Shown piece by piece: positions 1 through 53,111 of a stretch of DNA of 53,111 nucleotides. Position 1 is the first letter of the stretch. Each line of letters starts with the position of its first letter. Source of the stretch: a virus; the IMG/VR virus record IMGVR_UViG_3300005265_000011, positions 1 through 53,111 of that record; one strand, written 5' to 3'. Position numbers and translations under genes: made by a program. A model generated the notes under the pieces. It made no database searches. It worked only from the letters and a program-made list of their open reading frames with translations, and was not told the DNA's origin.

Positions 1-272
1 ACTTCCATGGACCGCGTGCCTTCTCCATCCCTCAAAGTCATATTGAACCATGCAGCACCCTTTTTGATGTCTTCCCTGACAAACCGCTCAAATTCCACAA
101 GTTCCGCATCATCAAAGTATATTGTCACTGGAAGTTCATCAATGTGTGTAGAAAACCGCGCCCGTTGCCGGGGGGTACCGTCATCCATCTGTGAACGGAT
201 GACAGTGGTCCCGAAACCTATTTCATATTGACTGCCTTCAGGAAGAGGCAGAGATGCCGGATAATCAGCCAT
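1..272 (-). CDS. Distal tail-module protein, C-terminus cut by window edge
   Basis: The start ATG is at 272, with AGG upstream inside the preceding small gene. The first 90 codons are in the window and the rest lies beyond the left edge. The visible protein has an acidic mixed alpha/beta character, with the motifs RQRARF, TIYFDD and GAAWFNM. It resembles the small tail proteins that many siphophages carry just after the tape measure gene; this is a recollection of family appearance, not a search. Position supports a role in tail-tip assembly. The exact family is not identified. Confidence 0.6.
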   Translation of the reverse strand, partial: MADYPASLPLPEGSQYEIGFGTTVIRSQMDDGTPRQRARFSTHIDELPVTIYFDDAELVEFERFVREDIKKGAAWFNMTLRDGEGTRSME

Positions 273-276
273 AGTT

Positions 277-357
277 TTACCTGTATGCATTCACGGCCCG
301 ATTGAGGCCATAAGTACCCTGTAGCGTCGGGGCAAGCTGTCCGCGCCCGTTAGCCAC
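277..357 (-). CDS. 26-residue small protein between tape measure and tail gene
   Basis: A GTG-started ORF lies 8 bases after the tape measure stop and ends 4 bases before the next ATG, filling the gap exactly. The AGCAGGAA at the end of the tape measure gene could serve as its ribosome site. The peptide (starting MANGRGQLAP) is Gly/Asn/Arg rich with no recognisable domain. Tight packing favours a real gene, but the GTG start and short length leave doubt. It could also be a remnant of a longer neighbour. Confidence 0.35.
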   Translation of the reverse strand: MANGRGQLAPTLQGTYGLNRAVNAYR

Positions 358-365
358 GTTCTTGC

Positions 366-2252
366 TTATTCCTGCTTCAACTTTTTGAACAATGACATCA
401 AGGGTGAATCCCTGTGTCTGTGAGTATGCGCCGTGGTTTCCGTCGTAGTGCCTGGAGCTTCCGTTATGTTCATGTTGACGACTGGTGCACTGCTTACTCC
501 AGGGCCGGCGGCAGCAGAAGTTGCACTTGTAGCGGCGGAGCCGAACATGCCTCCTATTATACCGCCAAGTGCTCCTCCCTTCTTTCCAAACTCAGGTCCA
601 AATAATCCCATCATCATTTGTGCCGCTGCCCAATCCGCCAGCATCTTCTGGAGCATCTTTACAAATGATTCTCCTAATTCATCAAAATTACCTTGCATAG
701 CATCCAAGAAAAAACTGCTCGCCGCCCTTTCCATATTCCTGTAAGCTTCAACCCATATCTCTGACATTTCATCCGCGATTTCGCGATGCTTGCCCATTCC
801 AATTTTTAATGCTTGGTCCCATTGCTCCACCCAACGTGTGGTTGCCTGGTCTGTCATCTCTTCAAACTCTTGTGCGGATATGGCCCCCTCCCTCCGCAGC
901 ATTTCAAGCTCTTTTAGGACCTGGTTGTAGTCGTAATCTATGCGATCTTCGCGAGACATTAACGAGACTCGCATTTGATCTGCTTGGGATAGCAGTCTGT
1001 CAAATTCGGCAACTTCAGCGTTGAGAGCATCCATCTCTTTTTTAGCGTTCGCAGCAGCATTACCAACATCCTCAACGGGAGCTTTATATTTCTCCATGTC
1101 CATTTGTTTTTTGGTTTCTGGGAAAATGCCCGTCTCCATTTTTTGCTGCAGATCCGCAATTCGCTCATTAGTATCATCAAGCACACTATTCCAAGCACCG
1201 AGTGAGATTTGTGCCTGTTTTATTTTAGCATCCATGCCTTTTGCATACTCATCCGGTACCATCCATCCTGTTAAAGGATTGTCTTGTGCTGCTTTGACTG
1301 TTTCATAATACTTAATTTGAAATTCAGTCATTTTGACCATCAATTCAGTAAAAGCACCCTGAGCAATTTCTAATACCATGCTAAATCCTGCCCAAACACG
1401 AGGAGCAAATTTCACCACTTCTGTCAGAGCATCAATCCCCTCAGTGAGCATGCCTGAAGCATCATTTACTTCATTCATTTGCTTTACGGAATTGGTCCAG
1501 GCGGTGTTTAGGTCCGTCATCGCCTGACTAATTGTTTTCTCCATTTTGGCAAATGCTTCATCCACCGACTCACCGCCTTTTTGCAATGCTTCAAAGAAAA
1601 CCTTGGCAGTAAGTTCACCCTCCAACATCATTGCACGCAATTTACCGAGGTCTCCGCTCATTCCTTCAATGTTTTGGGAAACAACCTCAAGCAAATACGG
1701 CCCCTGCTCAATTATACTATTCCATTCCTCAGCTCGTATAATTCCAGCATAAAAACCTTGGGCCAACTGCCGCAATGCATTAGAAGCATCCTGCGCACTT
1801 GCACCTGACACAACCATGGCCTTATTTATTGTTTCGGTCATTGCCAAAACATCCTCATTACTATCGGCATATTTGGAGACGGCTTTGTCGAGGGAAACAT
1901 AAAGTTTGGTGGTGGCTTCGAGTGAGGTGTTAGAGGCATCCGCAACCTGCACCATTTGTTCAAATGTGCCATTGGCGCGGGTGAGCTGATTTTCGAGGTT
2001 TGTGGCCGTGTCCATAGTATTTATCATTCCACTTGCCACACCAGCAAGGGCATTCACCGCCATATCCATTGCAAATACGGCTGCACCGCCCATCGCTCCT
2101 GCAAACATTGCTCCAGTATCAAAATCACCCATAGAGGATTGAGCAGATTTTGCTTTCTTCTCCATGGAGTCCACAGCTTTATTAAAATCTTTGGCTCCCT
2201 TTTCGGCCTTTCGAGAATCAATTCCAGCTGTTAATAAAGCATCAACATCCAT
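366..2252 (-). CDS. Tail tape measure protein
   Basis: This 628-residue protein runs through the tail tube, sets its length and is ejected with the DNA. The N-terminus is alpha-helical and Ala/Lys rich. A hydrophobic Gly/Ala patch follows at about residues 50-80 (MFAGAMGG, VNALAGVASG), then a lambda/TP901-like core containing ALRQLAQGFYAG and EEWNSIIEQGP. A long coiled coil occupies about 380-480, and a Gly/Ala-rich hydrophobic segment about 555-600. The ATG at 2252 has AGGTGA upstream. Its place directly downstream of the two tail chaperone genes is diagnostic. At 628 aa it implies a fairly short tail by the usual length rule. Confidence 0.9.
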   Translation of the reverse strand: MDVDALLTAGIDSRKAEKGAKDFNKAVDSMEKKAKSAQSSMGDFDTGAMFAGAMGGAAVFAMDMAVNALAGVASGMINTMDTATNLENQLTRANGTFEQMVQVADASNTSLEATTKLYVSLDKAVSKYADSNEDVLAMTETINKAMVVSGASAQDASNALRQLAQGFYAGIIRAEEWNSIIEQGPYLLEVVSQNIEGMSGDLGKLRAMMLEGELTAKVFFEALQKGGESVDEAFAKMEKTISQAMTDLNTAWTNSVKQMNEVNDASGMLTEGIDALTEVVKFAPRVWAGFSMVLEIAQGAFTELMVKMTEFQIKYYETVKAAQDNPLTGWMVPDEYAKGMDAKIKQAQISLGAWNSVLDDTNERIADLQQKMETGIFPETKKQMDMEKYKAPVEDVGNAAANAKKEMDALNAEVAEFDRLLSQADQMRVSLMSREDRIDYDYNQVLKELEMLRREGAISAQEFEEMTDQATTRWVEQWDQALKIGMGKHREIADEMSEIWVEAYRNMERAASSFFLDAMQGNFDELGESFVKMLQKMLADWAAAQMMMGLFGPEFGKKGGALGGIIGGMFGSAATSATSAAAGPGVSSAPVVNMNITEAPGTTTETTAHTHRHRDSPLMSLFKKLKQE

Positions 2253-2258
2253 ATCTTG

Positions 2259-2606
2259 TCACCTTCGCCTTGGTTTGGTAGTCTGCAATTTGGCGGATTG
2301 GGCTTTGTATTGCTTGCCCTTAATTTCAAGAAATTTGTTATCCAAAAATTTAATCCATCTTACAAATTCTATCCTTTCATAATCTGGGATATTACAGAGG
2401 TTACAATAAGCCTCAATTTCTTGGTAAGTTATTGGTTGCAGTTGGCTGAGCTGGCGGGAGGCTGAGAGCATCAAAAACGATTCCCATATAAATAAAAGGT
2501 CGTCATATAATGCAGGTTTCTGTTTAAGTGCCTTGGTTACTTTGCCCTCCCTGGCAAGGCGTTGGAACCATTCCTCATTTTTGCCGTATTTTGTCCACCA
2601 GCTCAA
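2259..2606 (-). CDS. Tail assembly chaperone, T-like part (made mainly as -1 frameshift fusion)
   Basis: This 115-residue ORF lies in the -1 frame relative to the upstream chaperone gene. Its frame is open back to the slippery heptamer at 2618-2624, so the natural product is a fusion with the upstream protein, about 249 residues in all (compare lambda gpG and gpGT). The ORF is helical and charged with a Lys/Arg-rich tail (KPRRR), consistent with the T domain that binds the tube and tape measure. The internal ATG at 2606 has no convincing ribosome site, which favours frameshift expression. Confidence 0.75.
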   Translation of the reverse strand: MSWWTKYGKNEEWFQRLAREGKVTKALKQKPALYDDLLFIWESFLMLSASRQLSQLQPITYQEIEAYCNLCNIPDYERIEFVRWIKFLDNKFLEIKGKQYKAQSAKLQTTKPRRR

Positions 2607-2614
2607 CCAGCGTA

Positions 2615-3007
2615 TTAGTTTTTTTCCGTTTCCTCATCCATTGCCTCTTTGTACAAGGAAAGGTCACGGGCGAAATTCATAACCAGTTCACGGAAAGGCT
2701 CGTGCTGCAAATACTTCCTAGCCTTCTCAACACTATATGGGATAGGTTCACCATTTTCCGTAATTCCTTGCCAATCTACGAGGATCGTTTCCGCAATAGC
2801 ACGAATCATAATCTGGTCGTCAACATCGTCTGGCAAGGAATTGGAACGGATGGCAGCAGTGTATGGAGTAATCAACTTGCGAAACACACGTCTAAAATTT
2901 GGGTTATTTGCTCTTGCAACCTTTAACCGTGCATCCTCACCAATTGGTATCCAAACGCCCTGTTCTGCCCTCTCCTCATTCACCGCAAACTGCTTTACAA
3001 TTTCCAT
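2615..3007 (-). CDS. Tail assembly chaperone, G-like part
   Basis: This 130-residue protein coats the tape measure during tail assembly. The start is the ATG at 3007 behind AGGAGGAAG; the open frame further upstream overlaps the tube gene and lacks a ribosome site. Its last codons before TAA contain the slippery heptamer A AAA AAC, where a fraction of ribosomes should shift -1 into the next gene. Order (tube, G, T, tape measure) matches long-tailed phages. The protein is mainly helical without named motifs, so the assignment rests on position and the shift site. Confidence 0.75.
   Translation of the reverse strand: MEIVKQFAVNEERAEQGVWIPIGEDARLKVARANNPNFRRVFRKLITPYTAAIRSNSLPDDVDDQIMIRAIAETILVDWQGITENGEPIPYSVEKARKYLQHEPFRELVMNFARDLSLYKEAMDEETEKN
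2618..2624 (-). promoter_or_regulatory. Programmed -1 ribosomal frameshift heptamer A AAA AAC
   Basis: Read on the minus strand, the last codons of the G-like gene are GAA AAA AAC TAA, which place the heptamer A AAA AAC in the correct phase for simultaneous -1 slippage. After slipping, translation continues as LIRWLSWWTKYG into the downstream ORF with no stop. This is the classical layout of tail chaperone frameshifts. A stimulatory hairpin or pseudoknot downstream was not obvious by eye. Confidence 0.85.
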
Positions 3008-3020
3008 CAACTTCCTCCTA

Positions 3021-4220
3021 TTATGGTTTTCGCCAGGGTGGTGTACCTGCGTAATCCATGGTGACAAGACGGTCAACCCTCATCGTATAGCCACTGTCTG
3101 CACTATACAGGGCCTGCCATCCTATAGCCTCCATCACGTCGTCATTTCTACCCGGCACATCCACTACATCTTCTGAAATTTTGCACCTCGGCCAATCCAT
3201 AAAATACACCAGGCCTTTTCGTTTAAATTGCATACGGAGTGAAAACTCCTGGCCATCCAAAAAGCGGAGGTACATAGCGCCGTCTTCAAAATAGACATTC
3301 ATGTTGCCAGTAACAACAAAGTCACCCTCAGACAAATCTGCAGAACCAAGGTATGAAATGGCAGGCAGGCCACGCACATTATTGTTCACCTCGAAATCCA
3401 AGGACTCCATAAGAATATCCGCCACCGCACCATCAATTTTAATTTGGGCGACGTCCGTTACTGCATTCATAACATCCTCAGCCGGCGGCTCTAATGGGGT
3501 TTCAGGGGAAAAGGTGTTGCCCCTAAAATCAGAATCCTTGCCAACAAAAGTAAACGTCTCCGTCAACACCTCATTTGCTGTTGCGGATAAGGACCAGACA
3601 TTTGCAACCATGCCTGTGAAGAGGAAAAATTTCTGTGCGTCCTGCAATTCACGCTCAATGGAAAAGGATTTCTCCTTAATGCCGTTCACAATAGTAGAAG
3701 CGTTAATGTGGATTTCTGGCCCTTCTGCTTCATCTGCGCCAGCACCAGAAATCTGCATCTCATTCTGGGATACCGAAATGACACGCTCAAAAAATCCTGT
3801 GTCCGGTGCATTGCCTGGATCTTGAAATCCCCAAACGCTCACCATCATGCCTGGTTTAAAACCAGCTGCGACGAAATCCGTTGTGGTGGATTGGAGCAAA
3901 CAAGGGGATCCTGCGGTAATGGCAATGTCGGTGCCAACCACCTCTGCACTTTCCCAGTCGTTGTACAGGGCGGAGGCAATAAAATCGTCAGCATTGCCGG
4001 CCGAAAACTCCATTTCAATATCACCAGCTGCTTCTGCACCATTTAGAATGAGGTCCGTGATTTGGCGGTCGGAACGGATTTCATTGCTCTGGGTGGTAGT
4101 TAATGCAAAACCTAAGGAATCACCTGTATCCCGAACATTCTGCATAGCACCAGATGACGGAGTCTCTCCCCATTCCGCTTCTTCAATATATCTTAATTGG
4201 GTTCTATTAGTGCTGGACAT
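3021..4220 (-). CDS. Major tail tube protein
   Basis: This 399-residue protein would polymerise into the tail tube. It is beta-rich, begins MSSTNRTQLRYIEEAEWGETP, and shows the TTP-like start pattern RSDRQITDLILNGAEAAGDIEMEFSAG at about residues 50-76. It has alternating hydrophobic strands throughout. Its length exceeds the minimal tube fold, so an inserted Ig-like or decoration domain is likely; an N-terminal half with tube features and a central DPGNAPDTGFFERV stretch are visible. The start ATG at 4220 is preceded by AAGGAG. It lies between the terminator-type genes and the chaperones, as expected. Confidence 0.85.
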   Translation of the reverse strand: MSSTNRTQLRYIEEAEWGETPSSGAMQNVRDTGDSLGFALTTTQSNEIRSDRQITDLILNGAEAAGDIEMEFSAGNADDFIASALYNDWESAEVVGTDIAITAGSPCLLQSTTTDFVAAGFKPGMMVSVWGFQDPGNAPDTGFFERVISVSQNEMQISGAGADEAEGPEIHINASTIVNGIKEKSFSIERELQDAQKFFLFTGMVANVWSLSATANEVLTETFTFVGKDSDFRGNTFSPETPLEPPAEDVMNAVTDVAQIKIDGAVADILMESLDFEVNNNVRGLPAISYLGSADLSEGDFVVTGNMNVYFEDGAMYLRFLDGQEFSLRMQFKRKGLVYFMDWPRCKISEDVVDVPGRNDDVMEAIGWQALYSADSGYTMRVDRLVTMDYAGTPPWRKP

Positions 4221-4229
4221 ATTTACTCC

Positions 4230-4640
4230 TTATGCTTCGTAACCTTCCATTAGTGCCTGGAGATCCTGGATGGCCTCGAAAAGATTATCACGTTTATCAG
4301 CAACACCTGGCGTGATTACTGGTCCATCATTTGGGGCATTGGATAAGTATCCTGCAAAGTTTGAAATCGCCTCAGCCTTTATGCGCAATTTATCACATAA
4401 AGCAGGATTATCAACCAGCTGCGGAGAAGTAACCTGAAAGTCAATCACGCCTTGTGCAAGCCCTACTATTGAGCTGGCGTTTTCATTTACGGCATTCTCT
4501 CGCTCTTTGTAGTGATCCGGTATCCAAGGATTATCCGTATTAGCGTTATCCCTGAGCCATTCCGCATTGGTAGCAAGGGCGTCTGCTGCTCCTTTTATCT
4601 GGTCTGTTAAGGTTGGATTATTTATGACTTCAGCGTACAT
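4230..4640 (-). CDS. Unrecognised virion-module protein, 136 aa
   Basis: The family is not recognised. The protein is acidic and helical, with repeated Asn/Ala-rich turns (TDQIKGAADALATNAEWLRDNAN and a related second half around residues 75-135), which hints at a helical repeat or internal duplication. It sits between the tail terminator-like gene and the tube gene with AGGAGGCGC upstream of its ATG. Position suggests a tail or neck role. No membrane segment or catalytic motif is visible. Confidence 0.7.
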   Translation of the reverse strand: MYAEVINNPTLTDQIKGAADALATNAEWLRDNANTDNPWIPDHYKERENAVNENASSIVGLAQGVIDFQVTSPQLVDNPALCDKLRIKAEAISNFAGYLSNAPNDGPVITPGVADKRDNLFEAIQDLQALMEGYEA

Positions 4641-4651
4641 ATTGCGCCTCC

Positions 4652-5044
4652 TTAAATTAGTTCGTCAATTTGGTAAGGGACAGTCACATTTACCCTAAAC
4701 CATATTTCCGTGGCTCCTGTTGGTTTGCTATATCCAGTGAAAAACGACACACCAGAATCCGTATAATGGTAAAAGAGTTTTATTACCTCGTTCGACAAAT
4801 CATTTGCTAATTTTGCTCCAATTCCACGAGGAACAAAAATACTCACATCCACAAACCCATCCCAACGGTTCAAAGCCACAGTGCCTAAACTCACCTGGTC
4901 ACCAGAAGTTGGCACAATTACAGGGGCAATAAATGCTTGTCCGTCCTGAGGTTCAAAATGGACGTTTTCCCATTGGATAGGTGTAGAAGTCCAATTGTCA
5001 TTAAACCGCTTCTCTACCACTTCTCTTACTGTATCCAGGCTCAT
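4652..5044 (-). CDS. Tail terminator / completion protein (DUF4128-like)
   Basis: This 130-residue protein begins with MSLDTVREVVEKRF, a helix typical of tail terminator proteins. Beta strands with PIQWENVHF, GFVDVSIFVPRG and IWFRVNVTVPYQ follow, as in DUF4128-type terminators that cap the tail tube and join it to the head. Its ATG overlaps the stop of the HK97 gp10-like gene by 4 bases (ATGA), so translation is probably coupled. Length and location directly after the gp10-like gene agree with the family. Confidence 0.75.
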   Translation of the reverse strand: MSLDTVREVVEKRFNDNWTSTPIQWENVHFEPQDGQAFIAPVIVPTSGDQVSLGTVALNRWDGFVDVSIFVPRGIGAKLANDLSNEVIKLFYHYTDSGVSFFTGYSKPTGATEIWFRVNVTVPYQIDELI

Positions 5045-5493
5045 GTCCTTCTCCCTGGTTTACGCCTCATCTTATCCAACGATCTGCGAAAATTCATTGC
5101 TCTTCTCTGCACCGCCACCCTTACAATGCCCCGTGGAGCTTGGGTACTGTATCCATCAGCCGTTGTTTTAGGTCCTTGGCCTGGATACTCTCCGTATTCT
5201 ATCACTCTGGCATAGGGCATGTGGTTGGCAATGATGATGAAGTCTCCTAATTCCGCAGTGGATAATTTACTTTGGGCAGATTGCGATGTGTCACCTTCTC
5301 CTAATCCAAGCATGTTTACCCCTAAAACCCAACTTCCCCTCAACGTCCCCTTATCCACCGGGGTCTGTTTAAGTATGTCATCAAATAGGTCAAGTGCAAT
5401 TTTCCTAATGGCCTGCGAAAGCACCATTTGCAACTCATCGGTAACCTCCTGGATTTGGCGACTAAATGAGGCAAAGTCAAGTGTCACATCCAT
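5041..5493 (-). CDS. HK97 gp10-like neck / tail-completion protein
   Basis: This 150-residue protein has the hallmarks of the HK97 gp10 family: an N-terminal helix (FSRQIQEVTDEL), the motif KQTPVDKGTLRGSW at about residues 42-55, and YARVIEYGEYPGQGP at about 93-107, followed by a basic C-terminal helix. Members act at the head-tail junction. It lies between the head-closure gene and the tail terminator, the usual position. The C-terminus is very basic (RRKPGRRT). Confidence 0.88.
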   Translation of the reverse strand: MDVTLDFASFSRQIQEVTDELQMVLSQAIRKIALDLFDDILKQTPVDKGTLRGSWVLGVNMLGLGEGDTSQSAQSKLSTAELGDFIIIANHMPYARVIEYGEYPGQGPKTTADGYSTQAPRGIVRVAVQRRAMNFRRSLDKMRRKPGRRT

Positions 5494-5495
5494 GG

Positions 5496-5870
5496 TTAGG
5501 GCCTCAACAGGATTTCAAAGGTTGCAGGATTCTGTGCCGTGATCCCAGTATATGAATATTCCTCACCGCCAGCCACTATTTTATCACCATTAGCAAGGAC
5601 ACCAGGATCAATCTCATCCATTAATAAAACACCTTTCTTCGTATCTTGTGTAATGGTAAAACCTAATTTTGCCATATCAGATTTTTCCTTTACAGTCAAA
5701 TCACGGAGGATAATTAAAGTGGAAGCTATTTCAGAATTTATTGGAGTGACAATGCCTTGTTCTGGATCATACGAATCTTCCACCTTAAAAATGGTGCAAC
5801 TTTTGGCAAGTCCTCCTGCATGCATTTTAACGAAAAAAGTTTTGGCTGCCTTTTTTATTTGTTCAAGCAT
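5496..5870 (-). CDS. Head-closure / head-tail joining protein
   Basis: This 124-residue beta-rich protein is located between the first adaptor and the gp10-like gene. It shows an N-terminal helix, then strands such as CTIFKVEDSYDPEQG and a central loop GGEEYSYTGITAQNP near residues 100-115. This is the compact small-barrel profile of stopper proteins that close the portal channel and receive the tail. Assignment rests mostly on gene order and size; no conserved catalytic residues are expected. Confidence 0.6.
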   Translation of the reverse strand: MLEQIKKAAKTFFVKMHAGGLAKSCTIFKVEDSYDPEQGIVTPINSEIASTLIILRDLTVKEKSDMAKLGFTITQDTKKGVLLMDEIDPGVLANGDKIVAGGEEYSYTGITAQNPATFEILLRP

Positions 5871-5871
5871 T

Positions 5872-6393
5872 TTATGCCCTAATTAAATTTGCCTCATTCC
5901 GTCCTATATACCGTATGGCCCAAGGGGCAACCAAATCCATAACATTTCCTGGAATGACGGGAGGCGGAGTTTTGTCACTAATTTCAAAAGAAAGGTTGGA
6001 TGCTATTGTCATCCTCTTAAAAGGCTCAAATGATGAATCACCCCCGCCTCCATCCACACTGCCAACCGCAATTTGGTATGCAAGCTCAGCAGTTGCGGCT
6101 TTGAGGTCCGGCAATATCTCATCATCCGGAAAAACCTCACACATTCGATCCACAAGACCTACCCGAGGATGCTGCAATGCTTGGATGTCACGGTGTGTGG
6201 GGCAGCCTTTCCAAAGGACATAGTAATCGAATAATTTGGTGGCGCTCCTAATGGCGGGTTCCTGCTGTTCTGGCTGGAGGGATTGCCATATTGCTGCTTT
6301 ATCCGGTGCAAATTTCGTGAAGTACTCCGTCACTTCCTGAATATCCACATAGGCATCAGCATCTGGAGCGCCTGGCGTGGTGTTCAAAGCCAT
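5872..6393 (-). CDS. Head-tail adaptor (DnaT-like / connector family)
   Basis: This 173-residue helical protein starts MALNTTPGAPDADAYVDIQEVTEYF and includes ATKLFDYYVLWKGCPTHRDIQALQHPR at about residues 51-78 and LKAATAELAYQIA near 100-112. These are features of the phage connector proteins often annotated as DnaT-like, despite sitting in virion operons. It likely binds the portal as adaptor 1. It is the first of the neck genes after the coat gene and is followed at one base by the closure gene. Confidence 0.7.
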   Translation of the reverse strand: MALNTTPGAPDADAYVDIQEVTEYFTKFAPDKAAIWQSLQPEQQEPAIRSATKLFDYYVLWKGCPTHRDIQALQHPRVGLVDRMCEVFPDDEILPDLKAATAELAYQIAVGSVDGGGGDSSFEPFKRMTIASNLSFEISDKTPPPVIPGNVMDLVAPWAIRYIGRNEANLIRA

Positions 6394-6396
6394 AGC

Positions 6397-6591
6397 TTAC
6401 TTTTTCCTTTTCAGCTTTCTTTTCTTACGTGTAGGTTCAGAGCCATCTGAGACAGTGTCCTGCTCTTCCTCCTCAGGCGCATCCTCCCATTTCTTGTGCT
6501 TTTTAGGATCAAACTCATGCTCATTTATAAGTAATGGCATTTTGGGATTGTCTGGATGGCATATTTTTACAGTAGGGAATATTTGGAGCAT
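6397..6591 (-). CDS. Small charged protein downstream of coat gene, 64 aa
   Basis: The protein begins MLQIFPTVKICHPDNPKMP and ends with a strongly basic run (KKRKLKRKK) after an acidic patch (PEEEEQD). Short proteins of this layout (a CHPDNP-like start and a DPKKHK motif) often accompany coat genes in siphophages. Their function is unknown to me. GAGGT precedes the ATG. The charged tail could bind capsid or DNA, but that is a guess. Confidence 0.65.
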   Translation of the reverse strand: MLQIFPTVKICHPDNPKMPLLINEHEFDPKKHKKWEDAPEEEEQDTVSDGSEPTRKKRKLKRKK

Positions 6592-6616
6592 TTTAAACCT
6601 CGTTCAAATGTTAATT

Positions 6617-6642
6617 GTGCCCCCTGGATCATCAGGAGGCAC
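6617..6642 (-). other. Stem-loop between coat gene and next gene
   Basis: A 10-bp stem (GTGCCTCCTG paired with CAGGGGGCAC, one G-T) with a 6-base loop follows the coat stop. It lacks a T tract, so it is more likely an mRNA 3'-end stabiliser or partial attenuator for the abundant coat transcript than a full terminator. Confidence 0.5.
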
Positions 6643-6687
6643 ATGGTTCGAAGGAGATGAGAGAAAAGGAAAACGATATGGCACCGT

Positions 6688-7794
6688 TTATCCAAGGAGA
6701 CGACAAGCAAGCTGCGGCCGTGCGGTTTTGCAACCATAAAGTATGTCGTAAGAAAAACGTGTCCTTTTATGCTCACGGCTCACTTCCAGGCGGAGGGAAA
6801 GACCAGAAACAGGATCTCCAATAGAAGTTATAATGTTTCCAAGTCCGTCCGTATTGTCTGCAAGGGGGCGGGAGGCGAAGGCAAAAGCATCCCTATGGAA
6901 ACCAAGGTTGACGACATGGCTGTCAATTTTGGTGACTGCTGCCGTATCTGCTACATCGGCAACAAGGGCCGGAGCAACTGTAACAGTAGGTGAAGACCAT
7001 GCAGTGACGGTATAGGTCTGGCTATGGCCGGCGAAGGTGATAACGTCACCTACGTTAAAGTCTCCAGTACCAGCACCAAGAGTGACCTGGGACTCGCCAG
7101 CAGTAACATCACCGCTCACAGTATATCCACTGGCATTGCCTGCGGTGTGGGAAAGGACGTTCTGATCCATAAACCAATCGAAACCGAGCTTGCGGTTTAT
7201 CTCACCCTCAATTATTCCACGGGCATCTCCACTAAAGGACATGTCCTGGAAGGCGCGAAGGTTGAGAGCATTTGCTTCGGCATCTGCATCAATAACCATC
7301 CGCCTGTCGCCAAGTGGAGCAAGCTGGTTACTCAGCACCTTCCTCACTCCTGTGGCATCCTTGGTATCAGAAGCAAATGGAGTAGTACCAGGGGTTCCCC
7401 AAACACCATAAACTTCGGTGTAAAGGCCAAGGATGTGGGTGTCGACCCTGTTGGCAAGAGACTTAATTGCTTCGCTGGCCTGCATAGGAATGGTGCCAGA
7501 CATGACTTCCATGTAATCCTTGTCAGTGAGATAGAAAGGAGCCTCATACCAATAATCCAGGTTGAGGGTGACGGAAGTAGGAGCAACATCGCCGGTAGTA
7601 GGAGCAATATTTGCAGGAGCCACTTCCTGTGCTGCTATGGCAGACGGGATGGGGATGTCAATGGACGAGCCTTTTTCGGCCGCCATGTCGGAATAGTCCT
7701 TATTGACGAGCCAAGGCATAACTGCATTTTCACGAAGGGCCTGAAGACCCTGTGCAAGTAACTGGGGGATTACGGCTTCAAGTTGATTAGGCAT
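6688..7794 (-). CDS. Major capsid protein (P22 coat-like)
   Basis: This 368-residue shell protein opens with MPNQLEAVIPQLLAQGLQALRENAVMPWLVNKDYSDMAAEKGSSIDIPIP, the typical start of P22-coat-like proteins. HK97-fold strands and helices follow. A Gly/Thr/Val-rich region at about residues 235-300 (VTAGESQVTLGAG, VGDVITFAG) looks like an inserted Ig- or beta-type domain common in this family. The ATG at 7794 has a strong TAGGAGGT ribosome site, consistent with high expression. It is encoded directly after the scaffold gene. Confidence 0.9.
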   Translation of the reverse strand: MPNQLEAVIPQLLAQGLQALRENAVMPWLVNKDYSDMAAEKGSSIDIPIPSAIAAQEVAPANIAPTTGDVAPTSVTLNLDYWYEAPFYLTDKDYMEVMSGTIPMQASEAIKSLANRVDTHILGLYTEVYGVWGTPGTTPFASDTKDATGVRKVLSNQLAPLGDRRMVIDADAEANALNLRAFQDMSFSGDARGIIEGEINRKLGFDWFMDQNVLSHTAGNASGYTVSGDVTAGESQVTLGAGTGDFNVGDVITFAGHSQTYTVTAWSSPTVTVAPALVADVADTAAVTKIDSHVVNLGFHRDAFAFASRPLADNTDGLGNIITSIGDPVSGLSLRLEVSREHKRTRFSYDILYGCKTARPQLACRLLG

Positions 7795-7949
7795 AATAAA
7801 ACCTCCTAAGGTAGTTAAAAAGTTGATTCTTCACCATTTCTGGCATGCATGAAAGAGTTTAATGCTGCTTGTTTAAACCCTGCACCGCAGAGTCAACCTT
7901 CCCAACACCGTTAGGAGGTTTCATCTCATTTATATGTATTGCAGCAAAT
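7795..7949 (-). other. Leader of the coat gene
   Basis: This 155-base gap holds the strong ribosome site of the coat gene and a short CTGC/GCAG dyad. A 21-codon ORF (stop at 7859) overlaps the scaffold end but has no good ribosome site. No convincing promoter or terminator was seen. Confidence 0.4.
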
Positions 7950-8714
7950 TTAATCCATTGTGACTTGTATTTCTCCTTTCGCAATGGCATCCAGGTTTTT
8001 AAGGAATGCCTCCTTATCATGTCTGGATATTGTTTTCGGCCTGCCGCCGCCGCCATTTCCACCATGACCGCCGCCGCCACCAGAGCCTTCAAACAAATAT
8101 GGAGCTTCGTTTACTAAATTTTCAGCCCACTCTTTAAAGGACAATGGGCCATTTTCGGTCTTAATGACTTTGCCATCTGGGCCTAGAGGCATTGGACTGC
8201 CATCATCTGTGATTTTCCAAATAGTTTTGGCCCGGAGCAAAATGTCATTTATAGCACCCTGGCGAGGTTTTGCTACAGAAAGCACCGCCTTCTGAACCTC
8301 ACTATCAATTATGGTGCGTGCAAGTTTTTCACGATAGGTGGAGGATTGCTTTTCCAGCTTCTCTCGCTCTTTTTGTAGCTTCTGGAGTTCACCCTCGAAG
8401 GACTGCTTTATTTCCAGCGCCTTCTTGTTCACCAGCTCGTCAATTTTTCCGGCGTCAATTAGCTTCTTTTCCTCAAGCTCTTTCATTTTCTGCTTAAGAG
8501 CCTTGTATTCCTCAACATCCACGTCGCTGAGCCTGCTTTCGTAATCCTTGAGCTTGTTCATAAGCTCTACGTTGGTGGACCGGAATTCCTCGAGCTTGGC
8601 TTTGGGGATGACCTTATCATCCAACTTGAGGCGCCATTCGCCATCTCTCTCCTCGTACAGTTCCTTAAACTGTTCTGGAATTTCAGCTGGATCTGTATAT
8701 TTCAACTTGAGCAT
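7950..8714 (-). CDS. Capsid scaffolding protein
   Basis: The protein has 254 residues. A short N-terminal segment, MLKLKYTDPAEIPEQFKELYEERDGEWRLKLDD, resembles the start of many phage minor structural/scaffold proteins. Residues 40-135 form an almost continuous coiled coil rich in Lys and Glu. A Gly-rich linker follows (about residues 210-226), then a C-terminal helix (KEAFLKNLDAIAKGEI) of the kind that binds coat protein. Position directly upstream of the coat gene supports a scaffold role. No protease motif is visible. The ATG has AGGAGGAAAG upstream. Confidence 0.82.
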   Translation of the reverse strand: MLKLKYTDPAEIPEQFKELYEERDGEWRLKLDDKVIPKAKLEEFRSTNVELMNKLKDYESRLSDVDVEEYKALKQKMKELEEKKLIDAGKIDELVNKKALEIKQSFEGELQKLQKEREKLEKQSSTYREKLARTIIDSEVQKAVLSVAKPRQGAINDILLRAKTIWKITDDGSPMPLGPDGKVIKTENGPLSFKEWAENLVNEAPYLFEGSGGGGGHGGNGGGGRPKTISRHDKEAFLKNLDAIAKGEIQVTMD

Positions 8715-8735
8715 ATACTTTCCTCCTTATCACAT

Positions 8736-8764
8736 AGTATAGGCATTCGTTTTTTGCTTGTAAA
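8736..8764 (-). promoter_or_regulatory. Sigma70-type promoter for scaffold-coat genes
   Basis: On the minus strand, TTTACA (8759-8764) and TATACT (8736-8741) are separated by exactly 17 bases, 22 bases before the scaffold ATG. The scaffold, coat and tail genes downstream are all codirectional. It belongs to the TTTACA class also seen near 31.6, 33.2, 33.6 and 37.6 kb. Confidence 0.7.
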
Positions 8765-8784
8765 GCCATTTTGCATAAAAAAGT

Positions 8785-9057
8785 TTACCAATCCACCCAA
8801 ACACCCGTGTTCGAACAGAGACTGCACAAAGCAAGTTCGAAATCAAGCACATTTTCTATTGGCTTCCGCTGCTCTACTTTAAAATCATCTATTTGGTCAG
8901 ATTGGGGGATAAAAAAAGCATGTTCCATAGTAAAAAACACTTCTAACTCCACAGCCTTGTCCTCAGGCAGGCCTTCGATGGAAACTGTTTTTGCTTCTTC
9001 ATCATACAGTATTTTTCCTGGTTCCCTTTCAAAAATCACGCCATATGTTTTCTTCAT
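8785..9057 (-). CDS. Unrecognised small protein, 90 aa
   Basis: The family is not recognised. It is a small, mixed alpha/beta, acidic protein (MKKTYGVIFEREPGKILYDE) with a C-terminal CSLC pair. AGGAG precedes the ATG. It lies between the MuF head protein and scaffold genes, where small accessory head proteins are common. Confidence 0.6.
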   Translation of the reverse strand: MKKTYGVIFEREPGKILYDEEAKTVSIEGLPEDKAVELEVFFTMEHAFFIPQSDQIDDFKVEQRKPIENVLDFELALCSLCSNTGVWVDW

Positions 9058-9060
9058 TTC

Positions 9061-9229
9061 CTATTCTCCTAAATTTTTAAGACTCATAAACCGTTTATCA
9101 AAATGGGATTCAATAAATTCCGCAAGTTCTGGATACTCGCCCAACATTCAACTTGCCTTTAGACCAATGTTTTTTCTCCATTTGGGCATTAGACAAGGCA
9201 TTAGGTGGAGGTGTGGGTTTCGGCTTCGG
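9061..9229 (-). pseudogene. Decayed C-terminal extension of the MuF gene
   Basis: Directly after the in-frame amber stop of the MuF-like gene, the same frame continues for 39 codons with the same Lys-Pro repeat (PKPKPTPPPNALSNAQMEKKHW) to a TGA at 9110. A different frame then carries a protein-like stretch (MLGEYPELAEFIESHFDKRF) to 9061. This looks like a former extension broken by one Lys-to-amber change (AAG to TAG) and one frameshift near 9147. Alternatively 9061-9147 may be translated as a 28-residue gene, since AAAGGCAAG precedes its ATG. Confidence 0.5.
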
Positions 9230-10360
9230 CTATGGCTTCGGTTTGGGTTTCGGTTTAGGAGCAGGTTTTTTAACTCCATATTTTTGATAAAGCTGTTCGT
9301 AGGTGAGAGGATTGCCGCTCCTGTCAATAAGCTGTTTTGTAGAGGTTATTTTGCCGTCCTTCCATAATTGGTATGTTTTCTCACCTAAAACTTCTTTTTG
9401 AACCTCTGGAGGCTGCTGCTTGAGCCATTGGTCATAATTGGTGCTTTTTGGAACCGTTCCATCTAATGCTGCTCGCTGTGCAGTTTTATCTGGTTTGTCT
9501 AATTCTTTGGCAAGTTTCTTATTTCCACCGGGTTCCATCAATTCTTCAAAAGATTTGGTGATGGGCGTGGTGGTAGAGCGGCAGTTCCAATGTGCAGGTG
9601 GATAACCGGGAAATTTTCTTGTCGCCCTCCATAATTTAAAATCTGGGAGATACCAAGATTGTCCGTCTAAGGCGCGGCAAATCGGAGAGGTTCTTGTGTC
9701 CAAGGTGGAAAGCCATTCAATCCCTTTTATGATGTCTGAATTTTCTTCATACATTTCACCTCTGGTTTTCTGAACCACAGATTGCAGCCCTGTCCTTGCA
9801 AGCGCCTCCGCATGGTTTTTTGGGACAACAGCAACATTTTGGTTTACCCTGGTGACAAGTTGGTTTAAGGTCTCTCCAGAAAGCATTCCTTGTTGCATTT
9901 CAGAACGAAAGCGAAACTTGAAATCATTTGCTTGCTTATCCCACCAATCCTTCACCACCCTTCCATCAATCATAGTGGTATTTACAATATTAGAAATTAA
10001 AGAGGCTGGAAGTCCAACTGTCATCACCTCTATACCTATGGCATTATTAAATAAGGTGGGGAAAGTATCCGCTTCAACATTAGCATGTCTGGTCATCATG
10101 TCATAATGTTCTCGCGGCATTTCACCACCTAAATAATTATCCACCATGTCATCTACCTGTTCCAATAGTGCCTCCAACCTTTTTTCCTTATAAGTGACTT
10201 GAGTTGGAGAAGTTGGATCAATTTCTCTTAATTTAAGACGGATATTCTCAACTAAATCCAGGTAAACGCCAATAAGGTAAGAAACATCCGTGTCCCTTAA
10301 CCTATTCATGTCAATCTCATGCTTGACAATAGCATCCATTATTTTCTGGTTGGCTGACAT
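9230..10360 (-). CDS. MuF-like minor head protein
   Basis: This 376-residue head morphogenesis protein is probably ejected or bound at the portal vertex. The MuF core is clear, with TSPICRALDGQ at about residues 224-234 and PPAHWNCRST at about 254-263, the Cys/His pattern of the family. The N-terminal 200 residues are helical. The C-terminus ends in a Lys-Pro repeat cut by TAG. The ATG at 10360 is preferred because GGAGAT lies upstream; a TTG further upstream (10375) has no ribosome site. The neighbouring portal gene fits. Confidence 0.88.
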   Translation of the reverse strand: MSANQKIMDAIVKHEIDMNRLRDTDVSYLIGVYLDLVENIRLKLREIDPTSPTQVTYKEKRLEALLEQVDDMVDNYLGGEMPREHYDMMTRHANVEADTFPTLFNNAIGIEVMTVGLPASLISNIVNTTMIDGRVVKDWWDKQANDFKFRFRSEMQQGMLSGETLNQLVTRVNQNVAVVPKNHAEALARTGLQSVVQKTRGEMYEENSDIIKGIEWLSTLDTRTSPICRALDGQSWYLPDFKLWRATRKFPGYPPAHWNCRSTTTPITKSFEELMEPGGNKKLAKELDKPDKTAQRAALDGTVPKSTNYDQWLKQQPPEVQKEVLGEKTYQLWKDGKITSTKQLIDRSGNPLTYEQLYQKYGVKKPAPKPKPKPKP

Positions 10361-10396
10361 ATAAATTATCTCCAATTATTATCCATTTTAATTTCT

Positions 10397-11830
10397 CTAT
10401 TCCTCATTTGCAGGAGGCGCATTTTCTTCCTCCTTATTAGCCGTCTTATTTTCTGGAGGTGTATTAGTGGATGGAGGAGCAATTAGTGTCATATTACTTG
10501 AGATTCTTTCCTGCTCCATCTCCTCATCAACATCTGGTTCAATAATCTCGCCACGCTTGAGGTTATAAAATAATGTTTCCCAAGAAATTCCACCTGCCTG
10601 GTAAGTTTTAACAAGTGCAGAAATCTGGTTTGCATCCAAAACTCCAGCATCAAAATCTAATGTAAAAGCAATATTTATGTCATCTTTTTCTTTATTATTT
10701 TCCCAAAGGTAAACAACCTTCAGCGCCTGGGTCATTATGGCGGATAGCACGATTGAAAGGCACGAAAGAATATTCGTCTCGCCTAGATTCCGCATCTTAT
10801 AGGTTTCTGCGGCTTCCACACCCTTTTTCGGTACATCCAACAGTCTCGTGCCAACTATAGCCATCATATATTCTTTTTGTTCCAAAGCCTTTTCCAATGA
10901 CCCAAGCCCCTGCCCTGTATATTCCAAAAAGTAAGCCTTGGCAGCAGGATCTTCTGAAACATAAGCTATGGCACTTCCAATCCTATAGGTATTTTCTGCT
11001 GGGAACCCTGCAAACACCGCAGTTGGTAGTGAGGTAAAATGCCGGCCATGTTCCAAATCCGCAGTGCTTCGATAATGGGAGAAATTAATATCCACAAGAT
11101 CCATTAGAGGAGGTTTTATTAAATTGGCGGAGACTTCCCTATAGTTAGAGATTATAAAAGGAATAAAATCCAGATTGCTCCCATACATTTGGGGAATTAT
11201 TTCCTCATCCAGCACATATTCCTCTTTTTCACCAACTTTGGATTTCTTGTGAATTTCTTGGTAGTAAATGCCATCCTCTAATTTCAAAACCCTTATGCGG
11301 TCTTCCTCTTCAATTTCAAATTCATCTTTTTCTTCCTCGTACCTTTCTTTTAAAACCACCAAAACAAGCTGCTCTATTCCATTAACAAATTCCGTTTTCC
11401 AATTAATAATATCTTCAGAACAGTAATAACTGAGGTAAGCAGGAGAGGAAAGGCTATTACCTGGAGGCATGTCAATTAAAATACCAACCCTTCCTGTGGT
11501 TATCAATTCATTAAGGACATTTTTAGAAAACATTAAGAAATCATTTCCTGTGTCCGTAATAGTTTTCAATTTATCTAAATCTGGATAATCCACAGTAGGA
11601 GGTTTCCTCATTATTGCTCCAGTCATCGCCTCCAGTGTCCTATAAGTGGCATTGTAGAAATAGGCACGTTTTCTATAGGCAGAATATTCCTCAGTATTCT
11701 GACCAGTCAAAGATGGGAGGTATAAAGTTCCTCTTGCTTTTACTTTCCTTTCACCTTCAACTGCATCTCTGCATTTAGTCCACATAGGATAAAAAATTCT
11801 ATATTTTGGATTTTCAGAATTAACCGGCAT
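10397..11830 (-). CDS. Portal protein (DUF4055 type)
   Basis: This 477-residue protein would form the dodecameric DNA gate at one capsid vertex. DUF4055-like features are the N-terminal YPMWTKCRDAVEGERKVKARGTLYLP, RAYFYNATYRTLEAMTGAIMRKPP and the later DINFSHYRSTADLEHGRHFTSLPTAVFAG. The C-terminal about 45 residues are acidic and Pro/Asn rich, probably disordered. The start at 11830 has AAGGAG upstream; an earlier in-frame start at 11878 would overlap the terminase gene. Gene order terminase-portal-MuF is standard. Confidence 0.88.
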   Translation of the reverse strand: MPVNSENPKYRIFYPMWTKCRDAVEGERKVKARGTLYLPSLTGQNTEEYSAYRKRAYFYNATYRTLEAMTGAIMRKPPTVDYPDLDKLKTITDTGNDFLMFSKNVLNELITTGRVGILIDMPPGNSLSSPAYLSYYCSEDIINWKTEFVNGIEQLVLVVLKERYEEEKDEFEIEEEDRIRVLKLEDGIYYQEIHKKSKVGEKEEYVLDEEIIPQMYGSNLDFIPFIISNYREVSANLIKPPLMDLVDINFSHYRSTADLEHGRHFTSLPTAVFAGFPAENTYRIGSAIAYVSEDPAAKAYFLEYTGQGLGSLEKALEQKEYMMAIVGTRLLDVPKKGVEAAETYKMRNLGETNILSCLSIVLSAIMTQALKVVYLWENNKEKDDINIAFTLDFDAGVLDANQISALVKTYQAGGISWETLFYNLKRGEIIEPDVDEEMEQERISSNMTLIAPPSTNTPPENKTANKEEENAPPANEE

Positions 11831-11843
11831 TTTAACTTCTCCT

Positions 11844-13103
11844 TTATGCTCCAAGCAATTTGGTAGAAATAACTTCAAGTTTCTTCACTGGATATTCATA
11901 GGCGATAAAATAGGTTCCTGCATCGGTGTAATCGTCAACGGATGCAGGTTCACCATATTTCTGTGGCATGCCTGTTTTCTGGTCCCAAGCATGTTCCTCT
12001 AATGCGGCACAAAATTCTTTGCACCTATTCGTATTAATTTTTATTAGGTGTTTCATCAACAATCTATTCATCGCATTCACCCTATCTTTCACAAATGGAT
12101 TAACCTTTGGCACCCTCACCTTAAATCCAGCCTGTTTCAACATATCCACGTCACTGGATCCGCTTCTCGTGTCTCGTGCTTGTCCACTTGCATCTGGATA
12201 GAATACGATGAAATTATTTGGATATCGTTCTCTTGTATTCTGAATTATTTGTTCCGTATCATCAGAAACAAATTCGTCAACCGCAATTGGCCATCCGTCT
12301 ACCACCTTATAAACTATGCTCACACAACCACCAATATTAAAGTCCTGTGAGATGTACAAGTATTCATTCTTTTCAATTCCAATATCCGTATCATGCTCTT
12401 CTCTATTAAAATATGGATATACATTTCCCGTATATAAATTAACCCATTTTCCCTCGATATAAGCTTCACATAATTCCGGCGAATAACTGTCTCGTAAATT
12501 GTCAATATAGGCTTCAGGTAACCAGGGATTTGAGTGGGTCGGGACTCTCACATAGCGATATCCCTCCCCTGGTTCCTTGGACCATCTTTTATAGGTAAAA
12601 TTAAAAGACTCCGGTGTGGAGTAAGCGCATACTTGGTTGATCTTCATTAAGGGGTTGGTTTGTCTATTTCTGGCAATAATGCGGTTCCAGGTTTCTTCAG
12701 ATTTATCTGGTTGTAATAAGTCTGCTTCATCTACATGTGATCTAAACACTTCGTAGGCAACGATTCTACCTGGATGTTGCATACTTCTGAAAATAAACTG
12801 TCCTTGTCCATGCACGTACAGGATATACCTACTTTTATTTAAAGAATAACTTAATCCAAGCTCGTCAAGTATTTCTTCAAATCTCGGAATCAGGTTCAAA
12901 TTTAATAGGTCGTAAGTTGGAGCATATATACCTACTTTTGCTCCTTGGAATGAGAAGAGATCCGTAAATGCATTCCAAATCAAAGTCTGAGATTTCCCGC
13001 TTCCATAACCACCAACAAATAATGGAAATGGCACCTCTAACTTAAACATCTCCATCTGCTCTTTGGTTAAAACAACATCGTATTCTTGCAGGAAATCGCT
13101 CAT
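11844..13103 (-). CDS. Terminase large subunit
   Basis: This is the ATPase-nuclease that packages DNA into the prohead, 419 aa. The Walker A motif GGYGSGKS is at residues 31-38 and the Walker B with catalytic Glu (HVDEAD) at 123-128. The RNase H-like nuclease domain starts near 240 with acidic residues in QDFNIGG (D254), YPDASG (D303) and VDDYTDA (about 389-395). Size and motifs are complete. Its start overlaps the small terminase gene by 4 bases. Confidence 0.95.
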   Translation of the reverse strand: MSDFLQEYDVVLTKEQMEMFKLEVPFPLFVGGYGSGKSQTLIWNAFTDLFSFQGAKVGIYAPTYDLLNLNLIPRFEEILDELGLSYSLNKSRYILYVHGQGQFIFRSMQHPGRIVAYEVFRSHVDEADLLQPDKSEETWNRIIARNRQTNPLMKINQVCAYSTPESFNFTYKRWSKEPGEGYRYVRVPTHSNPWLPEAYIDNLRDSYSPELCEAYIEGKWVNLYTGNVYPYFNREEHDTDIGIEKNEYLYISQDFNIGGCVSIVYKVVDGWPIAVDEFVSDDTEQIIQNTRERYPNNFIVFYPDASGQARDTRSGSSDVDMLKQAGFKVRVPKVNPFVKDRVNAMNRLLMKHLIKINTNRCKEFCAALEEHAWDQKTGMPQKYGEPASVDDYTDAGTYFIAYEYPVKKLEVISTKLLGA

Positions 13104-13942
13104 GGCATTTGTTGTGCTTTTCGTTCTTGTCTTATTTTTTCAGCCTCTTCCTCGGTCAACACCCTCACCCTTATGTCGATTGGCTTTGCAGGCTCATCAG
13201 ATTCAACTATTTTGCTATGTCCAACATCGTTCGTCCAACCATACCTATTAAACATAAAAAATTTGAATAATTGTGCATTTGCTTTTATTTCTCCTGCACA
13301 ACCAAGCCTTCCATGTTTCTGCCACCAGGCTTCACACAATACTTGGGCTCTGGCAAATTGCTCCTGGAAATCTTCTCGTTCGTCTCGCCATTTGCAAAAA
13401 ACATCAATAATTATTCCTAGGTGGGCGCATACTTCTGTCTGGCTTTCGCCATTTTTAAATAAATCGGGGAGGATGAGAGCGTAAATAGGATGGTAGGTGT
13501 GGTCCATGTCTGGATCACAGGGTGGGCAAGTGTTCCATTCTTCTTTCCAATATTTCTTTGCTATTCGTCTCGCCTTCCGTGACATTCCTTTTAGTACCTT
13601 ATCCTGCTTATGTAATGCGCGGTACTTCATTGCCACTTTGTAGTATCTTTTATATTCTGGAAATCTTTTGAAATCTCTTCGTATCGATTCTGGCGAATAG
13701 CCCATTTCCTCAGCTAATTTGTGGATTGTGAGCAACTTTTCCTTGCACAATTCAACCAACGCCCTTCCTACCGCAGGATGATATGGATGATGTCCTTTTG
13801 TAGCTGGAATAAATTCGTCATCTTCCTTTGTCCAAATGCGTTTATATATCTCTTTCACAAATGGACTGCACTTTAAAGTTACTATTTCAAAATTATTTTT
13901 TGGACACCCGTTTTTATTTTTTCTTCGTAATTTCCTTCGCAT
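13100..13942 (-). CDS. Terminase small subunit-like, DNA recognition
   Basis: This 280-residue basic protein is upstream of and overlapping the large terminase. Two helix-turn-helix-like segments are visible: LTIHKLAEEMGYSPESIRRD near residues 70-90 and ESQTEVCAHLGIIIDVFCKW near 165-185. After them comes the C-terminal pattern FKFFMFNRYGW, a Trp-Thr motif frequent in small terminases. It should bind packaging sites and load the large subunit. It is longer than usual (about 150-200 aa) because of the extra N-terminal HTH module. Confidence 0.75.
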   Translation of the reverse strand: MRRKLRRKNKNGCPKNNFEIVTLKCSPFVKEIYKRIWTKEDDEFIPATKGHHPYHPAVGRALVELCKEKLLTIHKLAEEMGYSPESIRRDFKRFPEYKRYYKVAMKYRALHKQDKVLKGMSRKARRIAKKYWKEEWNTCPPCDPDMDHTYHPIYALILPDLFKNGESQTEVCAHLGIIIDVFCKWRDEREDFQEQFARAQVLCEAWWQKHGRLGCAGEIKANAQLFKFFMFNRYGWTNDVGHSKIVESDEPAKPIDIRVRVLTEEEAEKIRQERKAQQMP

Positions 13943-13986
13943 ATCTACAATTCACTCCAATTAATTTTGGTTAATGTGGTGTGTTT

Positions 13987-14015
13987 ATTGTAAATAACGA
14001 ATAGGCTGGTGTCAA
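13987..14015 (-). promoter_or_regulatory. Consensus late promoter for the virion operon
   Basis: The minus strand carries a perfect TTGACA (14010-14015), a 17-base spacer and TACAAT (13987-13992). It lies in the 77-base gap before the small terminase gene, about 45 bases from its ATG. It is the only gap in front of the packaging genes, so it is the obvious start of the late transcript. Confidence 0.82.
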
Positions 14016-14019
14016 GGGC

Positions 14020-14880
14020 TTAATATAGCACGGAAAATCTTTCTATATCCTTTGCATAGGAATCCATGTCGTATTTTTTAAAGAATTTCAAAAACTTATC
14101 TGGATTTGTCTGGTTCCTTAAAATGGTGTATTCGTGGGGAAATGCAGGGTGGGGAAGGCGTACCAAACGGCGGTTTCGGCGGTAAATTTGCCGTCCTTCC
14201 GGTGAGACAATGCTTTGATGGGCCTTGGTGTGAGGAGGGAGTTCGCCAAGGAGATACTTCAGAGCAGTCTTCTCACCTACTCCTTTCACTCCTGGCACGC
14301 AATCAGTAGAACAGCCGGCAAGAGCCTTGACTCGGCACCATTCTCGTGGCTCTATGCCATACCTTTCCTTAAAGTCCGCAAGCGTCACAACTTGCAATTT
14401 CATATAATCTACCATAACCACATTTCTGTCCAAAAGTTGCAGCAAATCGTGGTCACGGGAAACCATAAAATGTCTAAATTTTGGGATGCGGGTGACTTCC
14501 GCAATTATGTCATCAGCCTCAAATCCGTCCGCAGTAAATACGTTTGGAAATCCAAGCTCTTTTAACACCTCCTCTCGCAGTAGGTCAACCTGGTCGAAAA
14601 ATTCCTGGTCCTCGATTAATTCCGCTTCTGTCTTGTCTTTTTTCACCCTTCCTGCCTTATAGCCAGAAAACATTTCTTTCCTAACAGAATTGCGGCTGTC
14701 CCAGGCAAAGACATGGTATTTGGCAGGGAATCTGGTTGAAACACGAAGCACCGTCCCCATAAATCCGTAAAGGACGCCGGAGGCGGTGCCGGAATGTGAC
14801 TGCATGGCCCGGAGGCTGTGCTTTACATAGTGGCAAATGGCCATGCAGTCAAATATTAAGACACGGGGATATTTACCCAT
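14020..14880 (-). CDS. 5'-3' exonuclease / flap endonuclease
   Basis: This 286-residue structure-specific nuclease is of the Pol I 5'-nuclease / T5 D15 / T4 RNase H class. It should remove RNA primers and flaps. Metal-binding acidic motifs are LIFDCMAI (D10), GFEADDIIAE at about residues 117-126 and VSRDHDLLQL at about 137-146. A helix-3-turn-helix DNA clamp, VPGVKGVGEKTALKYL, follows at about 194-209. The polymerase in this phage lacks such a domain, so this gene supplies it. Its ATG overlaps the recombinase stop. Confidence 0.92.
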   Translation of the reverse strand: MGKYPRVLIFDCMAICHYVKHSLRAMQSHSGTASGVLYGFMGTVLRVSTRFPAKYHVFAWDSRNSVRKEMFSGYKAGRVKKDKTEAELIEDQEFFDQVDLLREEVLKELGFPNVFTADGFEADDIIAEVTRIPKFRHFMVSRDHDLLQLLDRNVVMVDYMKLQVVTLADFKERYGIEPREWCRVKALAGCSTDCVPGVKGVGEKTALKYLLGELPPHTKAHQSIVSPEGRQIYRRNRRLVRLPHPAFPHEYTILRNQTNPDKFLKFFKKYDMDSYAKDIERFSVLY

Positions 14881-15907
14881 ATTTTCTCTTCCTATCTAAT
14901 TTTACGGAACTCTCCCTAACTCTCCAAGCAGTGCCAACCATTTCTCTCAGGTCGTCATACAAATTATCCTCCTCAATAGTGCGGATTAATTTCTGTCTTC
15001 CTGCAGAGATTCCAAATCCATTTGCAATAATTGTCTGCTTCTTCTTTTTCCAAACTCCAATATCAACCAGGAAATCAACCATGCTTGAAATATCGTCAAT
15101 TCCATAGTCATAAAAAATGTCAAACTGGCACTCTCGCACCTTTCCAGTTAATTTGTTTTTCGAACACTTTAGAAGAGAGGAAGTGCCAACCACAAGTCCT
15201 TTGGATTTTATTGCGCCTAAATGCGCCACCCAAACCTCATGCGTGCAGTAAAATTTTAGGGCCCTTCCGCCAGACCTGGTTTTCTTTGCCCTGCTCATTG
15301 GATCAATGTTATCTCTCACCTGGGAAACAATGAGGAGGAAAGAATTGCTATCTTTCAAACTCCTTTTAATATTTCGCAAAATACTGGACATGGCTTTTGG
15401 TTTTGCCATGCCATATGTGCCAGGAGCTTTCGTCCCTTTCTTATGCGCTTTCATAAGCTCCACAATTTTTTCCTGGTCTTCCTTTGCATCCAACGCATCC
15501 AAACTGTCCAAAACATAAATAAAAGGCTGTTTCTCCTTAATTGCGTCAATCACGTTATAATGAAAATCCTGTATTGTGTCAGAATAAACAGGCTCTCCAT
15601 CCGCCACTCCAGGAGGTTCTATCCGCTCCTCCAATTTGCCAAAAAGTTCTCCAATGTTAAATTCTGATGCTGCTTCTACATCGTCATAAATAAGCCTGTG
15701 GTTTTTAAACCTTTCATCATAACAACATTCCGCCAACATGGAATAGGCTATGAAAGTTTTTCCACTTGAACTGTCTCCAATTAAATTGGCTATTTTGCCC
15801 ATTTGCCATCCACCAGAAATCTCATCGGATAAGACTAAATTAAGCAGCGTGGAACCGGTCGGAATAATTGTCTCCTTGTTTATTTTCCTTTTTCTTTTTC
15901 TTTTCAT
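14873..15907 (-). CDS. RecA/UvsX-like recombinase
   Basis: This 344-residue RecA-fold ATPase would form filaments on ssDNA for strand exchange. Walker A GDSSSGKT is at residues 44-51 and Walker B FIYVLDSLDAL at about 129-139. SVSQVRDN-like loop residues (LIVSQVRDNIDPM) appear near 195-207. The N-terminus is very basic (KRKRKRK). GGAG lies upstream of the ATG at 15907, inside the preceding gene. Together with the SbcCD-like genes and the nuclease at 42.8 kb it suggests recombination-dependent replication. Confidence 0.88.
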   Translation of the reverse strand: MKRKRKRKINKETIIPTGSTLLNLVLSDEISGGWQMGKIANLIGDSSSGKTFIAYSMLAECCYDERFKNHRLIYDDVEAASEFNIGELFGKLEERIEPPGVADGEPVYSDTIQDFHYNVIDAIKEKQPFIYVLDSLDALDAKEDQEKIVELMKAHKKGTKAPGTYGMAKPKAMSSILRNIKRSLKDSNSFLLIVSQVRDNIDPMSRAKKTRSGGRALKFYCTHEVWVAHLGAIKSKGLVVGTSSLLKCSKNKLTGKVRECQFDIFYDYGIDDISSMVDFLVDIGVWKKKKQTIIANGFGISAGRQKLIRTIEEDNLYDDLREMVGTAWRVRESSVKLDRKRKYG

Positions 15908-16022
15908 CCTTAAGTCTCCTTATTTCTTCACATAGTCCAAAAGCACATTTTTTGCAAATTCCATGCGAATCTTGGCTGTTTGGATATCCTTCGATTTCTT
16001 TTCCACACCATGCACAAATCAT
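15840..16022 (-). CDS. Small zinc-finger protein overlapping the recombinase gene
   Basis: This 60-residue protein starts MICAWCGKEIEG with a CxxC pair, and a second CxxC follows at CKKCAFGLC (about residues 25-31), forming a probable treble-clef or ribbon. A Lys-rich tail follows. GGAGGACAG is well placed before the ATG at 16022. The last 68 bases are read in another frame as the recombinase start. Function is unknown; it may be a DNA/RNA-binding regulator. Confidence 0.65.
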   Translation of the reverse strand: MICAWCGKEIEGYPNSQDSHGICKKCAFGLCEEIRRLKDEKKKKKENKQGDNYSDRFHAA

Positions 16023-16143
16023 ATCTGTCCTCCAAAAAAGAAGGAACATGGCGGGAGGTACGGTAGGTCCAGTGGGTGACGGGGAAGATGACGCCATGTT
16101 CCTTCAAATTATTTATACTGCAATTTTGTTATATTGTAAAGTC

Positions 16144-16755
16144 CTAAAGGGCTTCCTTATACGGGGGATGAAATCCGCTATTGTCATAAGAACCATACTC
16201 CGGCTCCGGCTCCGGCTCCGGTTTCGGAAAATACCAATTAGTAGGAATATCATTAAATATACCTAATGCCCCACTTGAACCCTTTAATGAAAATGTGCTT
16301 ACAGAAAATGTCCTGCTTTTTGTTTTCACCTGGACTCTCACTTTGCTTCCACTTTTCATTTCCTTCAAAATATGTTTCCACAATTTTATAATTCCAGGTC
16401 TTCCATCACCTGAGACAGGAATTGCCCTAATTTGAGCATAATTCCCAGATATTTTTACTCCAATAAATTCGTATATTATTCCTTTATCAATTTGTAAACG
16501 AATAACCGCAGTCTTCTCATCAATACCTGCATCTGGAAGTATTAAAACCAACCACAATCCGTCTGTCTTACTCCACCGCACACCTAAACACCTAGAATTC
16601 TCTTTATAAGAATTCTCCAAAACCAATGCAATACGAGTTTCATTGCCAAAAAGGTCCTCTTCTGTTTCATAAATCCAATTTCCACTTCTTATATACGCCG
16701 AAGCAGAAGTTGCCATAATCATCACCAATAATACGCTAAAAATAATCTTTTTCAT
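16144..16755 (-). CDS. Exported protein with signal peptide, 203 aa
   Basis: A clear Sec signal peptide (MKKIIFSVLLVMIMATSASA, about 20 residues) is followed by a beta-rich domain (WIYETEEDLFGNETRIALVLEN). A Lys-rich strand region KVRVQVKTKSRTFSVSTFSL and a C-terminal Glu-Pro repeat (PKPEPEPEPEYG, about residues 176-187) come next. The family is not recognised; it is somewhat like periplasmic proteins that report on host stress. It probably acts in the periplasm. It heads a row of small genes that each have AAGGAGACACAC ribosome sites. Confidence 0.7.
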   Translation of the reverse strand: MKKIIFSVLLVMIMATSASAYIRSGNWIYETEEDLFGNETRIALVLENSYKENSRCLGVRWSKTDGLWLVLILPDAGIDEKTAVIRLQIDKGIIYEFIGVKISGNYAQIRAIPVSGDGRPGIIKLWKHILKEMKSGSKVRVQVKTKSRTFSVSTFSLKGSSGALGIFNDIPTNWYFPKPEPEPEPEYGSYDNSGFHPPYKEAL

Positions 16756-16782
16756 TGTGTGTCTCCTTTTTATTTAATTATT

Positions 16783-16974
16783 TTACCTATCAAAGGGGCT
16801 CTCTTGTCGAAGAACCACCGAATTAGTTGCCTGAGGATACACCGTAAGACCTCTTGAAGCATAAATAATCAAGTCATTCTTGCCTTTCCTATGAAAATCT
16901 ATTTCTATCCATTCACCATCTTCGAAAAGGTACTTAACACGGTTTCCGTCTACCTGTATATTTCTCTTTTTCAT
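16783..16974 (-). CDS. Unrecognised small protein, 63 aa
   Basis: The family is not recognised. It is a short beta-rich protein, MKKRNIQVDGNRVKYLFEDGEW onwards, with no Cys or membrane segment. The start is placed at the ATG behind AAGGAGACACACA; the longer frame overlaps the preceding lipoprotein gene. It sits between the lipoprotein and exported protein genes in the same transcript. Confidence 0.6.
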   Translation of the reverse strand: MKKRNIQVDGNRVKYLFEDGEWIEIDFHRKGKNDLIIYASRGLTVYPQATNSVVLRQESPFDR

Positions 16975-16988
16975 TGTGTGTCTCCTTT

Positions 16989-17258
16989 TTAATTTACCCA
17001 ATTAACAACCTTACCATTACGAAAACATATTGTAGCCCTAGGCTGCCACCAATACGTCAATCCATAATGCCAACATTCCGAATAAGCTGTGGAGGTGTAA
17101 TCCTCCGGATAACCTAGTCTATCCAAAACCTCTTGCTCTGTCGATCCAACACGGATTGGAGGGGCATCAGCCTTCATCCCTGGATTCAATCCTGCACATG
17201 CCGTAAGATTGGCAAGAAGTAAAAATAAAACCACTGCTTTTACAAATTTCTTTTTCAT
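16989..17258 (-). CDS. Lipoprotein with BamE/SmpA-like domain
   Basis: This 89-residue protein begins MKKKFVKAVVLFLLLANLTAC, a signal peptide with lipobox LTAC, so Cys21 is probably lipidated. The mature part PIRVGSTEQEVLDRLGYPEDY followed by W..G..TICFRNGKVVNW is the compact fold seen in BamE/OmlA/SmpA-like lipoproteins. Phage-borne outer-membrane lipoproteins often block superinfection or receptors; that is inference here. The start uses AAGGAGAACAC upstream. Confidence 0.75.
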   Translation of the reverse strand: MKKKFVKAVVLFLLLANLTACAGLNPGMKADAPPIRVGSTEQEVLDRLGYPEDYTSTAYSECWHYGLTYWWQPRATICFRNGKVVNWVN

Positions 17259-17271
17259 TATGTGTTCTCCT

Positions 17272-17475
17272 TTAAACAAAAGTTACTTCATTAAGGTCGA
17301 CATTCCAATTCTGCTTGTATTTTGCTGGACAGGTTACTTCAGCCTGTTTCCTATCCAGAGAAACCAAGAATGCCACGACAGTGCCAACCTTGCGTGGGGA
17401 TGGCACACGAACCCACCGGCATTCCAATGGACGGTTTAGAAGCCTTTCAAATCGCTGCATTCTCGCCTTTGTCAT
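17272..17475 (-). CDS. Unrecognised small basic protein, 67 aa
   Basis: The family is not recognised. It is basic, with an N-terminal helix MTKARMQRFERLLNRPLECRW followed by strands (VGTVVAFLVSLDRKQAEVTCP). GGAGACAGCACA precedes the ATG. It is the second gene after promoter cassette copy A. Confidence 0.6.
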   Translation of the reverse strand: MTKARMQRFERLLNRPLECRWVRVPSPRKVGTVVAFLVSLDRKQAEVTCPAKYKQNWNVDLNEVTFV

Positions 17476-17488
17476 TGTGCTGTCTCCT

Positions 17489-17776
17489 TTAAAAAGCTAT
17501 CTTGTCACATACTTTGCCACGGTTCTCACATTTGGCAAATAATTTGCACTTTTTACAAGATACAAGAATATTCACCGCCGCTGTTATGGACTCTGTGACA
17601 TCCTGTGCACCTGTTTCCCATCCAGTGTGAAATATACGACCTTCCGGTGTCAGGACAAATGTTTCATCCTGTCCACCTTTAAAAAACATGTCTGCAGATC
17701 CCTGGATTGTGTAAGGGTTAAATTTTAAAACATTTATAAAAAATTGAACATTTTTCTGATACTGGGTAAGTTCCAT
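17489..17776 (-). CDS. Unrecognised Cys-containing protein, first gene after promoter cassette A
   Basis: This 95-residue protein has an aromatic N-terminal half (NVQFFINVLKFNPYTI) and four Cys near the end (CKKCKLFAKC...C), a likely Fe-S or Zn site. It starts just after the long promoter-leader repeat, so it should be expressed early and strongly. Function is not recognised. Confidence 0.65.
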   Translation of the reverse strand: MELTQYQKNVQFFINVLKFNPYTIQGSADMFFKGGQDETFVLTPEGRIFHTGWETGAQDVTESITAAVNILVSCKKCKLFAKCENRGKVCDKIAF

Positions 17777-17832
17777 TTTATTTTCTCCTTTTTGTTGTGT
17801 GTTTTTGTTGTGCTATTTTTGTTATGGTAATT

Positions 17833-17860
17833 AATATAATTATTTCTGATTAAATTGCAA
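17833..17860 (-). promoter_or_regulatory. Promoter-leader repeat, copy A
   Basis: TTGCAA (17855-17860), 16 bases, TATATT (17833-17838) on the minus strand, embedded in a conserved leader ending in AAAAAGGAG-type ribosome sites. It drives the 17776-13990 gene set. Near-identical copies occur at 37.5, 39.8 and twice at 46.2 kb. Confidence 0.75.
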
Positions 17861-17982
17861 ATATTTATGCCAGATTTTTTATAAAAAGCCAAAAAAATTT
17901 CCTTTGATAATTGGCTGAGATGGCTTTAATATTTCTGGTAAATATAATTATACTTCCAATTTAATCTCGTCCAAATGTCAAG

Positions 17983-18008
17983 TCTGTAATCATGGGCCTT
18001 GAGACGGA
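17983..18008 (-). repeat. 26-bp repeat unit L1
   Basis: The unit reads TCTGTAATCATGGG then CCTTGAGACGGA on the plus strand. The identical block, extended to 32 bp, recurs exactly 60 bp downstream (L2). It appears inverted, with one or two changes, at 39617-39642 and 39677-39702. It is a candidate operator for a phage regulator. Confidence 0.85.
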
Positions 18009-18042
18009 GGTAAAGGAAGCATTAAATTTGTATTTCATCAAG

Positions 18043-18068
18043 TCTGTAATCATGGGCCTTGAGACGGA
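18043..18068 (-). repeat. 26-bp repeat unit L2
   Basis: Second unit, 60 bp from L1 (about 5.7 helical turns). The preceding GTATTTCATCAA is also shared with the inner unit on the right arm, so the two arms are aligned beyond the unit itself. Confidence 0.85.
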
Positions 18069-18070
18069 GC

Positions 18071-18112
18071 AGAAAATAAAAAAGGTGCAAGGGCTTTTAC
18101 ACCCTCACACCT
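18071..18112 (-). terminator. Rho-independent terminator after the SSB gene
   Basis: On the minus strand an 11-bp stem (AGGTGTGAGGG with CCCTTGCACCT, two G-T pairs) closes an 8-base loop and is followed by TTTTTATTTTCT. It lies 38 bases after the SSB stop and ends the replication transcript before cassette A. Confidence 0.85.
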
Positions 18113-18150
18113 AGGTTGAGGTTAGGAGACACACTATGAAAAGATTTTAT

Positions 18151-19212
18151 TTACTGCACGGCATCCTGGTCCTCGACGCAGAAATCCCAAAGTGCGCAAT
18201 CGTCGCAATCCTCGGTTTCATCGCAGTCGTAAGCATACCTATGACCATATGGACAAGTGCGGCCAAATTCGTTATCGTCATCCTTCTTTTTCTTGGACTT
18301 CTTTTTCTTGGAGGACTTGGACTTCTTTTTCTTTCGAGGCTTTTCGTCCTCTTCGTCCTCGTCCTCATCATCAAAAGGGACGTCGTCCTCGTCCACGTCC
18401 TTAATGTACTTTTTCTTCCTGGACTTTTTGGACTTCTTTTTCTTTCGAGGCTTTTCGTCCTCTTCGTCCTCTTCGTCCTCTTCGTCCTCGTCCACATCAC
18501 CTCCAAGGAATAATGCTTCCAAATCATCATAAGAAAGCACATTAAGGATTTCATCCAGGTTATAAACCTCGTCCAGGATATCTTCGTCCAAATCATCGCC
18601 TTCAATGGCATCAATTTTCGACACCTTCATAAAAGTATTGCCTGCATATTTGTCCTTTTTCCAACGGACCCTGAGGTGTGGACGTTCCTCCAAATCCGCA
18701 ATGCCGAGGATTATATCGTCAGGATCTGCAGATTCAATTTCGTCATCCAGCATTTCACCAAAATTGGCATAGGCAATTTCTGCAAGCAGGATTTCTTCCT
18801 CATCTTCATCGAGGTTAATTATATTGTAAAGCTCACGCTTGCTTGGACGGAGGGCCTTAATTTCATCCTCATCCTCATCCCAATTGAGCTTTCTTGCACG
18901 TTCACAAATGGGACATTTTTTGCCTATTGTTTTGCGGCAAAGTACAGCTTCTCCATCTGGGCCAATATCATAATGTACAAAAATCTGGCGGCGGTAATCC
19001 AGTTCTCCTTTCTCCGTTTCTGGATTGTCATTTACCGTAACTTCATAGGGGACTATGGAAATAAGATTTTTCTTGCCACCTGGCTCGTACCATTCTACTC
19101 CTTCAGGTAAATTATACCTCAATCCACCACCTGTAGATTTCTCACGGTTTTCTGCCCGCTCCTTAATTCTCTCACGGTTAGATTTGAACTTACGACTTTT
19201 CTTTCTTGCCAT
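18151..19212 (-). CDS. Single-stranded DNA-binding protein (gp32-like)
   Basis: This 353-residue protein has a T4 gp32-like design. A basic N-terminus (RKKSRKFKSNRERIKERAENREK) fits cooperative binding. The core binds zinc through CRKTIGKKCPIC at residues 92-103 (H80 nearby), and an acidic region follows. The C-terminal third alternates strongly acidic and basic blocks (EDEEDEEDEEDEKPRKKKKSK occurs twice). The tail, about residues 320-346, has six Cys and a His and may bind a second zinc. It should coat ssDNA and recruit replication proteins. Confidence 0.78.
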   Translation of the reverse strand: MARKKSRKFKSNRERIKERAENREKSTGGGLRYNLPEGVEWYEPGGKKNLISIVPYEVTVNDNPETEKGELDYRRQIFVHYDIGPDGEAVLCRKTIGKKCPICERARKLNWDEDEDEIKALRPSKRELYNIINLDEDEEEILLAEIAYANFGEMLDDEIESADPDDIILGIADLEERPHLRVRWKKDKYAGNTFMKVSKIDAIEGDDLDEDILDEVYNLDEILNVLSYDDLEALFLGGDVDEDEEDEEDEEDEKPRKKKKSKKSRKKKYIKDVDEDDVPFDDEDEDEEDEKPRKKKKSKSSKKKKSKKKKDDDNEFGRTCPYGHRYAYDCDETEDCDDCALWDFCVEDQDAVQ

Positions 19213-19681
19213 TTCTTTTTCTCCTTCTTAATTTTGATTTTTTGCGCTGACCACGTATCTTTTCTACTTCTTCCGAAAGATTGCGTGGATCAACTGGTGT
19301 CATAAAATAATCCATGGCAGCCAACTTCACCAGCTCGCGCAATGCGTCTCCTTTGGCGTGTGCTGCCTTGCTCGCTGCTATTGCCTTATCATACCTATAA
19401 TTTGCCTCAACAATTTCATTTTTTATGGCAATTATGTTTTCATTTTTGTTGATTTCATTTTCAATTGCCCCTTCCGTCACCCTCATTTTTGAGGGGAAGT
19501 ATTGCTCTGGATATTTTCGTATAATTTCATCCAATTTGGCAATTTGCAATTCCTTTTCACGCTTCAACTTTTCAAGCTCACGTCGCGTTTCCGCAACTTC
19601 CTTATTAGCCTCATAAATAAGGTTTGCTTGTTCCAATAACTCAACATCAATAGCGTCTGGGTCAATATGGTAATTTTCCAT
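19190..19681 (-). CDS. Coiled-coil protein upstream of SSB, 163 aa
   Basis: Most of the chain is a long coiled coil (VAETRRELEKLKREKELQIAKLDEII at about residues 29-54), followed by Ala-rich helices and a very basic C-terminus (RGQRKKSKLRRRKRNGKKEKS). It overlaps the SSB start. This could be a DNA-binding partner or mediator of SSB/recombinase. The family is not recognised. Confidence 0.65.
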   Translation of the reverse strand: MENYHIDPDAIDVELLEQANLIYEANKEVAETRRELEKLKREKELQIAKLDEIIRKYPEQYFPSKMRVTEGAIENEINKNENIIAIKNEIVEANYRYDKAIAASKAAHAKGDALRELVKLAAMDYFMTPVDPRNLSEEVEKIRGQRKKSKLRRRKRNGKKEKS

Positions 19682-19711
19682 AAATGCTGGTTGGGCCTCC
19701 TTTTATTATAA

Positions 19712-19740
19712 TCTGTAACATGGCTGCTCACCCTTGTCAA
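19712..19740 (-). promoter_or_regulatory. Promoter for coiled-coil and SSB genes
   Basis: Perfect TTGACA (19735-19740), 17 bases, TACAGA (19712-19717) with TGT before it (an extended -10). It lies across the end of the clamp loader gene, 31 bases before the next ATG. It would boost SSB over the enzymes upstream. Confidence 0.6.
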
Positions 19741-20645
19741 GTATTTTGTGTGGCATCAAAACAAGAAAAAACCAATCCTGCAAATCCTGTAGAAAAGTAA
19801 TCCTCGGAAAAGCATTCGATGATGGCAGCAGCTTTATTATTACCTTGATTTAATAAAACGGAAGACATGTAGGAAAGGATGAGGCGGCGAATTTGTTCTG
19901 GATCCTGGCCTTTGAGTTTCTTTAGAATAGGAGAGATTACTTTCCAAGATTTACCTTTAAGTAATGCACGGCACAATTCTATGGCGTCAATATCTTCGTC
20001 GACCTCACTAATTGCCTCCTCCATTTGTTCCACAGGTAGATCAATTACCTTCTCCAATAACACCAACGAAGATCTCACCGCACCACCTGTCACGTCATAT
20101 ATTTTTTCCAGGACATTAACAGGCACTTTCTTTCTCTCCTTCCGAGAGATTTTCTTTAAAAAATGCAGCAGTTCTTTCTCACCCAATGGAGCAACATTAA
20201 AAACACTGCACCGGCTCTTAATTGTAGCAAGCAATTTATTTGGTTCTGTGGTAGCGAGGATGAAGTAGACATGAGAAGGCGTGTCTTCTAGGGCCTTGAG
20301 AAGGGCATTTTGTGCGTCCTTCGTCATCATATGGCATTCATCCAAAAGCCACACTCTAACCTCTCCACGCATCGCACCAAGATTCATTTGCTTGCGGATC
20401 TCACGGATGGTGTCAATTCCTCTGAAATCCGCAGCATCAACCTCAATAAAATCCCTTTCTGAACATCCGACCTCTCGCCTAACAATCCGTGCAAGTGTAG
20501 TCTTGCCACAGCCAGAAGGTCCAACGAAAAGAAACGCATGGGGTTTACTGTCCTTTTTTAAGACGGATTGGAGGGCTTTGACTGTGCTTTTATTCCCTAC
20601 AAATTTGTCTAGGTTTTTAGGCCTATATTTCCTGTATAAATTCAT
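19737..20645 (-). CDS. Clamp loader ATPase (DnaX/RFC-like)
   Basis: This 302-residue AAA+ protein would open and load the phage sliding clamp. It begins MNLYRKYRPKNLDKFVGN, as DnaX/RFC proteins do. Walker A GPSGCGKT is at residues 42-49, Walker B LLDECH at 100-105 and the SRC motif (KSRCSVF) at 143-149. Length matches a small RFC subunit. No second loader subunit was recognised in the window, so a homomeric loader or host delta subunits may be used. Confidence 0.9.
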   Translation of the reverse strand: MNLYRKYRPKNLDKFVGNKSTVKALQSVLKKDSKPHAFLFVGPSGCGKTTLARIVRREVGCSERDFIEVDAADFRGIDTIREIRKQMNLGAMRGEVRVWLLDECHMMTKDAQNALLKALEDTPSHVYFILATTEPNKLLATIKSRCSVFNVAPLGEKELLHFLKKISRKERKKVPVNVLEKIYDVTGGAVRSSLVLLEKVIDLPVEQMEEAISEVDEDIDAIELCRALLKGKSWKVISPILKKLKGQDPEQIRRLILSYMSSVLLNQGNNKAAAIIECFSEDYFSTGFAGLVFSCFDATQNT

Positions 20646-20854
20646 TACTCTTCCCCTGAAATTCTACGAAGCTCTTTCACCATATACTTCATTCTGCAAA
20701 AAAATTCGTCCTCCGTCATTTCGTGTGAAGGATCCCAATCATACCTCACAACATGTTTAAAAGAAGGTGGGCCTGTTGTGAGCATTAGGCTGTGGATATC
20801 GGCTGTGGGATCTGCTGGATTGTGCATTTTGTAAACTGCCATTCTTAATTTCAT
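20645..20854 (-). CDS. Unrecognised small protein between polymerase and clamp loader, 69 aa
   Basis: The family is not recognised. It begins MKLRMAVYKMHNPADPTADIH and contains KHVVRYDWDPSHEMTEDEFF. It is helical at the C-terminus. AAGGAG precedes the ATG and its stop overlaps the clamp loader start by one base. Position hints at a replisome accessory role. Confidence 0.6.
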   Translation of the reverse strand: MKLRMAVYKMHNPADPTADIHSLMLTTGPPSFKHVVRYDWDPSHEMTEDEFFCRMKYMVKELRRISGEE

Positions 20855-20869
20855 AATATTTTCTCCTTT

Positions 20870-22345
20870 TTACTTTCTCACCCCACGGCACACAGGACAC
20901 TCTGCCACAGTGTATAATGAATTTCCATCTTCATCCTTCACATCCTTCATATATAACCATTCATTTCCACATGTGCAGCTTGGATAATATGCCACCTCCT
21001 TCTTATAATACCAAGGCATGTCAACTGGAGCGAGCTCAACCTCAATTCCCAATGGAATGGTTATAACGGGCCAATGTTGCACCACCCTTTTCGTCATAAC
21101 AGTTTTCACAATACGCAGGACTTTATTTATTTCTGGAGGCCAAATCATAAGGACGAGAGAGTCATGGATTTGCCCCAAAATTCTCGTCTTAAAGCCGCGT
21201 TTTTTGAAAATTTTATGTATTTGGATGAAGCTCCATAACAACCAATGGAAGGCGAATCCTTGTACGGGATAATTTGTCACCTCCTTGCGAGACATAACAC
21301 CAGAACAAGTAAATCCGGAGTAGAGGTAAATTTCTCCCTTCTTCAGATAATCTTTCCACTGCTTTTCCTTCCATTTGCCGTAAACTCTAAATCTCTTATT
21401 CCAAAAAATATCCTCAACTTTCTGTATCCGCTTTTCAAATTTGAGATAGGATTGTATTCCACGAGAATGCAAGTGCTCACGAAGTGGCACGCCATCTGCA
21501 GTCTTCAAATCCATTTGGTCGATACTGGACCATAAATTTTCTGCACAATTTTTATAATAGTCCCCATAGAATTCCGGAAAAACAAATTTATTCTTCCCAC
21601 AATAACGAATATCCTTCGTCATTTGCGCCATTTCGAGCAAATAACAATCCATCGCAGTGTCACGGTGCATGTCCTTGGATGGGTCGGTGAGGTATTTGAA
21701 CATATTTGGATCCTGGTGATAACAATATGCTCCTTTAACCTCTGCCCCGGAATAATCAATTTCTCCAATCATGTATCCTGGTTCTGGGACAAATGCCATA
21801 CGGCAAAGTTTTTTAATTTCTGGATCTCGTACAGGAATATTTTGAAAGTTTGGCGCCTCAGAGCTTGAGCGGTAGGTTTGTGCAACATGCAAATTAAACA
21901 TAGGACGCATGATGCCTGAAACAGATTCCTTTAAAAAATTTCCAATATAAGTATTTTTTGCCTTTAGTAATTTTCTCGCCTTTAGGATATCCTTTGCAAC
22001 CTCACAATCGAGTGAAGCAAGCGCCTCCTCATCCGTGGAAGGTTTGCCAGAATCTGTCTCCTTCTGAGATTTGTGTCCTCCATATTTGAATAATAAGTCC
22101 GCAATAACATCTCCAGAATTTACACTAAATTCCTTCAACCTATTGTGTCTTTTCCACTTCTTAAATTCTTTGGATTTTCTAATCCGCTTCTCAATAAGCG
22201 AAATTTTTTTATCCAGCCTCTTCTGAGCCCGTTTACAGTATTCAATATCTATAGGAAGACCATTGGATTCCACTTCCGCGAAAGCAAGCATTCCTTCGTG
22301 GAGCAGCATATAGGCATCCTTTGTTTTTGGAACAAGTTTAACCAA
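20870..22345 (-). CDS. Family A DNA polymerase, polymerase domain only
   Basis: This 491-residue replicative polymerase has palm, fingers and thumb; its exonuclease is in the neighbouring gene. Visible landmarks are NFQNIPVR at about residues 166-173, motif A GEIDYSGAE (D197), motif B RYCGKNKFVFPEFYG (247-261) and motif C QIHDSLV (H394, D395). A CxC...CPVC zinc site ends the protein (about 448-486). The start is TTG at 22345, supported by AAGGAGAT in the overlapping upstream gene. Motif B differs from the usual RRxxKxxNYG spelling. Confidence 0.92.
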   Translation of the reverse strand: MVKLVPKTKDAYMLLHEGMLAFAEVESNGLPIDIEYCKRAQKRLDKKISLIEKRIRKSKEFKKWKRHNRLKEFSVNSGDVIADLLFKYGGHKSQKETDSGKPSTDEEALASLDCEVAKDILKARKLLKAKNTYIGNFLKESVSGIMRPMFNLHVAQTYRSSSEAPNFQNIPVRDPEIKKLCRMAFVPEPGYMIGEIDYSGAEVKGAYCYHQDPNMFKYLTDPSKDMHRDTAMDCYLLEMAQMTKDIRYCGKNKFVFPEFYGDYYKNCAENLWSSIDQMDLKTADGVPLREHLHSRGIQSYLKFEKRIQKVEDIFWNKRFRVYGKWKEKQWKDYLKKGEIYLYSGFTCSGVMSRKEVTNYPVQGFAFHWLLWSFIQIHKIFKKRGFKTRILGQIHDSLVLMIWPPEINKVLRIVKTVMTKRVVQHWPVITIPLGIEVELAPVDMPWYYKKEVAYYPSCTCGNEWLYMKDVKDEDGNSLYTVAECPVCRGVRK

Positions 22346-23567
22346 AACCTATCTCCTTCATCATGTCAATTGCAAGCCTATACTCTATTAAAGCATCCAT
22401 TCCACAATACTGCAACAATTCATCAAAAGGAGCATCCGCAATCCTGTTAAAATTATTTGCTCCCCTATCCCCACGCCCTTCCAAAAATTCCTTTATAGAT
22501 TTGTCATATTCCCATACTCCAAGCCGTGCTGTCGCATTAAATTTTAGGCCTGTGGTATATGGACGGTTATCCAAGATGTGCGCGGCGAGCATGGTGTCGA
22601 AGGCCCAACAATGGATTCTTGTGTGCAACAGCGATCTCGTCCACCTATCTTCGAATTTCGCATTTTGTGCCACCTTCCCAATAGCCGGGTCACGGAGGAT
22701 GTCAAGGAACAGCTTTAGGTTTTCCTTAGAAATATCCTTAATGGAAAAGGAGTATGCAAATTCTGGCGAATAGCAAATAGAGACACAATATATCTCGTGT
22801 CCTTCTCTGTCTGGTTTTAGGCCTGTGGTTTCATAGTCGAAGGCTAAATAAGGAGGTTTAATTTTGAGGATTCGTCTAAGCACCTTAGAGATTTTCTTGT
22901 CGTCATACAGCTTCCTTATTTGCGTCTCCAAGATAGGTGGCGGTAACTCTTTCCCAATCAAATTAAAGCCAGCTTTAATGTCCTTTTCAAATCTCATCCT
23001 AAATTGTGGTTGTGTGCTTTTCCTGGACACGTGCGAAGGATGAAAAATCGGAACAAGCCAGCAGTTATATTCGTGGAATGGAATATGGAATCCCCTCCAC
23101 CTGGAAATAGAAAACGGCCCCTCGGTCAAGTAGTTGCCCAACACCGCCTCAACCGCAATCCCTCCAACCAAAAATATGACTCCGGGGCCGTTTATGTTTT
23201 CTGAAAATTCTTTTATGTCCTTAAATAATTTCTTCCTGCAACATTCCACCTGAAAAGCAGTTGGTGTGGCATTATGGATGGGCCGGCAACGGCAAGAATT
23301 CGTCTTGTATCCGTCATGGATACTCTGACCCGTCATGTCTTCAAAACATTCGTCATAAAGTTTTCCTGCGGCACCAATAAACTGCTCACCCTTAATATCC
23401 TCATGCCGACCTGGCGCCTCACCAATATGCAACACGGGGAGCTTTCGTCGACCTGCCATTTCCATTTTTGGGTGAGAGCAATTCCTCGCCAAACCACAAG
23501 AAAAACAAGAAAGAGGCTTGCCTTTAGCAGTGCTCTTACTTTCTTTAAGATTAAAAAATCCTTTCAT
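22338..23567 (-). CDS. Uracil-DNA glycosylase (family 4-like) fused to DnaQ/Pol A-type 3'-5' exonuclease
   Basis: The protein has 409 residues. Residues 15-205 are a family 4-like UDG: Cys pair C21/C24, GEAPG at 49-53, FIGAAGKLYD at 63-72, SCRCRP at 91-96, C109/C110 and HPSHV at 176-180. A 4Fe-4S cluster is likely. Residues 235-405 are a proofreading exonuclease with FDYETTG (D244, E246), AQNAKFED (about 300-307) and YCGMD (Y387, D391). It therefore supplies proofreading and uracil removal to the polymerase encoded next. The ATGA overlap with the clamp gene couples translation. Confidence 0.9.
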   Translation of the reverse strand: MKGFFNLKESKSTAKGKPLSCFSCGLARNCSHPKMEMAGRRKLPVLHIGEAPGRHEDIKGEQFIGAAGKLYDECFEDMTGQSIHDGYKTNSCRCRPIHNATPTAFQVECCRKKLFKDIKEFSENINGPGVIFLVGGIAVEAVLGNYLTEGPFSISRWRGFHIPFHEYNCWLVPIFHPSHVSRKSTQPQFRMRFEKDIKAGFNLIGKELPPPILETQIRKLYDDKKISKVLRRILKIKPPYLAFDYETTGLKPDREGHEIYCVSICYSPEFAYSFSIKDISKENLKLFLDILRDPAIGKVAQNAKFEDRWTRSLLHTRIHCWAFDTMLAAHILDNRPYTTGLKFNATARLGVWEYDKSIKEFLEGRGDRGANNFNRIADAPFDELLQYCGMDALIEYRLAIDMMKEIGFG

Positions 23568-24580
23568 TTTGACAAAGTTACGGCATGGATAAAGTTTTCG
23601 TCATAAGCATAAAGTATGCCACGTTCATCCAGGTCGACTTCGTACCTTCCTTTTATAAGGTCCTTCAAAAGGAGAGGGTGGCAATAGAATTTGAAAGATG
23701 GCAATGCTTCATCAATTTCAATGCGTTCCTTAAACCATCCTTCCTCTCCTCGACCATTAATAATTATGTGGTCTTTGGAAACCGCCACCCTAATAGTGTT
23801 GGAAGCGTCAATATCTTTTCCAATAAATATCCCTGCCCTATCCAGCGCCTTGGAAATGTCTGGCAGGACAAAGGAGTCCGCTGTTTGCTCACGCTCATAA
23901 ACGAAACTTATGTCTGGAAAATTGTCAATGAAACGCCTACAGGAAAAAATAGGATCACGCTTCTTGCCACTCCAAAAATGCACCCATGCACTGCCTTTCT
24001 CCATTCCAATATACTTAATATATTTCAAATCAAGCAGTGCTTTACAGGAGGCGGACGGAATTAAAATCTCATAAGGTAAGCCATCCATTTTGACATAAGA
24101 AACCCTGTAATTATCTGAAGCCGCGATATAGCCTTCATCACTTATATACACATTGCATAGGACTGGTTTGGAGAAATCTGTGCCCACCGAAGGCAGCACC
24201 TTCGCAACCGCATCCATAAAACCTTTTGGAAGTTTAATCCATTTTTCTGGAGTGTCTATGTCATCAATGGGAAGCTCAATTTCCTTAAAGCATTTTATGC
24301 CTGCTTTGTATCCTCCGGAACGGACCACAAGCTCATTTTTCTTTTGCTTAATTTCAATGTCTGGAGAAGGGGCTTTCGCAAGGACGGAAAGGAGTGGTTT
24401 TGCAAGCACGGCGCCTTCAAATCCAATATCCAAAACTGTCCGCATTGTTATCCTGTCATCGTAGGAGTATGCGTATCCATCAGAAAAGACGAAACAATTA
24501 ACTTGGCTCACCTCCTCCTTGGTGGAAACGGCTGGTCGGATTGCTTCCAGCTTTTTAAGCAATTTATTTCTTTTCATCAT
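23564..24580 (-). CDS. DNA polymerase sliding clamp (DnaN-like)
   Basis: This 338-residue ring clamp would tether the phage polymerase. Beta-clamp features include a repeated helix-strand pattern, NVYISDEGYIAASDNYRVSYVKM at about residues 143-165 and a C-terminal YAYDENFIHAVTLSK like the DnaN end. It is slightly shorter than bacterial DnaN (about 366). It overlaps the dpdA-like stop and the UDG-exonuclease start by 4 bases each, so clamp, modification enzyme and proofreader are translated in series. Confidence 0.82.
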   Translation of the reverse strand: MMKRNKLLKKLEAIRPAVSTKEEVSQVNCFVFSDGYAYSYDDRITMRTVLDIGFEGAVLAKPLLSVLAKAPSPDIEIKQKKNELVVRSGGYKAGIKCFKEIELPIDDIDTPEKWIKLPKGFMDAVAKVLPSVGTDFSKPVLCNVYISDEGYIAASDNYRVSYVKMDGLPYEILIPSASCKALLDLKYIKYIGMEKGSAWVHFWSGKKRDPIFSCRRFIDNFPDISFVYEREQTADSFVLPDISKALDRAGIFIGKDIDASNTIRVAVSKDHIIINGRGEEGWFKERIEIDEALPSFKFYCHPLLLKDLIKGRYEVDLDERGILYAYDENFIHAVTLSK

Positions 24581-25665
24581 AATAACATACCTTTCAAAGT
24601 TTTATTGTGCGGATTGAATCTCTTGGAGGAATGGCGGCGAGCGAATTCCGTATAAAACCTTGCATTTAGAAAACGCTTATAAGCTCCCCAATTAGTAATA
24701 CCTCTCTCCTCCACCACTTCTACCCATTTCATTCCTTTATCCGGCTCACCTAATCCAAGGGGCTGTATAAGGAAAGGAGAAACTTTTATTAAGTCTGGAT
24801 GTTTTACCAAGGAATAATCCTCTGGCATTTGCTCAAACCTGGATTTGCCCCACTTAATTCCAAGCTCCTCAATATACTGCTCAAACATCTTTTGGCGTAT
24901 TTTAGTTAGGTTCTGGTAATGGTCCGGAGACCAGGTTTTGGGAGAAATGCAAACACAAAAATCATCGGAATAGTCCCATTTCCCATTTCTCCATGTTGGC
25001 ATCATAATTTTACCAAATCCCGAGAGAATCGTCCAAGTGGCGGAATCCACACTATACCAGGGGTATCTTCCCATAAGTTTGAGACTTGTGACTGCAAATC
25101 CATGGAATTTTATTAATGGCTTACCTTTCTCATCCGTCACGTATTCCATACAGTCGTCAAGCCATTTTATTTTCTCTGGTGTCGTCCGGTCATTGGCAGG
25201 GGAAAGGCCTATATAGTCTGACAAGTGCATCATTTTCTTCAACCATTTCCAGTCGTCATTTTGGTGAAAAACATGCACCACTTTATCAGGTGGCAAGGCC
25301 TTCCTCATTTTCTTAAAATTTCTAAAACCCTTCCTGGCAGCAGTATTTGCCATTTTTTTGGTAATATGCTTCTGACCAGGAGAAGCGGGGATGACATCGA
25401 GGTTGACAATGTGTTCCAAGTTTTCTTCATGCTCTTGGCAAAAAGTAACATATTCGTCAACGTCAATTTCCATCCCCTTGCTCCAAGCAGAAAAAGCACC
25501 AGAATCCATAAGGATGTTCTTAAAAATGTGCTTATTGGAAAAATAAAAATCTGCCTGGCTTTTAGTGAAATAATGGTAGGACAGGAGCCTGTTTTCCATA
25601 AACTCGCCAAGCAAGTCTAAATCAGGCTTCTCAATCCCCTGCCCTCCTGCCATAAAGACTTTCAT
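24577..25665 (-). CDS. dpdA: DpdA-like 7-deazaguanine DNA transglycosylase
   Basis: This 362-residue TIM-barrel enzyme is related to tRNA-guanine transglycosylase and would exchange guanine in DNA for a 7-deazaguanine. Signature segments are LMDSGAFSAW (D54), NLDVIPASPG (D90), VFHQND (about residues 132-137), KFHGFAVTSLKLM (about 186-198) and YSVDSATW (D207). Such DSGAFSAW/VDSATW patterns are those I associate with phage DpdA proteins. It is encoded directly after QueF (ATGA overlap) and before the clamp. No zinc-binding C-terminal CxCxxC is obvious. Confidence 0.85.
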   Translation of the reverse strand: MKVFMAGGQGIEKPDLDLLGEFMENRLLSYHYFTKSQADFYFSNKHIFKNILMDSGAFSAWSKGMEIDVDEYVTFCQEHEENLEHIVNLDVIPASPGQKHITKKMANTAARKGFRNFKKMRKALPPDKVVHVFHQNDDWKWLKKMMHLSDYIGLSPANDRTTPEKIKWLDDCMEYVTDEKGKPLIKFHGFAVTSLKLMGRYPWYSVDSATWTILSGFGKIMMPTWRNGKWDYSDDFCVCISPKTWSPDHYQNLTKIRQKMFEQYIEELGIKWGKSRFEQMPEDYSLVKHPDLIKVSPFLIQPLGLGEPDKGMKWVEVVEERGITNWGAYKRFLNARFYTEFARRHSSKRFNPHNKTLKGMLL

Positions 25666-26102
25666 TTCGTTCTGTCTTCTGAAGCAAACATAGAAGGATC
25701 ATGGTAAGTTGCACGAACTTTCAAAGTAATGCCACCACGTGCATTAAAATCACCCACCACCTCCATACTCCGAGGTTTGCAAACATCAACCAAATCGTCC
25801 AAAATCTTGTTCGTAATGGATTCCATAAACGCCCCACTGTTCCTATAAGAAAATAGGTACAGCTTTAAGGATTTGGTTTCAATGCAATGCTTTTTTGGTG
25901 AATATTTTATGGTGATAGTGGCAAAGTCAGGCTGGCCGGTTTTAGGGCATAGACTGGTGAATTCTGGACAAACAAGCTCTATAAGATACGGTCGTTCCTG
26001 TTTCTTATTCTCAAAAATCTCCAACATTTCCTTTTTTGGTTCGTCGTACTTGTAAGCAGTAACATTTGAACCTAATTTTGTCAATCTTGAAAGGTCTTCC
26101 AT
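25662..26102 (-). CDS. queF: QueF, NADPH-dependent preQ0 reductase
   Basis: This 146-residue unimodular T-fold enzyme reduces preQ0 to preQ1. The catalytic Cys and Asp lie in LCPKTGQPDF (C52, D59), the spacing of bacterial QueF. The NADPH motif ETKSLKLY (75-82) is retained apart from Thr at the Ser/Leu position, which argues for true reductase activity rather than the QueF-like amidinotransferase. RGGI occurs near the C-terminus. The start at 26102 has AAGGAGACATA upstream; the longer frame overlaps the previous gene. Confidence 0.88.
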   Translation of the reverse strand: MEDLSRLTKLGSNVTAYKYDEPKKEMLEIFENKKQERPYLIELVCPEFTSLCPKTGQPDFATITIKYSPKKHCIETKSLKLYLFSYRNSGAFMESITNKILDDLVDVCKPRSMEVVGDFNARGGITLKVRATYHDPSMFASEDRTK

Positions 26103-26113
26103 ATTATGTCTCC

Positions 26114-26737
26114 TTAATAATGTATTAACAGTCCTTCTTCCATGTGACGCAATACGCCATCCCATATTCGTGGAAACTGTGATTCCACTCCATATATGGA
26201 AATAACGTCACCAAGGTATTTCAAAGTTGGCTTAAAAACATTCCTGTAATATCCACAGTCCAATATAGTTTCTTCCGCCTCACAATGCAAGGCCCAATTC
26301 CGACCATATTGCCTTGAGGTTAAAGAAACTGTGGTTTCTTTATGCATGTCCACAAAAATGTGTGGCATGCGGGAAAGTAAAGGACGATCAGGATAAATTG
26401 AACAATGGTTGTCAGGTGTGAGGTAAATGCAAGGTCCACCTACTTTGCTCACGAAAATATAATGCTTTACTCCATTTATTGTTATCGGATGTTTCGAGCA
26501 ATCTGGGGTTTCATTAAAAAGCGGTGCGTCCCAAATAATTGCTTTCGCCGGCCCACAACACCTTCCACAACCTCGGCAGGGATAGGCCCTGTAAAGTAGA
26601 GGTGAAATTTGTACATGTGCCGGCTCGTATTTCCATGTCAAATGGTAGAATTTAATTTCTACCGGAACGGCTGTCATCCTGAAAACCGTGTCATAATGTT
26701 TTTTCACGCACTGTATGGCAATGGAGGAGAGGTTCAT
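26114..26737 (-). CDS. CxxCxxCC (YkgJ-like) metal-binding protein inside the modification operon
   Basis: This 207-residue protein carries PCRGCGRCC (C54, C57, C60, C61), then GGPCIYL (C102) and HCSIYPDRP (C110). This is the zinc/iron-chelating or Fe-S pattern of YkgJ/UPF0153-type proteins. The usual final Cys after RP is Ser here (RPLLSR). It is flanked by folE (ATGA overlap) and queF, so it is cotranscribed with the 7-deazaguanine genes. Its role is unknown; candidates are cofactor supply, a further base modification step, or an unrelated passenger. Confidence 0.78.
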
Positions 26738-27285
26738 TTTCCAATAAGCGCCATAACTTCAGCCTTGGCGGAGGCATCTTCAGCAAAAACGCCTTTTACG
26801 GACGAAGTTACCATTAGGCTTCCTTGTTGCTGCACTCCCCTGGCTCTCATGCACAAATGCACCGCCTCAATAACACAAATGGCACCAAGGGGCTGTAAAT
26901 GCTCCATAAGCGCATCTGTCACCTGCTCTCCAATTCTTTCTTGAATTTGGAGGCGACGTGCATATACATTCAAAAGGCGTGCAAGTTTTGAAATTCCAAG
27001 CACCTTGCCGGCCGGAATATAAGCAATGTGTGCCTTGCCATAAAAAGGCAGGAGGTGGTGTTCGCAAGTGCTATAAAATTCAATGTCTTTGAGGAGAACA
27101 ATTTGTCCAATTTTATCCTTATCCTCATCAAAGAATTTCATAACCTCCTCCGGCCGTTGTTTATAGCCAGAAAAAAGCTCTTCCCACGAACGCACCACAC
27201 GAGCCGGCGTCTCCTTTAATCCAGGACGGTTTGGATCGTCTCCTATCTCCTCAATTATATAAGAAACCAAATCCTGTTTCGTCAT
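26734..27285 (-). CDS. folE: GTP cyclohydrolase I
   Basis: This 183-residue enzyme converts GTP to 7,8-dihydroneopterin triphosphate, the first step of preQ0 synthesis. Zinc ligands lie in STCEHHLLP (C74, H77) and HLCMRARG (C145). The core [26 protein letters not shown] (about residues 91-116) is typical FolE. The start overlaps the queC stop by one base (TAATG). Length is that of short phage and bacterial FolE proteins. Confidence 0.95.
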
Positions 27286-27956
27286 TATACCTCTCCTTCA
27301 TATGTCACAGGATCCTCAAGGTAGCACATTTCAAACGCTTCCAAACGCTCCACACAGGATCCACACTTGCCACAAGGAATAAGCTGATCCTTGTAACAAG
27401 TTCTTGTCAATTTGAAAGGGACGTCTAAGTCATTTCCAAGACCAACAATTTGATCCTTTGCCATTTCCAAAAACGGCGTCATTAATCCGCACCGTCCTTC
27501 AGAAATGCGATATATGGTTTCTCCCAAGGATTCTATAAAAGGAGGACGGCAATCTGGATAAATATGGTGGTCTCCTTGGTGTACGCCAAGGGCCACGCGG
27601 CCGGCATTGACTGAGAGGGCGTATCCTGTAAGGATGGAAGCAAAAATCATATTTCTACCGGGCACCACAGTCCTTTTCATGTTTTCGTCATTATAATGTC
27701 CCTCAGGAATTTCTCCTCCTGTTTCCAACAAGTCAGATTCAAAGTGCATAAAAATCTCACGGGTATTTATTATCCGAGGTGACAAATCATAATGTTTACA
27801 AATATCCAAAGCCGCCCGCACTTCATATGGATTATGCTTGGAATTATATTCAAAAATGATAGGACGAACGTCGTACCTGGCAGAAAGTAAAGTGGCACAT
27901 AAGGTGGTAGAATCCAAACCCCCCGACAGTGCCAATACCAAAGTTTTATTGCTCAT
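27285..27956 (-). CDS. queC: QueC, 7-cyano-7-deazaguanine synthase
   Basis: This 223-residue ATP-dependent enzyme turns CDG and ammonia into preQ0. The PP-loop SGGLDS is at residues 11-16. The C-terminal zinc site [16 protein letters not shown] is complete. A middle motif [15 protein letters not shown] (about 117-131) matches the family's substrate region. The start at 27956 has AAGGAGACACAC upstream, and the gene overlaps the queE end by 11 bases. Confidence 0.95.
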
Positions 27957-28674
27957 GTGTGTCTCCTTTTTCTCCAAGAGGAAATAAATATTTATGAATC
28001 TGGAGATTCATGCAAATATCCGTATAACCAGACATGCAAATAGCCTCAAAAATTTCATTACACAAACCATGGGAAACACTGTTCGTTACAGTAGGAATGA
28101 CAGGGGAAAGGGCATATATTGGATCCAGAATGTATGAAAATTCTCTATACTTATGCTTCATTTCCACAATTTCATCAATCGCCCTGTCAATATCCTCCTT
28201 GCAAGTAACCACTCCTTTATAAACAAATTGCGCCCATGGCATTTTCTGGACGTGGAATCGTGGCCATTCCATTTCCCTAAAAGTTTTGGTTTTAAGTTGA
28301 TCCTGTGTTTTTATGTCAATTACATAGCAATCGACCATGAGAGGCTTCTGGATGGTCCCATTCGTCTCCACGGTAATAGTTCTTCCCGTACCAGCACGAA
28401 GTTTCGCAACCAATGTATTCAATTCTTCATGCTGTAATAAGGGCTCACCACCTGTAATAAGAATATGGTTGAATCTGGATCGTTTTATTTTTGCATATAC
28501 CTCATCAACATCCATCTCCTTATAAAAATTGCCTATTACTGCATCCTTGGTGTCACAATATGTGCACCTCAAATTACATCCGTGAAGACGAAGAAATGTT
28601 GTAGGATGGCCTTGTGGCATTAATCCAATTTCTCCATTCACGGAATCAAATATACTGTAAACTTTCATTTTCAT
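27946..28674 (-). CDS. queE: QueE, 7-carboxy-7-deazaguanine synthase
   Basis: This 242-residue radical SAM enzyme makes CDG from tetrahydropterin. The cluster motif HGCNLRCTYCDT has C33, C37 and C40 in CxxxCxxC spacing. GGEP appears near residues 79-82 and VETNGT near 103-108. The start at 28674 overlaps the queD stop in ATGA, so the longer upstream frame is not needed. The chain is complete. Confidence 0.95.
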   Translation of the reverse strand: MKMKVYSIFDSVNGEIGLMPQGHPTTFLRLHGCNLRCTYCDTKDAVIGNFYKEMDVDEVYAKIKRSRFNHILITGGEPLLQHEELNTLVAKLRAGTGRTITVETNGTIQKPLMVDCYVIDIKTQDQLKTKTFREMEWPRFHVQKMPWAQFVYKGVVTCKEDIDRAIDEIVEMKHKYREFSYILDPIYALSPVIPTVTNSVSHGLCNEIFEAICMSGYTDICMNLQIHKYLFPLGEKGDTHEQ

Positions 28675-29096
28675 GAATAACAAGCCTTGGCTTTCGCTGT
28701 CTCCCAAACACAAACCTTAGAAACCCGCACGTCAGTGGGAAAATACTCCTGCAATTCTTCAAAAATATATTTCGCCATATTTTCCGCTGTGGGATTAAAA
28801 GGCAGAATAATTAATTCAGAATGAGAAAGTAATGGAATAAAAATACCATCTTCCTCCCATTCATCCTGCTTATTTTGGGAAATAATTAAGGAATGGTCCC
28901 AATTTCCAAAAACAGCATTTGCATATTCAGACAATAGTTTAAAATCAACGACCATTCCATCCGCATTAAGGAAGGCGGAAACTACTGTAACCTCAACCTT
29001 ATAACTATGGCCATGGATGCGCTGGCACTCCTCCGAGTAAGAGGAGTCCAGCACATGTGCCGCTTCAAACATAAAATGTTTGGTTATTTTGAACAC
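28671..29096 (-). CDS. queD: QueD, 6-carboxytetrahydropterin synthase
   Basis: This 141-residue T-fold enzyme converts dihydroneopterin triphosphate to 6-carboxytetrahydropterin. Zinc ligands are H14, H28 and H30 in FEAAHVL and RIHGHSY, and the catalytic Cys is C24. The start is GTG at 29096, which overlaps the stop of the previous gene by one base. It is the first biosynthetic gene of the cluster in transcription order. Confidence 0.93.
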   Translation of the reverse strand: MFKITKHFMFEAAHVLDSSYSEECQRIHGHSYKVEVTVVSAFLNADGMVVDFKLLSEYANAVFGNWDHSLIISQNKQDEWEEDGIFIPLLSHSELIILPFNPTAENMAKYIFEELQEYFPTDVRVSKVCVWETAKAKACYS

Positions 29097-29800
29097 TATT
29101 CCGCGTCCTCAACTGCCTTGGAAACCACGGCCGCAATGTTGTCCATTGCCTCCGGATTCTCCCTTTCAATAGTAGTAAGAATCTGGAAGAACATTTGGGT
29201 TATGAATTTCATGTCCACATAACTGGACTTCCCACCCTGGTCGACATAAAGGTCGTCAGCCTCTTCCACGAGAGCTTTGAGATTGTCAAGGTCATCGGCC
29301 TCTGCAATAGCCTTTCCAAGTGCCACGGGGCGGGTAACTTTTTTAGTCACAATAGCAATCTTGTCACTTCTTTTCCGGCCGCGCTTCTTGGGCTTCTCAT
29401 CCTCGTCCTTCTTGTCCTTCTTGTCCTTCTTACCTTTCTTGCCTTTCTTGGGCTTCTCATCCTCATCCTTCTTGTCCGCTTCCTCGTCCTTGGATTTGGA
29501 CTTTTTAGACTTTTTGGATTTCTTTTTGGACTTTTTGGATTTCTTTTCAGGATCCTCGTACCATTCCGGGAAATCTTCCTCTTCAACCTCTTCCTTTATA
29601 ATAAGGTTGAGAGTCTCCCAATCATCCTCAGAAAATTCGTCCTTGTCGTCTGCGCTTATATCCTCGCAAACATCCAGAATGGCGTCAACAAGCTCATCGG
29701 CGTCATCGCCTTCAATGTACTCGTCATCACCCTCCTCGTAGTCAAAAAGTTCGTTCAGAGCTTCCGCAAGGCTTTCCAGCTTTTCCATTTCAATAGACAT
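29096..29800 (-). CDS. Lys/Asp/Glu-rich protein upstream of queD, 234 aa
   Basis: The family is not recognised. The acidic N-terminal part (about residues 1-85) is followed by a Lys-rich, low-complexity linker (KKSKKSKKKSKKSKKSKSK and repeats of DEKPKKGKKGKKDKKDKK). A C-terminal helical domain starts near residue 145. The charge pattern recalls the tail of the phage SSB. ATG 29800 follows AAAGGAGGACAT; an in-frame GTG at 29860, also behind AAGGAGAT, could add 20 residues. It lies directly after the operon promoter. Confidence 0.65.
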   Translation of the reverse strand: MSIEMEKLESLAEALNELFDYEEGDDEYIEGDDADELVDAILDVCEDISADDKDEFSEDDWETLNLIIKEEVEEEDFPEWYEDPEKKSKKSKKKSKKSKKSKSKDEEADKKDEDEKPKKGKKGKKDKKDKKDEDEKPKKRGRKRSDKIAIVTKKVTRPVALGKAIAEADDLDNLKALVEEADDLYVDQGGKSSYVDMKFITQMFFQILTTIERENPEAMDNIAAVVSKAVEDAE

Positions 29801-29896
29801 TTTATGTCCTCCTTTAATTATGGCTTCTGCCAATTTAAGATATCCAGTGTCATCAGACACAACACATCTCCTTTAAAAAATTTTATTATGGGATGA

Positions 29897-29925
29897 AATA
29901 TAATGCGCCTAATCCAAATTGTCAA
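29897..29925 (-). promoter_or_regulatory. Consensus promoter of the modification-replication operon
   Basis: Perfect TTGACA (29920-29925), 17 bases, TATATT (29897-29902) on the minus strand, lying over the end of the upstream gene and about 40-100 bases before the first start. No obvious terminator was seen between it and the polymerase genes, so queDEC, folE, queF, dpdA, clamp and polymerase should share this transcript. Confidence 0.8.
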
Positions 29926-30607
29926 GACTTTTTAATTCCTCAATCTGGCCAATTGCATTACACACTTCTCTGGCATTATTTATTCTTTTTCTTCTTAAAA
30001 TTCTCCTGTTATTATCAATATTAGCATCGTACACCTTTTCTCTATACCTAATATAGAAATTAACTGGCATTATGCGGAAATAATCTGAGCTCCCTTCCCT
30101 CCAAAGAACAAAAGGTGCCACTCCATATTTTTCCAACATTTCCTTCCAAAATTCATCTCTTGCAATCTTGTACGCCATAGAAGAATAATTAAGTAAATCA
30201 TCAGAAGCTGTAAAAATCATTCCTCTATTATCAATTGTGCTCTTATTAGGATTCCAATATCCTTCCTTCATAAGAAATTCATCCAATTTTTCACAAGGAA
30301 TTTTATTTATTTCTAATTCTTTGTGTTTTCTAAATTGAGCATATAAGGTCTTCTTATGCTTGTCCCTCATTTTTTTAATTACTTCATAATCTTCTGTCTT
30401 CTTCAAACCATCATCTTCAAGTTCCAATACCATCTTAATATTTTTCTTATATAACTTATTTGCCTCAACGAATTTCTCAATAAGCGCATCTCCTTCCTGC
30501 TTAATCCATTCATTATATTCATCCATGTTTTTCTTAACTGGAAATGCTTGGATAAATTTCTCCTTAAACTCTAAAATGAGGTCAATTTGGTCCATGTTTT
30601 TTGCCAT
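29909..30607 (-). CDS. Unrecognised helical protein, 232 aa
   Basis: The family is not recognised. The first 100 residues are helical and charged, with probable coiled coil (KKNIKMVLELEDDGLKKTEDYEVIKKMRDKHKK). The second half includes GMIFTASDDLLNYSSMAYKIARDEFW, FVLWREGSSDYFRIMPVNFYIRYREKVYD and a basic stretch RRILRRKRINNAR, possibly DNA-contacting. AAGGAG precedes the ATG. Nearby genes are replication proteins. Confidence 0.65.
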   Translation of the reverse strand: MAKNMDQIDLILEFKEKFIQAFPVKKNMDEYNEWIKQEGDALIEKFVEANKLYKKNIKMVLELEDDGLKKTEDYEVIKKMRDKHKKTLYAQFRKHKELEINKIPCEKLDEFLMKEGYWNPNKSTIDNRGMIFTASDDLLNYSSMAYKIARDEFWKEMLEKYGVAPFVLWREGSSDYFRIMPVNFYIRYREKVYDANIDNNRRILRRKRINNAREVCNAIGQIEELKSLDNLD

Positions 30608-30786
30608 AAAGTTCTCCTTTTTAGTTAAATGGTTAATATTATTTAATTATTTATAACTATGTGTAATTACTGTATTTTTTGTATAACTATGTGATTTCAT
30701 TAATAAAATTTTTGTATGCGATCGCATACAAAATATTATATAATAATTTCAATAAGTTATCTGCCTTTTCCAATAATTACGGACAG
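30608..30786. promoter_or_regulatory. Intergenic control region with 24-bp palindrome and paired repeats
   Basis: This 179-base AT-rich gap has a perfect 24-bp palindrome at 30710-30733, centred on GCGATCGC. Two direct copies of TATAACTATGTG lie 30 bp apart (30652-30663, 30682-30693). The palindrome could be a repressor site, or the stem of a terminator for the J-domain gene (8-10 bp stem then ATTTTATT on the minus strand). No consensus promoter is clear. Confidence 0.55.
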
Positions 30787-31596
30787 TTATAAATTACAAC
30801 CATTTATATATCTCTCCAACTTATATTCCTTATCCACATAATCCTCAAGGATTTTTTTGGCTGCATTAATTTTCTGCATCATAGCAGCGTTTCCACCCTT
30901 GTCTGGATGATATTTCTTCGCAAGTCCACGGTGCATGGTTTTTAAAAATTCATCAGAAATTTCTAAAGTGCGCAACTGGATAACACTATTTACCTTAATT
31001 CCAAAAATACCAAATGCAAGTATTGCCTTCTTTTCACTTTTTGAGGACTCTACAAAATCACTTCCAAATCCGTAATCCTCATCCTCCCAATCATCCTCAT
31101 CCTCCCAATCATCCTCAATATCTGGCTCTACTTTTTCCTTGTTTTCCTTGTTTTTACGACGTTTTTTCTTTTTAGCCTCAGTCTTTCGTTCTTTTTCCTT
31201 CCTCTTTTTCTCCAAATCAGAAAAAACCACTTCACGTAAATCTTCCAATGAGGCATTATTTTTAACTGCAAATGAAATATAATCTAAACGATCTTCTTTT
31301 GAAATGCCCTTATAACTAAATAAAAAACGCCAAGCATTATATCCTAATGTACCATATTCAACCTCACGTGCATATTGTGAATATTCTTTTATAGTCTGCC
31401 TATTCCAACCATATCTACGAATTAAATCGTCACGGGTGCCACGTTCACACCTATTCCAAAGCACACCTTTAAAATAACGAACATCATCCTCCGTGTGCTC
31501 CAACACTTTGGCAAAATCAACTGCTTCTTCATAAGGAATAACGCTATCCTTATCCAACAGCCGTTCAGCCAAATATTGCTCATCCATTTTTACCAT
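30787..31596 (-). CDS. J-domain (DnaJ-like) protein with N-terminal HTH-like region
   Basis: The protein has 269 residues. The C-terminal about 60 form a J domain: LAKKYHPDKGGNAAMMQKINAAKKIL with the HPD motif at about residues 230-232, which stimulates DnaK/Hsp70 ATPase. The N-terminal half has a sigma/HTH-like segment (RDDLIRRYGWNRQTIKEYSQYAREV, about 55-79) and is joined by a Lys-rich, then Asp/Glu/Trp-rich linker (WEDEDDWEDED). It is next to the replicative helicase, so recruiting host DnaK to initiation is a sensible inference. Confidence 0.82.
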   Translation of the reverse strand: MVKMDEQYLAERLLDKDSVIPYEEAVDFAKVLEHTEDDVRYFKGVLWNRCERGTRDDLIRRYGWNRQTIKEYSQYAREVEYGTLGYNAWRFLFSYKGISKEDRLDYISFAVKNNASLEDLREVVFSDLEKKRKEKERKTEAKKKKRRKNKENKEKVEPDIEDDWEDEDDWEDEDYGFGSDFVESSKSEKKAILAFGIFGIKVNSVIQLRTLEISDEFLKTMHRGLAKKYHPDKGGNAAMMQKINAAKKILEDYVDKEYKLERYINGCNL

Positions 31597-31633
31597 ATTA
31601 TAATTCTCCTTCGAATAAATTTAGATGATATAA

Positions 31634-31662
31634 TATGTAATATGCATTTACCTGGTTGTAAA
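31634..31662 (-). promoter_or_regulatory. Weak promoter before the J-domain gene
   Basis: TTTACA (31657-31662), 17 bases, TACATA (31634-31639) on the minus strand, 38 bases before the ATG. The -35 matches the TTTACA class; the -10 is a poor match. Confidence 0.45.
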
Positions 31663-31668
31663 GCAAAT

Positions 31669-33189
31669 CTATAACATTTTCTTAAATTTCTGAATTACCG
31701 GCCGCCCAATGCCAAGATCGCAAAAAATACGGGCCTCATAAAAGCTCGAAGCCTCCTCCCTAACAAGGATTTCATTCACCCTCATCATTCCACGCTGTTT
31801 TTCTTCCAAGGTTTGGTTTAATCCAAATTCAGCCGTGATGTGTGACCTTTTACGTTTATCCTCAGAAAAGTTGGACAAACCAAGGCTCCTATTTTCCGCT
31901 CCTGCAATGTCCGCCTGGGTGGCAGTTATAATGCAGCAGTCAAGCTCCTGGCTCAAGGCCCTAATGCGTTTCCAAGTTTGATTTATTTTGTGACGAAATT
32001 GTGTCTCAAAACCTGGTTCTGGCGCCATAATGTCAATATAATCAATAATTAAGACATCTGGTACAAATCCTATTTCACGTTTCCAAATATTTAATTGTTG
32101 GCGGATTCCTTGCACGTCCAAAGAATCGGCTTGGTGGGAAGAAAGCATTAATTTTCTTCCCGCCCGCCTTTGGAGCCTTTTCATAACATGCACAGCTTCC
32201 TCATCCCTCAACCGTTTCCTTTTACATTCTCGGTACCAGGGAATAGGCACATACCGTTCTTGTTTTCCCGTAAATAAACATTCGTTACAAGGCACGTGAT
32301 CCTTATACATTTCAAACATTTCCTTTTTCGTGCCTTGCCATTCAATTTCGTCAGGCTCAATTAATGTGCAGCTTCCATCCTGGTTATACAAACAATCTGG
32401 CACCAATTCCAATTGTTCTCCACAATACCTTTTCTTAAAATTTTTACCAGAAGCATGGACACAAAACCTGGCAGTTATTTGTTTTTCAGACATGTCACCA
32501 GCCTCAAAAAAAGCAACATTATTCCTTTGAATAAGTGCTTTATGTGCCAGGTCTATTAAAAACCAAGTTTTTCCACGTTTTTCTGGGGCGAGTAAGGAAA
32601 GGAAAGAAGACCTGACAAAATGAGGATTCATTAATTCCCCTAATTTGCCAGGATATTTGAAAAGTGGTTTGTCAACCTCCTCAAATGCAGCCCTAATTTT
32701 ATCCTCATTTATATGGAGGGGAATTGGAGGGGCGGAATCTGCCGAGGGGAGAGAAAATTCCTCCAATAATAAGTTAACTTGTTTGAAATCTTTTCTGCGA
32801 CGTGCCTCCTCTAATTCCTCTTCAAATAGTGCCAACGAACGGACACGAAAAATCTCTTCCGCCTCAGACAAAATAGTGTCTGGATTAACCTGGATTATTT
32901 CGTCTTCATATCTCGTGGATAGGGCAGAAATAAAGGAAGCAATATTGTGCTTTAATCCATCCTCAAGAGAGTCCTGGCGAGACAAAAATATGCCTTCAAT
33001 ATCTTCACCTGGAGCCCTGTCATATTTTCTGTAATAATCAACACACCATTCAGCAATTAATTTGGCATAAGGAATCTCAAAATAATCCGCATTAAACATG
33101 GGGAATATTCCGGCAATAACCTCATCGCTCATGATCATCCCCGTAAGGATGCGCTGTTCCTTTAACGTGTCAACTTTCCGTCGTTTCAT
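31669..33189 (-). CDS. Replicative DNA helicase (DnaB-like)
   Basis: This 506-residue RecA-fold hexameric helicase has an N-terminal DnaB-type helical domain (about residues 1-145, starting LKEQRILTGMIMSDE). Walker A APEKRGKT is at 201-208 and Walker B VLIIDYIDIM at 379-388. QADIAGAEN near 434 and an Arg-rich C-terminus follow. Between the Walker motifs is an inserted Cys cluster (C256, C266, C274, C301, C304, C322) that probably binds zinc and is not part of standard DnaB. Its loader is encoded 950 bp upstream. Confidence 0.88.
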   Translation of the reverse strand: MKRRKVDTLKEQRILTGMIMSDEVIAGIFPMFNADYFEIPYAKLIAEWCVDYYRKYDRAPGEDIEGIFLSRQDSLEDGLKHNIASFISALSTRYEDEIIQVNPDTILSEAEEIFRVRSLALFEEELEEARRRKDFKQVNLLLEEFSLPSADSAPPIPLHINEDKIRAAFEEVDKPLFKYPGKLGELMNPHFVRSSFLSLLAPEKRGKTWFLIDLAHKALIQRNNVAFFEAGDMSEKQITARFCVHASGKNFKKRYCGEQLELVPDCLYNQDGSCTLIEPDEIEWQGTKKEMFEMYKDHVPCNECLFTGKQERYVPIPWYRECKRKRLRDEEAVHVMKRLQRRAGRKLMLSSHQADSLDVQGIRQQLNIWKREIGFVPDVLIIDYIDIMAPEPGFETQFRHKINQTWKRIRALSQELDCCIITATQADIAGAENRSLGLSNFSEDKRKRSHITAEFGLNQTLEEKQRGMMRVNEILVREEASSFYEARIFCDLGIGRPVIQKFKKML

Positions 33190-33196
33190 AGGCGTT

Positions 33197-33225
33197 TATA
33201 TAATGCAGGGCAAATAATTTGTAAA
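33197..33225 (-). promoter_or_regulatory. Promoter of the replicative helicase gene
   Basis: TTTACA (33220-33225), 17 bases, TATATA (33197-33202), with GCAT before the -10. It lies 8 bases from the helicase ATG region, so the mRNA leader would be very short or leaderless. A terminator immediately upstream isolates it. Confidence 0.7.
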
Positions 33226-33231
33226 GTAAAA

Positions 33232-33269
33232 AGGCCCTAGGAAAAAAGGATAAGAAAACCCAGGGCCCA
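33232..33269 (-). terminator. Terminator upstream of the helicase promoter
   Basis: The minus strand forms GGCCCTGGG paired with CCTAGGGCC (one mismatch) and continues TTTTTACTTTAC. It would stop RNA coming from the intergenic region before the helicase promoter. Confidence 0.6.
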
Positions 33270-33319
33270 CACACAATGAAGGAGATATAGAGTGGTACTA
33301 TGAAAAAGCATAAAAAAGG

Positions 33320-33363
33320 GGTTGGCAGGTATGGCATATAGGGACAAAAAATACCTGCCAACC
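33320..33363 (-). terminator. Strong Rho-independent terminator in the noncoding region
   Basis: A perfect 13-bp stem (GGTTGGCAGGTAT with ATACCTGCCAACC) with an 18-base loop is followed on the minus strand by CCTTTTTTATGC. It is the natural end for the RNA starting near 33561. Confidence 0.82.
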
Positions 33364-33561
33364 AAAAACTACATTGGGTGAAACCATATGCTTACAAAAG
33401 AACCCCTCAACCGAGTCTGTTTTGACTTTTTCGGTGTCACGACTGTTAGGATAGCAAAACAGCAATAAAAAAACCCTGTCCGCTTGTTGGCATTTATGGT
33501 TCGGCATCGCCAACTGGGGCCTTTGTAATATTGGATGAACCATATGGGGCATCCAAATATG
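33320..33561 (-). ncRNA. Candidate small noncoding RNA, about 240 nt
   Basis: A promoter at 33568-33596 and the terminator at 33320-33363 define a transcript with no good ORF. It can form several hairpins: GGATG/CATCC close to the start, GTTGGC/GCCAAC near 33486-33515 and the terminator stem. A T7 run lies in the middle at about 33470. It resembles no RNA family I know. It could be antisense, a decoy for a host factor or a replication RNA. Confidence 0.5.
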
Positions 33562-33567
33562 ATATAA

Positions 33568-33596
33568 TATATAATGCATGTTTCACCAATTGTAAA
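33568..33596 (-). promoter_or_regulatory. Promoter of the minus-strand small RNA
   Basis: TTTACA (33591-33596), 17 bases, TATATA (33568-33573), again with GCAT before the -10, as in the helicase promoter. It is back to back with the plus-strand promoter; the two -35 boxes are 8 bases apart. Confidence 0.7.
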
Positions 33597-33604
33597 GATT
33601 TTGC

Positions 33605-33633
33605 TTTACTTTTTTTGTGGCAATGCGTATAAT
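33605..33633 (+). promoter_or_regulatory. Promoter of the plus-strand RNA
   Basis: TTTACT (33605-33610), 17 bases, perfect TATAAT (33628-33633). It points away from the helicase gene into the noncoding region, antisense to the direction of the flanking genes. Confidence 0.7.
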
Positions 33634-33639
33634 CCAAGC

Positions 33640-33960
33640 CTTGTAATATTGGAACAGCAGGAGTCTCGGTCCGGGCTTAGGACAACCGCACTTTGTAAAA
33701 AGTGGCAAAGAGGCTGGGGAATATATTTTCCCCCTGTGAGAATAAGAAGACCTTTAAATGGCTTCATACGGAGAAAACCGCCCATAAATCCTCAACCTGC
33801 TGGCATATCAGGGAACGCCAATTTATATGCGCCTCTAATAGACTGAGGCCTGCTGAAACGTTCCATTTGGAGTATCTAATTCATACCTCGCCTACTCTGG
33901 TTGCAAAACGGAATATGGGTGAGATAAGTAAAGACATAATTATTTAATCTGGTTTTCTTA
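33640..33960 (+). ncRNA. Candidate structured plus-strand RNA, end uncertain
   Basis: Starting about 7 bases after the TATAAT, the RNA could fold into CACTTT-GTAA-AAAGTG (GNRA-like loop), GTCC/GGAC, GGGGAA/TTCCCC and GCCTC/GAGGC hairpins within 200 bases. Overlapping ORFs here lack ribosome sites and have unnatural compositions. The 3' end is not defined; no plus-strand terminator was found before 34130. Confidence 0.4.
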
Positions 33961-34002
33961 TTCATTGAAGTCTATTTAATTGTGTCATTGTTCAATTGCT
34001 GA

Positions 34003-34032
34003 TTGGTAAATAATCTGATAATCAGATATAAT
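34003..34032 (+). promoter_or_regulatory. Promoter with operator palindrome in its spacer, antisense to the helicase loader
   Basis: TTGGTA (34003-34008), 18 bases, TATAAT (34027-34032). The spacer ends in the palindrome TCTGATAATCAGA (34014-34026). Larger dyads surround it: ATTGCTGAT...ATCAGCAAT, and CATCATCTCAT at 34054-34064 paired with 34117-34127. RNA from here would run into the loader gene in antisense. Confidence 0.5.
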
Positions 34033-34135
34033 ACTCGGTATCAGATTCAGTATCATCATCTCATCAGCAATCAACAGCTTAACTCACTCACTCCGAACGT
34101 CCTAGGTATGAGATACATGAGATGATGGTAGAGAT

Positions 34136-34789
34136 TTATTTAGTTACCCTCCTGTCTTTACCAGGTATTTGAATTACAGTACACATTTCTGATAACCTGG
34201 ATGGAATACGTGGATCATCAGAATAGGCAGTTTTTAGTTGCTTTAAGGATAGGTTAGAGGTTACAACCGTTGTCCTTCCCCATTCGTATCTCTCATTAAT
34301 TATCAAGTAAAAAATCATGCGAGTCCATGGCGTTGGGTATTCCGCACCTAAATCGTCCATGACAATCCAATTTGACTGCTGAAGTGGGTAGATGATATGC
34401 TCTGTGGTACCACTGTCAAACGAGTTTTTAATGTCCTGGATAAGTTTTGGCACATTAACGTACATTATGGTTGAAGCTTTTTCCACGTATCTTTTTCTGG
34501 CGGAAAGAACAAGCATTGTGAGAGCCATAGTAGTTTTGCCACAACCAACAGGACCAGAAATATACGCACTTTCATTTGATACATCCTTCAAATATTTATC
34601 AATTTTATCCTGCCAATAATCGAAATTCTGGGCCATGTTTGCAAATAGGCGGGGTGGCAAAGTTATTCCATGAAGTTCTAACAATTTCCTTTTGGACATT
34701 TTATCCACTTGTTTGATCCGTACGCACTTTGCACACGGCCTGCCAACTGCTTTATTTTCATTTCCACAAATTGGGCATGTTTCTTTCAT
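34136..34789 (-). CDS. Helicase loader (DnaC-like AAA+ ATPase)
   Basis: The protein has 217 residues. An N-terminal zinc finger (CPIC...CAKC, C5, C8, C19, C22) is followed by an AAA+ core with Walker A GPVGCGKT at 79-86, Walker B IVMDDLG at 142-148 and a sensor segment VVTSNLSLKQL near 175-185. It ends with RLSEMCTVIQIPGKDRR, as in DnaC/DnaI. It should load the DnaB-like helicase at the origin. Being next to the large noncoding region suggests that region may include the origin. Confidence 0.88.
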   Translation of the reverse strand: MKETCPICGNENKAVGRPCAKCVRIKQVDKMSKRKLLELHGITLPPRLFANMAQNFDYWQDKIDKYLKDVSNESAYISGPVGCGKTTMALTMLVLSARKRYVEKASTIMYVNVPKLIQDIKNSFDSGTTEHIIYPLQQSNWIVMDDLGAEYPTPWTRMIFYLIINERYEWGRTTVVTSNLSLKQLKTAYSDDPRIPSRLSEMCTVIQIPGKDRRVTK

Positions 34790-34811
34790 TTTTCGTGTCT
34801 CCTTTTTAAAT

Positions 34812-34831
34812 GGGCCGACCGGAGCCGGCCC
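34812..34831 (-). other. GC-rich hairpin in front of a ribosome site (H1)
   Basis: GGGCCG/CGGCCC stem followed by an A/T-rich linker and AAAAAGGAG on the minus strand, between the antirepressor and loader genes. It is identical in core to the hairpin at 36959-36978. It may stabilise the mRNA or attenuate transcription. Confidence 0.6.
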
Positions 34832-34845
34832 TGTTTTTGGTTTAT

Positions 34846-35847
34846 TTAACTGTCCTTATTTTCCTTGGGATTGACAGGCTTAATATAATCAGGACGTGAC
34901 TTTCTGGCACGGCGCATTTTTTTGGCAGCAGCACGGGCTTTGGCCTGAGCTTTGCGCCTCTTCTTGCGCAGGAGCCACTTCCTGAAATTCATGTCTGCTA
35001 ATGCAGTGTGGATCTTGTCCACTGCTTCGTCATTCCAGACATATACTCCAGTTCCAGGAGATGCAGGACTATCCTGGCAATATTCCAAACCCTTTGAAGT
35101 GCATTCCCAACCAATGTACTTTTTCTTCGAGGGCCGCATAAAGCCAAGCCAATTAAGTGCCTGGTTCACAGTATTTGCGTTCGTAACCGGGTCACAGTTT
35201 TTGGCAATTTCGCTTGCCAGGAGATAACCTTCCGCAACCGGCCTCTTTTTTGATGTGGCGGCAAGTTCTTTTTCAGCAATGGCTTTGAGGACAGGCGTGA
35301 CATCACGAAGAATCGTCGCCAGCTCATTATTCAGAACAATAAGCTCATCCACACGCCTACTCTGACCAATAAGCAAATCCTTCAGCTCTGCATTCTCCTG
35401 CCTCAAATTTATAATTTCTCCAATGAGGCGCATAACAACCTTTTTTGCGGCCTTTTCAATTGCAATGAAATAAGCACGAACATCCTTGCCTTTTTCGGTC
35501 ATTGTGGCAAGCGCAATGTGCTTTGCAGCCGTGATTTCAATGAGGTAATCCTTGCGAGGTTGACCAGCTGTTTTGGATATTCCTGAATTTTCATGAATAT
35601 TATATCCAATGATTTCAACACCTTTAGTGAACTCATGCCTTTCAATCTGGTGTTTAAGCCATGCAGAAAAATCACCTTTTACACCAAGCTGCTCATGCAA
35701 TGTGCGTGCATCAACTGCCGTTACTTCTTCGCCGTCGATTTCCTCAGTGAGGCAGGGCAAGGTGCCTGCAAGATCCTTAAACCTTGCATACCCAGCCACC
35801 TTCGAAACGGCTTCCTTCATAATGTCTGGATAATTTTTTATATCCAT
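34846..35847 (-). CDS. AntA/AntB-type antirepressor with C-terminal DNA-binding-like domain
   Basis: The protein has 333 residues. The N-terminal AntA/AntB module shows VDARTLHEQLGVKGDFSAWLKHQIE (about residues 45-69), then YLIEITAAKHIALATMTEKGKDVRAYFIAIE (about 101-131). A coiled coil (about 140-175) links to a C-terminal domain with ASEIAKNCDPVTNANTVNQALNWLGF, and the protein ends in a very basic tail. Such proteins relieve repression in temperate phages, but no repressor or integrase is seen here. It might act as a regulator of the repeat-cassette promoters. Confidence 0.82.
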   Translation of the reverse strand: MDIKNYPDIMKEAVSKVAGYARFKDLAGTLPCLTEEIDGEEVTAVDARTLHEQLGVKGDFSAWLKHQIERHEFTKGVEIIGYNIHENSGISKTAGQPRKDYLIEITAAKHIALATMTEKGKDVRAYFIAIEKAAKKVVMRLIGEIINLRQENAELKDLLIGQSRRVDELIVLNNELATILRDVTPVLKAIAEKELAATSKKRPVAEGYLLASEIAKNCDPVTNANTVNQALNWLGFMRPSKKKYIGWECTSKGLEYCQDSPASPGTGVYVWNDEAVDKIHTALADMNFRKWLLRKKRRKAQAKARAAAKKMRRARKSRPDYIKPVNPKENKDS

Positions 35848-35921
35848 TTGTTACTCCTTCGAAAGTTAAATGTTAATACCAATAGGTCCTTTGCCAAATT
35901 AAATTTCTTATAATATATTCA

Positions 35922-36119
35922 TCACCTCCTTGCAAGGTTTTTCATATCCCGAACTGCACGCATCACAGAATAATCCATGTTACGTGGTGTGCAAGCAACT
36001 ATTATATCACCTGCACACAATTTTATCCTCATATGGTTATTTCCTGTTGTTTCCATTCCATACACATGAAAACCATTTCGTTTGGCTGCCTGTATGACTT
36101 CTCGGAAATTTTTCCTCAT
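35922..36119 (-). CDS. HicA/YcfA-like small protein, 65 aa
   Basis: A short dsRBD-like fold is suggested by NFREVIQAAKRNGFHVYGMETTGNNHMRIKLCAGDIIVACTP, as in HicA mRNA interferases (the GNNHMRI part matches the G-H site). GGAGGAGG precedes the ATG at 36119. Its start overlaps the stop of the preceding 59-residue gene, as in a toxin-antitoxin pair. Phages often carry solitary HicA-like proteins, so toxin activity is not certain. Confidence 0.65.
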   Translation of the reverse strand: MRKNFREVIQAAKRNGFHVYGMETTGNNHMRIKLCAGDIIVACTPRNMDYSVMRAVRDMKNLARR

Positions 36120-36295
36120 GCTGCAACCTCCTCCAAAGTATATTCCTCCCAATGAAGTAGGAGAATCAAATTATCCAAATACGAAATAATTGCCTTCCGT
36201 GCTGCCTGAGAATTTTGTGCCTGGACAATATAAATATCACCGTGTCTCCGATCACCATATCGCAAGTCAAAAAATTCCACCCAAAATTTATACAT
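36116..36295 (-). CDS. Small protein paired with the HicA-like gene, 59 aa
   Basis: This ORF, just under 60 codons, begins MYKFWVEFFDLRYGDRRHG behind AAAAAGGAGATATAAA, the phage's standard ribosome site. It runs through a helical middle (AQNSQAARKAIISYLDNLILLLHW) to TGA overlapping the next ATG. It is a candidate partner or antitoxin-like protein for the HicA-like product. It shows no HTH or HicB motif that I can see. Confidence 0.6.
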   Translation of the reverse strand: MYKFWVEFFDLRYGDRRHGDIYIVQAQNSQAARKAIISYLDNLILLLHWEEYTLEEVAA

Positions 36296-36313
36296 TTTAT
36301 ATCTCCTTTTTGA

Positions 36314-36937
36314 TTATTTATTAGCCTTTTCAGCCTTTTTTCTTATCCTGTCTATCCTGCCGGCAAATCCAGTTTTGGTGCCATCATCAAATCCCCATGC
36401 AAGGGCTTTTTCACAAACATGCACTGCTGAATCATAATCACCATCTTCTGTAAGAACCATGGCCAACTGAACAAACATGGGTACACGAGGTAACTTATCA
36501 GAACCTGTGTTTTTAGCATATTTTGCACGGCTTTCTGCTTGCTCTCTATCCATCTGCCTGGCAAGTTCTACATTACCACCAGGGCCAAGTAACTCTTCCC
36601 AAGAAGGTGTTTCTACAACAGGATTATTGGTAAAAGTTCTCAATTCCTCTACAAGATTTGTTGTTTCAAATAAAGTGAAATGAGTCCAAGCCTTTCTGTA
36701 GAAAACTATCCTTGAACTTGGATCTTTTCTATTCCTGTAAAGGAATGCCACATCAGCTGCAAGATTAAAATGATTCTGAACCAAATCATTATCATAATTA
36801 TATTTTGGTTTGAGTGGTTCCTGCACCACATAAGATTTTTGACGTCTTATCTTATCATTTCTTTTGGTACTGCTATTGGCCATCTTATATCCAAAAACCA
36901 TAAATCCTACTATTATAAAAAAACCTAAAAATTCCAT
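36314..36937 (-). CDS. Membrane-anchored TPR-like protein, 207 aa
   Basis: One N-terminal transmembrane helix (LGFFIIVGFMVFGYKMA, about residues 4-20) is followed by a cytoplasmic basic stretch and a helical domain. The end VQLAMVLTEDGDYDSAVHVCEKALAWGFDDG looks like a tetratricopeptide pair. Residues 112-141 contain SWEELLGPGGNVELARQMD, strikingly like SFEELMEPGGNKKLAKELD of the MuF head protein. Function is unknown. Confidence 0.65.
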   Translation of the reverse strand: MEFLGFFIIVGFMVFGYKMANSSTKRNDKIRRQKSYVVQEPLKPKYNYDNDLVQNHFNLAADVAFLYRNRKDPSSRIVFYRKAWTHFTLFETTNLVEELRTFTNNPVVETPSWEELLGPGGNVELARQMDREQAESRAKYAKNTGSDKLPRVPMFVQLAMVLTEDGDYDSAVHVCEKALAWGFDDGTKTGFAGRIDRIRKKAEKANK

Positions 36938-36958
36938 TTTATTTTCTCCTTTTTAAAT

Positions 36959-36978
36959 GGGCCGACCGGAGCCGGCCC
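36959..36978 (-). other. GC-rich hairpin in front of a ribosome site (H2)
   Basis: Same GGGCCG/CGGCCC element as H1, placed between the wHTH gene stop and the ribosome site of the TPR-like gene. Confidence 0.6.
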
Positions 36979-36986
36979 TGGTTAAA

Positions 36987-37469
36987 TTAGACGCCCACAT
37001 AGGTCTTGTTATCCTGTTTTAAAACCAGATCCAACTTCTGGAGGTTGTACAATAGAAGCCATGTGACCCAGTTTGCATATTTACCCGTCAATCCAAGCAT
37101 CTTGGCAACTTCGTGGTTATGAAGGCCTGGATTATCAACCACCACATCTACAACGGCTTCTTCAAGGAGATTGTATCCTTTAAGGGCTGCGGGGAAATAT
37201 GCCTCCTCAAGATGCCCAAGTGATGGATAATGCTTCTCCGGATTCAGGTAGTAATATGCGCCGTCTCGCAATACATAGCCCATCTCAACAAGTGAATACA
37301 GTACATACCAGCTCAACCTGGGATTGTTGCCAGAATCCGTTTCCACAACCAGATCAAGTGCCTGGGCAACCTCAGAATTTCTGGACCGACCATGATCCAA
37401 TAAATACTTGACAACGGCATACTGAAGAAATCCCAATCCTGCGTCTGTCTTGTTTTTTACGTCTTCCAT
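36987..37469 (-). CDS. Tandem winged-HTH protein (paralogue of the 40629-41186 product)
   Basis: The protein has 160 residues. Two repeats are visible: LLDHGRSRNSEVAQALDLV...LSWYVLYSLVEMGYV (about 23-67) and VVVDNPGLHNHEVAKMLGLTGKYANWVTWLLLYNLQKL (about 108-145), each like a winged-helix domain. The second closely matches the plus-strand protein at 40.6 kb. It is the first gene after promoter copy B, so it may be a transcriptional regulator made early. No wider family is named with confidence. Confidence 0.7.
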   Translation of the reverse strand: MEDVKNKTDAGLGFLQYAVVKYLLDHGRSRNSEVAQALDLVVETDSGNNPRLSWYVLYSLVEMGYVLRDGAYYYLNPEKHYPSLGHLEEAYFPAALKGYNLLEEAVVDVVVDNPGLHNHEVAKMLGLTGKYANWVTWLLLYNLQKLDLVLKQDNKTYVGV

Positions 37470-37476
37470 TTTATAT

Positions 37477-37589
37477 CTCCTTTTTGTTGTGTGTTTTTGT
37501 TGTGCTGTTTTTACTATGGTGATTAATATAATTGTTTCTGATTAAATTGCAAATATTTATGCCAGATTTTTTATAAAAAGCCAAAAAAA
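37477..37589. repeat. 113-bp direct repeat of the left cassette
   Basis: This stretch aligns without gaps to 17785-17897 with only a few mismatches, including the whole promoter-leader and its AT-rich upstream part (TATGCCAGATTTTTTATAAA). It lacks the 26-bp units. Recombination with the left copy would delete 19.7 kb. Confidence 0.85.
37525..37552 (-). promoter_or_regulatory. Promoter-leader repeat, copy B
   Basis: TTGCAA (37547-37552), 16 bases, TATATT (37525-37530) on the minus strand, followed by the conserved CACAACAAAAA-type leader and AAAAAGGAG. It starts the wHTH-antirepressor-loader transcript. Confidence 0.75.
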
Positions 37590-37596
37590 CTTTTTC

Positions 37597-37625
37597 TTTA
37601 CAAATCATTTTAACATTATTATAAA
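37597..37625 (+). promoter_or_regulatory. Promoter of the SNF2 helicase gene
   Basis: TTTACA (37597-37602), 17 bases, TATAAA (37620-37625), 21 bases before the ATG. It is divergent from copy B. Confidence 0.72.
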
Positions 37626-37646
37626 CGCATTATCGAGGTGAAAACC

Positions 37647-39395
37647 ATGAAAAAACGAAAAGCCTATAAACGTAACGATTATATTATCATAAAATTTCCT
37701 TATTCTGAGGAAATGGTTGAAATTGTAAAATCCACTGTCCCAAGTAGAAAATGGAATGTGCATGGAAGGTTTTGGTATGCACCCATTTCAATAAATGCTA
37801 TAAGGGCTTTGAAAAAACATAAATTCCGCCTATCCAAAAGTCTCCAGGAGATGTTAGAACCTCCTAAATGCAATCCTGAAGAATTTAAACATGCAAAGGA
37901 AAACCTCCTCTTACCATTAATGGATTTCCAGGAAGAAGGGGTTAAATTTGCGCTTGCAAGAAGACCTGGTTTAAAAGGTGTACTAATTGCAGACGAACCA
38001 GGATTGGGAAAAACTGTCCAAGCCCTAGGTTTCGTCGCAGCCAAAAAGGATCGGCCGGTTCTGATTGTTTGCCCCACGAGCTTAAAGCTCAATTGGGAGG
38101 CGGAAATAAAAAAGTTCCTTTCTCCCTCCTGCTATGAGAAAATAGAAGTTCTTAATGGCCGCACTATTTCTCAGACAACAGGAGACATTTTAATAATAGG
38201 ATATTCCACATTATTTTACTGGTTGGATGAGTTGTACAGGAGAGAAATTAAGATCCTTATTTTGGATGAATGCCATTATGTGAAAAACAATAAAGCGCAG
38301 AGATCCGTAGCAATTTATGGTAGGCAGAAAAAAGGAAAAGTGCCAGGAGTAAAAGGTCTAAAGAAAACTGTGGACCACATAATTGCACTTTCTGGCACAC
38401 CAATTACCAGCCGTCCAATTGAATTTTATAATATCCTCCACACACTCGCTCCAAATGATTTTAATAGTTATTATAATTTTGGAAACAAATATTGTGGAAT
38501 GAGGAAAATTTGGATTGGTGGAGGGAGGCAAATTTCTGATTATAATGGATGCGTAAATCCAAAGGGTCTCCATAGAGACATTTCCCATATTATGATTCGG
38601 AGGCGGAAAAAAGATGTACTTAAACAGCTTCCTGCAAAAAGGAGAGTTGCAGTTCCTTTGCCTCTGGATAACAGGAATGAATATGAAAAAGTAGAGCGCA
38701 ATTTTATTTCCTGGCTAAAAACTGAATATGGAAAAGAGGCTGTGGAAAATGCAAGAAATGCGCAACATTTAGTCCAAATTTCTCACCTTAAGGACATGTG
38801 CTGGAAGGGGAAAAGAAAATATGTTTTTGATTTTCTGGATAATATAATTGAAACAGGAAATAAGGTGGTGGTATTTGCGGAGAGAACAGCAGCCATAAAT
38901 GAGATTTGCGAACATTTTGAAAAGAAAATAGGCGTGGTTAAAATTGACGGTTCTGTGAAAGAGGTGGACAGAAAAAAAGCTGTGGAAAAGTTCCAAAATG
39001 ACAAGACTGTAAAAATGTTTGTTGGACAAGTTGCCGCAGCCAGCGAGGGCTTGACATTAACTGCCTCCTACATCACCGTCACGGTGCAGCTGGCATGGGT
39101 GCCGGCCGTCCACTTGCAGGCGGAGGATAGGGTGCATAGGATTGGGCAAGAGGAGAGTGTGGTTGCATATTACCTCGTGGCCAAGGGTTCGGTGGAAACA
39201 AGGATACAAGAAATTTTGGAAAATAAAATGGAAGTTTTGGAAGCTGTACTGGATGGCGAGGAGCTTGAAAGTGGCAGCGTGTTTGAAGAATTTATAGGAG
39301 GAATGTTATCCAATGTTGAGAAGAAAAAAGAAGAAAAGGAAGTTACGCAGGAAGAAAAAACCGATGAGGAGAAAAAACAAAATGCCAAAAAATGA
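37647..39395 (+). CDS. SNF2-family DNA translocase/helicase
   Basis: The protein has 582 residues. A short N-terminal module (FWYAPISINAIRALKKHKF, HARP-like in appearance) precedes the SF2 core: Walker A DEPGLGKT at about 116-123, DECH at about 207-210, SGTP near 246-249 and motif VI EDRVHRIGQ near 495-503. It should remodel stalled forks or D-loops in recombination-dependent replication. ATG 37647 follows GAGGTG; a GTG at 37638 would only add three residues. The C-terminus is Lys/Glu rich. Confidence 0.9.
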   Translation: MKKRKAYKRNDYIIIKFPYSEEMVEIVKSTVPSRKWNVHGRFWYAPISINAIRALKKHKFRLSKSLQEMLEPPKCNPEEFKHAKENLLLPLMDFQEEGVKFALARRPGLKGVLIADEPGLGKTVQALGFVAAKKDRPVLIVCPTSLKLNWEAEIKKFLSPSCYEKIEVLNGRTISQTTGDILIIGYSTLFYWLDELYRREIKILILDECHYVKNNKAQRSVAIYGRQKKGKVPGVKGLKKTVDHIIALSGTPITSRPIEFYNILHTLAPNDFNSYYNFGNKYCGMRKIWIGGGRQISDYNGCVNPKGLHRDISHIMIRRRKKDVLKQLPAKRRVAVPLPLDNRNEYEKVERNFISWLKTEYGKEAVENARNAQHLVQISHLKDMCWKGKRKYVFDFLDNIIETGNKVVVFAERTAAINEICEHFEKKIGVVKIDGSVKEVDRKKAVEKFQNDKTVKMFVGQVAAASEGLTLTASYITVTVQLAWVPAVHLQAEDRVHRIGQEESVVAYYLVAKGSVETRIQEILENKMEVLEAVLDGEELESGSVFEEFIGGMLSNVEKKKEEKEVTQEEKTDEEKKQNAKK

Positions 39396-39591
39396 GGTGT
39401 TTTGCATTAATTGTGTCTCAATGCCAAAATGCAAAAAGGAAAAGGAGGTGGAAGAATTTACTCCTGCCTGTGAAAATTTTGTTCTGAGGAAATACCAATG
39501 GTGCAAAAAAGAAATGGCATGGAGGCCTATTGAGGTTTGTCGGAATAGGCCTTATTCCAGGTGTAAAAACTGCTATATATCAGATATTTAA
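39382..39591 (+). CDS. Small Cys-rich protein, 69 aa
   Basis: It starts MPKNEVFCINCVSMPKCKKEKE behind GAGGAG inside the end of the SNF2 gene. Eight Cys in CxxC-type spacings (CINC, C, C, C, CKNC) predict a zinc or Fe-S fold. Several small phage proteins here share the pattern of a CENCAHLKDC-like motif (see 40106-40396). Function is unknown. Confidence 0.65.
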   Translation: MPKNEVFCINCVSMPKCKKEKEVEEFTPACENFVLRKYQWCKKEMAWRPIEVCRNRPYSRCKNCYISDI

Positions 39592-39616
39592 TTTTAATCA
39601 AAAACAATTAATGCAT

Positions 39617-39642
39617 TCCATCTCAAGGCCCATGATCACAGA
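39617..39642 (+). repeat. 26-bp repeat unit R1
   Basis: Reads TCCATCTCAAGG then CCCATGATCACAGA; inverted relative to L1/L2 with two differences. The shared flank TTGATGAAATAC extends the match with L2. Confidence 0.85.
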
Positions 39643-39676
39643 GTTGATGAAATACTATCTGGCATAAATAGTAAAC

Positions 39677-39702
39677 TCCGTCTCAAGGCCCATGATCACA
39701 GA
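39677..39702 (+). repeat. 26-bp repeat unit R2
   Basis: Reads TCCGTCTCAAGG then CCCATGATCACAGA, 60 bp from R1; one difference from inverted L1/L2. Confidence 0.85.
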
Positions 39703-39826
39703 TACGAGATTTGGACGAGATTATTTCCAAAGGTATAGCATATTTACCAGATTTTATTAATGCAATCTCGTCCAATTATCAAAGGAAATTATTTTTGGTT
39801 ATTTATAAAAAAACCAGGCAAATTGC

Positions 39827-39854
39827 TTGCAATTTAATCAGAAACAATTATATT
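39827..39854 (+). promoter_or_regulatory. Promoter-leader repeat, copy C
   Basis: TTGCAA (39827-39832), 16 bases, TATATT (39849-39854), then the conserved ATAACAAAAATAGCACAAC leader and AAAAAGGAG. It starts the plus-strand primase/SbcCD operon. Confidence 0.75.
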
Positions 39855-39893
39855 CCATAACAAAAATAGCACAACAAAAAGGAGATAAGGAAA

Positions 39894-40094
39894 ATGGATT
39901 ACACAGAAACAGCATACTCAAATTTTACATGGAGCCTTGACAATGTTGGACGGGTTGAGGTTACAGTGCAATTGGACGGTGAAGGAGCATATTCAAATCT
40001 GGATGAAGTGGTGGACCAATACGAACAGCCAGTTTTCCTTACACCAGCACAAAGTAATGAGCTGGTTGAATATGCAGAAACTTTATTTTGTTAA
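39894..40094 (+). CDS. Small acidic protein, 66 aa, first gene after copy C
   Basis: The family is not recognised. It is acidic and beta-rich (FTWSLDNVGRVEVTVQLDGEG). AAGGAGATAAGG precedes the ATG. As the first gene after the strong repeat promoter it may be an early host-takeover protein, by analogy only. Confidence 0.6.
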   Translation: MDYTETAYSNFTWSLDNVGRVEVTVQLDGEGAYSNLDEVVDQYEQPVFLTPAQSNELVEYAETLFC

Positions 40095-40105
40095 GGAGGC
40101 AAACA

Positions 40106-40396
40106 ATGCCAAGACTCACTTTGAAGGAAAAGTACATCCGGTATCTCACAGCTTTTGGTTTCGAATCAAAACCAAGCCGTTCCAAATGGATCAAAATGGA
40201 GAATAAGGACGGAAAGGTCTATTGGGTAGGAAAAAACGGAGCAATCCGCATGGGCCAGAAGAAAACAACCTCTGTGGACATCTCAAGGAGGATCCGGCCG
40301 GCAATGGAAGATTTTGTAAAGTGTGAAAATTGCGCACACCTCAAGGACTGCGACCTTCCAAACAAATATAAGGAAATTTGTAAGGAGTGGAAATAA
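40106..40396 (+). CDS. Small protein with C-terminal Cys motif, 96 aa
   Basis: A basic N-terminal part (MPRLTLKEKYIRYLTAFGFES) and a strand region KVYWVGKNGAIRMGQ precede CENCAHLKDCDL...C near the end. This four-Cys arrangement resembles that at the end of the 17489-17776 product. TAAGGAGGC precedes the ATG. Function is unknown. Confidence 0.62.
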   Translation: MPRLTLKEKYIRYLTAFGFESKPSRSKWIKMENKDGKVYWVGKNGAIRMGQKKTTSVDISRRIRPAMEDFVKCENCAHLKDCDLPNKYKEICKEWK

Positions 40397-40629
40397 TGTT
40401 CCTGGAAATAAAAGATCCTGAGGAATACAAAACAGTCCTAAACGCACTTAACCACTATGGGCAGGAGTGCATGAATTTATGGACTGGAATGGGCCAGAAA
40501 CTTGCAAGGAAGCCAGATGGCGGCAGGTTCACACGGGAAGAAATGCAGCAGGTAAAAAGGCGGGCGGACATGTGCTTCAAAATGCAGGTCCGCCTGCAAA
40601 AGGAAAATGATAAAAAAGGAGATAAATAA
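40396..40629 (+). CDS. Small helical protein, 77 aa
   Basis: The family is not recognised. It begins MFLEIKDPEEYKTVLNALNHYGQECMN and is all helical, with basic/acidic character. Its start overlaps the previous stop (TAATG) and AAGGAG lies upstream. Confidence 0.6.
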   Translation: MFLEIKDPEEYKTVLNALNHYGQECMNLWTGMGQKLARKPDGGRFTREEMQQVKRRADMCFKMQVRLQKENDKKGDK

Positions 40630-41186
40630 TGTATATTTCAAATAAGGATAAAGCACAGAATGGTTTTGAACTTATAAAGTCCGCGGTAGTGGAATTCGTG
40701 TCAGACGAACATGCACTTGAAAACAATGGTCAAATCCGCAACAGGTATGTGGCAGAGCATTTTGAATTAAATGTGGAAACGGAAACCGGCACCAATGACA
40801 GGCTTTGTTGGTTTGTTATGAAGAAACTTGTGGATGAGGGGAAGTTAAAGAAAGACCACAAATTTTATGTTCCAGATGGAGTAATAGTTTTGGCAAGTGA
40901 TCCAGTTATGCTTCCTGAAATAAAGGCCCGTTTAGGCCTCAACCTGCTCAAGGAAGCAGTGCTGGACACAATTCACAAATATCCTTTCATCCATAACAGC
41001 ACCATGTCGAGGAAACTTGGTTTTGGTGAAAAATATGGAAATTGGGTGACATGGATTGTGGCACAAATGCTTATAAAGGAAGAAATGGTTTACAAGCTCG
41101 GCTCAACCGCGTATGTTTCTTCCGCATGGCTTGCAAACAATTCAGTCGACATAAAGGACATATGCAATACGTGGAATGAAAATTGA
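40629..41186 (+). CDS. Tandem winged-HTH protein (paralogue of the 36987-37469 product)
   Basis: This 185-residue protein has the same two-repeat design. The second repeat, LLKEAVLDTIHKYPFIHNSTMSRKLGFGEKYGNWVTWIVAQMLIKEEMV, aligns with the minus-strand paralogue (shared YxNWVTW). An N-terminal repeat has IRNRYVAEHFELN. It lies downstream of promoter copy C, mirroring the paralogue's position after copy B. It is a likely DNA-binding regulator. Confidence 0.7.
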   Translation: MYISNKDKAQNGFELIKSAVVEFVSDEHALENNGQIRNRYVAEHFELNVETETGTNDRLCWFVMKKLVDEGKLKKDHKFYVPDGVIVLASDPVMLPEIKARLGLNLLKEAVLDTIHKYPFIHNSTMSRKLGFGEKYGNWVTWIVAQMLIKEEMVYKLGSTAYVSSAWLANNSVDIKDICNTWNEN

Positions 41187-42075
41187 AAATTTTTGTAGGG
41201 ATTACCATATTCCTATAGCACCACAGCGTCACAAACACTCCCGGCCTGGATGGATAAATATTCCGTGCCCCTTCTGCACCGGCCATCCAGGCTACCATGG
41301 GGGATTTAGCATAGGAAATAAATACGTTTCCTATGTTTGCTGGAGGTGTGGAAAACATAGCTTGAAAAAAGTTATTTCCGCCCTCGCAAAAGTACCCTCC
41401 TCAGAAGCTTCACGTATAATTAGGAAATACCAAGGTAAATCTGCCTATGCAATAAATCACAAGAAAAAACGGCGGAACCGTGTAATTCCAATGAAACTCC
41501 CTTCCTATTTCAAACCTCTTCAAACCCCACATAAAAAATATCTAATATCTCGCGGATTGAATCCCAGAAAAACTACACAGGAATGGGGCTTATTGAGCAG
41601 TGGGGTTATTGGTCCATATAGGCACAGGATTGTGATTCCATTTTTTATTGGAGAAACAATAGTAAGTTTCACCGCACGTGCATTAAACAAAAATATAGAA
41701 CCAAAATATAAAGCAGCTTCTGAAGAAATGGAAACGTATAGCCACAAATTACTGCTTTATGGGGAATGGAAAGTTTCCACGAGCTCCATTGTGGTTGTAG
41801 AAGGCCCTGTGGATGTTTGGAAAATGGGGCCTGGAGCGGTTGCTATAACAGGAATAAATTTTAGTGAGGAGCAAATTTCCCGTTTGGCAAAATATGACCA
41901 GATTTTTATAATGTTTGACAATGAAGAAGGTGCAGCACAAGAGCAAGCGGAAAAATTGCTTTATGCACTTTCTCCATTTACGGAAACAATATTAATTGAA
42001 GATTATGGGGCAGCGGATCCAGGAGAATTGTCTAAAAAAGAGGCAAAAAAGATTATGAAGGAATTATTGGGATGA
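41176..42075 (+). CDS. DnaG-like primase (zinc finger + TOPRIM)
   Basis: This 299-residue primase has an N-terminal zinc-binding motif CPFC (C31, C34) and CWRC (C55, C58), then a TOPRIM domain with VVVEGPVDVW (E209, D213) and IFIMFDNEEGA (D248). It is compact compared with DnaG (about 600 aa) and lacks a helicase-binding domain, as in short phage primases. It overlaps the wHTH gene by 11 bases. Confidence 0.88.
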   Translation: MKIENFCRDYHIPIAPQRHKHSRPGWINIPCPFCTGHPGYHGGFSIGNKYVSYVCWRCGKHSLKKVISALAKVPSSEASRIIRKYQGKSAYAINHKKKRRNRVIPMKLPSYFKPLQTPHKKYLISRGLNPRKTTQEWGLLSSGVIGPYRHRIVIPFFIGETIVSFTARALNKNIEPKYKAASEEMETYSHKLLLYGEWKVSTSSIVVVEGPVDVWKMGPGAVAITGINFSEEQISRLAKYDQIFIMFDNEEGAAQEQAEKLLYALSPFTETILIEDYGAADPGELSKKEAKKIMKELLG

Positions 42076-42773
42076 AAAATGTAGAAATTTGGTTAAAAGA
42101 AAATTCCGTAGAGGTTTGTTCCGAAGGTTTTAAAATAGAATGGAAAAAAGCAAAAGTTTTTGACCTGAGAAATAAAGCTGACATGGCCGGGGAAAGGAGG
42201 AGGGTAAATAATTTAAAGGGGATGAGAAGGAAAGTACGAATTTTTATTTACAAAAAGAAGGTGGTAGCAGAAACCTCAAAATTTGAAATGGTTTGGTCGA
42301 CTCCTATTATTTTTGATATAACGGATGGATCCTCCAAAGAGGAAGCAAGAAAACGAGCCCCTAAAAATCGCAAATACGCCTCAAAGAAAAAGAAGGGCAC
42401 AAAAAATAAACGTGAACTTGAAAAAATTGAAGGTAAATATGTCCACTGTGCAAAAACATTAATTAAGGTGGTAAATAAGCAGCGGAAAAAGGATAAGTTA
42501 AATAAACGAGGTCAAAAAAACCTAAAATACCGCACAGGATTAGATTTATTAAACTCTGCAAAAACTGTGCAAGCATTGTGCAAATCGGATAAATATTCTT
42601 TACTTGAGATACGGAAGGTAGTAAATTGGGCTTTGAAAACAGGCAAAATGCCATATTCCATTGTTGCACTTAGAGAGCGTGCCAAAGGTAGCGAAAACTC
42701 TAAATTTGATGTGCTGTTCCATGAATGGCAAAATTATGTCGATTATGACGAAGGGGCCATTATAATAAAATGA
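42072..42773 (+). CDS. Basic protein with replication-initiator-like C-terminus, 233 aa
   Basis: The N-terminal 80 residues are beta-rich (KVRIFIYKKKVVAETSKFEMVWSTP). A long Lys-rich linker follows (about 95-130). The C-terminal part DKYSLLEIRKVVNWALKTGKMPYSIVALRERA resembles the end of phage replisome organisers (DnaD-like or O-type). ATGA overlap with the primase supports a replication role. The resemblance is by eye and moderate. Confidence 0.55.
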   Translation: MKNVEIWLKENSVEVCSEGFKIEWKKAKVFDLRNKADMAGERRRVNNLKGMRRKVRIFIYKKKVVAETSKFEMVWSTPIIFDITDGSSKEEARKRAPKNRKYASKKKKGTKNKRELEKIEGKYVHCAKTLIKVVNKQRKKDKLNKRGQKNLKYRTGLDLLNSAKTVQALCKSDKYSLLEIRKVVNWALKTGKMPYSIVALRERAKGSENSKFDVLFHEWQNYVDYDEGAIIIK

Positions 42774-43156
42774 AAAAACGAATTTCTGTTGCTTCAGCAA
42801 AGGACAAAGGCCGACGGCTGCAAAATTGGACTTGTGAACAAATATCCAAATTCATAAAAATGCCATGGGGCAAGGATGAACATGTTGCTCCACGGGAAAT
42901 GGGGCAGAGTGGTACGGATGTGAGGTTGGTAGGGAAGGCGAGGAAAAGGTTTCCTTTTTCCGTGGAGTGCAAATATCAGGAATCTTGGAGTATCCACCAA
43001 TGGATAAAGCAAGCACAAGACAATAAAGAAAAGAAAATGGATTGGTTGCTCATATGTCGCAGAAACCGCATGGATCCAATTGTGGTTATGGATGCAAAGG
43101 CATTTTTTAAAATGCTGCGGAAGTTGCGGAGGAAGGAGAGGAGGAAATGGAGATAG
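42770..43156 (+). CDS. PDDEXK-like nuclease, possible Holliday junction resolvase
   Basis: The protein has 128 residues. The catalytic pattern is visible: an N-terminal helix with Glu/Arg, MGQSGTDVRLVG (D50) and FPFSVECKYQES (E66-x-K68), then a helix SIHQWIKQAQ. This is the PD-(D/E)XK core of small phage resolvases and VRR-NUC-like enzymes. The C-terminus is very basic (LRKLRRKERRKWR). It lies between replication genes and the SbcC-like gene. Confidence 0.72.
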   Translation: MKKRISVASAKDKGRRLQNWTCEQISKFIKMPWGKDEHVAPREMGQSGTDVRLVGKARKRFPFSVECKYQESWSIHQWIKQAQDNKEKKMDWLLICRRNRMDPIVVMDAKAFFKMLRKLRRKERRKWR

Positions 43157-44185
43157 ATGATTAAAAAAATCACTATAAAAAACTTTATGAAACATGAAAA
43201 CTTGGAATTGGAGTTATTGCCAGGTTTAAATGTAATTACAGGAGAAACGGATGCAGGAAAAAGTGCCATTATCCATGCACTGTTTTGGTTGTTTAATAAT
43301 AGGCCTTTTGGGGAGAAATTTATCCGCAACCATGACTCAAAACTTACTGTGAGCGTGAAGGTGGAGTATGAAGATGGGCAATGGGTGGAACGGCGCAGGA
43401 ATCTAAAAGAAAATTGCTACATAGTTAATGGTGAAAAATACAAAGCACTCCGAGGAGCCATCCCCAAGGAAGTGCGGCAACTTATACGGATGGGAGAGGA
43501 GAACTTTCAAAACCAGCATCAAAGGTATTTCCTCATCGACCAAAATCCAGGGCATATTGCGCAAGAAATAAATAAAATAACCAACCTGGATTTGATTGAC
43601 AAAGTGACAAATAAAGTCAAATTAAAACTGCTCCAAATAAGAACGAAAATAAAAGCTGTTGACTCAGAACAAGAGGAATTAAAAGAAGAAATAAAATCTC
43701 TTGGATGGGTGGAGGAGGCAGACAAATTAGTCCAGGAAATAAAAGCTCTTAATATCTCAGAGCTTGACCTAAAAATAAGAAAAAAAGAAATACTTTTAGC
43801 AGCGGATAATTTCTCAGAGCTTGACTATGAAGAAAAAGAAATAAAAATAAAATTAAGTCTCCTTAAAAATCTCAAAACAGCTTTGCGCAAGGCACAAATT
43901 ATGAAGGCTAAAAAAGCCTCAATATTAGAGCTGGTGAGGAGAGAAAAAGAGCTTCCATTACTGCCTCCTATAACCTGGCTTAAAAAGAACCAGGAAAAAT
44001 TGCAGCAGGCGAGAAAACAATTGGCGGAATACGACAAATTAAAATCTCTCCTGGAACAATACAAAGAACTCCAATTAAAAGAGGAGGTTTTAGAAACTAA
44101 TTTGTCTGATGCAAAAGAGAGATTAAATAGATTTATTAAAAAATTAGGTTTCTGTCCTACATGCGGAAGGAGCAACAAAAAATGA
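43157..44185 (+). CDS. SbcC/Rad50-like ATPase, N-terminal half with zinc hook
   Basis: The protein has 342 residues. ABC ATPase N-lobe: MIKKITIKNFMKHENLELEL, Walker A GETDAGKS (29-36), Q-loop-like NFQNQHQRYFL near 115-125. It then forms one coiled-coil arm and ends with the hook CPTC (C333, C336). It stops exactly where a normal Rad50 would turn back. The missing C-lobe is in the gene at 45274-45843. It should work with the SbcD-like nuclease encoded between them. Confidence 0.88.
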   Translation: MIKKITIKNFMKHENLELELLPGLNVITGETDAGKSAIIHALFWLFNNRPFGEKFIRNHDSKLTVSVKVEYEDGQWVERRRNLKENCYIVNGEKYKALRGAIPKEVRQLIRMGEENFQNQHQRYFLIDQNPGHIAQEINKITNLDLIDKVTNKVKLKLLQIRTKIKAVDSEQEELKEEIKSLGWVEEADKLVQEIKALNISELDLKIRKKEILLAADNFSELDYEEKEIKIKLSLLKNLKTALRKAQIMKAKKASILELVRREKELPLLPPITWLKKNQEKLQQARKQLAEYDKLKSLLEQYKELQLKEEVLETNLSDAKERLNRFIKKLGFCPTCGRSNKK

Positions 44186-45054
44186 AAATTATATGTGCTG
44201 CGGATTTGCACATTAGAGGTAATAAAACAGCGCACAGGAAGGATAATTATTTAGAGGCACAATGGAAAAAATTGGAATTTATGGTGGATTATGCAAACAA
44301 AAAACATGCCAAAATTATGCTTATTGCAGGAGATGTTTTTGACGCACCAACCACCGCCTATTCCATACTTGCCAAAACCATAGAAATTTTTACCTCCTAT
44401 AAAGGCATAATTGTTATGGTGTATGGACAACACGACCTCATTTTCCATAACTATTCCACCAGAGAAAATACTCCATTAAATATCCTCTCAAAAATGCCAA
44501 ATTGCTGTATTGCCTCATCAACACCAATACAAGTTTATGGGAAGAAAATAGTAGGTGTTTCATGGGGACAAAAAGTTCCAAATGAAGAATGCGACATTTG
44601 CCTAATCCATAAATTAATCACCAAAAGAAAAGACAGCAGGTTAAAAAATTCAATAACTGCAAGGACGCTCAAATCCTTAATTGGATGCAAGGCAGGGCTG
44701 TACGTCATGGGAGACAACCACATAACTTTTACCTACCAAAACATAATAAATCCTGGTAGTATGATGAGGCTAAAAACAGATCAAATTGACCACCGGCCAT
44801 GTTTCTTTTTGGTAAATGGAAATGAATATCAAAAAATTTATTTTCCTATCAAAAAGGATGTTTTTGAGGTGGTGGATAAAGAGCCAGATACAAAAAGCAA
44901 AATCACGGAAAAGTTTCTGAAGGAATTAAAAAATATCCACCAGGATAATCCAGATTTTGAAAGTAAACTAATTGCTGTTCGCGATAAGATAAGAAATAGA
45001 CACATAAAAAAAGAAATTGATGCAATTTTATTGGAAGCAAAGGAGGGTTTATGA
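44182..45054 (+). CDS. SbcD/Mre11-like nuclease
   Basis: The protein has 290 residues. Calcineurin-like metallophosphoesterase motifs: CAADLHIRG (D8, H10), AGDVFDAP (D51), YGQHD (a Gln where GNHD is usual), LIHKL and GDNHIT (GHxH variant). It would process DNA ends together with the split SbcC. ATGA overlap with the SbcC N-half and ATG overlap with the next gene indicate coupled translation. The C-terminal domain is helical. Confidence 0.88.
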   Translation: MKIICAADLHIRGNKTAHRKDNYLEAQWKKLEFMVDYANKKHAKIMLIAGDVFDAPTTAYSILAKTIEIFTSYKGIIVMVYGQHDLIFHNYSTRENTPLNILSKMPNCCIASSTPIQVYGKKIVGVSWGQKVPNEECDICLIHKLITKRKDSRLKNSITARTLKSLIGCKAGLYVMGDNHITFTYQNIINPGSMMRLKTDQIDHRPCFFLVNGNEYQKIYFPIKKDVFEVVDKEPDTKSKITEKFLKELKNIHQDNPDFESKLIAVRDKIRNRHIKKEIDAILLEAKEGL

Positions 45055-45284
45055 ATCTTAAACGAGAAATTGAAGTATGTTCGTCAACTATTGAGGACCT
45101 AACCCAGCAACTTTCCAAAGTGCGTGCAAACAAGGAGATTATCCAGGAAAAAATTGAGGAGCTTGGATACAAATCCATAAAAGAGGCAAAAAAGGATTTG
45201 GAACAAAACATCGATCCAAAAATAGAGGAGACAAAAAAGGAAATCCAAAAATTAAAGGGGCGTTTGGAAAGATATGACATTTGA
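45051..45284 (+). CDS. Short coiled-coil protein, probable SbcC return arm
   Basis: The 77 residues are almost entirely heptad coiled coil (EVCSSTIEDLTQQLSKVRANKEII). It sits between the nuclease and the C-terminal SbcC half and overlaps both. It most likely supplies the returning coiled-coil segment of the Rad50 hairpin, making a three-piece ATPase. Confidence 0.65.
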   Translation: MNLKREIEVCSSTIEDLTQQLSKVRANKEIIQEKIEELGYKSIKEAKKDLEQNIDPKIEETKKEIQKLKGRLERYDI

Positions 45285-45843
45285 AGAAAAGGCCGCCAAA
45301 ATTGAGAAATTGCTTGCAAGGAAGGAGGTTTTGGAGGAGCGTTTGGCAAAGATTCAAAAAAGAAAAAAGAAATTCCGTAAAAAAGAACGCATCCTCCTAA
45401 AAACCAGGTCCATAATAAACGACGTTTCACAGCATGTACAAAAACAAACCTCTAAAATGCTTTCTGATATGGTTACGGAGGCACTTAAAATAATTGATGA
45501 TCCGTACACCTTTTATATTGAATTTGTGCAAAGTAGAAACAAAACAGAAGCTCGCCTCGTGCTTTTAAAACATGGAATTGAGCACGAACTTTTTTACGGT
45601 TCTGGAGGTGGAATTGCGGATTTAGTAAGTTTCGCACTGCGGATGACATTTTGGGCCTCTAAAAAGGATGCACGTCCAATATTTATTTTTGATGAACCAT
45701 TTAAAGACCTCTCAAAAGGATACCAAGAAGCAATTAAACAATTTATCCACCAATTAAGCCAGGATTTTAATGCCCAATTTATTATAGTTGCAGCGCATGG
45801 AAAGGGGTGGGAAGATGTATCCAATTGCCATAATATCTGCTGA
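45274..45843 (+). CDS. SbcC/Rad50-like ATPase, C-terminal half
   Basis: The protein has 189 residues. A basic coiled coil (about 1-48) is followed by the ABC C-lobe: signature-like YGSGGGIADLVSFALRM (about 108-124), Walker B IFIFDEPFKDLS (about 136-147) and a final H-loop region IVAAHGKGWED. It lacks Walker A, which is in the gene at 43157-44185. The two halves must associate to form an active site. Confidence 0.85.
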   Translation: MTFEEKAAKIEKLLARKEVLEERLAKIQKRKKKFRKKERILLKTRSIINDVSQHVQKQTSKMLSDMVTEALKIIDDPYTFYIEFVQSRNKTEARLVLLKHGIEHELFYGSGGGIADLVSFALRMTFWASKKDARPIFIFDEPFKDLSKGYQEAIKQFIHQLSQDFNAQFIIVAAHGKGWEDVSNCHNIC

Positions 45844-46144
45844 AGATAGAAATATTCTCTCGAGGAACATGAAAAAAACAGAGAAATGTCCTTTCTTTGG
45901 TTTAAAAAAGGCAACTTTTGGAGCTTTATTAAAAACATGTCTCGCCAGGCGGAAACATAATAAGAGAATTGGACAAAATGTTAAAAATTCTTTAAAATCC
46001 TCTACTGGAATAGAAATGGAAATTACGAAAACAACGGTGCCATATCCAGCCTGTTTCGATTGCAAGTATTTTTCAGAAATAGAAAAAGGAAAAGTTCCAA
46101 AAGAATTTGAAAAAATTATAATTAATTTAAAAAAATCTGGTTAA
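45815..46144 (+). CDS. Unrecognised basic protein, 109 aa
   Basis: It starts MYPIAIISAEDRNILSRNMKKTE, overlapping the SbcC C-half end. It contains LLKTCLARRKHNKRIGQNVKNSL and a C-terminal CFDCKYFSEI. It is rich in Lys, possibly nucleic-acid binding. The ribosome site GGGGTGG is fair. Confidence 0.55.
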   Translation: MYPIAIISAEDRNILSRNMKKTEKCPFFGLKKATFGALLKTCLARRKHNKRIGQNVKNSLKSSTGIEMEITKTTVPYPACFDCKYFSEIEKGKVPKEFEKIIINLKKSG

Positions 46145-46149
46145 ATTGC

Positions 46150-46177
46150 TTGCAATTTAATCAAAAACAATTATATT
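46150..46177 (+). promoter_or_regulatory. Promoter-leader repeat, copy D
   Basis: TTGCAA (46150-46155), 16 bases, TATATT (46172-46177), within a block of about 65 bp repeated exactly 100 bp downstream (copy E). No gene lies between the two. Confidence 0.75.
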
Positions 46178-46249
46178 AATCACCATAACAAAAACAGCAC
46201 AACAAAAACAAAAACAACCAAAAAAAATAATAAAAACCAAATAAAAAAC

Positions 46250-46277
46250 TTGCAATTTAATCAAAAACAATTATATT
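46250..46277 (+). promoter_or_regulatory. Promoter-leader repeat, copy E
   Basis: TTGCAA (46250-46255), 16 bases, TATATT (46272-46277); leader then AAAAAAAGGAGC before the ATG at 46330. With copy D it makes a tandem double promoter. Confidence 0.75.
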
Positions 46278-46329
46278 AATCACCATAACAAAAACAGCAC
46301 AACAAAAACAAAAAAAAGGAGCAAATAAA

Positions 46330-46590
46330 ATGTCACAGCATCCCAAATTTCTTAAGGACACAGGAGTTAAAAAATTTCGCAAAAACGGACTTGTATTTGC
46401 CAGGGATTTAGATACAGCAAAAAATTGGGAGCAGGAAAACAAAACTTCTTACCACCTCACAGCTTGCCACAAAAATGGATGTGGCCGCACTGTCGAGTTC
46501 AAAAAAGTTGGTAACAAGTACGTTTACCACTGCCTCGAATGTGGCAATACCGAGGAATGTCCTCAGGGCAAGCATTTTGCAGGATTTTAA
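46330..46590 (+). CDS. Small zinc-ribbon protein, 86 aa
   Basis: It starts MSQHPKFLKDTGVKKFRKNG. The second half has CHKNGCGRTVEF and CLECGNTEEC, a four-Cys ribbon. It is the first gene after the double promoter. Its function is unknown; such ribbons often bind RNA polymerase or nucleic acid. Confidence 0.65.
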   Translation: MSQHPKFLKDTGVKKFRKNGLVFARDLDTAKNWEQENKTSYHLTACHKNGCGRTVEFKKVGNKYVYHCLECGNTEECPQGKHFAGF

Positions 46591-46608
46591 AAAAACCAAA
46601 AATAATTC

Positions 46609-46630
46609 GGGCCGGCCCACACACCGGCCC
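46609..46630 (+). other. GC-rich hairpin in front of a ribosome site (H3)
   Basis: GGGCCGG/CCGGCCC 7-bp stem with an 8-base loop, then AAAAAAGGAG. It is the plus-strand member of the hairpin family found at H1, H2 and H4. Confidence 0.6.
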
Positions 46631-46649
46631 ACAAAAAAGGAGATATAAA

Positions 46650-47132
46650 ATGGCTAATTTGACAACATGTAAAGATTGTGGACACACGGTATCTAAGAAG
46701 GCTAAAATCTGCCCCTCGTGTGGTGTAAAGAAGCCTGGTAAGGATGGGGTTGGTGGATTTACAACATTTGTGGTACTTTCTTTACTGGTTATATTCCTGT
46801 TTAACCTTGGTGGGCCTTCCACACCATCGCCCGCAAAGGAAGCTCGTGATGGGGCTTTCAATGTGGCTTATTACACTGTACAGGGTGTGAAGAATAGGCT
46901 TAAAGATCCTGACTCTGCCAAGTTTGGCAATGTGATAGTTGTTGAGACTGAGAAATATGGCAGGGTGGTTTGCGGCGAGGTTAACGCCAAGAATGGTTTT
47001 GGTGGATATACTGGAAGTAAGGGTTTTGTAGGAAAGGGTGGCCTTGTGCTTCTGGAAGGTGATGCACCCTTCGGTGAGGCTTGGAATGAGCTTTGTGCTG
47101 GTAACAAAGGCGCACTATTTGAAAACTTCTAA
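46650..47132 (+). CDS. Zinc-ribbon membrane protein, 160 aa
   Basis: N-terminal zinc ribbon CKDCGHTVSKKAKICPSCG (about residues 7-25), one transmembrane helix (FTTFVVLSLLVIFLFNLGG, about 37-55), then a probably external domain (ARDGAFNVAYYTVQGVKNRLKDPDSAKFGNV). That domain resembles bacterial zinc-ribbon membrane proteins of unknown role. The start at 46650 follows AAGGAGATATAAA; the earlier ORF start has no site. Confidence 0.72.
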   Translation: MANLTTCKDCGHTVSKKAKICPSCGVKKPGKDGVGGFTTFVVLSLLVIFLFNLGGPSTPSPAKEARDGAFNVAYYTVQGVKNRLKDPDSAKFGNVIVVETEKYGRVVCGEVNAKNGFGGYTGSKGFVGKGGLVLLEGDAPFGEAWNELCAGNKGALFENF

Positions 47133-47141
47133 ATCAAAACA

Positions 47142-47161
47142 GGGCCGGGGCAACTCGGCCC
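47142..47161 (+). other. GC-rich hairpin in front of a ribosome site (H4)
   Basis: GGGCCG/CGGCCC stem with an 8-base loop, then AAAAAGGAG 13 bases later. Confidence 0.6.
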
Positions 47162-47186
47162 ATACAATAAAAAGGAGAAATGGAAA

Positions 47187-47573
47187 ATGGAAACTATTAC
47201 TATCGTCATGGGAATTCTTTTGGTAATTTGCCTGGTGCTCTGGGCAAGTGCAAGTTTTGTAAAGAGAAAGGTTGAGAACAGCGTCTTAATGGCCATGTCA
47301 TTTATCGCACAGGAGACAGGCAGAGAAGCGAGAGACGTGGAAGTCAACTTCCTTTCTGCATGGCACCTGCTCCGTTCCGGCATCTCACAGGATAATGTGA
47401 TCCGGTACCTAGGGGATTATTATTTCAAAGCACTCCAAACTATAGGATCTCCCCTAAATCCAAATGTGGGGGAGGCATTTGGAAGCACGGTACTTCTTGC
47501 CAAAATGTGTCCCCACAATAGTCCAAAAGAAGCACTGGATTGGTTCCACAAGGGCATGGCAAGGAATGCATAA
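47187..47573 (+). CDS. Single-pass membrane protein, 128 aa
   Basis: An N-terminal membrane helix (ITIVMGILLVICLVLWASASF, about residues 4-24) is followed by a helical soluble domain (AQETGREARDVEVNFLSAWHLLRSG). AAGGAG precedes the ATG. The family is not recognised. Size and single helix would also allow a regulatory or superinfection-exclusion role. Confidence 0.6.
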   Translation: METITIVMGILLVICLVLWASASFVKRKVENSVLMAMSFIAQETGREARDVEVNFLSAWHLLRSGISQDNVIRYLGDYYFKALQTIGSPLNPNVGEAFGSTVLLAKMCPHNSPKEALDWFHKGMARNA

Positions 47574-47582
47574 CCTGTAACA

Positions 47583-47602
47583 GGGCGGGAGCAATCCCGC
47601 CC
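47583..47602 (+). terminator. Hairpin with T run (H5), possible terminator/attenuator
   Basis: GGGCGGG/CCCGCCC 7-bp stem, 6-base loop, then ATTATTTTT and the next ribosome site. It is the family member most like an intrinsic terminator. Confidence 0.55.
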
Positions 47603-47621
47603 ATTATTTTTGGAGGTTTTA

Positions 47622-48098
47622 ATGAACTGGAATGATTATTTTATAAATTTGGCTAAAATGGTTTCAATGAAAAGCAACTGCTGCCGGAGAGGAGTAGGTG
47701 CAGTGCTTGTGAAGGAGAAACGGGTAATTGCCACAGGATATAACGGCGTTCCATCTGGATTTCCCCATTGTGAAAAATGCTATGGTGGAGACAGGGTTTC
47801 TGGGCATGGATTGGATGACCTGCCTTGCGAACATGCGGAAAAGAATTGCTTATTGCAATGTTCCAAATATGGAATTTCAAGCAAAGGGACAATCATGTAT
47901 TGTACAAACATGCCTTGCAACACCTGTCTAAAAGCCATTATCTCTGCTGAAATCCAAAAGGTAATATATGAGGAGGAGTACCATCTAAATGACAATAAAG
48001 CGGAAGCATTGCGGCAATATCTGCTTTCTGAAGCCTGCTCAGCAAATGGATTTACGGTAGAAAGGTGGATCCCTTACGAAACTTTTATATGGAAATAA
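47622..48098 (+). CDS. dCMP deaminase
   Basis: This 158-residue zinc enzyme converts dCMP to dUMP for thymidylate supply. The catalytic HAE (H71, E73 in CEHAEKN) and PCNTC (98-102) are complete. An additional Cys/His site (CEKC, GHG, C) lies before it, as in T4 Cd. The start ATG has TGGAGG upstream. With the UDG in this phage it fits control of dUTP/uracil. Confidence 0.9.
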   Translation: MNWNDYFINLAKMVSMKSNCCRRGVGAVLVKEKRVIATGYNGVPSGFPHCEKCYGGDRVSGHGLDDLPCEHAEKNCLLQCSKYGISSKGTIMYCTNMPCNTCLKAIISAEIQKVIYEEEYHLNDNKAEALRQYLLSEACSANGFTVERWIPYETFIWK

Positions 48099-48123
48099 AA
48101 ATTTTGGGATCTGGGCCAAAGAA

Positions 48124-48249
48124 ATGAAAAACGTAAAAAATACAAGGCCGTTGTTGATGCGCCTGACAAAGGATGATTTTCGAATAACTTATTTTTCTGG
48201 TACTGGTGCCGGTGGCCAACACCGCAATAAGCACAATTACTCAAAATAA
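48124..48249 (+). CDS. Minimal GGQ-motif protein, truncated release-factor-like, 41 aa
   Basis: It reads MKNVKNTRPLLMRLTKDDF then RITYFSGTGAGGQHRNKHN and stops. The GTGAGGQHRNK loop is the peptidyl-tRNA hydrolysis loop of class I release factors and ArfB/YaeJ. Everything after it is missing (only YSK then TAA). The ribosome site is weak. It is either a degenerate gene or a stand-alone micro-GGQ protein. Confidence 0.55.
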   Translation: MKNVKNTRPLLMRLTKDDFRITYFSGTGAGGQHRNKHNYSK

Positions 48250-48263
48250 AGGAGACAAATAAA

Positions 48264-48737
48264 ATGGAATTAAAATTTGATCACACAAAAGAAGCCTTTG
48301 GCGAAGCAGTTGGCTTGGGCCAAAAGGAATTGATGGAGATGATGCAAAACAAAGTCCACATCCGTGTTTTCATAAGCAGCATCATGGAAGGACGTCCATA
48401 TGACAAGAAATTTCTCCGTGCTATTGCAATTTGTGTAACTGCACAGCTTCCGATGGAGTTGACCTTGCGGTCCAAAGCCATTTCAGACAGTAGTCCAGAT
48501 TATGACGAACTGTTTTCCAATATTATAGCGGATATCGTCACCCCGGAGTGCCTACACTCAGAACTCACGGAAATGGTTGAAAATAACATTATCAAAATCT
48601 ACAATACCATCTTGCACGAAACGGAAGGAGATGCTAAAAGAATAGCATTGTTGATTTTCCTTACTGCAATTTTCATGTTCACTCCTGCAGCAAAGGAAGC
48701 ATTGGAATTTATGGTGGAGTATAATAAGGAGGATTAA
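48264..48737 (+). CDS. Unrecognised helical protein, 157 aa
   Basis: All helical, with a hydrophobic segment ALLIFLTAIFMFTPAAKEALEF near residues 127-148 that may be a membrane helix or buried. It begins MELKFDHTKEAFGEAVGLGQKEL. AAGGAGACAAAT precedes the ATG. Function is unknown. Confidence 0.62.
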   Translation: MELKFDHTKEAFGEAVGLGQKELMEMMQNKVHIRVFISSIMEGRPYDKKFLRAIAICVTAQLPMELTLRSKAISDSSPDYDELFSNIIADIVTPECLHSELTEMVENNIIKIYNTILHETEGDAKRIALLIFLTAIFMFTPAAKEALEFMVEYNKED

Positions 48738-48739
48738 TA

Positions 48740-48985
48740 GTGAAAAATGACCTTTATTGGACAATGGTAGGAGCGATAGGTTGCCTGTTGCTTGCACTGT
48801 GGATCATGGATTACGACAAAAAGACAAATATCCAAGACCAGAAAATAGCCAATTGCATGAGGAAAAACTTGAAAAATATTCATTGTGACAAGAGCTATGA
48901 TTTGGTTTACAGCTGGTGCAAGTCTCAAACTGTTCATTATGGTCCAGAACAAGAGTACAGCCAAGAAGAAGGCCATGGACATTAA
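48740..48985 (+). CDS. Small membrane protein, 81 aa
   Basis: GTG start behind AAGGAGGATTAATA. One membrane helix (MVGAIGCLLLALWIMDY, about residues 9-25) and a short tail with two Cys follow. Holin or signalling roles are possible but nothing is diagnostic. Confidence 0.58.
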   Translation: MKNDLYWTMVGAIGCLLLALWIMDYDKKTNIQDQKIANCMRKNLKNIHCDKSYDLVYSWCKSQTVHYGPEQEYSQEEGHGH

Positions 48986-49397
48986 TGAACGGCGCAAGAT
49001 CGCTGCGAGACTTGGCATCGCTCCCTCGACTCTGCGAGAAAGGCTAAAGAAGTGTAAGGAGCGTGGCTGGCCGGAAGATTATGCCACACAGAACAAGTAT
49101 TGGCAAGTGGGGAAGCACTTAAAAATAAGGTGCCCAGATGGAACATTGCGCAATTTAGTGGAATTGGGCAAATTATTTGGTGTCGCTCCAGAAACTGTGC
49201 GTCATAGGATTAAACTGCTCCTTAAGAATGGAGAATCCCTTGAGGAGCTTTTTAATAAGAGTCGTTGGAAATATCGCAGGAAGGAGGTGATATATGAATA
49301 CGACTCTACCCAAACCGCACCATTAACGGATGAGGAAAAGAAGGCCTTGGAAAAAATCCCAGGGCCTTCAGAATTGGAAAGGAAGTTATTTGGATGA
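48975..49397 (+). CDS. HTH protein with two DNA-binding-like modules, 140 aa
   Basis: The first module is DINERRKIAARLGIAPSTLRERLKKC (about 2-27). The second is LRNLVELGKLFGVAPETVRHRIKLLLKNG (about 55-83). Both are homing-endonuclease/NUMOD-like or Xre-like HTH units. ATG 48975 is chosen for AGAAGG upstream, but an earlier in-frame ATG at about 48939 is possible. It is probably a regulator or the DNA-binding part of a former homing enzyme. Confidence 0.6.
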   Translation: MDINERRKIAARLGIAPSTLRERLKKCKERGWPEDYATQNKYWQVGKHLKIRCPDGTLRNLVELGKLFGVAPETVRHRIKLLLKNGESLEELFNKSRWKYRRKEVIYEYDSTQTAPLTDEEKKALEKIPGPSELERKLFG

Positions 49398-49591
49398 AAA
49401 CAATAAAAATACGTGCGGACAAAGTGTGGAACCAAAAAGAACAGGAAGAATCATTGTTTTTGTCATTTGACATATACAGAGACGGTGAATGGACTACAAC
49501 AAAGGAGGTGAGATGGACATTGCGGCAAGCACACTCACAGGAGCAAATGAATGAAATGTTGGATAGGATAAGGGCACTTATTTCAGGATAA
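49394..49591 (+). CDS. Last gene of the plus operon, 65 aa
   Basis: It starts MKTIKIRADKVWNQKEQEESLFLSFDIYR, beta-rich then helical. ATGA overlap with the previous stop. The family is not recognised. It is followed after 4 bases by the terminator hairpin. Confidence 0.6.
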   Translation: MKTIKIRADKVWNQKEQEESLFLSFDIYRDGEWTTTKEVRWTLRQAHSQEQMNEMLDRIRALISG

Positions 49592-49595
49592 TAAA

Positions 49596-49615
49596 AAGGG
49601 GCTTTACGGCCCCTT
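49596..49615. terminator. Bidirectional terminator between convergent operons
   Basis: AAGGGGC/GCCCCTT 7-bp stem with a 6-base loop, A5 on one side and AATTTG on the other. The T run is stronger on the minus strand. It ends the plus operon and probably catches minus transcripts too. Confidence 0.7.
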
Positions 49616-49620
49616 AATTT

Positions 49621-49812
49621 GTCTGTTTACCATGAGAAATTAATGTTCACTAATTTCAAATTATCACCTATTAATTTGTCTGTTTACCATGAGAAATTAA
49701 TGTTCACTAATTTCAAATTATCACCTATTAATTTGTCTCCTTATTATGAGAAATTAGTACCAATTAATTTCAAATTATCACCTATTAATTTGTCTGTTTA
49801 CCATGAGAAATT
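49621..49812. repeat. 57-bp tandem repeats, 3.4 copies
   Basis: Units start at 49621, 49678, 49735 and 49792 (partial). Units 1 and 2 are identical; unit 3 differs at about 12 positions. AT-rich, with the conserved core AATTTCAAATTATCACC. The open frame through it (19 residues per unit) starts only with TTG, has no ribosome site and changes mainly at nonsynonymous positions, so it is judged noncoding. It is an iteron-like or terminator-associated array. Confidence 0.8.
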
Positions 49813-50042
49813 TAAACAAGTCCATTGAGATAGGGACAGTTTCCTGTCCTAATTCCCCAATGTGGGCGAGGTCCGCGTCGGCGAGGTAGTGCAGCAAGTG
49901 CCGGAGAATCAATTTGTATTTTCTTTGGTTTTGGGCCAACTATTTCTTTTGGATAATCATTCATTCGGCCATAGGTCTTGCTGTATTCTTTTTTGGTGCC
50001 TGGACCTGTTCGTTCTTGCAGTTCTATCGTCAATTGAGCCAT
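49812..50042 (-). CDS. Small basic Pro-rich protein, 76 aa
   Basis: It starts MAQLTIELQERTGPGTKKEY behind a strong GGAGGTGATTTAG site inside the preceding gene. It contains VGPKPKKIQIDSPALAALPRRRGPRPHWG and ends just at the tandem repeats. The family is not recognised; small Pro-rich proteins in lysis regions can be spanin parts, but no lipobox or signal is seen. Confidence 0.58.
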   Translation of the reverse strand: MAQLTIELQERTGPGTKKEYSKTYGRMNDYPKEIVGPKPKKIQIDSPALAALPRRRGPRPHWGIRTGNCPYLNGLV

Positions 50043-50238
50043 CTAAATCACCTCCAGTCATTTCCGAGCAACATAGGTCATCAATATAAGACACGCAGGT
50101 TTTAAGTTCAATTAGATCTTTTTGCAAATCCGCCATTTGTGTCCTTATATCAGAAATTGCGGCGGCAGTGATTGTAAAAAACGCAATCATCACCGCCACA
50201 AGAATTGCAATTATTCCATCCTTGGCCTGAGCAGACAT
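49957..50238 (-). CDS. Membrane protein with one helix, 93 aa (lysis-type candidate)
   Basis: It starts MSAQAKDGIIAILVAVMIAFFTITAAAI, one transmembrane helix, followed by a short coiled coil (DIRTQMADLQKDLIELKT) and two Cys. Its 3' part overlaps the next gene in another frame. Layout (helix then periplasmic or cytoplasmic coiled coil, nested neighbour) recalls inner-membrane spanins or holins, but the site is weak and the call is tentative. Confidence 0.5.
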   Translation of the reverse strand: MSAQAKDGIIAILVAVMIAFFTITAAAISDIRTQMADLQKDLIELKTCVSYIDDLCCSEMTGGDLDGSIDDRTARTNRSRHQKRIQQDLWPNE

Positions 50239-50967
50239 TTATTTCACGAAAGTGGCAATGAGATACGGCAGTTTCAGATAAAAGGCCTTGCCAGAACTAT
50301 AACCAGTACCTGAAGTAGCAAATCCACCAATTCCTGTAGGACTTGCATTTACCACTGAGATACTATTACTCAGCCCCACACCCCATCCAGAGGACATAAG
50401 TTGGGCAATCACGCCCTCACGAGTTATCACAACCTTAGATGCTCCAACCTGATGGGCGATTTGGCAAAGTTTGGCAGCCAGTGTGGCAGAAGTTACGCAA
50501 TCTTCATCTGTCTTCAAAGAAGCCACTGCCAAAGGAGCATTTAGTGTATAGGTATTTTGGGGATTTACTATCTCAAAACGGATGCACTTACATTCCGCAG
50601 TAGCATTTTTGGCAAAGATGGTGACAACGGCTTGGATGTCCTCGTCCTCATCGTCGCCTATGAATTCCTGTGCTGTATCCACAGCATTCAACACCTTAAC
50701 AAGCTCCTGCGCAGGGATGAACTGAGGTCCCGTATCCAGCCCCGGCCCTGCAAAGTAAGAAGGGCCTCCACGCATGGCTACCGGAGCCGCCGGGGTAATA
50801 GGAATAGCCCGGATTGGATCCGCTGAATTGAAGGAATTATTAATGGATTGACTCTGGTCCGCGAGAGCCGCGGCGTCTGAATAAGTGGCTCCAAACGCCT
50901 GTCCATGCACACACCACAAAATAACGGCGGTACCAAGTGCAACAAAAATCATAGGAATTGTCTTCAT
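50239..50967 (-). CDS. Exported protein, 242 aa
   Basis: Signal peptide MKTIPMIFVALGTAVILW then CVHGQAFG-A (cleavage after about residue 26). The mature part begins ATYSDAAALADQSQSINNSF and includes an acidic stretch (GDDEDEDIQAV) and a C-terminal Gly/Ser region (GIGGFATSGTGYSSGKAF). Its start region resembles the next gene's mature start (DAANYQDQAQ), suggesting related exported or surface proteins. It may be a fibre/adhesin assembled outside or a periplasmic factor. Confidence 0.65.
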   Translation of the reverse strand: MKTIPMIFVALGTAVILWCVHGQAFGATYSDAAALADQSQSINNSFNSADPIRAIPITPAAPVAMRGGPSYFAGPGLDTGPQFIPAQELVKVLNAVDTAQEFIGDDEDEDIQAVVTIFAKNATAECKCIRFEIVNPQNTYTLNAPLAVASLKTDEDCVTSATLAAKLCQIAHQVGASKVVITREGVIAQLMSSGWGVGLSNSISVVNASPTGIGGFATSGTGYSSGKAFYLKLPYLIATFVK

Positions 50968-50977
50968 AAAACGATCC

Positions 50978-51136
50978 TCATTTCCCTTCCGTGCAGCCAC
51001 AATCCTGCACCACACGTTCTTTAAGGTGCTTCCCTTGGGTGAAGAGAGTTCGTCCACATTCACATTGACAAAACCAAAAGTCATAATTTCTACCTTCAGC
51101 TTGCAATATTCCTGCAAAAGAAAGCACCTTCAACAT
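50978..51136 (-). CDS. Short Cys-motif protein (HNH/AP2-associated zinc module), start uncertain
   Basis: The C-terminal FWFCQCECGRTLFTQGKHLKE...CGC is the CxCxCG...CGC module often seen at the N-terminus of phage HNH/AP2 endonucleases. Sequence upstream of the ATG (NLTNYKFG) also fits the module, so translation may begin at a non-ATG codon near 51160. No nuclease domain follows; it is probably a stand-alone remnant. Confidence 0.45.
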   Translation of the reverse strand: MLKVLSFAGILQAEGRNYDFWFCQCECGRTLFTQGKHLKERVVQDCGCTEGK

Positions 51137-51158
51137 TCCAAATTTATAATTCGTCAGA

Positions 51159-51998
51159 TTATTCTGCAGCACCTGTAGAAACCAATGTCTCCTGGTACTG
51201 GTAAGTGCCTGCACCATATGAAGCCTGTTCAGAATAATGGGTATTAGTTGCTGAAGCTGAAGCTCCAGAATATCCTGCTCCTACTCCTGCTGTCGCAATA
51301 TCAACCTCTGAATGTGAGACACCTGCACTTGTCATCGCACCGCCCATTCCATCATTAACCATGACAGTACCGCCGGAAGTAGAAGCAGTGCCAGCAGCAC
51401 CAGCAAAACCAATGTCACTATAAGCCACTGTATGAACTTCAACGTCTGAAACTCCTGTTGAATATTGGGCAGAGCTGAGACCCATATTTATGCTTTCGTA
51501 TTCAGTGTGGGCAGTAGTATCCGTCATGCCTACTGCATCCGCATTTACAGTTGCACCGACCAGGCTTCCGCCAGCAGCATTAATACCAGCACCAGAAGCC
51601 ATGCCAGTTCCAACACCATTGCTATAAGTAGCAATGCCTGCCTCAACTTCATTACCTTCAATATGCCCTCCTGTTCCATAACCTACTGCATCAGAAGCAC
51701 CACGGGTTGACATGTCGATGTCGTACTGGTGGCGGACGGTGGCAGTACTGTTAATAGCATTAATGTGAACACCCTGTGACTGGTAGTTATATTCAATCCC
51801 AAAACCACCATTTGCAGTTGAGGCGCCAATATCGACCTGTCCTCCGACATATTTCGAATCCGCACCATTCAAACCATAATCAACCCCTCCGATAACCTGA
51901 GCCTGGTCCTGATAATTTGCTGCATCTCCCGCCTCAAATCCATATGCAGGAATTGTAAAAATGATTGAAAAAACAACCGTCCAAAGTAAATGTTTCAT
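51159..51998 (-). CDS. Large Gly/Ala/Ser/Thr-rich exported protein, 279 aa
   Basis: Signal peptide MKHLLWTVVFSIIFTIPAYG (about 20 residues), then a low-complexity, beta-prone chain with many Gly, Ala, Ser, Thr and few Lys/Leu. Motifs such as GASTANGGFGIEY, GYGTGGHIEGNEVEAG and NTHYSEQASYGAG are present. Composition is adhesin- or amyloid-like. It follows the other exported gene and lies in the minus-strand virion direction. It could be a surface-display or cell-coating protein. Confidence 0.65.
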   Translation of the reverse strand: MKHLLWTVVFSIIFTIPAYGFEAGDAANYQDQAQVIGGVDYGLNGADSKYVGGQVDIGASTANGGFGIEYNYQSQGVHINAINSTATVRHQYDIDMSTRGASDAVGYGTGGHIEGNEVEAGIATYSNGVGTGMASGAGINAAGGSLVGATVNADAVGMTDTTAHTEYESINMGLSSAQYSTGVSDVEVHTVAYSDIGFAGAAGTASTSGGTVMVNDGMGGAMTSAGVSHSEVDIATAGVGAGYSGASASATNTHYSEQASYGAGTYQYQETLVSTGAAE

Positions 51999-52019
51999 AA
52001 TAGAAACCTCCTCAAATAG

Positions 52020-52292
52020 TTATGGCGAATCTACGCCGTTATTATTAGGTGATGAAACTGCTCCACCACCTTGAACCTCAAAAACTTTTAATTCGTAATT
52101 ATTGGGGTTTTTAATATATAAATTAATTATTGGTTTATTGTCCTCATCATAGGTAATATCTGTTATTGTGACAATTCCCGTCATCAAATCATGCTCTAAC
52201 CTTGCCTGTTTTGTGATTCGAGGGTTTTTACCGCAACATGCAACTTGGCAAAGGCTTGCAAATAAAAGGACAACAATAAACTTCTTCGGCAT
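52020..52292 (-). CDS. Lipoprotein, 90 aa
   Basis: It starts MPKKFIVVLLFASLCQVACCGK. A hydrophobic signal with Cys residues in a lipobox-like position (VACC) is followed by NPRITKQARLEHDLMTGIVTITDI. GGAGG lies 12 bases upstream of this ATG (an earlier ATG is too close). It overlaps the previous zinc-ribbon gene by 65 bases. It may be an outer-membrane superinfection factor or o-spanin; not proven. Confidence 0.58.
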   Translation of the reverse strand: MPKKFIVVLLFASLCQVACCGKNPRITKQARLEHDLMTGIVTITDITYDEDNKPIINLYIKNPNNYELKVFEVQGGGAVSSPNNNGVDSP

Positions 52293-52464
52293 TAGGTTTT
52301 TCATCCTCCTCTTTGACAAAATGGATAGTTGCACGAAAACCGCAATGTGGGCAATGCAATGTGGCAACTTCCTGTTCTTTCATATCACTCATTGGCCAAT
52401 ACTTTCCGCAGTTGCAACAGGTTAGGTGCCATAGGATTTCAACATGTATTTTATGTGCTGTCAT
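52228..52464 (-). CDS. Zinc-ribbon small protein, 78 aa
   Basis: AAGGAATTTTAATT precedes the ATG. Motif HLTCCNCGKYW and LHCPHCGFRA form a CxxC...CxxC ribbon. The C-terminal Cys-rich part (VYCCPFICKPLPSCM) overlaps the lipoprotein gene in another frame and may be fortuitous. Function is unknown. Confidence 0.58.
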   Translation of the reverse strand: MTAHKIHVEILWHLTCCNCGKYWPMSDMKEQEVATLHCPHCGFRATIHFVKEEDEKPNAEEVYCCPFICKPLPSCMLR

Positions 52465-52466
52465 AA

Positions 52467-52907
52467 TTAAAATTCCTTTGCGATAGTAAAAGATGAATGA
52501 AGCACTGTGACTTCCGTATCGGTGCTCTCCATTTTAGCAACGACGGTAATCACGTCACCAGCGCTAAGATTATGAATGCCATACCATGAGAAGTCGATGG
52601 GCCTGTTCGCCCCTCTTCCCTGCTCTGCCAGCCACTTACCGGGGTCTGCACCATTTATAGAGAAACCTATATAGAGCTCCTCTGTCCTGTCAAAAGCACA
52701 ATTTACGAACAGAGACACAGAGTAGGGTCCTGCTGTGTTTACAGTAATCGAATTGGCCGACGCATCGGCTACAACATCAGGCCCCCGATTAAGCGACACG
52801 GTATCCCAATTTTCCATCGTGGTCCATGAGGCCGTCAGAACATTAAACGGGCCTTCGGTCTGAACCACCAACTCACCTTTTGAAAATATGTCCATTAATT
52901 CAGGCAT
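52467..52907 (-). CDS. Jelly-roll/C1q-like virion candidate, 146 aa
   Basis: Beta-rich; SANSITVNTAGPYSVSLFVNCAFDR and EELYIGFSINGADPGKW match the C1q/TNF-like pattern (xIxxxGxYxVxxxxxF then IxxNG), and the protein ends with LSAGDVITVVAKMESTDTEVT. Such domains are found in phage fibre and decoration proteins. AGGAGAATAGCA precedes the ATG. It follows the small membrane protein with an 8-base overlap. Confidence 0.65.
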   Translation of the reverse strand: MPELMDIFSKGELVVQTEGPFNVLTASWTTMENWDTVSLNRGPDVVADASANSITVNTAGPYSVSLFVNCAFDRTEELYIGFSINGADPGKWLAEQGRGANRPIDFSWYGIHNLSAGDVITVVAKMESTDTEVTVLHSSFTIAKEF

Positions 52908-53109
52908 TGCTATTCTCCTCAATTTTCTTTTGCCATACTTTTGCGCCAAACCCACCAAGCACGAGAGCTACTGTCTCCGGGTCAACATGCTGAAGCTGGC
53001 CATTGTTAATAGAAACCCATGACCAAGTGCCTACTATTACAGCGAGCAGGAAAAGAAAACCTGCCCGTATTGAACTGTCATTATTTTTATCATCCTGTAT
53101 TAATTTCAT
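52900..53109 (-). CDS. Small membrane protein, holin-like candidate, 69 aa
   Basis: One clear hydrophobic helix (AGFLFLLAVIVGTWSWVSI, about residues 16-34) and a second weakly hydrophobic segment (VALVLGGFGAKVW). The charged N-terminus (DDKNNDSS) precedes the helix. Size and topology fit small holins but also other phage membrane proteins. The ATG lies 3 bases from the window edge, so its ribosome site is not visible. Confidence 0.5.
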   Translation of the reverse strand: MKLIQDDKNNDSSIRAGFLFLLAVIVGTWSWVSINNGQLQHVDPETVALVLGGFGAKVWQKKIEENSNA

Positions 53110-53111
53110 TG

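Follow-up and report, generated by a model that had tools for sequence, protein, structure and literature searches.

Two folded RNA gene candidates, probably functional, in a gene-free gap of a phage replication module

The gap and its neighbours

The gap described here spans 946 nt (33190-34135). No other gap in the window, the whole 53,111-nt stretch of viral DNA that was analysed, is as large; the next measure 498, 477 and 383 nt. It is bordered by the start of a DnaB helicase gene at 33189 and by the stop of a DnaC-like loader gene at 34136, so that the original prediction of a single large gap between helicase and loader genes in a dense genome is borne out. Phage genomes are dense, and a gene-free kilobase among the replication genes suggests that a function there is under selection. 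The open reading frames within the gap score between -0.06 and +0.09 bits per codon, as against a mean of 0.27 in ORFs of at least 150 amino acids, and a Pfam search of these frames gives no match. Neither does any frame pair align above a score of 40 between this gap and that of a related viral contig, L018, in which the gap ORFs have no counterpart. No conserved protein is found, which would have told against the original prediction. ARAGORN detects no tRNA or tmRNA in the gap, and Rfam 15 finds no family at the gathering threshold in the whole window. At permissive E-values, the Rfam scan of both gaps returns only weak eukaryotic snoRNA and miRNA matches for the window and nothing for L018, in keeping with the earlier view that the RNAs belong to no recognised family.

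Near the middle of the gap, two promoter-like sites face away from each other, and towards DnaB the minus strand carries a terminator with a perfect 13-bp stem (arms 33320-33332/33351-33363), a further terminator-like hairpin and the promoter of the helicase gene (Table 1). All of these sites had been predicted and are present, and the minus-strand RNA, first put at roughly 240 nt, is now predicted to measure about 250 nt. Both minus-strand hairpins escape the terminator scanner, which accepts loops of up to 8 nt. In a generic sigma-70 scan the area yields 7 sites, a number in line with chance (6.4 expected). The strict pattern TTKACA-N17-TATAWW occurs five times in the window against 0.09 expected, including the promoters of RNA-A, DnaB and the SNF2 helicase, and the pattern TTKACA-N17-TATRTT occurs in L018 only twice, before RNA-A and before DnaB, against 0.01 expected, both patterns having been composed after the sites had been seen. 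The putative RNA-B promoter, with its TTTACT box, is not among the five. No terminator is recognised for RNA-B in the window or in L018, nor any promoter near RNA-B in L018. Further sites of the strict pattern lie at 16112-16140 and 29897-29925 on the minus strand and at 37597-37625 on the plus strand, the last before the SNF2 helicase gene. The possibility that a 13-nt direct repeat, TTGTAATATTGGA (33523 and 33641), serves as an operator or as a pairing site between RNA-A and RNA-B was rejected, since other copies with mismatches are near chance and the repeat itself is not kept in L018. A palindrome, ATCTGATAATCAGAT (34013-34027), lies where the gap is AT-rich (about 28% GC) and may be an operator or an unwinding element; this part shows no similarity to L018.

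Table 1. Positions of genes, RNA elements, promoters, terminators and repeat arrays (window coordinates unless L018 is named)
Feature	Position	Strand	Remarks
DnaB helicase gene	31669-33189	minus	Pfam DnaB_C, PHROG DnaB-like helicase
DnaB promoter, TTTACA-N17-TATATA	33197..33225	minus	same promoter class as that of RNA-A (direct repeat)
Second intrinsic-terminator-like hairpin, GGCCCU/AGGGCC and U-run	33228..33267	minus	directly before DnaB promoter
RNA-A gene, predicted transcript of about 250 nt, promoter to terminator	33312..33561	minus	start inferred
RNA-A terminator, 13-bp perfect stem, 18-nt loop, CC then U6	33312..33363	minus	from sequence and fold
RNA-A conserved domain, closed by long-range stem P1	33392..33528	minus	homologue L018 5519-5362 minus
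RNA-A second conserved stretch, AAAACAGAYUCGGUUGA	33407..33423	minus	just before 3' strand of P1
RNA-A hairpin P2, 6-bp stem, 17-nt loop GAUGCCGAACCAYAAAU	33486..33514	minus	from comparison with L018
RNA-A promoter, TTTACA-N17-TATATA	33568..33596	minus	L018 equivalent 5556-5528 minus, TTGACA-N17-TATGTT
Putative RNA-B promoter, TTTACT-N17-TATAAT	33605..33633	plus	not above chance alone
RNA-B domain, closed by GGAACAGCAGG/CCUGCUG..GUUCC	33651..33864	plus	homologue L018 about 5034-4720 minus
RNA-B core, hairpins CACUU/AAGUG and GGGAA/UUCCC, conserved GGCUG linker and UGUGAGAA	33689..33771	plus	from covariation
RNA-B 3' core, conserved CCUCA, 9-nt loop CUGRCAUAY	33774..33812	plus	from comparison with L018
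DnaC-like loader gene	34136-34789	minus	adjoins gap
AT-rich 57-bp x3.5 tandem array, iteron-like	49614-49812		most iteron-like in window; candidate replication origin
48-bp x3 array in L018 gap	L018 4310-4453		possible homologue of the 49614-49812 array in reverse complement

Conservation and covariation in a distant relative

Searches with DnaB and SNF2 retrieved considerably more than a hundred viral loci. Of the 34 loci in the first set, for which ORFs of at least 100 amino acids were considered, most have no large gap before DnaB, and the only one with a gap of more than 1 kb there (4294-5601) is L018, an 8.9-kb viral contig whose DnaB is 44% identical at the protein level to that of the window and which is also the closest relative by DNA within this set. 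The gap between DnaB and SNF2 in L018 carries homologues of two separate pieces of the window gap, here named RNA-A and RNA-B, and the remaining, flanking parts of the window gap show no similarity to it. Local similarity to the L018 gap reaches a score of 66 for RNA-A (dinucleotide-shuffle mean 26.4, sd 3.3, maximum 41) and 53 for RNA-B (mean 27.9, sd 3.2, maximum 41). With the window gap alone as the query, nhmmer ranks L018 first of 77 loci, with E values of 0.0038 for RNA-A and 0.35 for RNA-B. Two further observations concern L018 itself: a lone CRISPR-repeat-like sequence, GTTTCAATCCCATTAATGGGACTTATTGAGCG, lies between its RNA-A and RNA-B (5254-5285) and could be a solitary repeat, and its SNF2 helicase (1588-4293) is interrupted by an intein, measuring 901 amino acids as against 585 in the window, with weak Pfam matches to Intein_splicing and Hint.

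Comparison of the two phages reveals that much of the stem sequence has changed and that the pairing has been kept. In RNA-A, the two arms of P1 lie more than 100 nt apart, and at aligned positions one phage has C4/G4 and the other G4/C4. In hairpin P2, five of the six stem pairs are changed on both sides in L018 with pairing retained, and 16 of the 17 loop positions are conserved. The P2 loop (CCGAACC) might also form a pseudoknot with UCGGUU; these positions are nearly all invariant and so carry no covariation signal. In RNA-B, the predicted fold is closed by an end-joining stem in both phages, and four pairs of one core hairpin and three of the other are rewritten, out of five in each. In alignments made by hand with the structure in view, RNA-A shows 12 base pairs and RNA-B 8 in which both partners have changed and still pair, with alifold z scores of -10.1 and -8.9, respectively, against 1000 column shuffles; sliding controls lose the pairing in both RNAs. 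Compensatory stem changes between homologues, the hallmark of a structured non-coding RNA gene, are thus present in both RNAs, as seen between two sequences, and the covariation check proposed with the original prediction is passed. The expectation that both RNAs fold into several hairpins holds for the covarying stems and for the minus-strand RNA, which folds more strongly than its shuffles (z -3.0), and is less well supported for the plus-strand RNA, whose folding is only weakly above that of shuffles (z -1.5). Folding energy does not settle the strand, which rests on the promoters and on the terminator of RNA-A in the window.

Two results are independent of the hand alignments. One is the nhmmer search with the window gap alone, and the other comes from a covariance model for which only L018 RNA-B and the fold predicted for it were used; this model gives a single match in the window, at 33689-33771, in the right position and on the right strand (E 0.0067). 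In a wider set of loci, the window match of the same model drops to E 0.12 and is outranked by a likely chance match in another phage, and RNA-B is therefore less secure than RNA-A. The membership of both families is at present two sequences, the window and L018. A mismatch-tolerant search of all loci found no third member, nor did models R1 and R2 on 50 related viral records; among cultured phages and plasmids, DNA comparison gave only short chance matches, and motif scans of viral contigs returned L018 plus chance or coding-region matches. Another 42 motif matches in genome contigs were discarded as non-members, coming from unrelated taxa and not forming the P1/P2 fold. Across viral contigs, species genomes, phages and plasmids, the patterns and models used thus yield no third member, with the qualification that exact patterns overlook diverged members.

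Because a distantly related phage carries both RNAs with compensating base changes, we consider that the gap holds two folded RNA genes and that these are probably real functional RNAs outside the catalogued families. With no Rfam match, RNA-A and RNA-B are candidates for new RNA families. They resemble GOLLD and ROOL (PMC12286853, PMC2864571) in being phage-borne structured RNAs without coding capacity. Unlike GOLLD and ROOL, both are much smaller, and neither the window gap nor the L018 gap matches an Rfam family even at permissive thresholds.

Gene order, possible roles and alternatives

In each phage the two RNAs are part of the replication module, in arrangements that differ. In the window the two genes are divergent and RNA-A points towards DnaB, whereas in L018 they stand in tandem, both on the strand opposite to DnaB, with RNA-A pointing away from it. 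This difference in orientation suggests that each RNA gene stands alone. It also favours stand-alone, probably trans-acting RNAs, because a leader would keep its orientation and free RNAs need not. The reading that we prefer, with a probability of about 0.6, is that RNA-A and RNA-B are two separate genes for trans-acting RNAs that would be made together with the replication proteins and would show their conserved loops to a partner. From the sequence features we infer that host polymerase transcribes both RNAs from adjacent sigma-70-type promoters, fired back to back, at DnaB-type promoters and together with the replication proteins. RNA-A would be a stable RNA of some 250 nt with the P1-closed domain, the P2 loop hairpin, a second conserved single-stranded stretch and a strong terminator, and RNA-B would be a closed domain of several hairpins, about 215 nt long. 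The two RNAs may work through contacts between their conserved loops and a partner, either protein or RNA, most likely in phage replication or host take-over, and the likely contact points are the 17-nt loop and the second conserved stretch of RNA-A and the 9-nt loop of RNA-B. We speculate, tentatively and with a good deal of doubt, that the pair exerts a two-RNA control of phage replication or subverts a host RNA-binding protein, the two new families being unrelated to ColE1-type or iteron control. If they act on either, they would add an extra RNA layer to phage take-over. The pairings of P1, P2 and the RNA-B hairpins are directly testable by breaking and restoring the stems.

An alternative is that the locus is an RNA-based origin, at which a primer or R-loop arises from one transcript or from both and the fold sets the timing of replication, as with ColE1 RNA II or the prophage origins of cluster A mycobacteriophages. 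The original prediction had regarded replication control or an origin as plausible, which was a positional guess. Position speaks for it, as the gap belongs to the replication module in both phages, flanked by the genes for DnaB and the loader in the window and by those for DnaB and SNF2 in L018, and so does the promoter type that RNA-A shares with DnaB. The L018 gap also holds an iteron-like array of three 48-bp units. The case for an origin proper fares less well: 33190-34135 contains no iterons or tandem repeats of the kind that mark an iteron-type origin, the gap has neither DnaA boxes nor a turn of the GC skew, and the best array of the window, possibly homologous to that of L018, lies 16 kb away. 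The resemblance between the two arrays is modest, with a score of 55 against a shuffle maximum of 52, and AT-rich sequence inflates such scores. Moreover, a primase and a helicase loader are encoded by the phage itself, and the rearranged order of the RNAs fits one primer geometry poorly. In the ColE1 system, RNA I is fully antisense to the 5' part of RNA II. The present locus is similar in that two folded RNAs share one small locus and that, in the window, RNA-A and the 5' end of RNA-B have 13 nt of perfect complementarity. It differs in that RNA-A and RNA-B diverge without overlapping, so that no antisense RNA overlaps a primer RNA, and in that the complementarity is absent in L018. There is a precedent in RNA-dependent prophage origins, which exist in the cluster A mycobacteriophages RedRock, Alma and LadyBird (PMC7157519). 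These also involve phage non-coding RNAs that are intergenic and tied to replication functions, but they are single RNAs beside parABS that serve prophage maintenance and not lytic growth (PMC7157519), while here two structured RNAs with conserved folds lie beside DnaB. Neither parABS nor an integrase was seen among the genes examined in the window. Taken together, we regard an RNA-based origin as unlikely.

It is also conceivable that the conserved stretches are DNA elements, such as protein, packaging or recombination sites, or decaying remnants. The families have few members, the RNA-B promoter is weak, and the transcripts are predicted ones, all of which would suit such elements. However, P1, despite its widely separated arms, and P2 keep their complementarity and not their sequence, and a DNA site needs no complementarity; in addition, a DnaB-type promoter precedes RNA-A in both phages. 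This makes DNA elements or remnants quite improbable. About equally improbable is RNA-A as a cis-acting leader of the DnaB operon, an attenuator or riboswitch in which the terminator after an aptamer-like domain sets the readthrough into DnaB. In the window RNA-A does precede DnaB, shares its strand and has a strong terminator at its end, but a second terminator and DnaB's own promoter follow it, and the same-strand upstream position expected of a leader is not kept in L018. Least credible of all is a short protein from one of the gap ORFs of 93, 90 or 81 amino acids, for although the two phages share, by coincidence, a stretch that reads KVKTDSV, a protein is contradicted by the noncoding-like codon scores and by the Pfam and frame-pair results, and from the start of one conserved RNA-A motif to that of the other the distance is 87 nt in one phage and 106 nt in its relative, so that the spacing differs by a number of nucleotides not divisible by three.

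Other features of the window

Several other features of the window were observed. Nearly identical tandem units of 13-14 bp, TTTTTGTTGTGCTA and TTTTTGTTGTGCTG, occur at 17789-17823 and 37481-37512, just upstream of minus-strand genes that start at 17776 and 37469. An AntA/AntB-type antirepressor gene lies beside the loader gene (34846-35847), which is unexpected because no integrase was seen among the genes examined. A run of genes at 25662-29096 resembles a 7-deazaguanine (queuosine-type) synthesis pathway, with QueF recognised by Pfam and the others judged from sequence, and this suggests that the phage may carry modified DNA or modify tRNA.
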